From NCBI GenBank assembly GCA_033182465.1, contig CP137320.1, positions 2,976,001 through 3,040,000 on the forward strand: 64,000 nt of DNA, in the 5' to 3' direction. The stretch's first letter is position 1; every line of letters starts with the position of its first letter. The notes below the pieces were generated by a model. It saw nothing but the letters and a program-made list of their open reading frames with translations, was not told the origin of the DNA and made no database searches. The stretch is from Sanghuangporus weigelae (Eukaryota; Basidiomycota; Agaricomycetes; Hymenochaetales; Hymenochaetaceae). Shown here piece by piece: positions 1 through 64,000 of this stretch. A program made the position numbers and the translations under genes.

Positions 1-114
1 CCAGTCATTACTAAGATTTGTTCGGGCGAACGGTATAAGGGGCATCCTATGAGGCACTCATAATCCTAACGTGCCTTGTCTCACTTTCTGCCCTCGCTCA
101 CATCCACAGGCATA

Positions 115-1063
115 ATGAAGGTTCTTGTCATCGGTGGTTCTCGTAACATAGGTTACTATTCTGCTCTGAGGCTTCTTGGTGAGTGATGAAAGTCTTTGTT
201 GACGAATTGTACTTATTTCTTGTTTGATATCTCAGGAAATGGCGCGACTGTGATCTTCTTGCTTCGCAACACATCGTGCTTTGATACAGATGAAAGCATC
301 AAGCAGTATGTTGCTTCTGGGAAGGCGCGACTCGTACAAGGCGATGCGATGAAAAAAGAAGATGTGGGCAAAGCTTTGACTGTTGCCTCCGAAGGTGACG
401 ATCCTTTGGATGCAGTCCTCTTCTCAGTTGGTACGCGAGATCCCACTGTTCTCGCTCTATTCTTGTTCAACTGCTCTCATATCTACAGGGGGGCTCGGAA
501 AGCTCAGCATAACGAAAGGCATTGTACTAGACCCGCCGAACCTCTGCGCACTTTCAATGCTCAATCTCCTCTCCGTCCTCCCTCGCGATCCCGCATCACA
601 GCCGAAAATAGTCGTTGTCTCTTCAACAGGTCTTGGCAAAACAGCCCACGCCGCACTTCCTTTGCCTCTTAAGCCTCTTTACGGGTTTCTTCTCGATGGT
701 GCCCAGGGTCCGCACGCCGACAAGCTCGGAATGGAACGTGCACTTTCGTACGTTGCGGGTTGGGAATGGCCGGCTGCGGATGGCGAACCTGATAAGGCTA
801 TACTTGCCGACGGGTGGCAAGATCATATTGGCCCATATGGGTGGCTGAAACACGCTGTCGTCATCCGCCCGGCTTTGCTTACGAATGGCGATTCTGTCGG
901 GGACAACCCCAAGAAGCCCGGCCAGGAGCCGTATCGCGCGCTAGACCACGAGATGAAGGGAAGTTATACGATCAGTCGGAAGGATGTTGTGCATTTCATT
1001 GTGACGCGTGTCTTTGCAGAATGGAACCAGTGGGAGGGGAAGTGCGTTAGGATTGCGTACTAA
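115..1063 (+). CDS. NAD(P)-binding Rossmann-fold protein, atypical SDR / epimerase type
   Basis: Three exons read cleanly: 115-178, 236-430 and 489-1063, joined by GT-AG introns of 57 and 58 nt. The protein is about 277 residues. It opens with MKVLVIGGSRNIG, a GGxxxxG dinucleotide-binding loop after a first beta strand, as in NmrA-like and NAD-dependent epimerase-like short-chain dehydrogenase relatives. A second strand, KIVVVSSTG, carries the serines expected near the active site. No clear YxxxK catalytic pair is seen, so a binding or regulatory role is as likely as an enzymatic one. ATG 115 was chosen because it directly precedes the nucleotide-binding strand and the first in-frame intron fits. 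The substrate is unknown. Confidence 0.8.
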
Positions 1064-1557
1064 TTGTCCTTTGAATATAGGATTACGGCTTTGTATGATT
1101 TTTCAGTTTCCTTGTAGTAATGGGATCTAGTTTCATGCGCTTACTTATAACGGGGATCGACTGAGTTTCACTGCATTTCGGAAACCAGGAGTTCCAGCGC
1201 CTATGTGCGTTTATCTGGTTTCTTGGGAGTCGGAGATACGCATTCCGCGAATCTCCTCTTTGGCACATGTTTCAAGGCATGAAAATCCGTAGTGATTGGA
1301 ATCGTCTGGGTAAAGTTCCGAATTTTTCTTCTCGAACAGAACCGATACTTGTCAGGCCCGGGAACTTCTCTGAGGTATTGAAATTCCGAGCAGGCGTCTT
1401 ACTTTTCTGATAAGTGAGCCCTTGCTTACTTCGTGTGAGCAGAACTTGATGTATGGGGAGTAAGGATCTGTAACCGTCATGTTCTATTCGATCAACTACT
1501 TAAAGTCTCCTTCATTGCCGAACGAAGGCTTCCTTATTTGTCTCCAAAGCTGCTTCG
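1064..1557. other. Intergenic, no gene seen
   Basis: AT-rich spacer between two convergent genes. I see no coding pattern, RNA gene or repeat here. Confidence 0.5.
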
Positions 1558-2255
1558 TCAAGGCCAATAGTTGAACTCTTCGAAAGACTCAGACAATAAT
1601 TCTTCCAACGGGATTTGATTGAAGAAGGCGTCTGAAGAATATGGATGACTCGGATTGTCTGTAACTGTCATAACCATCCACTTAGTACTACATTCTCAAT
1701 ATTGTCCTCTTGGTACTTACTTGCATTGGCCGAGCGCATCGTAGATGAGCCATCAGCTCCGTTTACAAGATGCATCACACTCGTTGAAGAACCGGTGAAT
1801 TCCTAAGAGGTTTGTCAATCGCTACAACATCCTACATGAAAATTGCGCGAAATTATTCACTGATACTATATTTACGCTGATCGGAACAGACGTTGGATCA
1901 TGATCGGAGTATACTCGACCTCGTTTGCGCCGACTTCTGCGTGGCTTGTGCGGGGGACACACTGCTACTCCCTCTTTGGTACATTCCTCGCACTTTGATT
2001 GCGAATACGGCGGGAACATATTACACTAGTTGTGATTTAAGTGACAGGGAGATAGTATTACGGATATGACCGTACCTTCTTGTGCATGCTAGCGCAACGA
2101 GCACAAGCCTTCATGTTTCGTCGCTGAAGGCGAAACTGAGGCAGAATAGCACGATCTTGCTGCACATTCAGGCAAGCTGCTAGCGGGATTTCTTTCGAGA
2201 AAGCTTCATATGAAGCGATGGCTTGAGGTACAATGTAAAGGAGATCTGAGGACAT
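1558..2255 (-). CDS. Small Zn2Cys6-like zinc-cluster protein, paralog A
   Basis: Four exons on the minus strand: 2255-2076, 2025-1876, 1802-1721 and 1658-1558, giving about 170 residues. All junctions keep frame. The centre holds six cysteines spaced C-x2-C-x6-C-x10-C-x2-C-x7-C (CARC...KKC, then KCEEC...VCPP). This is the spacing class of the fungal Zn2Cys6 DNA-binding domain. A basic run, KPRRSRRKRGR, follows it. The C-terminus is acidic and aromatic (EELLSESFEEFNYWP) and could be an activation patch. A phase-0 intron sits exactly before the third cysteine. The gene at 3586-4397 has the same design. It is much shorter than usual zinc-cluster regulators and has no visible fungal_trans domain. 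The start codon and intron 2 are the least certain parts. DNA binding is inferred, not shown. Confidence 0.65.
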
Positions 2256-3585
2256 TCGTTCTCTGAGGTGAGATCTATGTCCTCAATGAGCTTTTATAGT
2301 CATGGTCAAACGGGTCGCCATTATTCGTGAAATGCGCCATGCTGTTCCCGACCGATGAGGCAATTGGAGCATTTAAGCGCTCGTGGTGCAGATTGTCGTA
2401 AATCAGACCATTTGTTATAGCAGGCTATAGCAGGCGCTGTCTAGACCTCCTGATAGACCGCTGAAGTCAGGTTTTGAAGCTCCACGATCACAGTGACGTA
2501 CTGTTATCTATTCATGGTACATTCTTCTGTGTCGTTTGCGTAGGATATATTCATGTCGCTAGAAAAAGCAAGGATTCCAAGAGGATTGTGTATTCCATTG
2601 GTTTTGAGCAGGACTCAGAAACAAACCACACCATTATTGGCATGTTGCTTGGATTTCACAACCGAACGTGAACACTCGCAGTGTATGCTGTTGGCAAGTC
2701 CGTTTGCGTCATTCAATTGGTCAGGTCCAGGGCCAAGCTAAAGGTGATGTAACTTGCCACGGCAAGACTGAGAATAGAGGACCGTGATATTGAGCTGATT
2801 CATGTCGTAGTAAGCAGTGCAGTCTAAGAGCCAGTTCGGTTTCATTGTATAAACATCAAGATCTGGTTCATGACCAAAAAAGGAGGAAGACCCTATTGGA
2901 AGGAGGCTTCTTATTGATGGTACCGCTTCAATTTCTGGGAAAGGCGGAGGCGAATTCTCCGGACCCAGACCAGACCTGTGGGGAAATTGAGAAGTGTTCG
3001 GGCTTCTTATCTCAAGCCATTCCTCTCAGGGAAGCTCTCGCATGTCGTTTGCGTGGAGTACTCAATCCCGAGACATAAACGAAGATACGACGAACAAAAG
3101 GTTTTTTGTGATGATCAGTGATTATGTAGTATGATACAACACACACAAAACGTGGCTCGATTCTGCTGAAAAAAAGGCATGTTACCAAATAGGTATACAT
3201 CCGAGCTGCCACAGCATCTGTGCCGCTGAAGGGCCTAGACCGCAGCTCTGGACGCAGGTGGAGCAATAGGAGGCGATCAGAGTTTGATTAAGCTTGTAGG
3301 TCCAGATCCTCGTCCAGAAATCATCTTTCGGGGCCTCGGGATAACGTCATGCATTCAGCAGTAAGTAATAGTCGCGGAATCAAACAGTCGAAATATGTTC
3401 ATTCAGCATGCGAACGAAATAGAATCTTCGTTAAAATCTATTCTAAATCTTATCAACTCGTGACGTAGAGATATTGAAATTATTAGACATGTGGGTCGAG
3501 AGATGCTAGACCAGCGAGGGATAGAATCTGATTGAACGCTGAGTCCGAAGGATAATCAAGTAAGTCTAGAGCTTACTTGGCAATA
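2256..3585. other. Intergenic between zinc-cluster paralogs A and B
   Basis: About 1.3 kb. It should hold the promoter of paralog A (-) and the 3' region of paralog B (-). Short open frames near 2474-2741, 2845-3078 and 3012-3266 have no recognisable motif and no supporting splice structure, so I treat this as noncoding. Confidence 0.45.
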
Positions 3586-4397
3586 TTACAAGGAAGGCAG
3601 GAAGGCAGGAACAAACGTATTCGGAAAGACGAAATCAGAACCGTTGAGAACATCCTCGGACTGACCGAAGAATTCATTGAGCGAGAGCAACGGCAACGAA
3701 ACTCCAGAATCGAGGCCTCCATTGAAATTTGCTTGATCAAAGTCGTAGTAAACGCAATTGTTATCCAGAAGTGGTGCGTCTCGCGACGACATTAGTACGT
3801 CAGCTGGGTCCAGGCCCAGTTCGACCGTCTGAAAATCTCGGGCTGGAGTCTCGCCCTCGGTGGGAACCACTGGTCGCTGAGTGAAGTCGGTCACGGCGTC
3901 AATTCCAGAATATTGGCTCTAATAAACAAAATGATAGTTTAATCCATTTGGTTTCTGAATCGCGATTTCAAGTACCACGCGCACCTGAGAGGCTGAGGGC
4001 CTGGAACTGACCTTGGGAGCTTGCTCTTGCTCAGACCTATGTGTACGACGCGCGATTGTCTGCTTCACATCGCTGGAGCGACGCACCTTGTAGGGTGGAC
4101 AAAACGGTATATTCGCTTTTGTGCACGCTCTACATCTGGTCGGTGAGTATGGCGGGGAGATGTCGCACTATGTAGACAAGTAGGAAATTGTTTGCTATGA
4201 ACTTCATTGTCACTGAGTTAATCTCTGCAAAGAGTGCTCACTCTCTTCTGTTTATCAGAGCACCTTCCACAGGGCTTCCTGTTTCGCTGCTGAGAGCTCT
4301 TGGAGTTACGACCATTAAATGTAGGGTCGAGAGTGTCAGAATCAGGCAATTGTACAGAAAAAATGCTCTCTGAGGCTGAAGTCTTCCAGGAGCGCAT
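3586..4397 (-). CDS. Small Zn2Cys6-like zinc-cluster protein, paralog B
   Basis: Three exons on the minus strand: 4397-4242, 4167-3985 and 3918-3586, giving 223 residues. Every exon is a whole number of codons. The cysteine pattern is C-x2-C-x6-C-x10-C-x2-C-x7-C (PCGRC...KRC, then RCRAC...FCPPYK). It matches paralog A at CTK, CPP and RRS and in a PPYS segment of the linker. As in A, a phase-0 intron falls exactly before cysteine 3. The C-terminal third is acidic and rich in Leu and Phe (LLSLNEFFGQSEDVLNG), as in activation regions. A and B lie on the same strand 1.3 kb apart, which implies tandem duplication with strong divergence outside the cluster. A transcription-factor role is inferred from the cysteine spacing and basic tail. 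Confidence 0.7.
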
Positions 4398-4981
4398 GCT
4401 GGGTGCGGAAGATAGACGGATATATGAGCAGTTATCAAGGCCAGAAGGCCAGAATTTATATCAGGAACCTCTGGAGCTTACATACTGTGGCTTAGTGGGG
4501 CTTTCGCCGAAAGTATTGTAAGAAGGACGAGACGAGAAGCGGACATCTCGGTCCGCAGTCAATCAAACCAGTCAATGCTTATACTGCCGCAAGAGTCCTT
4601 AACGAATTATATCTTCTAGCCACAGGAAGGCAGAGGCTAAGAGACCATACGACTTGAGTGGCGCTCAGAGCTAAAAGCGGTTCGGGAACTCCTAAGCCAC
4701 GCGGGACCGGAAGTAATGGTCAAGCTGAAGCATATGGTGTCGAGCGCGCTTGGAGGCTATTACGACGGCGATCAAAGTCTGTGCCTCTTAAGTAGCGAAG
4801 TCCTAAGCCCGCCGTGATCGTATTCGAAGTACACATGGTGACCATGAGCAGGCATCGGTATTTCTAGCATGGAACCACTCGTCTCTGAACTTTTTGGTAT
4901 CATATCTACAGTGTATGTCCAAAAAATGAGGTAAGTTAGATACACGCACCAAGTACATCAAGGGTATACACAGCTCCTTAA
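4398..4981. other. Intergenic, promoter side of paralog B
   Basis: Spacer of about 0.6 kb. No convincing coding sequence. It should contain the promoter of the gene ending at 3586 and the 3' flank of the spartin-domain gene. Confidence 0.4.
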
Positions 4982-6621
4982 CTATATCTTGTCTTTGCGC
5001 AGACCTTCACTCCGTTTACCTGAGCAAGTAAGAAATGGGGTAGAACTAGATGGGCTGCTACCGCTTTGTTGGATGACGCCGTCCTGGTCCACGCCGAGCA
5101 AGACGTCTTTCGTTCCAAGCTTTGCTTTGATGTATCGCTTTCCTGCTTTCCTAAGCAGTGCTCGACGACCCACGCCACGAGCGTCTATGTATACTACACC
5201 GACGTTACGTGCAGATTGGCCGGCAAGTAAAGAAGCTTCGCGCATATCATTGCCGTACCTACAAGGTACAGGTCATTTATACTTCATCTCGTGAGAAACA
5301 ATACCTACTTGTGACCAAGTGCCTCACTGACGTGCACCGTTCCATGCTCAAGAAGCTGCTTTGCCGAGTTCTCGGCAGTTGTAAGCAGCATGTCTGTTGC
5401 CAAGAATAGCCTATTCTTGAGGGGCAGTCGTGGAGGCGGTGAACCAGGTGCAGATGGAGTGGGCGTGGTAGCACGGCCCTTGGCCTTCTTTTTGTCGCTT
5501 CCGCTGATGTGGTCTACGGCACGTTCCAAGGCTCCATGGATCAAACCAGTGGTCTTGGCAGTCACATCGACTGCGTTGCCAGAGATCTTGTGCATGCGGC
5601 GAACGTTTCCCCTCGTTCGATCCGAGAACTCGAGCGGTCTTTCGTTGGGCTTTGCGTGAGAGATGTAAAGCGAAGACGCGGCACCTATTCCTGCGTTGAT
5701 GGCATCTGTGGCAAAGACCATCCCTCGGCTATAAAAAGGTAAAGCCAGATAAGCATATGGGTGAAACTCTAGCTATGTGTCTTACCTGATAATCGATGCC
5801 GTTTTCATAATTGTGTCCTGTTGGTCTAATGGGACCGGGTAAACGTAGACATTCTCCGCGCGTGTAGTATCGCCATCCGCTGGGATATCAACAATGACGG
5901 GATCTTTCTCATGCCCTCTCGCTTGAAGAGTATTATCTTCGCGGATATTGTACTGCTCTCCGAGAGTGCCCACTAACTCTCCATCGTGCTCGTCAACCAA
6001 TACGAGTCTTCCTCGCGGGTCATCATTATACAAATTCTCATGAGGAAGACCAGGAGAGACCGATCTCGGAGGTAAGGGTGGCTTTTCGAGGTTTTGCTGA
6101 GCAGGCGGTGGCGGAACGGGCCGTTTGGTTAACGAGGAACGCGGGTTGATTGAAACAGGTGATTGGATTATCGCCTCGGAATACGCTGGTGGTGAACCAT
6201 AAGAATCGATCGCCTCGACTGCCGAGTATTGCTCCAGCAGTACGCCAAATGTCTCTTGGTCCTCGATGTCAGACTGATCCCGAGGCACTGGCAATTTCAA
6301 AATCCACTTAGATTCAGCGCCGACGTAATTTGCTCCAGCTTCAAATATAAACATCCGTTCCAAACGAATGTGGCGAATGACCTGCGTAGGTGAGATAGCC
6401 ATTTCATTCGGACCAACTCGAAGAATGAGCCATATATCTCTTTCGAGTTCTACTTCCGATAAAAAGGATGGCGGGTTCTCAGGGAGAGTAACGCATTCAA
6501 GCGCCAACTGGTCTACGATAGGGCCAGATGAACCCGGCAAAGTTACCTCGACATTGTTAAGCATCAAGAGAAGGAATCCTTGAGCACCATGAGCAGGATG
6601 TGCAGCGGACATTATGGGCAT
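4982..6621 (-). CDS. Senescence/spartin-associated domain protein
   Basis: Three exons on the minus strand: 6621-5786, 5728-5309 and 5258-4982. Together they make exactly 511 codons, about 510 residues. The N-terminal half starts with a beta-rich region and continues through a proline-rich linker (RPVPPPPA, KPPLPPRS). The C-terminal half resembles the senescence/spartin domain (PF06911): a helical, Ala- and Gly-rich segment around DAINAGIGAASSLYISHA, then SGNAVDVTAKTTGLIHGA. In plants and animals this family associates with lipid droplets and endosomal membranes, so a membrane or lipid-droplet role is inferred. A nearby downstream ATG (6612) gives MSAAHPAHG and is an alternative start. The last exon ends in a low-complexity Ser/Lys tail, so a different 3' splice choice is possible. 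Confidence 0.75.
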
Positions 6622-6859
6622 TGGTAAAGAGCCGTTTCGCTATTGGCCCCTTGGCGCATCGTCGTTGTTATGCTCCAGCCAGCCAAGCACGGCCATGGAG
6701 AAGAAGACACAGGTTTTGTTTTGATGACGTCAGCTCGGGCCAAGACCTCACGAGACGTGGCAGTGCATATTATTTCAAACTTGAATTTCATTTCCGTTTC
6801 ATCACATTCACTTCAAGACATAATATAACTATGCAAAGAGTAGAGAGATGCCCAAAATC
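6622..6859. other. Short intergenic
   Basis: Spacer between two minus-strand genes. It holds the promoter of the spartin-domain gene and the 3' end of the alcohol dehydrogenase copy. No feature is resolved. Confidence 0.4.
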
Positions 6860-8234
6860 TCATACAAGGTCCTGGGTCAGAACGTAGCGATACCGAGGCT
6901 TGCCAGTCAACATGCCCTCGATGGCCTTCTCGCAATCCTTCATCGGCATCTCCTGAATCCTACGCCAAAGTGATAAGTTCACTTCACGAAAAGCAGCATT
7001 GGAAGTCTTGGCTCTTACCAAGGACTGATTCCCTTTTCTGCGGCAAGCTGCATCATTTCGATTCCTTCCTTTTTCGAGCCGATATGCGAACCTCCAAGAT
7101 AGCATCCGTTATTTAGAAGGGTGAAACCAGTAATAGGTGGGAATGCTTTCTCAGGTAGTGCAACACATATAAATTTCCCGTGTACATTCAATGTTCTACA
7201 AATGATGAGAAGAAGTGATCCAAACGACAGAAGATAACTCACGAAAGATACTCCTGGAGCGGAAATCCATCCACCGCATCACGAGTACAAATGATTATAT
7301 CCAGAGCATATTGGTAGTTCTTATCGAATCCAGACGAATCCAGGATGTAGTGATCTACGCCCATTTTCCTGCAATCAGACTCCTTGCTACTGCTATGCGA
7401 GAATGCATAAACTTCACAGTTCCAGGTATTCATACCAGCCCGCCGATTCCGATTACGCCAACTTTCTTGCCCGGTCCGGCTCCATTCCGAACGAGGGGGG
7501 AGTAGACCGTGAGACCACCGCAAAGCATCGAACAAGCATCCGCAGAGCTGAGTCCATCTGGGATAGGGAATACATATCGATAATCCGCGATGATTCCAGT
7601 CGAGTAGCCCCCGAAGGTGCGCTAACACAGGTAGACTCGGGTTAATCACAGAAATACAGCACCGGAGATGTCTAGGAAGACTTGTACTTACCACTCCATC
7701 CGGGTATCTGTCACCGTATGTATCGATGCGCTTGGGACAGTAGTTCTCGTTATCGTGAGTGCAGAGTGTACAATCATAACATGAAGCAATCTGCGCTCCG
7801 ACGCCTACACGATCACCGACTTTGACTCCTTTGACTTCAGAACCGACTCGTACTGCCGTTCCAGCAATTTCGTGACTGAGAATGATATGTAAATACCAGA
7901 ACGTGGGTTATTTGTGCAAAAACTCCCAACCCGACGACCAGAGGGGCTTGAATGGCTCCCCATCCGGAGTTCAGCGTATGCACATCTGAACCACAAACAC
8001 TAGAATACAGGAAGAGCAGGATTACTTTTCCCGGTGAATTACAGGGTTGGGTACTCACCCACAGTGTGTGATAGCAACCTCAACGTCTGTTTCAGCCCAT
8101 TTCTTCGAAGGATACTCAATGACGCTGAATTCCTTCCATTTCTGCACATCTTCAAGAGCGTCAATCACTGAGATCGTCTCATCCAGTATGAACTCACCAG
8201 TGATACCGTATCCTTTGAATGTCTTCTGTGCCAT
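6860..8234 (-). pseudogene. NADP-type zinc alcohol dehydrogenase (cinnamyl/ADH6-like), disrupted
   Basis: The reading starts at ATG 8234 (MAQKTFKGYGIT) and runs through at least seven exons to a stop at 6860 after RYRYVLTQDLV. Zinc ligands are present: HCGVCGSDVH, a GHE motif split by an intron, the four-cysteine lobe SCYDCTLCTHDNENYC, and MLCGG. The defect is in the Rossmann motif. After KKVGVIGIGGL the family normally continues with about 12 residues (glycine, histidine, then a helix) before CEVYAFSHS. Here only 17 nt (7419-7435) separate CTG from TGT, with a TGA at 7430-7432, so frame is lost and the motif truncated. A 24-nt intron would not restore frame. All other exons remain open, so the damage is recent or is a sequence error. 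If repaired, it would be a medium-chain reductase for aromatic or aliphatic aldehydes. Confidence 0.75.
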
Positions 8235-8589
8235 AATGTTATTCTATGTCCCCACAATGCAGATGAACGAAGGAGACGAGCAAGGGGGAGAAAATGCGGA
8301 ATGTGAGTTAAATATACTCCAGGCGGGTAGGCGGGCCGGGGATGTGATTCAGCTGAGAACGCCTTGGACCCGTGGTTAATCCATGAGTTTCGAGGAATAG
8401 CGCGAAGAATAAAATATTCTCATTTCGGATTATGAGAGGCTCGTTCTTGGGCTCCATCAGGATGGTTCATAGAAAGAAGCACTCGATGGGCGATCGACGC
8501 GAACAAAGTGTACTGATCGACACATGACTAACACTTCCAAATCTGTACTATACATGATCGGCGCCTTCGTCACCGACAAGACCTGATGA
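8235..8589. promoter_or_regulatory. Divergent intergenic region
   Basis: About 355 bp between the start codons of the alcohol dehydrogenase copy (-) and the TIP-like gene (+). It must hold both promoters. I see no clear TATA box. Confidence 0.4.
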
Positions 8590-11259
8590 ATGACAACGAT
8601 GTTCTCCTGGCAGCGACGAAACCGAAAGTCAATATTTATTCTCTCTTTAATATCATCTGCATGCGCTTTTGATATATGGCCGTTTCCCGTGAAAAGGTTC
8701 AAGGGAAATGCGCTGGTGGAGGCTGGTTCGCTTGGTTTGGGAGCTGACGAGCGCGTAGTTGCGTTTGGAGACTTCAACGGAGATCAATTGTCAGTAGATT
8801 CGAGTTATTTCGACTGGTTGGACCATTTGTTAACCTCTATTCTATACTCGCGCATTGAAGCCTTGACATTGTGACTCTTGATGCTGGTGGCCGTAAAGTT
8901 ACCATTCACATTTGGGACCATAGTGAGTCCGCGCAGTCATACTGTCTCTCTACGTACACCGAGAATATCACAGAGAACTTCATATTCCACGATGGCGCAT
9001 CGTTCATTCATTCTGAACAGATATACAACGTCGTCCCTGGGGATTTTACCCGTGACGGGACGCTAGACCTGCTGGTGATGAGTCGTGCTACATCCGCGGC
9101 TGAAATCAAAATGGAGCTGTATGTTGGCACCCCAGGGTACGGCTTCGGTGAGTTTCTTGCCGCTACTTTCTTGTGGCTTTCTTGAAGCACCATTTTACGT
9201 CATTCTCTCAGATTCTACGCCCTTAGCTGTCCCATCTTCGAACGCTGCTCAAGCAATACCTCTCGACGCGAATGGGGACCTGAGCATCGATCTTCTTGGG
9301 ATACCTTCTGAATCAAATTCATTGAGCGTATGGTATAATATATACAATGACTCGGATCCACTTACGAGCGTTTTTTCCGTGTAAGGTATCTTTTCTCATT
9401 ACCTGCAACGCATACTGACTCCCAACAGCACAGACGCACCATTTGACGGAACATCGTGCTCTATTTCTAATCCCCATAGCAATGCTGTTGTCGACCTCGA
9501 TGGAGACTGCTTAGCAGGTATGTGCTTGTCTATCTGCGTATACTCGTGATCTGAGTTGTGATTGTATGTAGACGTCTTTCTGGTCTGTGACGAACCAGGC
9601 TCTGACAGGAAGTCATTTCAGATCTGGAGGAATGACAAGAGCGATGGGTTCACTCTTGCACAAAGTGGCCGGTTACCTTCTGGAGTTCAATCAATTTCGT
9701 TTGCGGATGTGGATCGCGATGGGACTATTGACATGATATTTACAACATGTTCATCAGTTTCGGGCTCAACTGGGGTAGGATCGGCATGCGACATCCACAT
9801 TGCGTACAACAAGCAACTACCATTATGTGGGCATGCGACAGGTCTGGTAACTCGAAACGGGAAGAAAGTATGTAGGCAGCCAGACCAGTTATGTGCCGCG
9901 GACCCGGATTTCCATTTTGACCTGAGTGATCAAGTCGAAAGCGACGTATGTTACTCTTGCATCATCCCTCCTAGATCCTGAGTTGACGAATCAATTTAGG
10001 CATATGTGCATTTCCCAGTGACGGATTTTTTCCCTAAAAGCTCATTACTTGTCCGCGACACTCGATCCTCTCCATCAATTCCTTTGCCTATTCGCCTTGG
10101 AGATGCGAACCTCGACGGCTTCCCAGACTTACTCTTCATAACCGCTACCAATCCCCATGGAGGCTTCTTAGGTATCGGTGATGTCAGTGATCGCACTGCG
10201 AGGTTGGCACTCTCTGTACCGTGCGGGAAGGGCGTTGCAGGGTGCGATGCATCGGGACACGGACGTGTTGGATGGAAAGTGGTCACAAAAGACGCGGAAG
10301 CAATGAACCGCGTAGTCGACGCTAGCAGCGCTTCCTTCATAGATGTTGATGAAGACGTGTGTGTTACCGATGGATTTCAGAATCAGACCTAACGTTCCGT
10401 CTCTTGTAGGGTACTCTTGACATCCTGGTGCAGAGAACTGGAGAACAAGGGCAGGGACCATTCTTGTTCATTCAGAATAATTTCTTCTTTGACGCCTTCT
10501 TCCTCAAAGCTATCGGTAAGTTGGAAACCTGGCATTGGATACTTTGCGACTGAATCGAGGAATCATACATAGTGCTCAACGGCGCTTGTGACAATGGATG
10601 GTGCAAGGGTCGTAATGGAACCGAACACTATCGTGTAAGATTGTTGCTACTCGGCGTTTAAACAGTTCTTCTGATGACAGTTTCCTCATCAGCCTTTCGG
10701 AGTTAGCTACTCTGGTGCTTCGTATAAGTACACCATTCTTGATACAACTGGTCGCCGTTCCGCTGCTCAAGGTATGCATGTGTTTCCACTCTGCCTTTGT
10801 TTATCTATTTAACCAACTCTCACAAGTCGCGCAACTTCCACAAACTGCGTATCAGGCGCTCTTGACTCCTTATTCCTTCTTCGGCCTGGGGCGGACGAAC
10901 AATTACATCGAGAACCTCTTCGTGGGTTCGACAAAGAAGTCATCCGAGCATTTCTTAAACATGGAAGGCGTGATTCCGAACTCGAAAGTTGTCATATACC
11001 CGCCGACGACTGATGATGGATCATGGCATCGCGAGTTATACTTGCGACCGGGAGCATGGATACCGTGGGTAACATTGACTGTGATTGTGCTGGTAGTTCT
11101 GTTGGCATGTGTCGTGTTTGTGCTTCATTTGAATGAGAAGGTGAGCGATAGTTCTGCTGAACGGATTTTGATTCACGAACCTGAACCTTGTTTCTATAGC
11201 GAGAGGATGAACTGGAACGCAGAAGAGCTTCGCACCATATCAACTTTGATGCATTATGA
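8590..11259 (+). CDS. TIP-like FG-GAP/VCBS-repeat type I membrane protein
   Basis: A multi-exon gene. Exon 1 ends at 8789, and the last exon, after an intron in the cytoplasmic tail, ends at TGA 11257-11259. The N-terminus has a signal peptide (IFILSLISSACAF). The lumenal part carries repeated calcium-loop motifs of the FG-GAP/integrin-alpha type: DFNGDQ, DFTRDGTLD, DANGDLSID, DLDGDCLAD, DVDRDGTID and DANLDGFPD, plus a seventh split by an intron (DVDED then GTLD). Near the C-terminus are LGRTNNYIENLFVG and EGVIPNSKVVIYPP, followed by one membrane helix (WIPWVTLTVIVLVVLLACVV) and a short basic tail. This order matches the T-cell immunomodulatory protein (TIP/ITFG1) family, which is conserved in fungi but poorly understood there. 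ATG 8599 is an alternative start. Confidence 0.85.
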
Positions 11260-11506
11260 AGTGTTTTTATCTTCTCATTATGCGCAGCTTGTATAGCATA
11301 CAGTATTTAATTAATGAAACTTGCCGCGGGGAAAATAAGGACGAAGTCATACTACTACAGTTGACGAAATGTATTAGAGTCATCGGTTAAGGGAAGCGAG
11401 TCCCACGATTACACTTGTGATGCTTAGGTGCTGCGCGTCACGTATCGCCAGTAACTTAGCTTCAACCCTCATCTTTCTACAGTACAACGTAGGGCTCATC
11501 TCAAAA
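11260..11506. other. Short intergenic
   Basis: Spacer before the intersectin-like gene. The open frame extends upstream to 11417 but ATG 11507 begins the recognisable Gln/Gly-rich N-terminus. Confidence 0.4.
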
Positions 11507-14500
11507 ATGGCCCAGCAATGGGGCCAAGGCCAACCTGGCTTCCAGTATCCAATGCAGACTGGTTTTCCGCCAACAGCTGGCCAGTTTCAGCAGGGTTTTC
11601 CTGGAGGAGGTCTTGCACCTCAACCCACTGGATTTCCGGGTCAGAGACCACCTTTCCAGCAGCCTCAGCAGACGGGTTTCCCAGGAATGGGAGGCTTGCA
11701 ACCTCAGCAGACTGGCTTTCCTCAAGGAGGATACCGGCAGCAGCAACAGACATCTCCAATCCCGCCTGTGCCGCCTTTGCCTGGAAACCTCGGAGGGTCC
11801 GGTTTTGGGTCGATGAACACTGGGATAAATACGACGAGCGGGTTCGGAGTCGGTCAGCAGTATCGTCCAGCTCCGCCTCCTCCACCTCAGCGTAGTTTCT
11901 TGAACCCATCACCTGCTTTCCCAGGGGGCGGTGGTTCAGGCCTTGCGCCTCAGATGACTGGCTTTCCTGGCGCATCACCGCTCGTTCCTCAAATGACCGG
12001 TTACGTCGACCCACGCCTCCAGATGATGTCAAGCTCGTTCATGCCAGCTAATCCATCTATGCCGTTCTCGGGTGGGGTGCCGCAGTTTGCCGGTAATCCC
12101 AGTGATCCTGGAACATCGCTTCAGCAAAGCATCCAACAGTACAACCAGCAGTCGACCACGCCAAAGATGTCATGGGCATTAAGCAAAGTCGAAAAGAAAA
12201 ACTACGATCAAATTTTCCGCGCGTGGGATACTCATAGCACCGGTTATATCAACGGTCAGACAGCACTTGAGGTGTTTGGACAAAGTGGATTGGACAAGAA
12301 CTCCCTTGCGAAAATCTGGGCTCTTGCTGATCAGGACAACAAAGGGAAACTTAACCAGGCGGAGTTCCACGTTGCAATGGGCTTGATATACAGAAGTGAG
12401 AAGAGTACTATTATACCTTAATCTAACTGTCTAACTTTCTACAGAGTTAAATGGAATGGAGATCCCCGATCAGCTCCCTCCTGAGCTTGTGCCGCCATCA
12501 GCTCGCGATCTCGACGCATCCGTTGACTTCCTAAAGAAAGTCCTTGAGAATGACACGTCTCGCCCATCATCTACAGATAGCGGAGAGGTGATGTCTCGCA
12601 GTAAAGTGCGATCGTTCAACGATACCTCTGCTCCAGGCGCCGGAGGACGTAAAGACGGGACCGTGTATAAGCACTCTGACGATGTTGATACGGGATCTTA
12701 TTACCAAAGTCGTTCTCGTCATATTGACCGTCGCAACGTTCGTGTTGGGAATGAATCGCCTGGCGAAGATTTAGAAAGTATGCGTCGTACACTCGAAAAT
12801 ACCCAAAAAATGCTCGAGAAAAGTACAGAAGAGAGTCTAAATCGCACGCGAGAGGACGAGGAACTTGAGCGCGAAATGGATGATTTACGTTATCGTGTGA
12901 AACGCATCCAAGAGGATCTGGAGTACGTTTCGCGCGGACCGCGTTCCGTTGCAAAGGACGAGGAGCGTCGCAAGCTTGAGCGTGATTTATTGCACTTGAT
13001 GCATGAACGGATTCCGGAGGTGCAGAGAAAGCAAGAGGACAGGGAACGCCGGCGCGAACGCGAGAGACGAGATTGGGCCCGCGAGAGAGACAGGCGGAAT
13101 GAACGCTTTGGACGCTATGATGACCGTGATTCGGACCGCTACGAAGATGGATATTCGCGTGGAACGTACGAACGAGAACGTTCCAGGGATCGAGACTATG
13201 ATAAAGACCGTGACTACAGAGACCGCGACAGGGATTGGGATCGCGACCGTCGGGACAGAGACTACGATAAGGACAGAGACCATGACAGGGATCGACCCTA
13301 TAGTCGCAACCATGATCATCCGCGTAGTCCTCCGACGGCAGCTCGATCCCCACCACCTGCTCCGCCTCCGGTTCCTGAATCGACAACTGCTAACCGTCCG
13401 GCACCGGCCCCGAGACCAACCACGCCAGCAGCTCGGCCTCTTACGAAAGAAGAGTTGCGCGAGCAAGCGCAGCGTAGGGTGCAAGAGCGCATGCGAGCGC
13501 TGGGTGTCATTACTCCTGGACCCTCACCCCAGTCACCTACTTCGCCGAGTGTCGATACAAGTGTTGAGGAGCGCCTCGCGCGTGAAAAGAAAGAAGCAGA
13601 AGAGAAAGCACGTCAGGCCGAGAGGGAGCTCGAGGAACGAGAACGAGCTAGACGCGAGAAACTAGAGAGCGAGAAGGCTTTCAAAGAAGGGAGGTTCGTA
13701 ACTCCTGCCCCTGCCCCTGCTGCTCCGGCCGCTTCATCTCTGCCTCGCGCTCCCGTTTCTATGAAGTCACCGCGGCCGGCACCGCCCATAACGAAACGTG
13801 CTCCTGCTCCTCCTCCGCCTGCAAAGAGAGGTCAAATTGCCAGAGTACCCGCTGCTGCGCCTGTCCCACCCCCTCCCGCTCCTTCAGTTGCGGTTCCGCA
13901 AGCTCCGGCTCCTCCGCAAGTTGTAACTCCTCTACCACCCGTAATTCCTGAAGAAGATCCTGAGGAGAAGATGCTTCGCGAGCGTGAGGAACGTCTGAGA
14001 AAACAGCGCGAAGAACGTGCTGCGAGGCTTCGACAACTCGAGGAGGAAGAAGCAGAGATGCGCCGTGCAGAGGGAGAGTATGAAAAAAGGAGAAAGGACT
14101 TTATGACGGGCGCTGTGAAGCAGAGTTCTGCACAGAGTACACCGGTCCAGTCTCTTCCCGCCCCGCCCGCTTCGATCCCGACTGCTCCTCCTCCACCCGC
14201 AGCACCGCCTGCACCGCCGGTGGTGGTGTCACCTCCTGCTCCTCCGCCTCCGGGCCCAGTCGCAATGTCGTCTAATCTTTCTACAACGCCATCGTCCGTT
14301 CCGGCGTCATCACCAAGCGAAAAATCCAGTACGAATCCCTTCAATAAGTTCATGAACCAAGGGAACGGTTCTGCCGCGATACCGACTCCTCCAGCTTCCA
14401 CTGGTGGTACGAATCCATTCTTCAAGCCACCTCAAGCACCGGTAACTCCTCCTCCTCCTCCTCCTCAAGTTGCTTCGCCGCCTCTTTCCCGTAGTCCAGC

Positions 14501-17500
14501 ACCTCCTGCGATTAAGACAAGTTATCAGACGGTTCCACAGGACGATGAAGACTGGGGTGATCTACGCGAGGTGGAAGATGACGATAGTAGCGATGATGAA
14601 ATAACTAGTTCTCGCAATGCTCGTGACATGCTTGCACAACAGCTCTTCGGCAATCGTCCACAGTCTGCGGCTGGCTCGCATCCGCAGACTCCTGCCCCGA
14701 TGTCTGCACCACCGGGACCAGCACCGGCACCGCCGCCTCCGCCTCCCGCTCCGGCGATGATTTCAGCGACTGCACCTGTCTCGCCGAGTACGCCGGCTGC
14801 TCCGCCTCCACCTCCTCCACCAGCAGCACCCATGGCACCTCCGGCCCCGGCGGCCCCGCCTGCTGCACCGGCCGCGACACCTGGCGATCGAGGTGCATTG
14901 CTAAGCTCGATTGTCCAAGGAGCACGACTTAAGAAGGCAGTCACGAATGACCGCAGTGCAGCGCCCGTCACGGGCCGTGTCGTTGGTGATACAGCACCCC
15001 CGCCGCATATCAGTTCTGCTCCTCGTCCAGCGTCACCACTTGCTTCAGTGATTAATTCGTCGTCAGAGGCGGCATCCGAACCGCTTAGTCGGGAAGAAGC
15101 TTCTACGCGACCAATTAAAAGACAATCTGTAGACTGGTATGCCGGGCTAGCAGCAGATCAGGGTCCTGTATCGCCTCTCCCGCCGACAGTCGAAGAGGAA
15201 GAAGAGGAATCGCCGAGGCCTGTTTCTATCCCGGCGATCCAGGTGGATGAAGCACCGTCTGAGGCACCAGCGACTGAAGCGAGCGTTGACCCTATGGAGG
15301 ACGTTGACAAGTCAAAAGGTAGAGCTGCTTTTTCTAGGTTATTTAACTGTGTCTCAAAATCGTATTTTCCTCTAGAGTTCCGCGTTCGTACATTATACTC
15401 ATATGAAGCTCAGAGGCCCGAGGATATTTGTAAGTTCCTCAGGTCGTGATACACTCGCTCAGTTGCTCACGCTTTCTTCGTATCAGCTTTCTCGGAGAAT
15501 GTAGTAGTGATCGCAAATCCGTCGAAGTCTGGAGGAGCTTGGTGGTACGGAGTGACAGTGAAAGGCGGTAGATCAGGCTTCTTCCCAAGCACTTACGTTC
15601 AAGAACTGGAAAATGGTGGGTTCGCATTGCATAATTTCGGGTTTGGATTTTCTGATTGCAGAAACACTTTTAGTGAAAGCGAAGGCTCTCTATTCTTATT
15701 CCGGGGGGAATTCTGATGAACTCCCATTCGTCGAGGGAGACACACTCACGATTGTTGACCGGAGCGAAGCAGATTGGTGGAAAACTGAGCAAGGAGGAGT
15801 AATTTTCATCGTACCTGCGTCGTATCTGGAGGTTATTGAGGGTTAGTCACTAATTCTTAATTCAGACTCACTTGAGTCATTTTTTTTCTCCTACTCATTT
15901 CGGCGGCAATAGACTGAAATAATTTTCTTTTGTTTGTTTTCTACATGTATGACGATTCAACCATAATAATATCTATGCAAATCTACCCGTGCTTGATTTC
16001 GAAAACGTATTGTGTGGCATGTGCGAGAAGGCCGAAGCGATGGCCCTAGATCCTCAGTAGATAAAGAAGGAAGGTTAGAAGACGCGACGGCAGATCACGC
16101 CGCTTCAGTTGACGACTCGGAACCCACGCAAACCTACTTACCTCCTGCCATGCGCCTGCCTGGAGATATATACGACAGCTCAACTGAAGAGAGCTCTGAT
16201 GACGATGAATATTTCTCACTCAGTGAGTCTTCGGATCCGGAGAACGAAGAGGATGGTCGCACGGATGAGGAAAAAAGGAAAGAGCACGAGGCACGTGAGC
16301 TGGAACGCCAACGCGTCCTTGAAGCAGCAGGTCTCCTTGAGAAAAAGTCGAGCTCAGATGTGATCACCGATGTGAATGCACCGCCGACAAGACCCGTGCG
16401 TCGGCGATCTACCGCCGCTCGGCGCCGTCGCGCGCCCCCAGAGGCACCCAATAGGTTGTCGGTTGCGTCATTGCCGAGTCTGCCGTCGGACAAGGACTTG
16501 CCTGTGACACCCATTTTACACGTCGACGACGCTTTCGAGCGCTATGAGGCGTATCGTTTGTCCAAGAACTATAGACTCTCTATGTCCTCGATTGATACTG
16601 GGCCTCCGTCTCCCGGTCCGGGGATACCGCCTTCCCTCTCAGCGACACCATCAAAGGAAGGCGGCGGTGCTGATGGGCGAAGTCATTCTCATATCTTCAA
16701 ATTCCTTTCTCGGAGCAGGACACCCGATATCGATTCGGAGCGCCCGCGCCTACAAATATCGGGGCCCATTGCGAGTTCTTCGAGCAGTATGAATAGCACA
16801 GATTCTGGTGTCGCGTTTGGTTCGGTTAGTACCTGCTATTCAATCTGTTAAGTTAAGTTGTCGTTGATCATCGCCCTAGTCTTGGGCCAGCCTCCTCGAC
16901 AGGGGTGTTCTTGAGGGTATACCTCCTCCAGAGCGCAAGCGACAGGAGGTAATTGCGTTCCTAAATGACCTTCATGCCAAAATCTGACGTGATTTATAGG
17001 CGATATTCGAACTCATCAATACGGAATCTGCGTATGTCAGAGACCTACAGCTCATTGTTGAGGTGATGTCATCTACTTGGACCGTGCAATGAGATAATGC
17101 TCAATCCTAGCCTGCAGGTGTTCTACTCCAGCATGGTTGCCATACTCAGTGAAAAGGAAACCACAGTGGTGTTTGCGAACATCGAGGATCTCCTGCTCGT
17201 CAACACTGTAAGGTCACGACGGATTTGAGATCATTATAAGTTTGCTAAACAGTAGTTAGGCATTTCTGAGCTCTCTAGAAGAGCGGCAGAAAGAGTGCCG
17301 TTTGTATATTGACAGGATTGGTGACTTGTTGGCATTACATATGGGCAGTATGAGTGTCTATGCAGTACGCACATTTCTTCTGCTATTTCTCTGCGTGTGC
17401 TTACGGCTCTCAGGACTACTGCATCAATCAAGGAAACGCTACCAAGATTCTGCAATCAATTCGAGATAGCAGACCAGATGTCGCTTCTCACTTACAGGCT

Positions 17501-18457
17501 AGTCCGTGCCCTTTCTGTTTATTTGTTGTTGCTTAATCTTCATATAGCGACTAAGAGAAGATCCTACTGTCCGAAGTCTTGATTTATCAAGCTATTTACT
17601 TGCGCCAAGTACGTGATAGCAACAGCTTCGTTGATTTTCATCTGACAGTCGTTTTCAGTGCAACGAATAACACGATATCCTTTATTAATCCGCCAGGTAA
17701 GACTCCGAAATCTTCTGCATACGACCCTTCCTGTCTGATTATTCATGACTCTAGATCCTTAATCATAGCGAGGCAGAAGAAGAACGTCGACAGATTACTT
17801 CTGCGTTAGAGTCCGTACAGCGTGTGCTAAATTATATCAACGAAGCCATCCGGGAGCAGGAAGGTCGCGTACGATTAGAACAGATCTCAAAGAATCTATA
17901 TGTGGGTCAAGGGTGAGGCAATTGACATTCATAATTTGGTGAACATAGATTCTGATCGAAGTTCCGCAATAGGCGGCTTAATCTTGCGAGATCGACAAAT
18001 TATATGGGTCCGCGAAAACTTATTCGGGAGGGAGCACTAATGAAGCATAAGAGCGGGAGAAAGCTGCGCGTGTTCTTGTGCAATGACATGATCATTCTGA
18101 CGGACGAGGCTGTTAGCCGACTGTATAAAATGGTGAACAGCCTCTCTTGACGCCGTACGACGTAACTTATTGTGAATGCTGTAGCCAATCCAACTCAATC
18201 AAGTTGATGTTAAGGAGCTTTCTGGGAAAGGTTTGTCTATGCTCATGTTCACCGTCAGACTCCGGGGTTTCTGATCACGAATGCTAGAGGATATTGGATT
18301 CCAACTCGAGTTCCATTACCCGCGAGGGGGAGAAGCGATGGCGTTCAAAGCCTCAACTCCGAGAGAGTGCCAGGAATGGGTCAAGGCCATCTCCAGCGCT
18401 TCACGTCGATCGCGCGACTTAGAGCGTAAAGCTGCCCGAGCTGCTGGTCGGCGATGA
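11507..18457 (+). CDS. CIN1: Cin1/intersectin-like endocytic adaptor with EH, two SH3, RhoGEF (DH) and PH domains
   Basis: About 17 exons and roughly 1,980 residues. Exons 1-6 read 11507-12395, 12445-15318, 15376-15429, 15487-15615, 15662-15841 and 16028-~16824. Residues 1-220 are rich in TGFP repeats. One EH domain follows (about 222-310, with calcium-loop DQDNKGKLNQAEF). Then come a charged coiled coil with RD/RE repeats and long poly-proline stretches. SH3-1 is at about 1256-1313 (TLYSYEAQ...WWYG...FFPSTYV) and SH3-2 at about 1318-1375 (ALYSYSGG...DWWK...VPASYLEV). A Ser-rich linker leads to a DH domain (INTESAYVRDLQLIVE, LLAPMQRITRYPLL) and a PH domain (LIREGALMKHKSGRKLRVFLCND). The domain order matches animal intersectin and Cryptococcus Cin1. 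It probably links clathrin-coat assembly to Cdc42-type GTPase activation; Cdc42 itself lies at the end of this window. The 186-nt intron 15842-16027 is longer than its neighbours, so a split into two genes was considered. Confidence 0.85.
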
Positions 18458-18746
18458 TCTCTTTAGTGTCATTCGATTCAATGGGTGCTTCTCGAGCGTT
18501 TCATGCTTTGCTCTTTGCTATCTGGCTTTTTTTGTAAATAGAAATGGCATTCACTTTTTTTTATCTGTATACCAGCTCACGGACAATCGTCTAGTTTTTC
18601 CTCACATAAATTTGTACATACCAACGGTGCAGGCGCTGTAATGACAATGACAATCATTCATCTGTATTCTTCTGATTGGAAAGTTTAATCGTTAGTAAAG
18701 TCTGGAACGGTATAAGAATGCGTTACCTAGGCATGCTATGAGTTGA
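18458..18746. other. Short convergent intergenic
   Basis: 3' flanks of two convergent genes; AT-rich with T runs. No gene seen. Confidence 0.4.
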
Positions 18747-19255
18747 TCATAACTCGTCGCCACCACGTTTCGCCCTCAACTTTGGCTTCTGCTCATCAAC
18801 GCGCAATATGTTCTCTCTGTCGTCCCTGAGAGCGTTTAAGATATCCTCTCCGACGTTGCTCCAGTCGTCTTTCGGGATGCTGAGGAGCTTGACGTCTGGA
18901 AGATTATCCATCGAGCCAAGATCCTTGACAGTCGACGGATAGGAATTGAGTTGGACAGGCGTGGTCTTCAAAATGGACGTTGGTGTGAGTGAGACTGCGA
19001 GGTAAACGTTGGAGTTGTAATCAAGTGAGAGAGGCATTTGACTGGTATATGGGTCGTTAGAATACGCGAAGGGTTGATAACACGGCAAAGGGTAACACCT
19101 GAAGCGGTTAATAATTATAAGTTCTGATAGCTAAACCTTATGAAACTTGCAAAGTATGATTGAAGCGTGATGCAATGTCGGGACGTCGGTGTAAGTGGTT
19201 GCAGACTTATATGTAGATGTAGACTTACGCGGGGAGGAGTTGAATTATGTAACAT
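18747..19255 (-). CDS. Unrecognised 117-residue protein
   Basis: I do not recognise the family. Three exons on the minus strand keep frame: 19255-19229 (9 codons), 19130-19099 and 19041-18747, giving 117 residues. The middle contains QMPLSLDYNSNVYLAVSL, then SYPSTVKDLG, VKLLSIPKDDW and ENILRVDEQ. The C-terminus is basic and ends KRGGDEL. There is no signal peptide or membrane helix. The second intron has a textbook TTCTAAC branch site before its CCAG acceptor, which supports the model. The two short 5' exons are less sure; if they are wrong, ATG 19037 gives 97 residues. The gene is transcribed away from the V-ATPase subunit a gene across a very short shared promoter. The GDEL end resembles an ER-retrieval tail, but without a signal peptide that reading is weak. 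Confidence 0.6.
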
Positions 19256-19362
19256 GTACTCGTTTACTTCTTACGTCATCAACTGTGCTGTGCCAATAAC
19301 GGCAAGCAACTCAACTCGACCTTTACTTTCTGCAATCCAGTCTGTCTCCCTAGGCTGCAAAA
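19256..19362. promoter_or_regulatory. Shared divergent promoter, 107 bp between start codons
   Basis: This interval separates ATG 19255 (-) from ATG 19363 (+). Both genes must initiate inside it or within each other's 5' region. Confidence 0.5.
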
Positions 19363-22300
19363 ATGGGAGACGAATATCCTTCGTTTTTTCGTATGTTTCC
19401 AATCATATTTACTCAGCTTTTTCTCGTATTCACTCGTTGATCGCCACAGGCTCAGAGCCGATGAGCTTAGTCCAGCTCATCGTCCCGACAGAGGTTGCGC
19501 ATGACGCGGTGTACGAACTAGGTGAACTTGGGAATGTACAGTTCCAAGATGTAAGTTATCATTTCACTAATGGTTTAGCGTCGTCGCTAAAAGCGCCCCC
19601 AGTTGAACCCAGAGGTGAACACGTTCCAACGGTCATACGTTGCCGAGATACGCCGCATCGACGAAATGGCGCGACGCGTGCGCTTTTTCAGGGCGCAAAT
19701 AGAAAAAGAAAAGGACCCTGTGCGCGTTAGGCCGTTGTATGAGGCGGCGACGTCGATGATCACGGTCGGACCTCGTGGACCTCAGACCATCGATGAGCTT
19801 GATGTCCAACTGGCTGAACATGAGAAGAGGCTTGCACAGATGAATGAGAGTTACGAGACGCTCAGTGAGCGGTTGAGGGAGCTTATTGAGGCGAGGCATG
19901 TCTTGCGTGAGACGGCGGTGTTCTTCCAGAAGGTATGAGGCTGTTTGTTGTGGCGAAAGTCCTTGCTGATCGTTTTGACGAAGGCCGAGGGGCAGCAAAC
20001 CGAGATTAGAACTTCTTTTGACGATAGTTCTGCTCCCTTGCTGCAGCACGACGACAGTGAGAATCAACTTGCGGCAGCTGGGGTTGAAGGTTTTGAATTA
20101 GAGTGAGTGAAAGCATCATCCGCTTGGGTTATTCGACTCATTTTTTCAGGTTCGTGTCTGGAACGATCGAACGCTCTCGTCTCCCAACTCTTGAGCGAGT
20201 GCTGTGGCGCGTCCTGCGGGGCAATCTCTATATGAACCATGCGAGCATCGACGAGCCTTTTGTCAATCCTGTTTCAGGCGAAGAGACACGCAAAGACGTT
20301 TTCATCGTCTTTGCGCACGGAGAAGCCTTGCTCGCGAAGATCCGTAAGGTAGCCGAATCGATGGGCGCAACTCTATATCCTATCGACGCTAACTCGGATA
20401 AGCGAGAGAATGCTCTTCGGGACGTCAATACGCGCTTGGAGGATTTATCTACTGCTCTCTATAACACGGGTCATAACAGGCGTATTGAGCTGAATGCGCT
20501 TGGTGACAGTCTTTCAATATGGGAGGACGTAGTTCGGAAGGAGAAGATGATCTACGAGACGCTGAATTTTTTCAACTACGATACGCGCCGCAAGACTTTA
20601 CTTGCTGAAGGCTGGGTGCCGACGAGAGACATTGGCAGTATACAAGAAGCGCTTCGCCATGCTACTGTAAGTTCACGAAAGTCCCGCCGGAACTGTATTG
20701 ACAGTCCTCTTAGGAGGAGTCGGGAACGAACGTTCCTCCGATTCTGCATGAACTGCGCTCGTCTAAGAATCCTCCTACGTTCATTCGGATAAACAAGTTC
20801 ACGGAAGGCTTTCAGGCGATTATGGACAGCTACGGCACTGCGAGTTACCAGGAGGTCAACCCAGGCTTGTTTGCGGTGATCACGTTCCCGTTCCTGTTCG
20901 CCGTCATGTTTGGAGATATCGGTCATGGAGCAATTATCTGTGTTGCTGCTCTTATCATGATTGCTTCGGAAAGAAAGCTGAAACATGCTGAACTTGGCGA
21001 AGTAGGTTGTCTTGTTTTTACTTGATTGCTGGTTGCTCATGCTCGGTTCTTAGATGAGCGGCACATTTTATTTGTAAGTTAACCGAGCCAAAATAGCTTT
21101 TAAAACCGCTCAACAATTCACAGTGGTCGTTACATCATCCTACTAATGGGGCTCTTCTCGATGTACACTGGTCTGATGTACAACGATATCTTTTCAAAGT
21201 CGTTGCACATCTGGCATTCCGGATGGGACTGGGTCGAATCCGAAGGTTCACAGGAAGGTGTTGCTAATGGACGTATGTATCCATTCGGTTTGGATCCGGC
21301 ATGGCATGGAGCAGATAATGCGCTCGTGTTCACGAATTCGTACAAGATGAAGATGTCCATTGTTCTTGGTGTCATTCATGTGAGTCCATAGTCATTCCCA
21401 TGATAATTTCTAGGATAAACTGACTGAAACGCCTGCTGTAGATGACATTCGCCCTTTGCTTGCAAGTTCCGAATCACTTCCGCTTCAACAAGTTATCGGA
21501 CATTTACACGAACTTCATCCCGCAAATGATCTTCCTTCACTCCACATTTGGCTACCTCGTCATCTGCATCATCTACAAATGGAGTGTCGACTGGTCCAAG
21601 GCATCTATCCAACCGCCTTCGCTATTGAACTTGATCATCAATATGTTCCTCTCTCCTGGGAACGTCCCGCCAGGCGAGCAGCTGTATAGTGGACAGGCGG
21701 TAGTCCAAGTAATACTGCTCATGTTAGCGGCGGTTTGCGTCCCTTGGTTGTTGATAACGAAGCCGTATCTCGAGTGGAAGGAGATGAACAAGATACACAA
21801 GCAAGGGTATATCGGGATTAATGGCGCAGATGACGCGCCGCGGACGAGTGGTGATTTAGAAGGAGAAGAAGAAGGGAATGGCCGTGCTGTTGTGGAAGCA
21901 ATGGAAGAGAATGGCGTACGTAATCAAAATTCTGGCCTCTTAAACAGCTCGTTTACGTTCTTTGCTTTGCTTTGATAGGAGCAACACGATTTCACCGAAG
22001 TCATCGTTCATCAAGTCATTCATACGATCGAGTTCTGTCTGGGGTGTATATCGCATACGGCTTCCTACTTACGTTTGTGGGCTCTCTCGTTGGCACATGC
22101 GCAGCTCTCAGAAGTGCTTTGGTCGATGACAATTGAGAAGGCTTTCGGTTTTCCGGCGGGCATCTTCCGCACGATTGGGGTGATTATCATCGGCGGTATT
22201 TGGTTCTTTTTGACGATCTTTATTCTTTGTGTTATGGAGGTACGTGTTTCCCTTTTCGTGCCTCGTGTTAGCAATGTGGTTAATCATTTCTCGATTGACG

Positions 22301-22475
22301 CGTTTTAGGGCTTGTCTGCATTCTTGCACGCGTTGCGTCTTCATTGGGTGGAAGCGAACAGCAAGCACTTTGAGGGTGGTGGATATGTACGTGTTCTCTG
22401 ACTACTTATCTTCTATGATGACTGATGTCAAGTTGACTCGGACAGGCGTTTACTCCGCTCAAGTTCCATGAGTGA
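19363..22475 (+). CDS. VPH1: V-type proton ATPase subunit a (Vo sector)
   Basis: About ten exons. The start MGDEYPSFF at 19363 is followed by a short intron and [12 protein letters not shown], the conserved N-terminus of the family. The cytosolic half holds coiled-coil regions ([22 protein letters not shown]) and the AEGW(V)PT segment before the membrane domain. The membrane half shows [15 protein letters not shown], the loop with NSYKMKMS, and [18 protein letters not shown]. That last motif carries the arginine essential for proton transfer to the c-ring (Arg735 in yeast Vph1). The protein ends AFTPLKFHE at 22475. Subunit a anchors the stator and forms the proton half-channels in vacuole, Golgi and endosome membranes. 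A single copy is seen, so I cannot tell a vacuolar from a Golgi isoform. Confidence 0.93.
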
Positions 22476-23378
22476 GGTGGAAGTTCGTAAGGCGTGAGAT
22501 AGAGATTGCCAATTCTGTCAACGTAGGCAAATGGATGCTAGTGATAGTGACCCACATAATCATAACATGTGTCTTTTTGGGATCTATTTTCGGGAGTGGG
22601 GTGAGGTGGCGAGACGCAGCGAAACAAAGTGCGCGCTCGTCGGTGTTTGATTTGTCGATAGGACTTTACGGTGAGAAACGTGAAACAGATGGTGGATGTA
22701 CCCCGCATTTTTCAGGCGAGATAGGAACGAGGCATCTTGCTCTTGTTTGATCTGCTGATGACCGTTCCAAACGTGCACGATTCACTTTGACCTCAAAGTT
22801 TCTTTAATTCATAATCATTTTGTCCTCATCGCATTCGACTCTGTGCCCGACTTCTAGACCTTGTTCAGGAGTCGGGCTAGAGTTGTTGAGGATGCGGGGT
22901 CGGACTGAGTTGGTAACCGGTGTAAGATTACACAGCCATAGATAGCCAATTATAGGCAACTCATTAGTAATTCAAACTCCGCTGTTGTGTATATAACGAC
23001 CCTTGTAATTTTTCATCTCTTTCCTCCACTTTCCCCTTTCTCCACTGTTAGAACGGTACGTCCTCCCCTGCCTTTGGCTTCACATTGTCGTGCAAAGCGG
23101 CGACAGCGCTAGCATGGGCTTGTTCGATACGCGGTACTGACGACTTGCTTTTACAGGCCTTCGGCCATATTAGACAGACCGCTTTAGAGTTTCTCTATTG
23201 TTTCTTGTTCTTTGCAAGCCTTGCAGACGACATAGACCTAAAGCTATAGCCCATCTAGTCGTTTTTATCTTCGTTTAGGTGCGTTTTTTCTCGCTGCTTC
23301 CACTGTCGTCAGCTTTTGTTGACGAGTTCATCTCACTGTATGCGTGGCTCCCACTCGATCAGACTATTTTTGATCGAC
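22476..23378. promoter_or_regulatory. eEF3 promoter and 5' leader with probable leader intron
   Basis: A TATATAA box lies at 22990-22996. A CT-rich tract (about 23007-23047) follows, typical of strongly expressed fungal genes. A GTACGT donor at 23056 and a CAG acceptor ending at 23312 suggest a 257-nt leader intron. Upstream of 22900 I see no gene. Confidence 0.55.
22990..22996 (+). promoter_or_regulatory. TATA box of eEF3
   Basis: TATATAA, about 60 bp upstream of the probable leader-intron donor and followed by a pyrimidine tract. Confidence 0.55.
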
Positions 23379-26300
23379 ATGCCAGCGACGTCTGTTGCCA
23401 CCCCTGTTTCCATACCATCGCCCTCTGATTTGAAAGCCGCGATGGCCGCTCCCAGCACCGACAGCAAAGTCGACCTTTCGTCCCTCTTCGTCGCCGATAA
23501 GGCAGTCAGCGAGTCTGCCACTGCCAATCTCGTCGCTATCGCCAAAAAAGAAGGCCCCTCGGCCGTCGCCGCCTCAGGCTTTACCGATGCCGTCCTCAAG
23601 GCGCTCGCTGACAAAAAGAGCCCTGCTGCCCGTGAGGGCGCTTGCAAGGCTGTCTCTGCTATTGTCGCTAGAGACGCTGTGAAGACCCTCGAGCCGATCT
23701 TCGTCAGCTCGGGTCTGTACGCTGCCTTGCTCGAGACGTTCGCCGATAAGATGCCGGCCGTTCGAACGGCTGCTCTCGATGCGGTGAAGGCTTACGTTGC
23801 TGCGATGAACCCCTGGGCTGCCGTCTCCGTGTTGCCCGCCCTTCTTCAACAGATCAAAACTGCCGGCAAATGGCAGATCAAGACTGGTGCTCTGACGATT
23901 CTCAACCAGCTCGTTGTGAGCGCCCCGGAGCAGACTGCCAAGTTAATGCCCGATATCGTCCCCGTCCTTTCTGAGGCGATTTGGGACACTAAAGCCGACG
24001 TAAAGAAGGCTGCGCGTGACACGCTCACCAAGGCCACTGCATTGATTTCCAACAAGGACATAGAGCGCTTTATTCCGGCTCTTATTAATGCACTTGCTAA
24101 TCCGGTTGAGGAGGTCCCAAAGACCATTCAGCTCCTCGCCGCTACCACTTTCGTTTCTGAAGTAGATTCCGCCACCCTTTCACTTATGGTTCCGCTTCTC
24201 TCCCGTGGACTTAACGAGAAGCTCACTGCCACGAAGCGCAAGGTTGCTGTGTAAGTCCGCTCTATTGATAGAGTTTGATTCTAAATTTCGATTGCTTCTT
24301 TCATTCAGCATCATCGACAACATGTCGAAGCTCGTTGACTCTGCAACGACTGTCCGACCGTTCCTCCCGAAGTTGCTCCCTGGTCTGATTAAGATCAAGG
24401 ACACCGTCGGTGACCCTGAAGCTCGTGGTGTCGTCGAACGTACGATCGCCACACTCCGTCAGGTTGGTGAAGTTCCAACGGGCGACGGAACGAACCTTCC
24501 TCCGCTTAAGACGGCCGAGCCATCTTCTCTCGCTTCTTCGCTTGCCTCTGTCTATAAGAAGCTTGGCGCTTCTTCGGTGCCTCCGGCATCCGACGTTACT
24601 GTCCAATATGTCGGTGCTCTCGCCGCGGCTCTTGTCAATCTCAAGAACTTTGATAATCCTCAGTGGCAATCGCTCGCTCCTTACCTCGAGTATATTGTTG
24701 CTTCTCCAGAGCCTGAGAAAGTTGCCGCCGAGTTCATGGTCAAGTCTTCTGCTACTAGCAGTGATGACGACCATGCTGAAGAAGATGAAGAGGAGGGTGA
24801 GGACCTTTGCAACTGCACATTCTCCCTCGCGTACGGTGCGAAGATCTTGCTTAACACCGCTTCCCTTCGTCTCAAGCGGGGACATCGCTATGGTCTCTGC
24901 GGTAAAAATGGTACCGGGAAGTCGACGCTCATGCGTGCGATTGTTAACGGTCAAGTCGAGGGTTTCCCATCTCCCGACGAGGTTCGCACCTTCTACGTTG
25001 AGCACGATATTGACGGTAGTGAGGCCGACACTACTGTACTCGACTGGGTAGTTGCCGATAAGCGCATTCAGGCGACGGAAAAGGAAATTGTTGAAGCGCT
25101 TTCTTCCGTTGGTTTCTCGGATGAAAGACAACGCCAGGCCATTGGAAGCTTATCTGGTGGTTGGAAGATGAAGCTTGCGCTTGCCCGTGCTATGCTCTTC
25201 AAGGCCGACATTCTTTTGCTTGATGAGCCGACTAACCATCTTGACGTTGTCAATGTCGCTTGGCTTGAATCTTACCTTACTAGTCTTCAGACCTGCACCT
25301 CCATTATCGTATCGCACGATTCCGCTTTCTTGAATAACACGATCACGGACGTCCTCCATCTGAACCGTTTCAAGCTCAGGCGCTACCGTGGTAATCTCGA
25401 GGCCTTTGTCAAGGCTGTTCCTGAAGCCAAGTCGTACTACACACTCGAGGCTGCTGAGGACTACAGGTTCAAGCTTCCTGACCCACCTCTCCTTGAGGGT
25501 GTCAAGACCAAGGAAAAGTCGCTACTTAAGATGCGCAAGGTCGGTTTCCAGTACCCTGGTACTCCCGCACCGCAGTTGCGAGACATTACGCTGCAAGTCT
25601 CACTCTCGTCTCGTGTTGCCATTCTTGGACCAAACGGTTCCGGGAAGTCCACGCTTGTCAAGCTTCTTGTTGGTGAGACCGAGCCCAACAACGGTGGTGA
25701 GGTCTGGAAGCACCCGAACTTAGTTATCGGTTACGTTGCGCAGCATGCCTTCCACCACATCGACAACCATCTTGACAAGACACCGCTCGAATACATGTTG
25801 TGGCGTTACCAGACCGGTGAGGACTTGGAGGAGATGGGCAAGGCCAATCGACAGATTACGGCTGAGGAAGCACAGAAGATGAAGGACGGTGCATTGTATG
25901 TTGTTGACGGCCAGAAGCGATTCATCGATGAGATCATCACTCGTAAGAAGCTCAAGCAGTCGTACGAGTACGAGGTTTCGTTCAAGGGCCTGTCGTCGTC
26001 TGAGAATGTTTGGGTACCGCGTGACGAGCTTATCAAGCGTGGCTTTGAGAAGAAGGTTATCGAGGTCGACACTCGCGAAGCTCAACGTCTTGGTCTCCTT
26101 CGCCCGCTTGTTCGCCGCGAGATCGAAAATCACTTTGCAGACTTCGGTCTTGAGCCCGAGTTCGTTTCTCACAACACTATGCGTGGTCTTTCTGGTGGTC
26201 AGAAGGTGAAGATTGTGCTTGGTGCTGCGACTTGGCGCCGACCGCATGTCATTTGCCTTGACGAACCAACTAACTATCTCGACCGCGAGTCTCTCGCTGC

Positions 26301-26628
26301 TCTTATCGAGGCGCTCAAGGTGTTTGAGGGTGGTGTGCTCATCATCACTCACAACCGGGACTTCTCCGAGTCTATCTGCAAGGAAGTCTGGGCCATGCGG
26401 GAAGGTATTCTCGAGCCATCAGGTCATAATTGGGTCGAAGGTCAGGGCTCCGGACCACGCCTTGATAAAGGTAAAGGCGAGGAGGAAGAGGTGTATGATG
26501 CGATGGGTAACAAGGTCGATGTGAGCAAGAAGAAGAAACTCAACGCATCGGAGCTGCGTAAGAAGAAGAAGGAGCGGATGGCACGTAAGAAACGAGGAGA
26601 GGACGTCAGTGACGACGAAGACCTGTAA
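23379..26628 (+). CDS. TEF3: Elongation factor 3 (eEF3), fungal ribosomal ABC ATPase
   Basis: Two exons, 23379-24250 and 24309-26628, give 1063 residues, close to the usual size of about 1,045. Order: N-terminal HEAT repeats (about 60-330); four-helix bundle; ABC1 with Walker A GKNGTGKST, signature LSGGWKMKLALARAM and Walker B ILLLDEPTNHLD; ABC2 with Walker A GPNGSGKST. ABC2 holds the inserted chromodomain (about 830-890, KKLKQSYEYEVSFKG), then signature LSGGQKVKIVLG and Walker B VICLDEPTNYLD. A Lys-rich tail ends the protein (SKKKKLNASELRKKKK). eEF3 helps release E-site tRNA and translocate the ribosome and is essential in fungi. An in-frame ATG at 23340 would add 13 residues; ATG 23379 was preferred because MPAT fits the known family start. 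Codon use is strongly biased to C-ending codons, as expected for high expression. Confidence 0.96.
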
Positions 26629-27528
26629 AGAGCCGCATTCATTTCAACTTGGCTTTTCATGAGTTCGTTGTAGGATTTCGTTCTTCGTCGCCGTTCTCTT
26701 TGTTCAGTATTGCCTTGTTTCTTTCGTTGGTGTTCATACCCCTTATGTGCTATCGTTTGCATCTCCTTTCTTCTGCACTATCAGTCTCATTGTGCTCTAT
26801 AGCTTATGCATGTCTCTATATGCGTTGTAATCTTTACTTATGCTATAATCCATCGCCCGTATGGGGTTTCTATCTTCTTATACTCGTCGCGGACTCAATG
26901 CTCAGCATGTCGTGCCAGTATTTTTTTCCTCAATAATTGTAATCCCAAGTATGAGTAAAATGGGTCGGTCAGGAAGGCAAGAACGATCTGCAGTAAGCCA
27001 GTTCATACATGTATATTCGAACCACGCCATGCATAATCTTCTGAGTTCATGCCTGGTAAGCGATGTTCCCGATGATAGCTCTCTCTCGCAAATTCGGCGA
27101 TCAGAAAATCAATTGTAACATGATTCTCAGAAGAGTTTGCGTGTATATACACTTGATCATCTGCCGTTCTCAGGAAATGCTGAAAATCAATGCTTAATTC
27201 TGCGAAATTCTGTGAGCACAGTCTGAGATTAAGAAGAAAGAGACGAAAGCAAGAGTCGGCGCTAAATCCAAGGCTCGGCAGATTTTTGTGATTGGCTGCT
27301 GATGTCAAGATTAATGACATAATCAAACACGACACGCTGGCCGAAGAATTTAAATTCTTTTTCTGAACCGTAACCTCCCGCGTCTTAGCTGCGTCCTCGT
27401 CCTCGCAGTGCTCGACGCCGTCCCGTCTTTCCGCCCCCGCCACTATTTAACTTACATCGTCCATTTTTCATATTGATCTTGCTCTCTTGCCTCGACGGTG
27501 TGCTCGTCAGCTCGTGCAGTAACGAAAT
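26629..27528. other. Intergenic between eEF3 and adenylate kinase
   Basis: 3' flank of eEF3 and promoter of adenylate kinase. A 146-codon minus-strand open frame (27003-27443) has no motif, overlaps the promoter and is judged a chance frame. Confidence 0.45.
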
Positions 27529-28874
<1,346 letters not shown>

Positions 28875-31277
28875 TAAGGTTCCCCCAGTCACAACGGCAT
28901 CGGCAGAGCCACTGGAATACGGACAGAGTGATTAAAAATAGAAATAGGAAGATGCTGGGTAATGCCTTTCGACTTCGTTTATCCGCTATTCTTTCCCGTT
29001 CTATACTGTCCAAGATCATGCATCGTAATTATATATCTGCAAGTCGCATCGTTTACATCATCCCGTTTGTCTGGATTCTTCAGAGCTAGACGGCAAGGTG
29101 CAAAGTTCACGAAGTAGCTTCTCAACGCGAAAGTAGGTTTTCAGTCACTCTGCCTAAACTTTCTTTCTGACGATGGTACCCCTAAGTAATAACAAGGATG
29201 CCCCGGCCCCGACATCTGTGTTGAGTCAAAATACTGCACTGTTTGCAACCCTTATCAGAAACCTGAGTCTATCATGATCTTCGAAGCGCTGCGCTCCTGT
29301 GGAATCAAAAGAAGAAGAGAATGCACGTACGCGTGCTTCGTTCCGTGTTATGCCCGTGCCTTCTTGGTTTCCACTTTTCTAGACGCGGGACGAGCTGAAT
29401 ACTGTATTGATGGATCGCGGGGCGGCGCAACTGTGCTAGGCAGTACGGTATTGTTTATCTGCCGAGTCGTGCCGTGCGTGCGTATGTCTTTGCCGCGGGT
29501 ACTGGAAGGCCTGGAATGCTAAGACTAGTACTGTGAGCCTGGCGCTGTTACACAGTGAGGATGCGAGAATACACCGAGACAAAACCGCGGAGTTGCTACC
29601 ACCGGTGAATAGGATTTTATATTGAGAGTATGAGATGATATGCAGATACAGGGATAGTCACTCGTCTGCGGGATAGTGTCGGAATGGTGCTCGTAAAAAC
29701 GAATGAAGGATATGATTATTACTGGGTAGTGATGTAACGCCTGGCACCGGTGTAGGGTATAAGAATGCTGATGCGCCAGTCGATCATACGAGTCGGGCGC
29801 TGTGTGGTCATTGTGTACAGCTTGTTACCTAGACCAGTAATTTCTGACTGACAAGCACTTAGTATCCCGAGACATGTAGATATGTTTGTAAGCTGAATAA
29901 GTTCATCTCTTCTAAGCCAAGAGGAAATCGGCATGTGGATTCTAGCGAGCGGTTCGAATTGAACTGAAGAGAGCTCGTTAGGAATCTGGATCTCTTGCTT
30001 GCAGTGCCTGTCCATTGATGGTAGCGATCTTGCCCTTTCCACATCCCTGCTAGGTACGCCGCGCCACGAAGCGCTCATGTTGGCCACAGAAATATTGAAA
30101 GCGCCTCTCGCTGTTAGCGTTTTGTTAAAGTAAGTTATAGATCAGGATCGTTCTGATGCGAGCCCCGAGAAACTACGAAGTTCGATACGAATCAATGATA
30201 TTTGATATAGATATCAAATCACTTTCATCAAAGAAGCTTGCGAGGCGAAGCTTACGAGGCGATGGAAATCCTGTGAGAATGTTACTGATTAAGAAATTGG
30301 CGTACGCTGCCGTACATATGTTCATTAAATCGTCCTAGCGTTGCAGATCAATCACGGTATCGTAACACATCAAACAATGGGTTTGAAGAAAATATACTTG
30401 GGACTTGTGCCGAAGTTGAGTTTCACATAGGCGGGTTTCCATGCAGATTTGCTATATTTACCGACATCCATCGCCAAGGTAGCATAGAGCCAAAAATCGT
30501 CATGATCTACCCAGCAGATTCGATGAGACCGGAAGAAAACCTGAAGCTGATACAGGTTATGTTGCGGAAGTCGGTCTATCGATAAGGAGAGGATGGACTT
30601 GCACAAGAAAGTATGGGAGCTTTGGTGCAGCTTTGGATAGAAAGGCAGGAAATGAGAATAGTTGCCGACTACGACTAGTACGTTTCAGCGAGGAACAAGC
30701 TTAAGCTTAAGGATTGAACAAAAGACAACATCGGATCAGATCGATAACTTTGGATTTTCCGAATTCGAAACACATGAACTCGAGGATCTGTTGCGTCGAG
30801 TCGAGGAAAAACTGCAACATGAAAGCGATGGGACATGAAAAGCAGTAAGAAAGGAGTAAAGAATAGAAGAGAAATGATGAAAATGAGAAAATGATGGGAG
30901 ATTGAGGCGGTGTCTTGAGAGAACAAGAGAAGCATGACGAAATAGGAAGGTAGGGGATATTCGGGTAGGGACTTATTACATAACAGCATTCCGTGAGCAC
31001 GTGCCAGGAATGATGCAGATCGCATCTCAGAGCTTATTTCATTTTTATTTTATTTATAACTTATTTTATCTCGACGACCATGCTTCCTGCTCTTCTCCTG
31101 GACTCGGTCTCTCTCTTCCTCCGTTCGGTATAACAGAACCCATTTCGCACTTACTGTTCGCACTTTACTTAAACCACGTCCCCGCCTATCGCGTAGCACT
31201 TCATATCTCCGCCCAACTCAAGGCCATAGTCATAGGCGGTCGAAGAACGAAAGCAAGAACGAAGAAGAGGACGAGCG
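28875..31277. other. Gene-poor stretch with weak open frames
   Basis: About 2.4 kb. Two minus-strand open frames look somewhat protein-like but match no family I know: 29719-30087 (122 codons) and 30370-30606 (78 codons, containing WVDHDDFWLYATLAMDVGKYSKSAW). Neither has clear splice partners. They could be fragments of a lost gene. A perfect 9-bp-arm palindrome sits at 30200-30219. Confidence 0.3.
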
Positions 31278-34200
31278 ATGCCATCTGACAGAACTCAGGC
31301 AGATGCAGACGAGGAGCAAGAGCTGCGGCCATCGCGCAAGGGTGGCAACCCGCTCCAGCGCGGTTCAGCATGCCTCAGCTGCAGGTCAGTACTGTTCCTC
31401 ATCTTTATTCTGTATCCAACCGCTGATGATGTTGGGATCATAGGAAGCGCAAGATGGTAAGCTTGTAGTCTATTTACTTACTTACTTATATACTCCTTGT
31501 GCCGCTTTGCCAATTCGACCTTCGCCATCGCCGCTCCTCCCCGTGCGCGCGGCGCCATGCTCTTCTTTTGGTCTTACGATATCATCTCTTTTAGCTTTCT
31601 TATAAACCAAATGCTAGTTGCTGATGACCTGAACTCCCACAGAAATGCGACGCGACGAAGCCTGTGTGCAGACAGTGCGTCAAAGCCAATCGAGCGGACG
31701 AATGTGACTACGATGACGGGAGACAGAAGAGCCGTACCCAGATCTTACAGGAGAAAATTGCTAAGCTTGAGGATCGGATTCGTGAACTAGAAAGCGCTGA
31801 GGAGGAACCTTTCTCTGATGAACAGGATTATGACTCATTTGAGACGCCGTTGGGCCAGGACATGACGACGACGGGCTTTGCAGAGGAATTTGGTCATGCG
31901 CGAAGTATTCCAGAGGGTAATGGCTTCCCCCCTTCGCATTCCCCAGCCGGCTCTGGGTCCGGTTCTAGCTCGTCGCACAATGGATATTCTCATCCCCAGG
32001 TTTTCTCCCCGCTCATGCTCGACGCAGGTAACCCTGCACTCTATACCTCCTCTGTGGCGGGCCCGGCATCCGGACCGTCTTCCCAATACCCTCACCAAGA
32101 CCAGCAAAATCCATTTTATTCGATGCCGGAGATGACAGTATCGGCACCTGAGCTTTATGGGTACAGTATGGGCGCGAACGCGAATATAGGGATGAGCATG
32201 AACATGGGCTACGATCCTTCTTCCTTCGCAATGGGGATGAATACACATATGAGCGGCATGAACATCCAAATGCATTCTAACATGAATTTGGGTTCGGCTT
32301 CTTCTGTGCCTATCAACGCCCATGCCCACGAGCAAATCGGTTTGGGCACGGGCATTCCACACAATCCAAGTACGGACCTCTCGATTCCTGGATATTCGGT
32401 GCACGACTTCCCACAGTTCGCTGGTTCTTCAAGTGGTGGTTCATCCAGCGCTTATCAAAATCCAAGTACACATGGAACGTCGACGATGTCGGAAACCTCT
32501 TCGCTTGGCATGCAACAGCAGTCGCCGTCGCTCGCTTCGTTCCCGAACCCCGGTTCGATGCAGACAATGGTGTCCAGTCACCACGCTTATGGAATGGGAA
32601 CGAACCCTCTCACCGGCCCGAGCAGTGGATCAGTGATGGCACACCAGAGTGCTGCTTTACGCTCTGCATCTATTCCTTCATCAACATCGAAAGGCAAACG
32701 CCCGATGACTCGATGGGACGCGGACATTCTGCCAGTCCAGGAACGCAAGATTCTGTGAGTGTACTTCCGAGTCATTCTGGAAGAATCGGTCTGATCGGAT
32801 TATCTTGTCTCACGCGCCACAGAGCTGACATCTTCCTCCCTCATGCACGTCAATGCGGACTCTATCTGTCTCCAGAGAGGCTTTACCAAAGGCTGGAACT
32901 CGATAGCATCCATTTGGGACTCTTTCCTCCGCAACAATCTCAGAATGCCCGACAAGGAGATTCGCATGTGCCGCCCGCACATCCGGCGCTCACGAACGCG
33001 ATATACCTTCTTGCATGTCATTTCTCCTCTGTGCACGTTCCCGGATCCTCATTACTTTTCGACGCTCATGGTGATGTGACTTCGGGTAAACAAACGGACC
33101 TCTCGGCACATGAGTCTCAGTTCCTCACTCGCGCACTACGAGGAATTGCCGCTGCGCTCGAAGCAGGTGAGGCAGCAGCCAGCGATTCGGCATCTTCGAG
33201 ATCTTCAAGGAGCGCGAGGAGTAGAAGCCTTAGTGCATCCGCGAGTAAGAGTGTAAGTGGCAGTATCAGAGGTTCGGCTTCACCTACGGCGTCTTCTGCT
33301 GCTGCATCACCAGTTGTTTCGGGGTTCCAGTCTCGGATTGCGTCGCGACCCGGGACTGCTAACAACATTCCAACTTCGTCTGGATCGGGTATGATTACAG
33401 GTCTTGGTGGAGGCGTCAAGGATGATTCGTCGCCTCCTGATGTAGCAACTCCCCTTGTCGATGCCGTTCAAGCCAGTGCTCTCCTAGCCGTGTATTTCTT
33501 CGCGAAAGCGAGGCTTCTGGAAGGATATTACCACGCAAGTGCTGCTGCAAGACTTGCAGTCAGCTTGGGAATGCATCAAGTTCGAAGTGCAGTTTGGAGA
33601 CCTCCACCTCTGGTCGATCAGTCGCCTTCATTCCGATCGAGTTCAGTCGGATCGAGCGCTTTCGACCATTCCGGCGCTTCTTCTTCTACATTCGCTTTCT
33701 CAGCCTCCTCCGATCCGCATGCGGGAAGTTGGTCGGGCAGTCCGACTCCCTCACCAGCCGTCCTGCTGCCCCCCGCGCGCAGTGCACTTGAACACGCCGA
33801 GCGCGTCGCATTGTTCTGGCATGTTTTCTTTATCGATCGATGCTGGAGTGTTGCAACGGGTTTGCCGAGCAGTCTTCCTGACGATGAGCACCCGCAATTG
33901 AAGATTAGTACTGTCTGGCCTTGGGACGTTGAGCCTGGGAAGGAAGTGACAAGGGAGAATGCAGATTACGAAAGTCTAGGGAGTCTATTCATGCCTACTA
34001 GCCAAGGCAGAGCAGGAAGAGTGAAGAGCATGAATGCGAATGCTCTCAAAGCAAAAGCTTCTGCGTTTTTCGAAAGAGCAGCACGCCTAGCTTCTCGTAA
34101 GTATTTTCTTCATTTATTTCGACGTATTCATATCTTATGGATGATATTACTCGCAGTGCAAGCAGACCCGACTCATTGGGAACAGCTCACGCAGCTTGAG

Positions 34201-34751
34201 GTTGCACTAGACAGCTTCATTGCTGAGCTTCCTTCGTATACCATCATCTCTCCGGAGACAGGGCCTACATCGAACATAGACCCGGAGCTTGCGCTCGTCC
34301 ATACTCTCTCACATGCAGCAGTCATCCAACTACACCACCCTCGCGCACAGAAAGACGCACATTCCCATAGTATCTGCTTAAGCGCTGCTGTTGCATGCTG
34401 CTTTATTATTCATAAACTTGGCGCGAACGAGTATACGCTGTTAGATCCGGTGATTGGGACGTGCTGGATGTGTGTGGGTGATGTGTTACTGAGAGAGCGG
34501 ATGTGGGGTGGTAACATGGCTGCCGTGCGAGGCATGAGGATTGGTATGGAGGATGAAGAATGCGCTGGTGTTGAGGCGGAGTTGGATGCCGTCGTTGGTG
34601 CCCTGAAGCAATTAAGCTCCGCCTTTCCTGTTGCCCGTATGTATTCATTCCTACTTTCTCTGTGCACTTGCCATGAATGACTGACTTTTTCTCTTGAATT
34701 GCAGTCTATCAAGTACAGAAAGTTGTACAATCGCGGAACGCGTCATTCTGA
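31278..34751 (+). CDS. Zn2Cys6 transcription factor with fungal_trans middle domain
   Basis: Six exons, 31278-31384, 31444-31456, 31643-32754, 32823-34096, 34157-34636 and 34705-34751, give 1,010 residues. The zinc cluster (about 32-62) reads C-x2-C-x6-C-x6-C-x2-C-x8-C (ACLSCRKRKMKCD to CRQC, DECDYDD). It is followed by a coiled-coil dimerisation helix (EKIAKLEDRIRELE). A long Ser/Met-rich low-complexity region leads to the fungal-specific middle domain (DAVQASALLAVYFF, GYYHASAAARLAVSLGMHQV, VALFWHVFFIDRCWSV). Exon 2 is only 13 nt and encodes the KRKM between the first cysteine pair and the third cysteine. It should be a nuclear activator or repressor; its target genes are not evident from the neighbours. 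Confidence 0.92.
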
Positions 34752-36936
34752 ATAAAAAATGTCACGGACCATCAAAACGAAAAGAAACGACGCTATGAGT
34801 TCCATTCATCTCCGGTTTCATATATTAATTATTTGTCTATCTTCATTTTCTTGATTATCCTGTTTGAAAAAATCTTTTAAAGTTTTCTTACCATGGATTG
34901 ATACTGTATCAAATACTCACGGACAACGACTCACCGAACTTTTATTTTTGCACGCTGACCGTTCTCCCCGTTTCCACTTCTTTCCTTCTCGTAGTGGCAT
35001 AGTGTTTTACCGAGGAGGAGAGACAAGTACGCATTTAGCTTGACCCCTTTTATCAGACCCTCCGCAACAATGTATCCAGACACCCGGAGGGTTGAAAATT
35101 GCACAGCTTTCTGCTTCTCCGACAGCCTTCCTCCTCCTTCCTTTCAATTCGGTACCTTCACCCTCCGCTCTGTCCTCGATGTTTCTCCGTCCGTCTCTCT
35201 TCCTTTTCCAACTTCGTTGTGTTCTATTTTTGAGTTTATCATATTTTTCGCCTTTTGAACAGTGTATCCATTAGATCTTCGTTTCCCCCAGACTTCGCAT
35301 GTTCGCATGTTGTTTATCCTCATAATTTTGATACATGCCAAATTAGCGAACATTCATACTTTCTGACAGCATATTGTTTACTTGTACTCTTCGACTTTTT
35401 TCGGTCTGTAAGTACGCGTATACTTTTCTTATTTCAATGCAAAGATCGAAGATCCGGCATCGAACTCGCGAGTTCTACTCATCATCACAAGGTCTCAATT
35501 TGTCCATTTGTTTGAATGATTGAAGGTGCGTGGTTCGAATTCCGCCACGACGCGACCCTACAATAAGTTCAGAAGTCCATGCTTCGCGGACGACTTCATA
35601 ATCTCCGTCCAAGGATCCGACGAGACGAGGAGTGGACCGATTACATGGCTCTTTATGCGTATTTGACTAACTGCGAAACGTAGATTGCTTCCGAGATTTC
35701 GTATCTCGTAAAATCTGCTAGCAGCGCTCGCTTGGCATAGGACTCCCAGATTTCCTAGGTAGATACTTGATACACATCAAGGCATCCATGCGATGCGAAT
35801 GTTGCCAGAACTATTTGGATTCGTGCTTGGATATTTCTTTGCAAGCAGGAAGAGTCATGTTCCGATCTCCTAGAGTACAAAAGGGCGAGTACGTCGAGAT
35901 TAGCTTGGATTATTGCAAGATAATGGGGCGGGATTACGATTCAAACGCATGATGACCCGCAGCACGGTTAACAAATAGATAGCCATCAAGGCACTTGCAA
36001 CGATGTCTGGATCAGAAAATGAAATTCCACTAGCAAAGAAGATAAAGCCCCAGACCCGAATTCGCCAATCATCTGCATCTTGCCCTGTGTTGCACAATAT
36101 GCCGCGAGTGCGCGCGTTGATTGCCAAGTCCCTGGTTCACTTGATCTGCCTTAATGCGTTCACAGAGCGGATCAATCGATTTTTCTTTGCTTACCGGCGC
36201 GTGCTTGTCGGAGGTTGTCGAAGAAATTGAGACTTCGACACCTAGCGTATGAGTCGGTATGACAGAGGTTTGACGGATAGCCATAGAAATTCCACTTTCA
36301 TGTTTTGAAAAGAATAGTGGCTGCACCATGGTCTAATGCAGAGCAGAAACGACCAGAGGTCCATATAGCTTCACGTCGACTGGCTTCAGCCGGCCCACGA
36401 AAGGAGACAACAGTGCTTCCAGACTAGCATGAAATTATGTTCCGACAGGCATGTTACGGAATCGAGATAAAAGTTAAATTAACAACAGCTAGTTTCCACT
36501 CACCTAAGGGCCCAGTTTTTCCTGAATACTCTTCAGGCTTTCTCGGTATATGTGAGAAAAAATGATATATTTATCCTTTTCTATGCTCTTCTTTTACTTC
36601 ACGAAGCTCCTTTAGAGCTCGGGAAATGTTAAGTTCCGAGTTACCGCATAACACAGTAGCACAAACAAGAAGCAAAAGGGATAGTCTTGGAGCAAGCTCA
36701 TCATTTCCTACACGTTAGTCGATAAATGATCAAATTTAAGATGTAAGTACTCGCAATTGAAATATATATCTGACAGGGGGCAATCGTCATGTCGCAAAAC
36801 CTTCCCGCGGTGTCCAAGTGAAGGGTCGACTCTTAAAGGACGTCCTTCATTATCTCGTGCGCTATAATCAGATGCGCCTGAAATGAGGACCGAGTCGATT
36901 CTCGGACATTCTTCTTTACAAAGCCTACAAAAGAGG
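34752..36936. other. Gene-poor stretch
   Basis: About 2.2 kb, AT-rich in parts. No supported gene. A tRNA-like B-box (GGTTCGAATTCC near 35528) was examined and rejected. Confidence 0.4.
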
Positions 36937-37490
36937 CTAACTCAAGACATCGATCACAACATAGCATTCCTGTAATCCCCAGGGGAGAATTTCGCTGCGT
37001 ACGGCATCGAGAACGTATAACTCTTCAGCGACAAGCTGCCGTAAAGTCTGGGTGAAAGGGATATCCACTTCAATCTTTTTTCACGCGAGTAACAGCGCAG
37101 CGTCTGAGACTTTCCTCGCGACCTAATGATTCGAAGATTTTCCGGGTATTCTAGCAGTTTCACGTAGTGGTTCCAGAACAAGGCTGACTCGAAACGATGA
37201 TGTCTAGGCGAACGCATCGTTTCTCTATCGCACGATCGGTAGCTAGAGCAGCATTGCTTCAATTGGATAGGAAGAGTAGCACTGGAGGCCTTTTTCCGCT
37301 TACAATTATAACCTGACAGAGAAGTTTCGTCGCCATCATATCCAATGACTTGCAGACCAATACGAGACCGCACTTCGTAGGTAAGGATTAGTGTGATTCA
37401 TGCTGGTCTTTGTCCTGAGAGCAGGGTCCCAAGGTCAACTAGCAGGTAGAGTGCATGGGTATCGAATGCCTTCGGTACGAACATCGCTAG
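36937..37490 (-). pseudogene. Possible C-terminal coding remnant, perhaps of an F-box-type gene
   Basis: The stretch just above the stop at 36937-36939 translates on the minus strand to a protein-like end: VDIPFTQTLRQLVAEELYV, then RSEILPWGLQECYVVIDVLS. Upstream, other frames also look protein-like (VRSRIGLQVIGYDGDETSL), but they cannot be joined without frame changes. It lies downstream of the F-box remnant on the same strand and may be its lost 3' part. I do not know the family. Confidence 0.35.
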
Positions 37491-37722
37491 TGTGAGTATC
37501 TTGAGCCATACGCCTCGACTACGGATATTTGTTGACGACGAATGCCAGGTTTATGGCCGTCAACATGGTAGTTGCGCCGGATTGAAACCTCATGTTATGT
37601 GCACAGCCGCACTCTCAAAGCGGCAGTCGACACTCACGTTTATTCATTGTAGCCTACATCTATATTATTTATTGAAAAGACCTCAAGCGAATGAACAACG
37701 CCGAAGTCCTACAGAAATCTAG

Positions 37723-39007
37723 TTATACGACCCCGAGTCCCGTTTCGTGTAAAAGCACTCCATTCTCATCCTCAAACCGAGTTCCGAGTTCCGACAAGAC
37801 GGTTCGCGATAACTGTTGAAATTGGACAAGAAGACCCAAGTAGGGCCGCTCGCAACGACGGTCATCGTAGTCTCCGAAAAGTCTGATAAGCTTAAGGGTA
37901 AGTGTCTGGCTAAGCAGACGCGACAAATCGTCGCAAAATTGCTTGCAGCGCTCGGCATCGGAGTTTCTTCCATCGAGCAGAAATGTGACCAGCGAAAAAC
38001 ATAACACGAGATTCAGAACGGGTGGTAACTGTACGCTAGCCAAGTTCGATTCCGACAGTTCAAGAGTAAGTGTATGCAGGTTTGGACAGAACGTTTCCAA
38101 ACTACGAAGTATGTAAGATTCCCGGAGTCATCAGAAGCGCGATCTTTACCGGTAATTGGTGTTCCATCCTGTAATTCAATAGAGCGTAGCTGATGTCCGA
38201 TCAATGTTAAGATGCGAGTGGCAGCTCCGTCATTGAGGCAGTAGAGGTAGTCGAGTGAGAGATGAACCAGTGAACGAGCTACGCTCTACAAGATGAGTTT
38301 GTCTGTCACAGCACGATGAACGTTCAAATATTCGAGATGAGGCAGAACGGCTTGTTCTTTGGGCGAAGCCTGAAGACCCCGTAGTGACTGATTTGTGATG
38401 GCAGCCGGAAGCTTGCGATCACAGTACATAGATTGCCTGGCAGTTGCTAGATCGAAAATATGCAGGCTACGCGTGCCGAGTGTCCGAAACGCTTCGAAGA
38501 AAGTTAAGCAACTCCGTACCCCAGGCTTGGGATTCCTCAAATGGGGAGTGGTTCTTCGCGTCGCGATTATTTGGACGTTATTGAGAAGTTGCAGGATTTC
38601 CGCGAAATCGGAATACTGATAGTTTCCGTCAAAGGAGCATGGCAGGATATCTAGGCGTATGCAACAAGACGCCTTTGAGCTCCTAGACACGCTGCCACCG
38701 AGATCGTCTTTGAAGGTCCGAAGAAGATTTCTCATCGAAAACCTTATCATTACACACCGGTAAAAAAATCTAGTCGCGAGCCTATTCCATGCTTTACAGA
38801 CGAGTACGAAGGTGCATTTCATAGGTAATGCTTCGCATAATTCCGCCTGAATTCTGTCATGCGAACGCTGATGTCGTCCAGCGGATCAGGTGCGTGCGTG
38901 TCATAGGCATTTGACGCGAACGTTACCCAATTGAAAATTTCAAGCCAGACGTCTTCATGGAGGAGAAAAAGAGTGTCGCACTCAGATTTCGGAATTGTTG
39001 TTGACAT
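37723..39007 (-). pseudogene. F-box protein with leucine-rich C-terminal part, decayed
   Basis: ATG 39007 opens MSTTIPKSECDTLFLLHEDV followed by WLEIFNWVTF, an F-box start. The rest of the F-box (VLVCKAWNRLATRFFYRCV) follows in another frame, so about one base is lost near 38822. The body continues with LRR-like lines (LPHLEYLNVHRAVTDKLIL), meets an in-frame TAG near 38286, and resumes (ARSLVHLSLDYLYCLNDGAA). A second frame change near 38120 leads into ETFCPNLHTLTLELSE, which stays open to 37723. Three independent lesions argue for a pseudogene rather than missed introns. Intact relatives are SCF ubiquitin-ligase substrate receptors, a very expanded family in Agaricomycetes. Confidence 0.65.
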
Positions 39008-39677
39008 GGTGGTCTGAACTAATTAACCAAGGTACTACCCAAAGTAGAAGCCACTTCTCACGGTCATCTTATTACAATTTACTTCGGTTTGGATTCGGAG
39101 TTGTTAATATGCTGGTCGAACTCGAACTTGCTGTTGCCTATGGATCGATCGTATGTATCGTGTCTCGGAAGTAGAAACAGTTTCTTGGACTTACACTATG
39201 TGGTTCCCGAGCGATCGGTAACAAGTTGAAACGGTACAGAGGTTCATGCCTTAACTGTCTATCACCCGTGCTTAGAGGAGTACAGATAGATGGTAACGAC
39301 TTGATTTACGCCACGTATTGCTGACTGTCATGCTTATGGAGTGCCACTGAACCGACAATGTCGACAAATCTCACGAGCACAACGAGCACAAGCTTTTTTG
39401 TCTTTTTATTAAACCAGGAATTCCAGGTACCCACTCCGCCGGTTTAGCTTGTGCAGAGAATTGATACACCGTCCGTGCTGAGATATATCGTGGGTACGTC
39501 CGTCTGCGTAGAGTTATTGGAACCATTCTCAAAAATAGCGAAGACAATTATAGAGACAAGGAGGTTCGGGCCCATTGTTGGGCAGCAACGTTAACAGAGC
39601 GCTGTTGGTTGCTTGAAAGTAGCCGTCTTCTGATAGCTTTTCATAGAAAGTTATCAATGGATATAACTAGACAGAGT
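39008..39677. other. Intergenic
   Basis: About 0.67 kb between the F-box remnant and EMC4. No coding signal seen. Confidence 0.4.
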
Positions 39678-40416
39678 CTACTGCAAGGAAATCTCAGGCG
39701 GCTGTCGACAAGGATAATGAGATCTAATTGATAGAAAATGACAAAGGGACTTACGGGACCTCTTGTTTCAAAAGCCAGCCAATCCCCGGTCCCTGTGGGT
39801 AGCAACCCCATCGACTTGCACTTCCACAAACCAAGAGCTAGTGTGAGCGCATTACAAGCAAGATACACGAGCTTCTGTAAGGGAAGCGTCGATAGCGCAT
39901 GTGCATTCGACGTCGAAGGTGCAAATTGTGCGAAGACTGCCAATAAGGATCACAGATCAGCTACACGTCGTCCCAAGAAGCGTATGTGATTCCCGCAAGA
40001 GAAGGGGAAGATTTACCGGAATTAATACTGGCAAGGTTCTTGAAAGGCGAGAACAGGAGCATGAAGACGATGCCCATGCTGAATATCTGTACTCCGCCGC
40101 CAGACATGTAGAGCATGAAGGCTTGCATCGGCAGTTGCTTGGCGGGAGAGATTGCGAGATCCCAAGCACGCTTCTCTTTTAATGGGACGGGCGCTTTGCC
40201 TAGAGTTTTCGACGAGTGCTGTGGGAAATGGAAGGATGGAGTGATGCTAACTTCGCCCGTGCAGAACTTACTGAAGATGTAGAGGCAAATCCTGGAGGTG
40301 GAGGCAGATTTCGCCATCTGGAACGCAAGTTCGTGTCTGCTTGGCAACAATGGTTCAGTAGAATGAACGTACTTTGAGGGGCTGTCTATCGAGATATAGT
40401 CTAGTCTAGCCGTCAT
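39678..40416 (-). CDS. EMC4: ER membrane protein complex subunit 4
   Basis: A minus-strand gene of five exons, from ATG 40416 ([15 protein letters not shown]) to TAG 39678-39680. The core matches the EMC4/DUF1077 family: [19 protein letters not shown], then [27 protein letters not shown], and after an intron [25 protein letters not shown] and [19 protein letters not shown]. Two membrane helices are expected. EMC4 is part of the EMC insertase that places tail-anchored and multipass proteins in the ER membrane. The last intron falls exactly between the final sense codon (Pro) and the stop codon, so the last exon adds no residue. If that intron were retained, about 30 non-conserved residues would follow. 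Confidence 0.88.
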
Positions 40417-40670
40417 CGTCGTTAGTGAGGTAAGGGAAGGTCGTAGTAACTGGCCAAGGTGCTGGTGCTACGACGGTGACGATATCGGACAGTCCCACGA
40501 CGATCGCAGTCCAAATGCAGCAATGCGCGGATCTCTCTGGATGTGGAATGACACGGCAGTGGTGCTGACTGTAAAGTCTCACCAGAATTCATATTCATAT
40601 CACATATTTATATCTCACTCAGCATTCTCTTCCCTTCCTTCGTCCATGTCCATCCTCCTCTCGTCTCTCA
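40417..40670. promoter_or_regulatory. Divergent promoter region, EMC4 and ABC transporter
   Basis: 254 bp between the two start codons. It must hold both promoters. Confidence 0.45.
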
Positions 40671-43600
40671 ATGCATAGATTTCACACAGTTCTGTCTTTG
40701 CTTTTCTTTGCCTGGAGAGCTGCAGCGCAGAGCTGTGATAACTACGGAATTCCCAATGGCACGTCGTGCACTTGTCCACCTGGCTTCGGAGGCTCGACTT
40801 GCTCAGAGCCAGGCTGTGGAGGTGACATCTTCCAGGGAGCGAGTAGAAGCCTGGCTTCTGGTAGTACAAATCTGACCAGCTCGAGTTGCTCATGTGAATC
40901 TGGTTGGAGCGGATTTGGTTGTAACATCTGCCAGTCCTCGTCGGCATGTCAGCTGGGATTCACAGATGCAGGAGGAAGTTCAAGTTCATTGACCAATGGA
41001 CTACCTGGCAGCAATACGACATTGGTGTGCAACAATCAAGCCAAGGTTGCAGCAGCTGGCCAGATGAGCTGTAATGTCGTCGTACGTCCACCACGCGCCA
41101 CTCGTCCCTCACAGCGCAATTTCTTATACTTTCCCTCTAGAATCCAACATTACAAGCCATCTTCCCTGGTCAATCAAACCTCAATATTCTACGAACCCTT
41201 CAGCCTGCACTCACACCATTGCCGAATGTCACTGGTTTTGGTTCGGCTGGTTCAGCGTATGCTCAACTCTGGTATGATGGTGTAGAGCAGTTCTATTGTA
41301 CGGCAAACTCTTGCGAGCAATCTGTCACAAATGATGGTACTACTGACTGGATATGCTCGAATCTGCAATGCTCCTGCCGAGCGGACACGACTTTTTGTGG
41401 TGGCGGGGTAAGTCCTTCTCCATCAAACTCCATGTGGAACCGCATTGATGCAGACCTTGTTCTCCTTTATAGGTGACCGATTTGACCCAAACGATTAACG
41501 GGCTTGGCGGGAACTTGACAATATCATGCGCAGAACCTTCGGATGGGTCGTCGACTACGTCGTGCGGATTCCAACAGACTATCTTAAATCAGCTGTTTGG
41601 ATCCAACGGTCTCTCACTGTCCGATTGCTCTTTTGGAGAGTGCGTTACGCAAAATGTACTTGATCAAGCCTCCGGATCAAACAGCACAACAGAAGATACG
41701 GGCAAAAGTCTAAACGGTGGCGTTATCGCGGGGCTTGCCGTTGTGGGAGCTCTTGTCCTACTCGCACTTGCAGTCCTGTTCTTTGGATTCCTCAGCCAAA
41801 GACGCGCACGAAAGGGACTCCATAGTGCCTTTGAAAATGGCGGAGTCACGATTGCATGGCGTAATGTCTCTTACATCGTACCGACTTCGTATGCATTTCG
41901 ACTACGACGACGGAGATCGAGTGCTGCGGATGGATACACAGACGAGAAAGTTATACTAGATGACGTGAACGGACGCGTTGAACCCGGACAGATGATGGCA
42001 ATTCTTGGCCCATCAGGCGCAGGAAAGACGACTCTGGTCGAAATCCTCGCTGGTAAACAGAAGTCAGGCGTTGTTTCAGGTACCGTTACGCGATCTTCTT
42101 CCATTGATAACTCCGCACCATTGGCGCGAGTCGCGTTTGTACCACAGCAAGATGTACTCCCTCCAATGCTTACAGTGCGCGAAGCACTCATTTTCGCTGC
42201 TAAGCTCCGTCTGTCCGAATCTGTGTCTTTCCAAGAGAAACGTGCTCGAGTGGAGGAGGTAATCGAACAACTTGGGCTTACGGGGGTCGCGGATACGCGT
42301 ATCGGCGATGGCGAACGACGGGGTATCTCTGGTGGTGAGATGCGCCGTGTCAGCATCGGATTAGAGCTCGTCGGACGACCAGATGCTCTCGTGCTTGACG
42401 AACCTACAAGTGGGTTGGACTCCGTGAGTGCGAGCCGTGTAGCGGACGTACTTCGTGCAGTTGCACATGACCCGGAACATCCGACTGCAGTGATCGCAAG
42501 TATTCATCAACCAAGTTCGAAGTTGTATCATACGTTTGATAGCGTTATGGTCCTCGCACATGGACGAGCGCTGTACTCTGGCCCGGGTGGTCTCGCACCT
42601 TTAGCGTACTTCGCAGCACGCGGTGTTCCGTCGCCACCTGAAGGATATAACGTCGCAGAGCATCTATTGGACATCGCATCTGACCCGAGGCCAAGCTTAT
42701 TTTCTTTTGATTCCGGTGCTACGATCCAAAGAGAATCAGCTTCGAAGGAGGCAGATCAGACAGACGCAGAGAAGAGTGAGCAGGCGAGTGCAGGCGGTAC
42801 CTCTCCTGCCGAACTGGAGAAGGGCGATGCAGATAGGAGGTCGAGTCCAAAGGCCGTTGCAAGTTCGCATTATGCGGCCACTTTCTTGACGCAGCTTGAA
42901 GTACTGTCCGGCAGAGAGTGGAAGATCTTACGAAGGTAGGGACTTTTCTTTTTCTCTGTGTAAGTGCATGCATTTATGATGCCATCACTTCAGAGATAAG
43001 ACTCTTTTCGTCACACATGTCAGCATTTCCTGCATTCTCGGCGTTTTCTGCGGTGGCTTGTACTTCAATACGGGTATTACGATCGCAGGTTTCCAGTCTC
43101 GTGTCGGATGTCTTTTTTTCTTGGTAAGATCATCTCGGCGCTATGAAGGTCGCTGGCTTATGCGTCTTGCAGGGTGCTCTCATCGCATTTTCGTCTCTGA
43201 GCGCGCTCTATAACCTTGTAGAGAACCGACCTTTGTTCCTTCGGGAAAGGTCCAACATGTATTACAGGTGTGTTTGAAGCGGCTCGAAGTCCCGCCATTC
43301 CTGACATGCTTCCGTAGTCCCACTGCATGGCTATTATCTCGAGTTTTCTTCGATGTCGTTCCTCTGAGATTAATACCCACAATAGTTGTGTCTACAATGT
43401 GTGTGCAGATCTAAACCTGCTATTACGATCTGCTGACCTTTGCATAGAACGTATTGGATGGCAGGGCTTGCTCCCGAGGCAGCCAACTTCTTTAAGTTCC
43501 TATTTATTCTTGTCCTCTACTCTTTAGCAATGACTCTCTTTGTGCGTACCGTCTCTTCATTTTCTCCTTATATACTCATTGTCTATCGTTCCTGTTTCTC

Positions 43601-44046
43601 ATAGAACTTCCTCCTGGCATGTCTCTTCCAAAATGGCGGTGTTGCCATTCTCCTGAGCGCTCTTACAGCACTCTACCAAATGACCTACGCAGGCTTTTTC
43701 GTCCATCTTGGGGACATTCCACCCGTCCTGCGTTGGCTACAATGGCTTTGCCCCCTGAAGTACACCCTTGAAGCACTCTCAGTGAACGAGGTCGGGTCTG
43801 GCTTAACGATTTCGGATACGCTGCAAGGTGTCCCTGTAGATGTATCAGCGAGTCTTATTATGCAACTCGTACGTTCTCAGTTTCCTTGCAAGCTTCGTGA
43901 GAGACTGACGTAGTTTTGTTACTTAGCTCTTCGGCTTCGGCTTGAATAATTATTATCGAGACGTGCTCGTATTGTTTGCTTTCATCGCTGGGTTTGGCGT
44001 TGGTGTTATTGGGATTGTGTGGTTCAAGATGCGCGAGAGGCGATGA
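40671..44046 (+). CDS. ABCG-family half-transporter with N-terminal cysteine-rich domain (yeast Adp1-like)
   Basis: Multi-exon, roughly 1,000 residues. A signal peptide (TVLSLLFFAWRAAA) precedes an extracellular region with EGF-like cysteine modules (CTCPPGFGGSTC, CSCESGWSGFGC). A first membrane helix (VIAGLAVVGALVLLALAVLF) leads to the nucleotide-binding domain: Walker A GPSGAGKTT, signature ISGGEMRRVSIG, Walker B ALVLDEPTSGLD and H-loop SIHQPSS. After a charged linker, about six membrane helices follow in several short exons, ending MRERR at 44046. This order (outer domain, helix, ABC, then transmembrane domain) matches the Adp1/YCR011C type of the ABCG subfamily. The substrate is unknown; sterols or hydrophobic compounds are common for ABCG proteins. 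Confidence 0.9.
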
Positions 44047-44968
44047 TGACGTGATGAATCATGGACTGATGTTTTACTTTTCTACCCTGTCTTTGTAGTG
44101 AGACTGTCGTTTAGCTCCGCTTTGTATTGCTCGCCGCTCTTGATGTTATACTTATGCTCGATGTTATACTTATTGCATTGCAAAAAGTCATGCAGACCTG
44201 AGACAGATATCCTCAACTACCTCAAACTCGTGTTACCTTGAGTCATGGTCATTATGACGTCTTGCTAAAAAAGAGTGTAACGATGAGGCATGCGTTGTGT
44301 TATTTACTGTTCCCCTAGTCTATGCAAATCTTGACGACTATGCATTCATGCAATGACAGACACCAACAGACTTGGGGCTAATACATTAACATCCATTAAC
44401 TTTCTGTAATTCATGTAATAAACTCATGGAGAAGCCGACCATCGTACATCTCAAACCAAATTCCACGTTTTAATGAGATGGTCTCAGACCGCTGTTTTAG
44501 ATTTAGACGTCCACGAGACTTTGAAGTATGGGAACCGTTGGACAGGACAGCAGGCTCAGGACACTACTGGAAGCGCAATGAGCTTTAAGGCGATGAGATC
44601 TGACAGATTAGATGCGTTGGCAACACTCTCAATCATTTTTAGTGTTAATTCTGCTAGAAACGCCAAGCCTCACGATGGGTGTATTGTCAGATTGCAGGTT
44701 TAGCACAAATGATTGATTGCAAAGATAACATTGAGCTATATTAGAGCAGTTATTATCTGTCTCAAGAAGCTTACCAACTTATTTCTGGCTCGACGCCCGG
44801 TGCATCCGATCACAAAGTGTATCATCCACCGTTGCTTCTTATCTCACGGAGAGTATTCTGGCAGTACTGGGATGGGCTCAACGTTCGCCTTAGCTCCTGC
44901 CCTCTCGTAGAGACTTTAGTCCTGACACGCCTGGAAGAAAGTTTACAGTTTTTCTCGTCCTGTATACG
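44047..44968. other. Intergenic
   Basis: About 0.9 kb, AT-rich. It contains a short direct repeat (GATGTTATACTTAT, near 44139-44172) but no supported gene. Confidence 0.4.
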
Positions 44969-45885
44969 ATGATGGAGATCGTGTCCACTGAACTCCTCGA
45001 ACAATTGAAGTCGCTTTACCCAATGACTCCCGCCACGGCGAATCTCAACAAGGTTGATCAAGCGCTCGAAAGCCCGTGGTACATCGTTGCGGCTGTTGCA
45101 TTCAGTGCAGGCAATCGGCCTGAAGCGGTGCCATTTGTGCTCAAGTTTATGCTCGCAGAGCTTATTGCACTGTCCGCAACTGGTGATGATAAGCGTGGTG
45201 TTGTTCTAAGGATGCGGGAGGCCTTGTTCAAGGCCGGTTTGATCAGTGGATATTCAAGGGTACGTCGAGAGTTTCAACGAATGAAGTTCACCATTGTACA
45301 AGTCCGCGAAAAAGGCAATATCAGCTTTAGTCGCATTGTACGAAGCGACGCCTGATGAATTGAGGGACACAAAGCTCGTGCGGTGAGTTACTTATTATCA
45401 TCGTCGGTCTCGGCCAAACAATTGACATGCTTGAACAGCGAAACGGAGAATCTCACAGTTTCTGACATGCTCGCTTCTGGAGACGAGTTCTTCTCTGCAT
45501 TGCATGGCAATATCACCGAGTCTGTTAAATCAACATTCTATAAGATTCATCCGGATATGGGTTCGTGCATGTGTCCTCTTTGTTGTCTACGTCTGATAAG
45601 TCGAGTTTGCCTGATTTTTCAGGCTGGTTTGGAAGAGCCATTGCGTGCGGACATGTCTGGGGAGCCCAAAATGTTCTTGCCCAGCGCGAAACGTCCTTTA
45701 TCCTTGTCGCTGCTCTCGTCGCTATGGACACTCCGACCCAGATCAAATGGCACCTAGAAAGCGCACGTCGTGCAGGAGCAAGCATTGAAGAAATAAACGC
45801 TGTGCGCGAGATCGCGATGAGGACAGCGACTGCGTGTGGCGTAAAATGGCGTAATGGAGTGCCAGAAGTGCAGGACAGCGAATGA
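44969..45885 (+). CDS. AhpD/carboxymuconolactone decarboxylase-like protein, copy 1
   Basis: At least four exons, about 230 residues. Exon 1 ends at GLISGYSR, then AISALVALYEATPDELRDTK, then TVSDMLASGDEFF, then WFGRAIACGHVWGAQNVL to GVKWRNGVPEVQDSE. The all-helical layout with SALVALYEATP resembles fungal proteins annotated as carboxymuconolactone decarboxylase-like (AhpD-like fold). The CxxC redox pair of true AhpD is absent: the equivalent helix reads REALFKAGLISGYSR. So peroxidase activity is unlikely by the known mechanism. Copy 2 (47358-48276) is a clear paralog with the same exon plan. No function can be assigned with confidence. Confidence 0.75.
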
Positions 45886-46017
45886 TGAGAGTTGAGACTA
45901 AGCGATTGGATTTTCTGATCTGAGCCCGCGATGTCAAATCGTGCTTGCGATATTTGTCTTTATTGCACAAAAGAAAGGAAAGTCGTGACGAATCGTAACC
46001 TATCTGTATAAGGTCCT

Positions 46018-46710
46018 TCAGCTCATGGCAATCGCGAGCATCAATCCAAACGTAAGACATGTGATGACCGCCATGGCGAATACGATCGCCCAAATGACTA
46101 CGCCGGCAGGAGGAAACTTGCCGTCTATCAATGCTCTTTGCATGCTGAAGTAGCGAAAAACGGCTATGATTGCAGATAGTTCAGAAAATGAATAACCAGG
46201 TACAGTAGAATAAAATGCTTACCAATAAGCATGATTCCAACACCAAGTACTTCAGTCAGTGCACCAAGAATTTTACCAAAGGTCTGTAAAGGCATGGATA
46301 CATCCGTAGGAGTCATGGCTATTAGTTGTACAAGAGCTAAACGTAGACGATCAACCTGTGAGCAGATTAGATTAGAAAAGCTACAGACCAACACCTGCAG
46401 CAGCGCAACCTAGTGATGTCCGGACATAAGCAAGGAATGTGCGTTCTGCAGCGAGATGATCGCGTGCAACGCTCCCACTATTTTCCAACACGAGAGATGG
46501 AGTGAAGACAGGTAGGCGTCTCAGTCGGGCGAGAAGCTTCCCTTGGTGTCTCCTGGGAGCTGGAGTTTCGTCAACCGATGGAGTCTGCTGCTGGCGTTCT
46601 CGGTTTTCTTCTGGTTCATCGCGTGTTTGGGTTTCGGCGGTCTGTTCATCTACTTCCTCCAAAACGACTCGACTCGGGATTCGAACATCCTTCTGCTTAT
46701 CCTGGCGCAT
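46018..46710 (-). CDS. DUF202-domain membrane protein
   Basis: Minus strand, three exons. The domain starts SGSVARDHLAAERTFLAYVR followed by TSLGCAAA; after an intron come LVQLIAMTPTD and KILGALTEVLGVGIMLI; after a second intron FRYFSMQRALIDGKFPP and the last helix (VITCLTFGLMLAIAMS). This is the three-helix DUF202 fold shared with bacterial YidH and with Vtc1 of the vacuolar transporter chaperone. The N-terminal 60 or so residues are polar and low complexity. The start is uncertain: ATG 46710 (MRQDKQKD) is the first in-frame ATG, but an extra 5' exon with ATG near 46824 is possible. The gene sits between, and opposite to, the two AhpD-like copies. Confidence 0.75.
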
Positions 46711-46937
46711 ACTGCAAGTCGCTTCCGTTTCACGGTCTTGTCGAACGAGAACGACACGAAGCCCCACCTTTATTGTCCGCCAGGTTTCCTTATCTAGACA
46801 TGCCAGTGACCAATGATGACTCGGAGCTATCCTTCATGTTGTCGACTTGCTGCAACAGTTCATGAAGAATCCCGGGCAGTCACTGAATAGATGATACAGG
46901 ACCAGATTCAGTTCGCTTTGTCTGCGCTGTAATCGAT

Positions 46938-46960
46938 ACTTGACTTGATACAAGTCAAGT
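46938..46960. promoter_or_regulatory. Perfect palindrome in divergent promoter
   Basis: Ten-bp arms ACTTGACTTG and CAAGTCAAGT around the spacer ATA. It lies between the DUF202 gene (-) and AhpD-like copy 2 (+), where a dimeric regulator could bind. Direct observation; function inferred. Confidence 0.35.
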
Positions 46961-47357
46961 GTCAGGACCGGAAAAGGATGCGCTGAGATAAACAAATGGC
47001 GACATTAACCTAACCCGAGCATTGCCATATCCGACAATTGCATTATAAATATAATCTCACGCGAACAATTAATAGAAATAGATAATCTTCGGGCTTTCCC
47101 TTTCGTTCAATCTTATTATAACTTATATAAGTTCCAGCTCGCTCGTTTCCCATTCTTCTATCGGTCTTGGACGGCTTCGCATGTTTTAAGCTGGTGCTAT
47201 ACGTAAGTCACGTATCCACTGGAATACTGATATATAATATATACATAACCTTGCCAATTGCCCGTGCCCTTTTCTCCTCGTTCCCTGCTAAGGCATAAGC
47301 GGTCGACCGCCCTTTGTCTAACAGAGCTCAGAACGCTTTTCTCTTTGATCTTCAGCG

Positions 47358-48276
47358 ATGGCAGATCTAGCAACCAATGAATTCCTTTCTCGCATCAAAG
47401 CTCGGTACCCTTTGGCGACTTCTGGAGTTGTATCTAACCAAGTTGATCTGGAAATTGACAATCCATGGTACATCATTACTGCTGTCGCGTTTAGTGCAAG
47501 CAACCGTCCAGATGCTATCCCCAAAGTTTTCGAATTCGTCATTTCCGAGCTGGAAACTCTCCGTGCAACGAAGGACGACAAACTACGCCTCGTGGTAAGG
47601 ATGCGAGAAGCATTGTTCAAAGCCGGGTTGATTAGCGGATACTCCCGGGTATGTTCTTTTTGCAGTAACTCAAGTTTGAGTGGATAATCTCACGACTAGT
47701 GGATAGGCCATTTCTTCCTTGGTCGCACTGTATGAGGCGACTCCTGAAGAACTCAGAGACACGAAGCTGGTTCGGTATGTTCCTTGGATCCTGTCCCATT
47801 TAGACGCATCGTATATTGTGAACTCTAGCGAGGTAGACAATGACAAGGTCTCGGATCTAATTACTCGAGGTGATGAGCTGTTCACTGCTATGTACGGGAG
47901 TACAGCGGCACAGGTGCAGTCCCTTTTGGAATGTATCCATCCAGACATGGGTTAGTCCCTTTCCCGACTTCTCTGGTTTGAAAGAGAGAAGCTAATCATA
48001 GAATTCCCAACAGGCTGGTTCTCGAAGAACATTGCATATGGACATGTCTATAATGGTCTGAAGGTCCTTGAACAACGAGACACCTCGTACGCTATTGTTG
48101 CAGCACTTATAGCCATGGACACTCCCCGACAGATTGACTGGCACTTATCGAATTGTCGACGAGGAGGTGCGAGCTACGATGAGGTGTGTGCTGTACGCTA
48201 CATTGCGATACAAGTAGCTAGCGTATGTGGAGTCAAATGGCGCGATGGAGTACCAGAGGTAAAAGATGAAGTGTAG
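47358..48276 (+). CDS. AhpD/carboxymuconolactone decarboxylase-like protein, copy 2
   Basis: Same design as copy 1, about 235 residues: MADLATNEFLSRIKARYP, then DNPWYIITAVAFSASNRP, REALFKAGLISGYSR, AISSLVALYEATPEELRDTK, and after introns TRGDELFTAMYG, WFSKNIAYGHVYNGLKVL and VKWRDGVPEVKDEV. Intron positions match copy 1 at GYSR, at KLVR and before the WF segment. That shows tandem duplication; the DUF202 gene on the other strand now lies between the copies. It lacks a CxxC pair too. A TATAAATA at 47044-47051 is about 310 bp upstream and may belong to a long 5' leader. Confidence 0.78.
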
Positions 48277-48619
48277 AAGATATATTCTCTGAGAAAAGGA
48301 AGAAAAATGTTAATTTGTTCATCATAGACCAAGACGATTCGCGATTACTTTCCATTATGATATAAAAATTACTGGAATAGAAAGGGTAAAAATACAGGTT
48401 CTTATGTGATGATACTCATGTTCTCCAAAGGTGTAAGCGGAGTTATTTTCCTGTGTTCATTCAAGTTATAATAGGACGATGACCACAAGGCAAATTTACA
48501 CTGTGTGCCCTACTCACTTCAGGCGAGTTTACGCATCTCAATCCAAGTGCACATAGGACTTACAACTATCTCCTACGGATCTGCTGACTATCGTTCTGAT
48601 AGATTGTTGATACCTTTTC

Positions 48620-49324
48620 TCAGTATTCTGAGAGATATGATATGTATAATATTTCTGCAGATATCCTCATGATCCGTGTCATTGCGCTGTGTTCTCGAGG
48701 GGCGCTAACTATAGCCATCACCAAATTACTCTTCGATGGAATCCGAATTAGGAAAGCTATTAGCAGTCGTGCTTCAAGTACTTCGCGTCCTTGATGCTCG
48801 ACATGATGGTTCATATCACTCTCACCGAAGGCCGTAAGTCAATTTTGCGCTTGATTGACAGAAGTGATTCTGATTGATGTCCAAAGCTACCGCGAGGACG
48901 TTTGCAAAGGGATTCACTATTTGCGGGGAGACAAACAATGCTATTGGCCTTGGGATCATATGGTGGGGAGCTCAGCATCGTAACATCTATTTCGCTGAAT
49001 TTCGGGAAGGTCGATTCCGATGGTTTCTAGCGCCATCTTTTTCTTCTTGGCTGCGTATTCAGTGATCGTGGATTGGAAGGGTTCTACTCTGATCAAAGTA
49101 CTCATCCGGGATCAAATCATCTGTTTCATACTGTGAGTACGATGGATTCTCCGCCGGCGTCAATCTCTAATGATACTCCAAGAGCAATTATCTGCAATTT
49201 TCTCAATGCACTGGAATTCAAACTTGAACTCAGCGTATCTAACGACTTCCTGTCTGCTTTGCTGGATACTCTCAGAAGTTCAGCATTTCTCAGGAAACTG
49301 ATGTCTGCGACGCAATTCTCTTAG
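48620..49324 (+). pseudogene. DUF6533-type 7TM protein, 5'-truncated and broken copy
   Basis: Pieces align in order with the two intact copies downstream: DILMIRVIALCSR, a damaged helix exon, FAKGFTICGETNNAIGLGI, SIPMVSSAIFFFLAAYS with STLIKVLIRDQIICF, and NFLNALEFKLELSVSNDFLS. Lesions are visible. The donor after CTCGAG reads GGGCGC instead of GTGAGA. The helix exon before GAAGGCC is 11 nt shorter than in the intact copies, which shifts frame. The N-terminal exons (MALS... to CKFAMW) are missing. It is the 5'-most member of the tandem array. Confidence 0.7.
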
Positions 49325-50383
49325 CTTCTATCTGAACGGGAATAATGTCGTCCTTTCTCTTAATGTAGTTCTTTTTAAGGTTCGTTGCAATAGTGGAATT
49401 CGCTCTTACTTTCTCTCTGAACTTCGCCCCTTGAACAGGAACATTACACATGATTACAGTTCGTGCGTCGGTGCATGATGGATGGACAGATTAGAAGATG
49501 TGCCTCTCAGAATCCGTATCGTTAAGAGCTATCTGCGCTCGCTCAGGAGAAAAAGATTTCATCTTACGGTTACCAAAATGATTGCCGAGTACTCGGATTT
49601 CCCACGGAGTATCAAAGTTGGTTTTCATCGCATGGAACCTCATTTGTCCCGATTTCATAAACGGCGTTGCTCAAAGACCTCCTCCTATCTATCCACACGC
49701 GAAACACTTCATGCGAATGACTGTGTTCTGTATGCTATGTAAATGGTCGTCCATCCGCAATTCCACCTCAGTATGCGGAAGAATGCAGCGAACCATCAGG
49801 ATCGAAAGATTTACTCCAGGAAGCGCATGTCAAGCCTCGTGTAGTAGCGCCTGCTCTGCTACCTCATTACCTCATGTGATCTGTTACACATTCCGTTCTC
49901 AAGGTCGCTCACGAGCATCGCTGTATTGCTCTTTTGTCGTCGCAAACAAGCGACAGTATTCCTTCCATTCCCGTAGTACGAATGCTATAACCAGATGCAA
50001 AACAGCTTTGGTGACCACACTCTTTCATCATCTTGATCGATCCAAGTTAGAAATGTCATGCGCTATTCTCAACTATGCAACTATCTCTCTGGTGCTTCGA
50101 TGTCCATCTGTCATTACTCTCTTCAAAAGCTTGTACTTTTAATGTCTTCAGTGCATCTCCAAACTGTCAGAAGACCCTAGATGCGTTTCCGAGGAAGTCA
50201 AGGTGCGACTCAGTCATTCGGGAAGTATGATCGGTTCTAATCAAAGCTACAGCCCGGACTTTAATGAACTTATTCAATCCACTTTAAAGCGACCCTGAAC
50301 GCAGATTATGCGTCGTCCCGTCCCTTCTGCATTTCAAGTGTCACTTCCTCTGGACTCGTCCAAGAACCTAGGCACGGATTAAC
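49325..50383. other. Intergenic in the 7TM array
   Basis: About 1 kb. Open frames at 49482-49742 and 49582-50142 show no motif. No supported gene. Confidence 0.35.
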
Positions 50384-51995
50384 ATGGCGCTCTCTCTCGC
50401 CCCTAGTCAAGTCCCTGTATTCGTGCAGGATTTTACTATTTCGCGTTACTTCCAAGCAGCAGCAATAACGTCCCTGACTTATGATGCTCGTGCGTATCCT
50501 TCCATCCGTATTCAATATGAAGGAATCTGCTGACAATATGCAGTCATTACGATGGATAGGGAGGTGAGTACGACTCTTTTAGGTCAAGAAACACAAACAG
50601 TAACCGCGAGTTCATTAGTCTAAGTACTTCTGGGTAAATGCCAGAGCGATCCCTTGATGAATCAAGAGCCTCACTCAGACTTTCTAAAGAATTCGCCCTT
50701 CAGAACCATATCTTTTGTTTACTTTGCGGTTCGTCACCTGAAAGAACTTGTTGCTCCCTGTACCTGACGAACACCAGAATCGCTACTCTGGCCTTTTCGG
50801 AGAAATCACTAGAGTTATTTGTGCGTATTCCGCCCTTCTAAGACTAAAGCATACGACTGACGTTCAAGTTCGGAAAAGATTATTCCTATGACCTGAGTCC
50901 ATCTGTGTACGTCACTAACGTTTCTTAAGTTTCTTTTCCGGCTAATCCATTACATTCAGGTGTAAGTGATGTGCTACCACCTATTCACAGCAATTTGAGC
51001 TATTCTAGGTAAATTTGCGATGTGGACGAGGGTTGTCTCGAGTAAGTGACCTAAATTACGCAATAAACGCAAGTTGACACAAGCAGATTGGTTTACAATC
51101 GTCTTGATTGATTGTAAGCAGATCCCCATTTCTTTTAAATTTTTGATTCACTCACGCGTTGATGACTTAGACATCCTTATGATTCGAGTTACTGCGCTTT
51201 ACTCTCGAGGTGAGAAGTTCGACATCTCAACGATGATTACTCTGAATTTGAAGTAGCAAGAATCTTGACAACGGTCCTCCAAATATTGCTCGCAATAGAA
51301 GTGGTGATAATGCTGTGGCTCTGCATTCACATCACTCTGATCGAAGGCCGTGAGATCTTTATCAATTATTATGTCGATTTATTGCCTAATGATTATATAG
51401 TCACGACTAAGAACATCGCGGTAGGAATGACCGTGTGCGGCGAATCGCACAATGCGCAAGGATTCGGAATCACGTTCTGGTGAGCTACTAACGCATTACC
51501 GATGTCACATATCTTGAGCGGTGTCCCATGAATTCCAATAGGTCTATTCCTATGGTGTACAGCACGATCCTTTTTTTGTTGGCGCTATACAAAGCAATCG
51601 GATTTTGGATGATAAACCGGAGTTTGGAGAGTCTGACGCTTGTCAAAGTCCTCATTCAAGACCAAATAATTTATTTCGTCCTGTGAGCAATTTCATATAT
51701 GCCGCCCTTATTTTGCTTACATAGTGACATGGACAGCGCAATCGCCTGCAATCTTCTCAATGTCATGGAATTCAAACTGAGAGTTTCGAACGGCCTGCTC
51801 TCAGCCTTGCTTGACACCCTCGGAAGTCCTGCCTTCCTTTGCATCTTCGGGAGTCGTATGCTTTTCAATCTAAAGGAAGCGGCAGAGAAAGGGGTCAAAG
51901 GAGACACAACCCTCAAAACAGAGACTCGCATGTCTAGTGTGCATTTCGCTCAGGATGGTCATCGTCTCGTAGAGGAAGAGAGTGGCTTTGATTAG
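50384..51995 (+). CDS. DUF6533-type 7TM protein, copy 2
   Basis: About twelve exons, 311 residues, all in frame. It begins MALSLAPSQVPVFVQDF, then ISRYFQAAAITSLTYDALIT with MDRE as in DUF6533 N-termini. Later helices read FRTISFVYFANRYSGLFGEI, WFTIVLIDYILMIRV, LTTVLQILLAIEVVIMLWLC, SIPMVYSTILFLLALYKAI and IIYFVLDMDSAIACNLLN. The C-terminal tail is polar (KEAAEKGVKGDTTLKTETR). Between DLSPSV and CKFAMWTRV, frame is kept only by a 2-nt exon (GT, 50960-50961) flanked by normal 53- and 47-nt introns. Such proteins are numerous in Agaricomycetes and receptor-like in shape, but their ligand and role are unknown. Confidence 0.8.
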
Positions 51996-53322
51996 TCGTG
52001 CTTCCCGCTGTTCCGGTATCCCTTATTTATTTCCTTTGGGTGAAAGTGTGAATCGAGAGTATCTGTGATCCATAATCCTTTGTAGAGTCGTACTTGTATA
52101 GAAATTATACTATTGGTGATCGAATGATCACGTATATCTTTCCGGAGCGGACATGGGCTCAACAACGCCGAGATAGGGAAATTGATGCCAATACAGTTTG
52201 CCCTCCGCGTTTCAGATAATCGGGGTGCCCTAACAATAGTCTCTCAAAAGGTAACGGTTTCATCTCTCCAGACTTTCTTGTCTACTTAGATGGATGGCGG
52301 ACACATCCGGCGTCTCGATAGAATTTTTCGAAACTGGAACGCGAACAAGTTCTCTCCGAACCTGACGTCTCCCTGAATATGATTTAGAAGCGGTACATGC
52401 TGAACCTTGACCATTTAGTACATCTTGTATCCCTCCCTCATCGAAACGGTCTTTTCTTCGTCATGGTTTCGAAATTACTGCTCCGTACCTTTTCAAGACC
52501 AGATAAACATTCGCATTGAAGCGCAGAAGAACCGTCTCATAGGTAGAGTTACTTTAAAAGACCGTGGTCTATAGGCTCAGTGTTTTCGAGCAGAAGCTGA
52601 GCTCTCTGTTCTTATTTTGCTATCGTATAGGCGCCGGCGGCGCTTTGAAGCAACTAGTCTTCCATTTTGTTTCCTTCTCAGCAGGCTTCGTCTACTTCTC
52701 GCCTCACTTCTCACAGCCAGGAAAACGGTAAGCGGCTATCCATTCATGGTTTCATCTCTTCTGTGACAGGATCTGATGAAAATCTTTTGATATTTAGCTC
52801 ACGTGATTCTAGCTCTGATAAGTTTTCGTCGCGAAGTTTCTACTTCTCTACATCTACAGTCTTTGAGGTCTGAAAGTATCATGCCATCATTTATTCTATA
52901 GTGAGGATCTGTGATTGACGCTGTCCAGAAGCTCTTTAGGTTGCTTGAAGGGAGATCCAAGCATCGTCCTGCGTAGCTCCATCTGCATTCCCGTAGATGA
53001 ACTAATTCCGAGCGTCAAAATGCGAGGCGCTGACTGAATTCTGTCCAGAAGCTCTTTAGGTTGCTTGAAGGGAGATCCAAGCATCGTCCTGCGTAGCTCC
53101 ATCTGCATTCCCGTAGATGAACTAATTCCGAGCGTCAAAATGCGAGGCGCTGACTGAATTCTGAAAGCGGATCGTCTTTGATTTCTGCTACTATCAACCT
53201 TGAAAACTTTCGTGCCCAACTAGTTTAAATTCGACCTGGCGAAGTGACCTTCTCTGTGATCCTACATTCATATCTCCTTCATTTCATCCCCTGAAAGACA
53301 AACATCCTCGCTTCTTTGCACA
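51996..53322. other. Intergenic with a 120-bp perfect tandem repeat
   Basis: About 1.3 kb between array copies 2 and 3. Apart from the repeat at 52921-53160 I see no supported gene. Confidence 0.4.
52921..53160. repeat. Perfect 120-bp direct tandem duplication
   Basis: Two adjacent 120-bp units (52921-53040 and 53041-53160) are identical base for base. The minus strand is open through both units and beyond (52896-53219), with a repeating peptide that includes GSPFKQPKELLD. It is either a very recent duplication or an assembly effect. Confidence 0.95.
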
Positions 53323-54914
53323 ATGGCACTCAGCATTGCCCCTAGTATGGTTCCTGTATTCGTCCAAGACTTTACAATTTCGCGATATTTCCAGGCGGCA
53401 ACTATGGCATCTCTTACTTATGACTCTGGTGCGCTTCCTTCGTCATCATAATTGCTCTGAGAGGTTCTTACGAGGTGCAGCTATCACTATGGATAGAGAG
53501 GTTAATTATGAATTATCTGGAATTTGATAAAGAGACTAACTCTGTTGCATCAGATCACGTACTTCTGGGTAACCTCCATAGCAACGCCTAAAGAAAACCT
53601 GACAAGCTCATCGGACACCATTGCAGAAACTTCCATTTACGTCCATCTCTTTCGTTTATTTTGCAGTACGCCTTTTTCAATTACTTTACAGTTTCTTTGA
53701 CAACTATGTTATAATTTCAACAGAACCGTTATTCGGGTATTTTTGGTGAGATCTCTAGGGTTATTTGTGAGCACGATCTTCTCGAATGTTTCATCTTCCT
53801 TCATCTCATATCGGGCTAGATTACTCCTATCGACTGAGTCCATCTGTGTACGTTGATAAATCCCTCAGTCTATTTTTAGCTGATGCATGAAACTCAGATG
53901 TAAGTCAACGATTTGGACCTTTGTTCAGGGTCAGGGAGCTTGAAATACTGCAGGCAAGTTTGCTATGTGGACTAGGGTCATCTCCGGTGAGTGATAATAT
54001 GTTTCAGCGGGACGACCGCTGAAATTTGCGCAGATTGGTTTACAATTGTCTTGATCGATTGTAACTCTTTATATGCTACTCGCTTAGTCAATACCAGTCT
54101 GAGAGATTGTTCAAACAGACATCCTCATGATCCGTATCCTCGCGTTGTATTCCAGGGGTAAATATATAATTCTAGAGACAGACCGTCGGCTAACTTGAAG
54201 TAGAAAAAGTCTTATCATGGACTCTACAAGTCTTACTTGCGCTAGAGGCGATAGCGATGCTTTGGCTTGTCATTCAGATCACTGTTGTCGAGGGCCGTAC
54301 GTGACCGTTCGCTCACTCTATTGACACACCTTCTGATTATGAATAGTTACGACGAAGACGCTCCCAGGAGGAATCACTGTCTGTGGAGAAACGCACAATG
54401 CTCAGGAACTTGGAATGGCATTTTGGTAAGTCTATTGATCCTGGTATATATCGGTAAAGATATAAACCATCATTTTTTGGCAGGTCGATTCCGATGGTCT
54501 ACAGCGCTATTCTGTTCGCATTGGCGCTGTACAAGGCAATTGAATTCTGGCTGATAAATCGTGGCTTTGAGGGCCTGACTCTGGTTAGGGTCCTAATCGA
54601 GGACCAGGCCATTTATTTCGTGCTGTGAGCAATATCGTATTTCGGTATATTGTTGACTAGTCTCAGACGAGCAACTTTGTAGTGCAATAGTTTGCAATCT
54701 TTTGAACGTTATGGAGTTCAAGCTAAGAGTATCAAATGGCCTCGTCTCGGCTCTACTTGACACTCTCGGGAGTCCAGCATTTCTCTGCATTTTTGGAAGT
54801 CGGATGCTGTTTAACCTGAAAGAAGCAGGAGAGAAGGGAAGCAACGATGGGACGACACTTAGAACGGATACTCGCATGTCCAGCGTGCACTTTGCTTCGT
54901 TCTATCGTGGATGA
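53323..54914 (+). CDS. DUF6533-type 7TM protein, copy 3
   Basis: Same exon plan as copy 2 and in frame throughout, about 300 residues. It begins MALSIAPSMVPVFVQDF. Helices include PFTSISFVYFANRYSGIFGE, WFTIVLID, LSWTLQVLLALEAIAMLWLV, SIPMVYSAILFALALYKAI and NLLNVMEFKLRVSNGLVSAL. The 2-nt exon is AT (53898-53899), with ACTCAG before it and GTAAGT after it and introns of 50 and 54 nt. The tail ends SSVHFASFYRG, shorter than copy 2. The high similarity to copy 2 indicates a recent tandem duplication. Confidence 0.8.
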
Positions 54915-55318
54915 GCAGAAAGTATTTTGGTGAAGATATTTCTTTATGACAATCGCGAAGAGACTTTTTAGCGCGCGGTTCTGGTAGCTATATCTCAGGT
55001 ACATCAGAGCGGTTTGTTTTTGTTTTTATGAAAATTTGGTTACCCGCGCGTGAGAAGAAGGATACAGACAATGATGATGTGCTTCCGAAGCATACCCGAG
55101 CTTGACCGAAGCGGCCGAAATGCCAAGCAAAAGTTGCTCAGGCGTCCCATGTAGCCGAGTTGAGCTTACGATACACCGTAGAGACAGAGACGATATCGAT
55201 GAGCATCCGAGACGAGCAGTCCGGGTACCTAGATCATGATTTGTGTATTTGACAGCGCGAAGTTGAGCAAGCCGCTAGGGAAGCAACTAAATTCAAATCC
55301 GCATCGCCATTACATGTA

Positions 55319-55733
55319 GAGGTCTTTTGCTATCAAACGGTGACGGATTTTCAAACGGTACCCCATATTCAGCCGAGGCAAAACCTTGTTTGTAATCAAG
55401 CGTCTGCGAGCCGAAGGGTTCTGCCACAGAGGTCACATTGCCTAGTTTTGGGAATGCCGATCAACTGAGTAGGAGATGAGAATAATCTGACAAAATTTAT
55501 GCTATTCACATCAAGTATGCATTCTTATACTATAAATTTCTGTGAACCAGAGCTTGAATCAGAAAAAGGATTTTATTTTGACTTGAAGGTTGTGGAGACA
55601 AGAGACTTGCCAATCAGGTCAGAACCGCGTTACGTATCGGCAAGATGTCGCTTAAATCTTCGTCATGATCTCTCACGTTCAAACGGTGGGCCCCAGAATT
55701 TCAAACGGATACCGTTTGATAGCAAAAGACCTC
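55319..55733. mobile_element. MITE-like element with TA flanks (Tc1/mariner type suspected)
   Basis: Terminal inverted repeats of 23 bp (starting GAGGTCTTTTGCTATCAAAC) are perfect at 55319-55341 and 55711-55733. Both outer ends are flanked by TA, the target-site duplication typical of Tc1/mariner elements. The 415-bp body has no transposase and repeats the motif CAAACGGT near each end, so it would be non-autonomous. Confidence 0.65.
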
Positions 55734-56350
55734 TATTCGCGTTTGGCCAACGAGATACGTAACACTCTTGCTGGTGGAGGAAATGGTGTACTATTTTCGA
55801 CACGATCGCGTCGCGAAGAGGAGTGATGGTAACCTGAGTAAGTGAGAACTGTGAGATGAAGGCGCTGTCGGATACCGCACATGACCAGATCACGTGCGTA
55901 AACTTGTCCCAGGCTTGGGGGATATTTTACCATACCAAATTTTCTTCCGCGACTCGTCTGCGGAATCAATTACGAATGTACGGCATCCCTACAGGCGACG
56001 TCCTTTGGTGCCTTTACAATGACACGGAAGGCCGTGAATCAACGCAAAAAATACGCTTGGCGCTGGAAACCTGTGGCTTATCATCCCTCCGAATTGAACG
56101 CATTTGTAAAGAAAAAAGCTATGCAGTTCTGAAAATAGCTCGTATTCTTATCATAGAGCGGCGGACCCTGTCGCGTGCTTCCTGCTCTGCCGATGGGTCC
56201 AATTTTGATGGCCCTACCACGCAGTCTCTCTGAAGCCGATGCGGTTTGTATATAAGAAAGACTCCTAGCTCATGCTTCTCCTGGAGCTTTTCCCTTCATC
56301 TCTTCACGTCTTTCCTCCCACGCACGAGATAGAGTCGTCCACGGTCCATC
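55734..56350. promoter_or_regulatory. Upstream region of the amino acid permease
   Basis: An open frame at 55856-56233 has no motif and is probably chance. The core promoter of the permease lies at the 3' end of this interval. Confidence 0.4.
56249..56256 (+). promoter_or_regulatory. TATA box of the amino acid permease
   Basis: TATATAAG about 95 bp upstream of ATG 56351, with a CT-rich stretch between. Confidence 0.55.
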
Positions 56351-58574
56351 ATGGAGTTCAACGAAAAGGACTCGGGGTCTGCAAGTGACAAAAACTCGCT
56401 CGAGAAAGGCATTCGCGGCGATGCCACCGTACAGGCTGCCGGTAAAAATTCACTCATGCGAGAAATATCGGAAGGGGTTGTGCTAAATCAATCTTCACTT
56501 TTCCTTCTTCCAGTCGTCGAAAATGCGAGCTTCCACTTTGACGCAGCTGATCTCGACCGCGTCCAGCGTCGACTCAAGCAGCGCCATGTCCAGATGTAAG
56601 TTCCCGTCCCATTTCAAACAAGCCTCGACTCCAATACTGATTCATATCTCTTGCAGGATTGCTGTGAGTACTAGTAACACCGGGCGCCGCAGTCATATGG
56701 CATATGCTCCCTATCATGAAACTCAGATATATTGATGCTATTTTTACCCGATCAACAGATTGCCGGTACTCTGGGAACAGGTCTCTTTTTGGGTTCAGGG
56801 AAGGCTCTGCAGGGAGCAGGTCCGCTAGGTTCACTCTTGGCCTATGCGTTCCTTGGTTCAATAGCATACGCGTAAGTGTGCTTCTCTCTTTGGGTTTTCA
56901 TAATGCTTCTAATGACATCAAATAAAGTTCATTATGCTCCATTGGAGAGATGGCGGCTCATGCTCCAATTTCTGGTACTTACCCACACTATGCCGCCCGT
57001 TGGGTCGACCCTGCACTCGGTTTCGCCGTAGGGTGGAATAGCTTTTACGTGCGTATTTTGGACTGATGGCCACTTAACGATGCTGACCCTTGAGACAGTC
57101 AGGAGCAATAACGGTACCTAGCGAAATCACCGCCGCACAGATCCTCCTGACATTCTGGGATGACAAGGTATATTGTATCCTGTGACTTCTTCGGATCCCT
57201 AGTTGACGGTTTCGTACCATGTTGTCAGGAAAGCCATACTCCGATTTACACCGCAGTCATTTGTATCGGCGTCTGTATGATCAACATCTTTGGCGTACGA
57301 TGGTTTGGCGAATCCGAATTTTGCTTTTCCATCATCAAAAGTGAGTTTTCAGTCTTCCGGAAACGCTCCTAGCGCTTATGTGGTGCTCGAAACCAGTTCT
57401 CTTGATAACGGGTCTCATTATTACTGGATTGATCGTCGACCTTGGTGGAGGCCCGGATCATGAGCGCATCGGCTTCCGGTACTGGAAAAGCCCGGGTGCT
57501 ATGGCGCGATCTGACCTCGTGTCGAGCGACAAAGTCGACCTCGGGCGATTCCTTGGTCTTCTGTCCGTTCTCATTCAGGCCGCTTTCTCCTTACAAGGTA
57601 TGGAGCTCGTTGCCGTCGCGGCGTCGGAGACGGAGAGCCCGAGGCGGAATATCGGCAAGGCCGTCCGACGAGTGTTCTATCGTATCCTCGTCTTTTACAT
57701 CCTCGGTATCTTCATCACGGGCTTGCTCGTCCCGTTCGACGATCCGAATTTGCTCTCGAACACTGGAAATGCTGCACAATCGCCGTATGTTATTGCCTTC
57801 ACGCGCGCTGGGATCAAGGTCCTTCCGTCGATCATCAATGCTGGCATCTTCACGAGCGCTTTCTCTGCAGGCAATTCCTTCCTTTTCTCATCCTCTCGTA
57901 TCCTCTACGGTCTATCCATTCGAGGTCAAGCGCCGAGGATCTTCGCATATTGTACCAAGGCTGGTCTTCCTATCGTCGCTGTTGCTTTCACGAGTTGCTT
58001 TGCCTTTTTGTCCTTCATGAATACGTCCAACTCTTCGGAACAAGTGTTCACGTATGTTACCGTGAACTCGATTTTATGCGGAGTATCTAACTTTTCTCCT
58101 CAGGTGGTTTGTCAATCTGACGACTGTTGCCGGCCTCTTTACGTGGTTCACGATCAACGTGACTTTCCTCTTCTTCTGTGAGCCTCATTACTTTATTTGA
58201 TATCCCCGGTCATCTAATCTCACAATGCAGATCGCGGAAAGAAAGCCCAAGGATTTGATCGCACAAAGAGCGCGTACTACAGCTCTCTCCAGCCGTATCT
58301 GTCAATATGGGGCGCCTTCTGGTGTGTTGTCATCATCCTCATCAACGGGTTCGCCGTCTTCTTCGACTTCAACGCCTCAGACTTCCTCGTCGCGTACATC
58401 AACATCCCGATCTTCATCGGTCTGTACATCTTTTGGAAGATCTTCCGACGTACGTCGATCTGGAAGCCGCATGATATGGACTTTATCACTGGGATCCCGA
58501 CTGTGGAGGAGACGGAAATTCCTGAAGAGCCGCCAAGGACGGTTTGGCAGAAGATCGCTGCTGTACTCTTCTGA
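56351..58574 (+). CDS. Amino acid permease (fungal AAT/YAT family, APC superfamily)
   Basis: Multi-exon, about 570 residues and 12 membrane helices. The cytosolic N-terminus (MEFNEKDSGSASDKNSLEKG) leads to LKQRHVQMIAIAGTLGTGLF, the first-helix signature of the family. Later come SIGEMAAHAPISGTYPHYAA, GWNSFYSGAITVPSEITAA, FGVRWFGESEF, VAASETESPRRNIGKAVRR and SAGNSFLFSSSRILYGLS. The C-terminal tail ends KIAAVLF. ETESPRRNI is a conserved loop of this family. It would import amino acids across the plasma membrane with protons; specificity cannot be read from sequence. Fungal YATs are usually controlled by nitrogen supply and ubiquitin-driven endocytosis. Confidence 0.93.
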
Positions 58575-58907
58575 GTATTGTGTCTTTATCTCACTTCACC
58601 TTTTTTCTTACCGCTCATCATGCTTTGTGTTTATTATTCTAAGGATGATGTTGAGATGTTATTTGCCGATGTAATGATTGTTATTCAACGATCTGATGAT
58701 TGTATTGTATTATTCTCTTTTCAATAAAAGAACCCATATATAAACCAGGGTAACTCATAAAACAAATCTAATATATTTCTTTCAAACCTTGCCCACGTAT
58801 TCTGCGCAGACCACAGTAGCGGATACCTGAAAGATTATTCTTCTTTGGCAAAAATAACTTATTACAGGGGGACAGACAAATGACGCGCTACACGTGTCGA
58901 ATTCTGC
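58575..58907. other. Convergent intergenic
   Basis: 3' flanks of the permease (+) and the NmrA-like gene (-). AATAAA-like sites are present near 58722. No gene seen. Confidence 0.4.
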
Positions 58908-60371
58908 TTACAGCGCAGCAGCGAGGATCTCATCCACGTGCTCTTGCACCCACTTCAGCATCGTCAACCGATTTGGGAGGATGGCCTGCTCGACCTGTTC
59001 GGAGTACGCGGAATCAGCTCCTGTCCTTGAAGAAGCAGGGTCCATATTTCGCATCTTCCCTCCTGCACGGTAGAACCCAGCTAGTTGGAGAAACAAGCGT
59101 GTCAGTGCGGGACATTATGGCAGGACGTGTGCTTAGATCAACCCACTCATGCTGACATCGATGTCGAATCGCGAGGCATCAAAATGTCAGCATCTTCTTT
59201 CCATTTTCGGAGCTATTACATCCACGCACTTTGTCCATAGTTCCTCGGCACCAGGCCAGAGCGTCCTAGATCCATCAAACGTTTCTTCGTCGACTTCCTT
59301 TAGTTCTACCTCGGCCTTCCCGCCGAGTGTTTCGTTGAGCGCGTTGACGAACTCATGAGGTGTAAAGACGTCCGGAGGGATGTATAGATTCTTATCTATA
59401 ATTCCATAAAAAAGAAAGTAATCAGTCAGGCTATTGGAAAGAAGAAAGAAGGGGAACGGGAAATACCAATCCACTTCTTGGGATCTTTGAACGCCTCGAG
59501 GACATAAGCTCCTGTCTCTGTCACCGAGAACCCTCCGAGCGGTCCATCAGAAAGCAGCAGCGGCCAATGTGCGATATACTTCCCAGGCTGGGACTCAGAT
59601 GCCTTCGTTAGTTTGGCAAAGTCGAAGAGAATGAAGTTTTCGAAGTAAAACGTGGAATATAACCTAAAATCGCGAGACAGTTCAGGTGCCACTTTAGAAG
59701 GACGAGATCTTTGATTGATATCAGGTGACTCACGAGGTACGTGGAAGGCCACTTGATATGAGGTAATCGTCGACTCGTGCTTTTGACGCCCAATGCTTGA
59801 CATCAAGGTCCTTTGGAGGTGCACTGACAGTGCTACAGAACAGTTAGACGTCCGTAATAAGCTCAAGTCAAGACCACAAGGAAGAAAATATGATACTTAC
59901 GACCACAGAAAGTGTTGAATGTTATTCGCCTTGGCAGCATCTACGAGCGCCTTTCCGTGTCGAGTTTCCTTTTCGCCGTCCATGCTCTCCCAGACTGCGA
60001 CGGAAGAAAACATGTAAATCACGGGCTAACGAATATAATATAGAGGAAGAATGATACCTACAGTTAGTAACACCGAAAACACCATATGCTCCTTGAAGTG
60101 CCGAATTGAGGCTAGAAGGGTCCTCGAAGTCGGCAAACACAACTTCGACACCCTTTCCTTGCAGCTCTGGTGGGGCGGGGGTAAGCTGTACGGGTAAAGT
60201 GAAGGAAATATCTTCGACCGGACACTCACCTTTAGCTCTTGCAGAGGAAGGCTTTCGAGTCAATGCTCTAACGCGGAATGTACCATCCTCGAGGAGGTAA
60301 CGAATGACACTACCGCCCTGAAAGCCGGTCGCACCAGTCACAGCGATGAGTCGTTTCTCGACGAGAACCAT
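58908..60371 (-). CDS. NmrA-like NAD(P)-binding protein
   Basis: Minus strand, about seven exons. The start MVLVEKRLIAVTGATGFQGG carries the GxxGxxG dinucleotide-binding motif. Then come RYLLEDGTFRVRALTRKPSS, VEVVFADFEDPSSLNSALQG, YGVFGVTN, ALVDAAKANNIQHFLWS, YSTFYFENFILFDF and GAYVLEAFKDPKKWI. The last exon ends VDEILAAAL at 58908. The family lacks a full SDR catalytic triad and usually senses NADP or acts as a reductase-like regulator; NmrA itself restrains the GATA factor AreA in nitrogen control. It lies next to, and converges on, the amino acid permease, which is suggestive but proves no link. An upstream in-frame ATG at 60425 would add 18 residues. Confidence 0.85.
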
Positions 60372-61157
60372 ACTTGAGGAGAGACTAGCAAAGACACCGG
60401 GGATTTCTCCATACTTTAGGTCCACGCCTTTTAAAACTCTTGAACAAGACCCATAAGCAATGAGGCAAAATATCAGAGTGCAAGGATTGAGGACGTAGTC
60501 CCTTCCTTGATCAGCAGTGCCAATGACATGTGTAGAACTCGGGCCTGACCCACATGGCTCGTAAGTGAACAGACAGCATCAGCAAGAATAGCGCTGACAG
60601 CAAAGTTAACTGTGTCGTGACCGGATAGAATTCAGAGAAGAAAAGTCGCTTCAGTTTACTGGTTTGATAGAAGTCATCCGTTGGTCGCATTTCAAGTCAA
60701 ATTCAATCATGGACTCGGTAACTTCCCGCATACCAAGTCTTTCAAATGTTTAGCAAATGAGTACTGAAGATTCACGGCGAGTTGATAGAGTTGCTTACTG
60801 GCAGTATAAGCAACCTTCTGGAACTTGTCGAGTCTCTTGGGATTGCTGAGTGGTCCCGAGAACTGGGAGTATGTCCAATGAGACAATTCAAGGCGAGAGT
60901 TATGATTGATATTGGACCAAGATAGCTCATAACACTGCAAGAAAGAAGCTCGCCGTACGGTTTGAGGCCATCACGTGCCCTAATGACACGCCACATCACT
61001 GAAGGAAGTGCATTGCTACGCAAAATGAAGAATATACGGTAAGGAGAAAATTATACATCGAAGAAACAGACTATCCTTCGCAAAACGGAAAAACTGTTAC
61101 CAGCACCTAGTCTCCTCATGGCCGCAAAAAAGGAAAACGGATGCAACCGAATGCCCA
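60372..61157. other. Intergenic
   Basis: About 0.8 kb. Minus-strand open frames at 60707-60940 and 60772-61023 have no motif. No supported gene. Confidence 0.4.
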
Positions 61158-62288
61158 TCAAGAGCAGCATCCAGCCTTCTTCTGGTCTTCGCCCGTGCTG
61201 ACTGAGATGGTCGTGCTTTCTCCGGGCTTGATGGAAGGGTCGACAGTGTTTTCCAGTGACTTCGCGGAAACGATGCGGTAGATTTCTGGAATAAAAATGT
61301 CTGCACTATGTCCATAGAGGTCAACTATTCAACGTACCAGTCAAGATGCTCTGGAAAGCAGACTCGACATTCGATGCGTCCAGTGCAGAGGTCTCCATGA
61401 ATGACAAATGGTTCTCCTCTGATCACGTCATGAGAAAAAAAGTAAATACTTAGTCACAGACAGACAACTCTGCACGATACGCACCTGCAAACTGTTGAGC
61501 CTGGTCAGTCAGGACCGCTCGGAGATGTCTCAAATCACTCTTGTTCCCGACGAGCATGATAACTATGTTTGAATCCGCGTGATCACGGAGCTCCTTCAAC
61601 CACCTCTGTACATTTTCGAATGTCGACTGTTTTGCGATGTCATACACCAGAAGCGCGCCTACCGCGCCGCGGTAATAGCTGTACATTACCAAACACGAGT
61701 TAGAAATACTGTTTGGAAGAAAGGCGGAGAAACACGTACGCTGATGTGATAGCACGGTATCGCTCCTGACCAGCTAAAAAACAAGAGGTCAGACCATGAA
61801 CTTACTGGACGCCGACTACCAGCAGGAGAGCGCAGCATGGCCCGTAACTGCTTCTCACGGGTGGCCTTGCGTCTACAATCGACATCCTTCAGGCAGTAGC
61901 ACTCACCAGTATCCCAAATCTGCGCCTTCACAGTCTTTCCATCAACCTGAATCGTTCGCGTGGCAAACTCGACACCAATAGTGGACTTTGAGTCGAGGTT
62001 AAATTCATTGCGTGTAAATCGCGAAAGCACTGATGTTATCGACAAGTCAGTTTGTGCCAAACCATCTAGGTGTAAAGAGTTGTTCTTACAGTTTCTGAGA
62101 ATAACAAGACACGTCTCAGCGATCTGGCTCGTACAGGATAGGGAGGCCACACTTACGATTTCCCAACACCCGAATCTCCAATTAACACCACCTTTTCAAA
62201 CCGTCAAAGACGTGCAATTGCACATATTGTGACTTCAAGGACATACCTTGAAAAGATAGTCGTAGCTTGTGGTTCCTTCACCGGCCAT
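61158..62288 (-). CDS. Rab11-type small GTPase (Ypt31/Ypt3)
   Basis: Minus strand, several short exons, about 215 residues. From ATG 62288: [14 protein letters not shown], then [12 protein letters not shown] (P-loop), [20 protein letters not shown] (effector loop), [20 protein letters not shown] (switch II), [23 protein letters not shown] and [14 protein letters not shown]. The protein ends KKAGCCS, a double-cysteine geranylgeranylation signal. [12 protein letters not shown] and the [11 protein letters not shown] stretch fit Rab11. It directs traffic from the late Golgi and recycling endosomes to the growing hyphal tip. Its neighbour Cdc42 acts in the same polarity process, though the two genes are about 1.1 kb apart and need not be co-regulated. 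Confidence 0.93.
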
Positions 62289-63401
62289 GATTCAAATAAG
62301 CAGCAGTAGTACAGAGGCAGTCGTCGTTTCGTTCGTTGTCGTCACCTTGAGAGCGCCAATTGCGAAGTCGGAAGTGGACCAAGTCAAGAGAACTGCACGT
62401 GATATAATCGAGCGTGGGAACCACGTATTTTGCGCAGGTTTCCAATGGCTACAAAACAACGGAGAATTTAAACGAGTATTGCCTTGTCTCCAATGAGGGG
62501 AACTGAAGTGGTTGTATAGTTTTCTAATTATTAACCTAGTAGATGCGACTTGAAGAATTTATTAGCACTTAACAATTAAATATAAATTTTCCTCGAGGTG
62601 AAGTGTTTTATGTTGATGCCAACGAGGGCCAGTCTTCCGCGACCCTCTGATGTCTTTCGTATTCAAGCGAAATGAGTACTAGCGTGGACAACTCCTCGGT
62701 GGCAATCTATGAGTCCCATCATCTCATGCACTCACAATAGAGCCAAAGCATTCATATAAACAGAGTACAAGACTAGAAGACGAGAAGAGCACATTAATAG
62801 AGAAAGAGACACGTTCATTCCCAAGCCAGGAATCTAAATTGATCTTGATTTATTGATATGGTACCATAAGGTAGAATGAGAATGAAATTCAAACATGTTC
62901 CCCCTGCAGACGAGATTGTACACATCCAAAACTCAATTGCGGGGATTACACTGTGTGCGTAACGGCCCAGGACAAATGCAGAGACACAGCCAGCATGACA
63001 TGTCTATCGATTCTACAACGACCATGCCGTAACATCACCAACATCTGTCTTCATCACCTTAAGCCAGTTCACTATCCGCAAGACCACCACGAGCACAACC
63101 ACTGCACACACACACACAGAGTAGCCAGCCCAAAAGGGCCGATGCCAGCGACGCAGAGTGAAAAGGCGAAGTAAAAACAGTAATGTACGAACAGAGAAGA
63201 GAACATGACATGAGGAGAAATGGGGGAAGGAACAAACAAAAGAAGCTATGCGATAAACGCAGGATGGAATGAAAGGGTGGAGGACGGTATATGGGATAAC
63301 AGATACGTCGATGCCAGTCGTGAAGAAGTAACGGTCATTAACGGATGTACGAAGATGCGTGAATGCGGAAAAGAAGAACTGGATACAACGAAGCGGCCAT
63401 T
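62289..63401. other. Intergenic
   Basis: About 1.1 kb: promoter of the Rab11 gene (-) and 3' flank of Cdc42 (-). A short CA repeat sits near 63108-63120. The 134-codon minus frame (63013-63417) is low complexity and judged chance. Confidence 0.45.
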
Positions 63402-64000
63402 TCACAGCACAACACACTTCGTGCCTTTCTTCTTGACCACAGGCGGTTCCAACGCAGCAACAATAGCCTGTCCAACATAAGCGGAGGAACGTGCTATAGA
63501 CTAATTATTTGTACGCACCTCGTCAAAGACATTCTTCAGTCCCTTCTGGGTAAGAGCAGAGCATTCAACATATTTGACTGCGCCGAGCTCATGAGCGAGT
63601 CTTTTACCATCTTCCTCTTGGATCGGTGCCTGTTTCTGGCGCGCGAGCTTTTCGCGTACACTCGGGTCGTCCCGCAAATCGATTTGCGTGCCGACGATGA
63701 GGCACGGGACACCAGGACAGTGGTGGAATACCTCAGGAAACCATTTCTCGCGTACATTTTCGAACGAGGCAGGCGATGTCACACTGAAGCATACGAGGAA
63801 AACGTCGGTCTGAGGGTATGAGAGTGGTCTGAGGCGGTCATAATCCTCTTGACCTATAAGGGGGGATGTCATCAGATAGCCATTCACAGACCACTATCGA
63901 GTAAACTATTGGACAGACCAGCCGTATCGAATAGACCCAAAGTATAAGGCTCATCGCCAATCATGACAGTCACCGCGTAGTTGTCAAATACCTGGGAAAG
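63402..64000 (-). CDS. CDC42: Cdc42 Rho-family GTPase, 5' part outside the window
   Basis: Minus strand, truncated at the window edge. From the edge a full exon after a CAG acceptor reads [20 protein letters not shown] and FDTAG; an intron follows, then [56 protein letters not shown] and [20 protein letters not shown] last intron leads to [21 protein letters not shown]. The polybasic stretch and CVVL CAAX box (final Leu) predict geranylgeranylation. TQIDLRDD with the YAVTVMIG effector side marks Cdc42 rather than Rac or Rho. The P-loop exons are not in the window. It controls actin, septins and polarity and is the expected target of RhoGEF-type proteins such as the intersectin-like gene at 11.5-18.5 kb. 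Confidence 0.95.

Follow-up and report, generated by a model that had tools for sequence, protein, structure and literature searches.

An exon of only two nucleotides is very probably a real and constitutive part of a subfamily of DUF6533 genes in Sanghuangporus weigelae, and on the evidence of the sequence it would be spliced stepwise, would be older than the expansion of the subfamily, and would have been retained because its loss shifts the reading frame. The exon appears to be flanked by spliceosomal introns of phase 2 upstream and phase 1 downstream, and would supply the last base of one codon together with the T that always opens a nearly invariant Cys codon. The element was followed from the window, a stretch of 64,000 nucleotides (contig C3, positions 2976001-3040000), through the rest of a genome of 33.9 Mb in 13 contigs.

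Gene models in the window and its close surroundings

Two intact DUF6533 genes, here termed copies 2 and 3, lie in the window (Table 1). A Pfam scan run on these two copies gave PF20151 scores of 50.9 and 45.3 bits, which exceed the curated cut-off of 24.1 bits, and all their introns are GT-AG introns of 45-62 nt. In both genes the phase is 1 on entry to the 28-nt exon upstream of the dinucleotide and again on exit from the 33-nt exon downstream of it, so that two extra bases (modulo three) are required between them; with these borders 28 + 33 = 61 nt is out of frame and 28 + 2 + 33 = 63 nt is in frame. The spliced codons read TCT GTG TGT AAA in copy 2 and TCT GTA TGC AAG in copy 3, both of which encode Ser-Val-Cys-Lys. 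The first-pass annotation had proposed these two exons, GT and AT, and all its coordinates, intron lengths and borders proved exact on recheck. Its further argument, that skipping the exon would leave an unusually long intron, is borne out by the modelled introns (n = 797 in 62 genes), which have a median of 52 nt and a 99th percentile of 76 nt and include three of at least 95 nt, as against 102 or 106 nt for the merged introns.

Table 1. Features of the DUF6533 copies in and next to the window (window positions, unless preceded by the contig)
Feature	Position	Strand	Description
Copy 1, GT element	48431..48432	+	CCAAAG before, GTAAGC after; placed by alignment to copy 5
Copy 2, DUF6533 gene	50384..51995	+	14 exons, 307 aa, intact; exon lengths 106-20-15-39-43-28-2-33-27-39-93-79-141-259; PF20151 match, E 1.6e-13, residues 22-67
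Copy 2, upstream exon	50879..50906	+	28 nt; ends ...CCATCTGT, phase 2 out
Copy 2, intron 6	50907..50959	+	53 nt; GTACGT...ATTCAG, branch-like CTAAT
Copy 2, putative 2-nt exon GT	50960..50961	+	Val codon base 3 and Cys codon base 1
Copy 2, intron 7	50962..51008	+	47 nt; GTAAGT...TTCTAG
Copy 2, downstream exon	51009..51041	+	33 nt; GT first (rest of Cys codon), then KFAMWTRVVS
Copy 3, DUF6533 gene	53323..54914	+	14 exons, 298 aa, intact; exon lengths as in copy 2 for exons 1-13, last exon 232; PF20151 match, E 9.5e-12
Copy 3, upstream exon	53820..53847	+	28 nt; ends ...CCATCTGT
Copy 3, intron 6	53848..53897	+	50 nt; GTACGT...ACTCAG, branch-like CTGAT
Copy 3, putative 2-nt exon AT	53898..53899	+	Val codon base 3 and Cys codon base 1
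Copy 3, intron 7	53900..53953	+	54 nt; GTAAGT...CTGCAG
Copy 3, downstream exon	53954..53986	+	33 nt; GC first (rest of Cys codon), then KFAMWTRVIS
Copy 4	C3:3064015-3065514	-	Modelled span, just beyond the window; putative 2-nt exon GT at C3:3064940-3064941
Copy 5, more divergent	C3:3067941-3069462	-	Just beyond the window; putative 2-nt exon GT at C3:3068889-3068890

When the copy 2 protein was compared with the genome, 138 exon-level matches were obtained, and a Viterbi spliced aligner given the copy 2 protein alone places a 2-nt exon in each of copies 3-5. Copy 1 is a truncated, decayed relative of copy 5, with its remnant lying within about 48380-49400. Between copies 2 and 4, dN is 0.014 and dS 0.29 (NG86), a dN/dS of about 0.05; for the five other pairs among copies 2-5 the NG86 dS was saturated and gave no value.

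The surroundings of copy 3 hold two further features. Upstream, at window positions 52921-53160, stand two identical 120-nt tandem copies, which reflect either a duplication of very recent date or an artefact of the assembly. Downstream, 55317-55735 holds a pair of 25-nt inverted repeats that match perfectly (TAGAGGTCTTTTGCTATCAAACGGT and the complementary sequence) and lie 369 nt apart; the pair looks like a MITE-type element.

Conservation across the subfamily

The survey covered 66 loci of this one genome, namely copies 2-5 and 62 paralogs; it is smaller than the full subfamily, 14 further matched places having been left out. The loci were modelled with a purpose-written spliced protein-profile aligner with hand-set splice scores, the gene models likewise being the analysis's own, and both codon columns touched by the 2-nt exon were masked, which was meant to reduce circularity. 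An AG-NT-GT element is present in all 65 assessable loci, L018 standing outside the count as it could not be aligned. The aligner called it in 62 of them (59 in the masked run, and L062, L066 and L078 in the unmasked run), and three were recognised by eye. Two of these three, L091 (TTAG-CT-GTACGT) and L092 (TTAG-TT-GTACGT), had been given a single intron of 108 or 113 nt in the family-profile runs. In the third, L075 (C13:984129-986297), CAG-CT-GTGCGT is intact and the downstream acceptor AG is seemingly mutated. Repetition of the arrangement had been put forward as an argument for function on the strength of two copies, and it now extends to these 65 loci, which comprise copies 2-5, two of them outside the window, and the 61 of 62 diverged paralogs that keep the element; the truncated copy 1 gives more support.

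The neighbouring exons follow the pattern 28-2-33 exactly in 55 of the 62 aligner loci and are irregular in seven, and strict splice sites surround the dinucleotide in 55 of 62. The proteins themselves are diverged, with a pairwise identity of 31-99.6% and a median of 45% over 63 aligned rows, the locus pairs L038/L061 and L094/L095 being near-identical. Nine of the 66 models contain an in-frame stop; these nine copies are probably decayed, so that in some the element would be kept only passively. Contigs C9, C11 and C13 carry many genes of this DUF6533 subfamily with its finely divided coding sequence, partly in clusters. A domain search of the raw DNA gave 57 PF20151 matches genome-wide, none of which falls in the window or among the 66 loci, because in these genes the domain is divided among exons of 15-43 nt and such a search misses them.

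Coding behaviour of the two bases

The second base of the element is T in 65/65 loci and completes a Cys codon in 62/62 aligner loci, where the dinucleotide is GT in 26, CT in 17, AT in 11 and TT in 8. The first base, a third codon position, matches the end of an upstream exon that lies at least 48 nt away. An upstream exon ending in AG is paired with C or T in 21/21 cases (Ser, never Arg), and one ending in TT with A or G in 8/8 (Leu, never Phe). The codon covariation gives a Fisher p of 2.3e-7, a value to be read with the shared ancestry of the paralogs in mind, which makes them non-independent. A FastTree tree was built, with both columns excluded, for 62 loci, comprising 60 of the aligner set (without L036 and L085) together with L091 and L092; on it the first base changed 15 times and the second base not once. 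Skipping the two bases brings in a stop in 62/62 genes, right after the junction codon in 17 and within about 150 codons in all. In their pattern of covariation and change the two bases behave as coding bases and not as intron bases.

The frequency with which such an element would arise by chance was estimated from dinucleotide-preserving shuffles of the stretch between the flanking exons, 40 per gene, in 62 genes. Under a loose criterion (AG-NN-GT, neither intron being shorter than 41 nt) a mean of 6.5 of 62 shuffled genes (maximum 11) contained the element against 62 real ones, and under a strict one, which adds a pyrimidine before the AG and a good donor, a mean of 0.18 (maximum 3) against 55. 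Those 62 genes were picked for having the element, and the unselected figure is that of the 65 assessable loci. An excess over the shuffles is also seen at other AG-to-GT spacings, above all 0 (29/62) and 6 (48/62), largely because of GT dinucleotides after AG and of the later GT in GTNNGT donors. The excess is weaker for spacings 4 (11 of 62), 7 (15), 8 (9), 9 (18) and 11 (12). AG-N7-GT and AG-N9-GT between the 28-nt and 33-nt exons compare with about 5 in the shuffles, and their excess may reflect shared ancestry of the intron sequence.

Distant relatives with an uninterrupted codon pair

Eight distant loci were read by eye as comparators (L003, L004, L006, L008 and L099-L102), the distant DUF6533 loci L001-L008 having scored 47-158 with the family profile, a poor alignment. 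An uninterrupted codon pair was seen in three of the eight; L006 and L100-L102 gave no reading and L099 is ambiguous. In L003 (...|AGC TGC CGG) and L008 (...|TCT TGT AAA) the Ser and Cys codons are adjacent, with one phase-0 intron before Ser and none within the pair, and in L004 the adjacent codons GGT TGC encode Gly-Cys; these are eye readings, and the aligner put some introns of the three loci elsewhere. From the Cys to the Arg of the LRV motif there are 24 residues in L003 and L008, as there are in copies 2 and 3. The three loci thereby take the role that the intronless CYP621B1 has for the 1-nt exon of Fusarium (PMC12940212). In L099 (C8:446406-447106), a distant DUF6533 gene, CTAAAG-GG-GTACGA stands at about positions 215-353 within an intron at nearly the same place, and could be read either as a 2-nt exon of its own giving Gly-Cys or as part of one intron some 130 nt long.

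Alternative explanations

The absence of a 2-nt exon would be conceivable if one longer intron with other borders were removed. The first-pass annotation had held that no single intron joins the flanking exons in frame, which is correct for the borders it used, and does not extend to others: when GT/GC-AG or AT-AC introns of 30-250 nt that are in frame and stop-free are enumerated, copy 2 has four and copy 3 has 15, none of which yields SVCKFAMW. One such intron, which keeps copies 2, 3 and 4 in frame and free of stops, would start at a GTCCAT donor within the 28-nt exon and end at the usual acceptor, giving YYSYDLS-KFAMW, but its 110-116 nt lie above the 99th percentile of intron length, its donor is without consensus, and PSVC, including the Cys, would be deleted. 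Another, which does so in copies 2-5, would lead from the usual donor to an acceptor within the 33-nt exon, giving YYSYDLSPSV-VVS, but would measure 122-130 nt and delete CKFAMWTR, whose Cys and Trp90 are conserved in 62/63 and 60/63 aligned proteins. Among 57 regular genes, a stop-free GT donor lies in the upstream exon of 25, and in 27 the 33-nt exon holds an acceptor; in 22 of the 57 one intron with acceptable sites would leave most of both exons in place, seven genes on C9 sharing one reading through intron 6, and alternatives retaining a Cys exist in, for example, L037, L067 and L076. Yet no single-intron solution serves the family as a whole, whereas the 2-nt exon is found in every assessable locus, and a longer single intron is very improbable.

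More improbable still is a stwintron or a zero-length recursive splice site, with the dinucleotide removed together with the intron. An AG|GT ratchet site is formally present in the 26 of 62 genes in which the dinucleotide is GT, but the other 36 dinucleotides are AT, CT or TT and unable to act as a donor; omission shifts the frame and brings a stop in all 62, and a discarded base would not covary with the meaning of the codon as the first base does. The element accordingly falls outside the stwintron class, since its removal shifts the frame and 36 of 62 dinucleotides are not GT, and outside the class of zero-nt recursive splice sites, an AG directly before a reused GT occurring in only 26 of 62. 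That the apparent exon merely patches frameshifts in dead copies is hardly conceivable: the stop-bearing models and the truncated copy 1 do point to pseudogenes in the family, but the 14 exons of copies 2 and 3 are intact, the dN/dS of copies 2 and 4 is about 0.05, and 65 separate frameshifts with the same solution, at a median identity of 45%, are not credible.

Splice signals and a possible order of removal

Acceptor and donor factors hardly fit together on an exon of 2 nt. Exon definition is hardly possible at this length, and each of the introns of about 50 nt is therefore most likely recognised by intron definition. That the 2-nt exon is spliced in vivo, and in steps, can be inferred from its sequence context: the two introns would be removed one after the other, the first splicing attaching the two bases to a neighbouring exon and leaving a complete splice site for the second. 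Among the 13 intron slots of the genes, intron 7 combines the best donors (GTRNGT in 71%) with the fewest branch-site matches (CTRAY 19%, YTNAY 52%), and intron 6 has the most CTRAY matches (67%). The strong branch site of intron 6 and the poor one of intron 7 suggest that intron 6 leaves first, which appears somewhat the likelier order. The strength of the intron 7 donor suggests that it offsets the T at the exon end, and the poor branch-site consensus of the same intron could make its splicing inefficient. For the 1-nt exon of APC11 in Arabidopsis, intron definition and recursive splicing have likewise been suggested (PMC4674806), and the 9-nt exon of potato invertase follows the contrary order, with the second intron removed first (as cited in PMC4674806).

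Protein context of the split Cys codon

The Cys residue of the split codon, Cys85, is present in 62 of 63 aligned proteins, and Cys161 in 61 of 63. Cys85 precedes a hydrophobic segment at 95-109 by about ten residues, and Cys161 lies between hydrophobic segments around 127-147 and 177-187; the hydropathy profile did not recover seven helices, and gave no segment between positions 34 and 94. DUF6533 has been described as basidiomycete-specific, and the DUF6533 protein SNB1 (Snowball) of Coprinopsis cinerea has seven predicted helices with the N-terminus outside (PMC10949477). SNB1 and copies 2 and 3 share the DUF6533 domain, and are likened here by description and not by sequence (PMC10949477). 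If the topology of SNB1 applies, Cys85 would lie in the loop before helix 3 and Cys161 in the loop between helices 4 and 5. As a speculation, the two could form a GPCR-like disulfide, of the kind found in many G-protein-coupled receptors. According to the authors of the SNB1 study, this protein does not fit the GPCR classes, and the main text of that paper makes no mention of introns (PMC10949477); the passages found in the DUF6533 literature likewise include none about introns.

Known systems and significance

Sub-codon exons are already known, and what is unusual here is their multiplicity in one genome. The first-pass annotation had called exons this short rare in any eukaryote, which is fair as a general statement but has to be qualified by precedents, among them 1-nt exons in plants (PMC4674806, PMC8831610) and, in fungi too, the 1-nt exon of the Fusarium P450 CYP621A (PMC12940212). 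The latter is the closest parallel, being fungal, constitutive, sub-codon and intron-flanked and having been argued from frame, homologs and an uninterrupted relative; it differs in comprising 1 nt, in occurring in 20 orthologs across Fusarium species and in being covered by 18 SRA reads, where the present exon has 2 nt and recurs at 65 loci of one genome on the evidence of sequence (PMC12940212). Exons of 2-5 bp occur in Arabidopsis, Drosophila and humans (as cited in PMC12940212). Plant APC11 and VPS55 have experimentally verified 1-nt exons, which are similarly sub-codon, with a conserved GTRAGT donor in VPS55, and unlike the present case they belong to plant genes in one or few copies (PMC4674806, PMC8831610). 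The microexon of Trichoderma virens Xlr2 is also fungal, but has 20 nt and is glucose-dependent (PMC11121469), and P450 genes of Phanerochaete have exons down to 6 bp (PMC1184071). Fungal stwintrons likewise place two introns at one site and have them removed in succession, but their internal intron interrupts a splice signal of the external one and no coding base is left between, whereas here two bases would stay. A literature search on 2-nt exons by name, and on microexons in Coprinopsis and mushrooms, returned nothing on 2-nt exons.

Sub-codon exons mark a limit of what the spliceosome is capable of, and the verified cases that were found concern genes in one or few copies. The 65 natural variants described here, with their differing flanking introns, are a ready library for studying the order of intron removal and the signals required. 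They also imply that such genes are misannotated wherever pipelines disallow exons of 2 nt; read mappers of the ordinary kind have difficulty with exons of this sort (PMC8831610). It is conceivable, though unlikely, that a receptor-like basidiomycete subfamily as a whole depends on an obligatory stepwise splice across a 2-nt exon which divides the codon of a structural Cys, and that the unusual intron pair, with its strong donor and poor branch site in intron 7 and its strong branch site in intron 6, would be a built-in control of the amount of intact protein.
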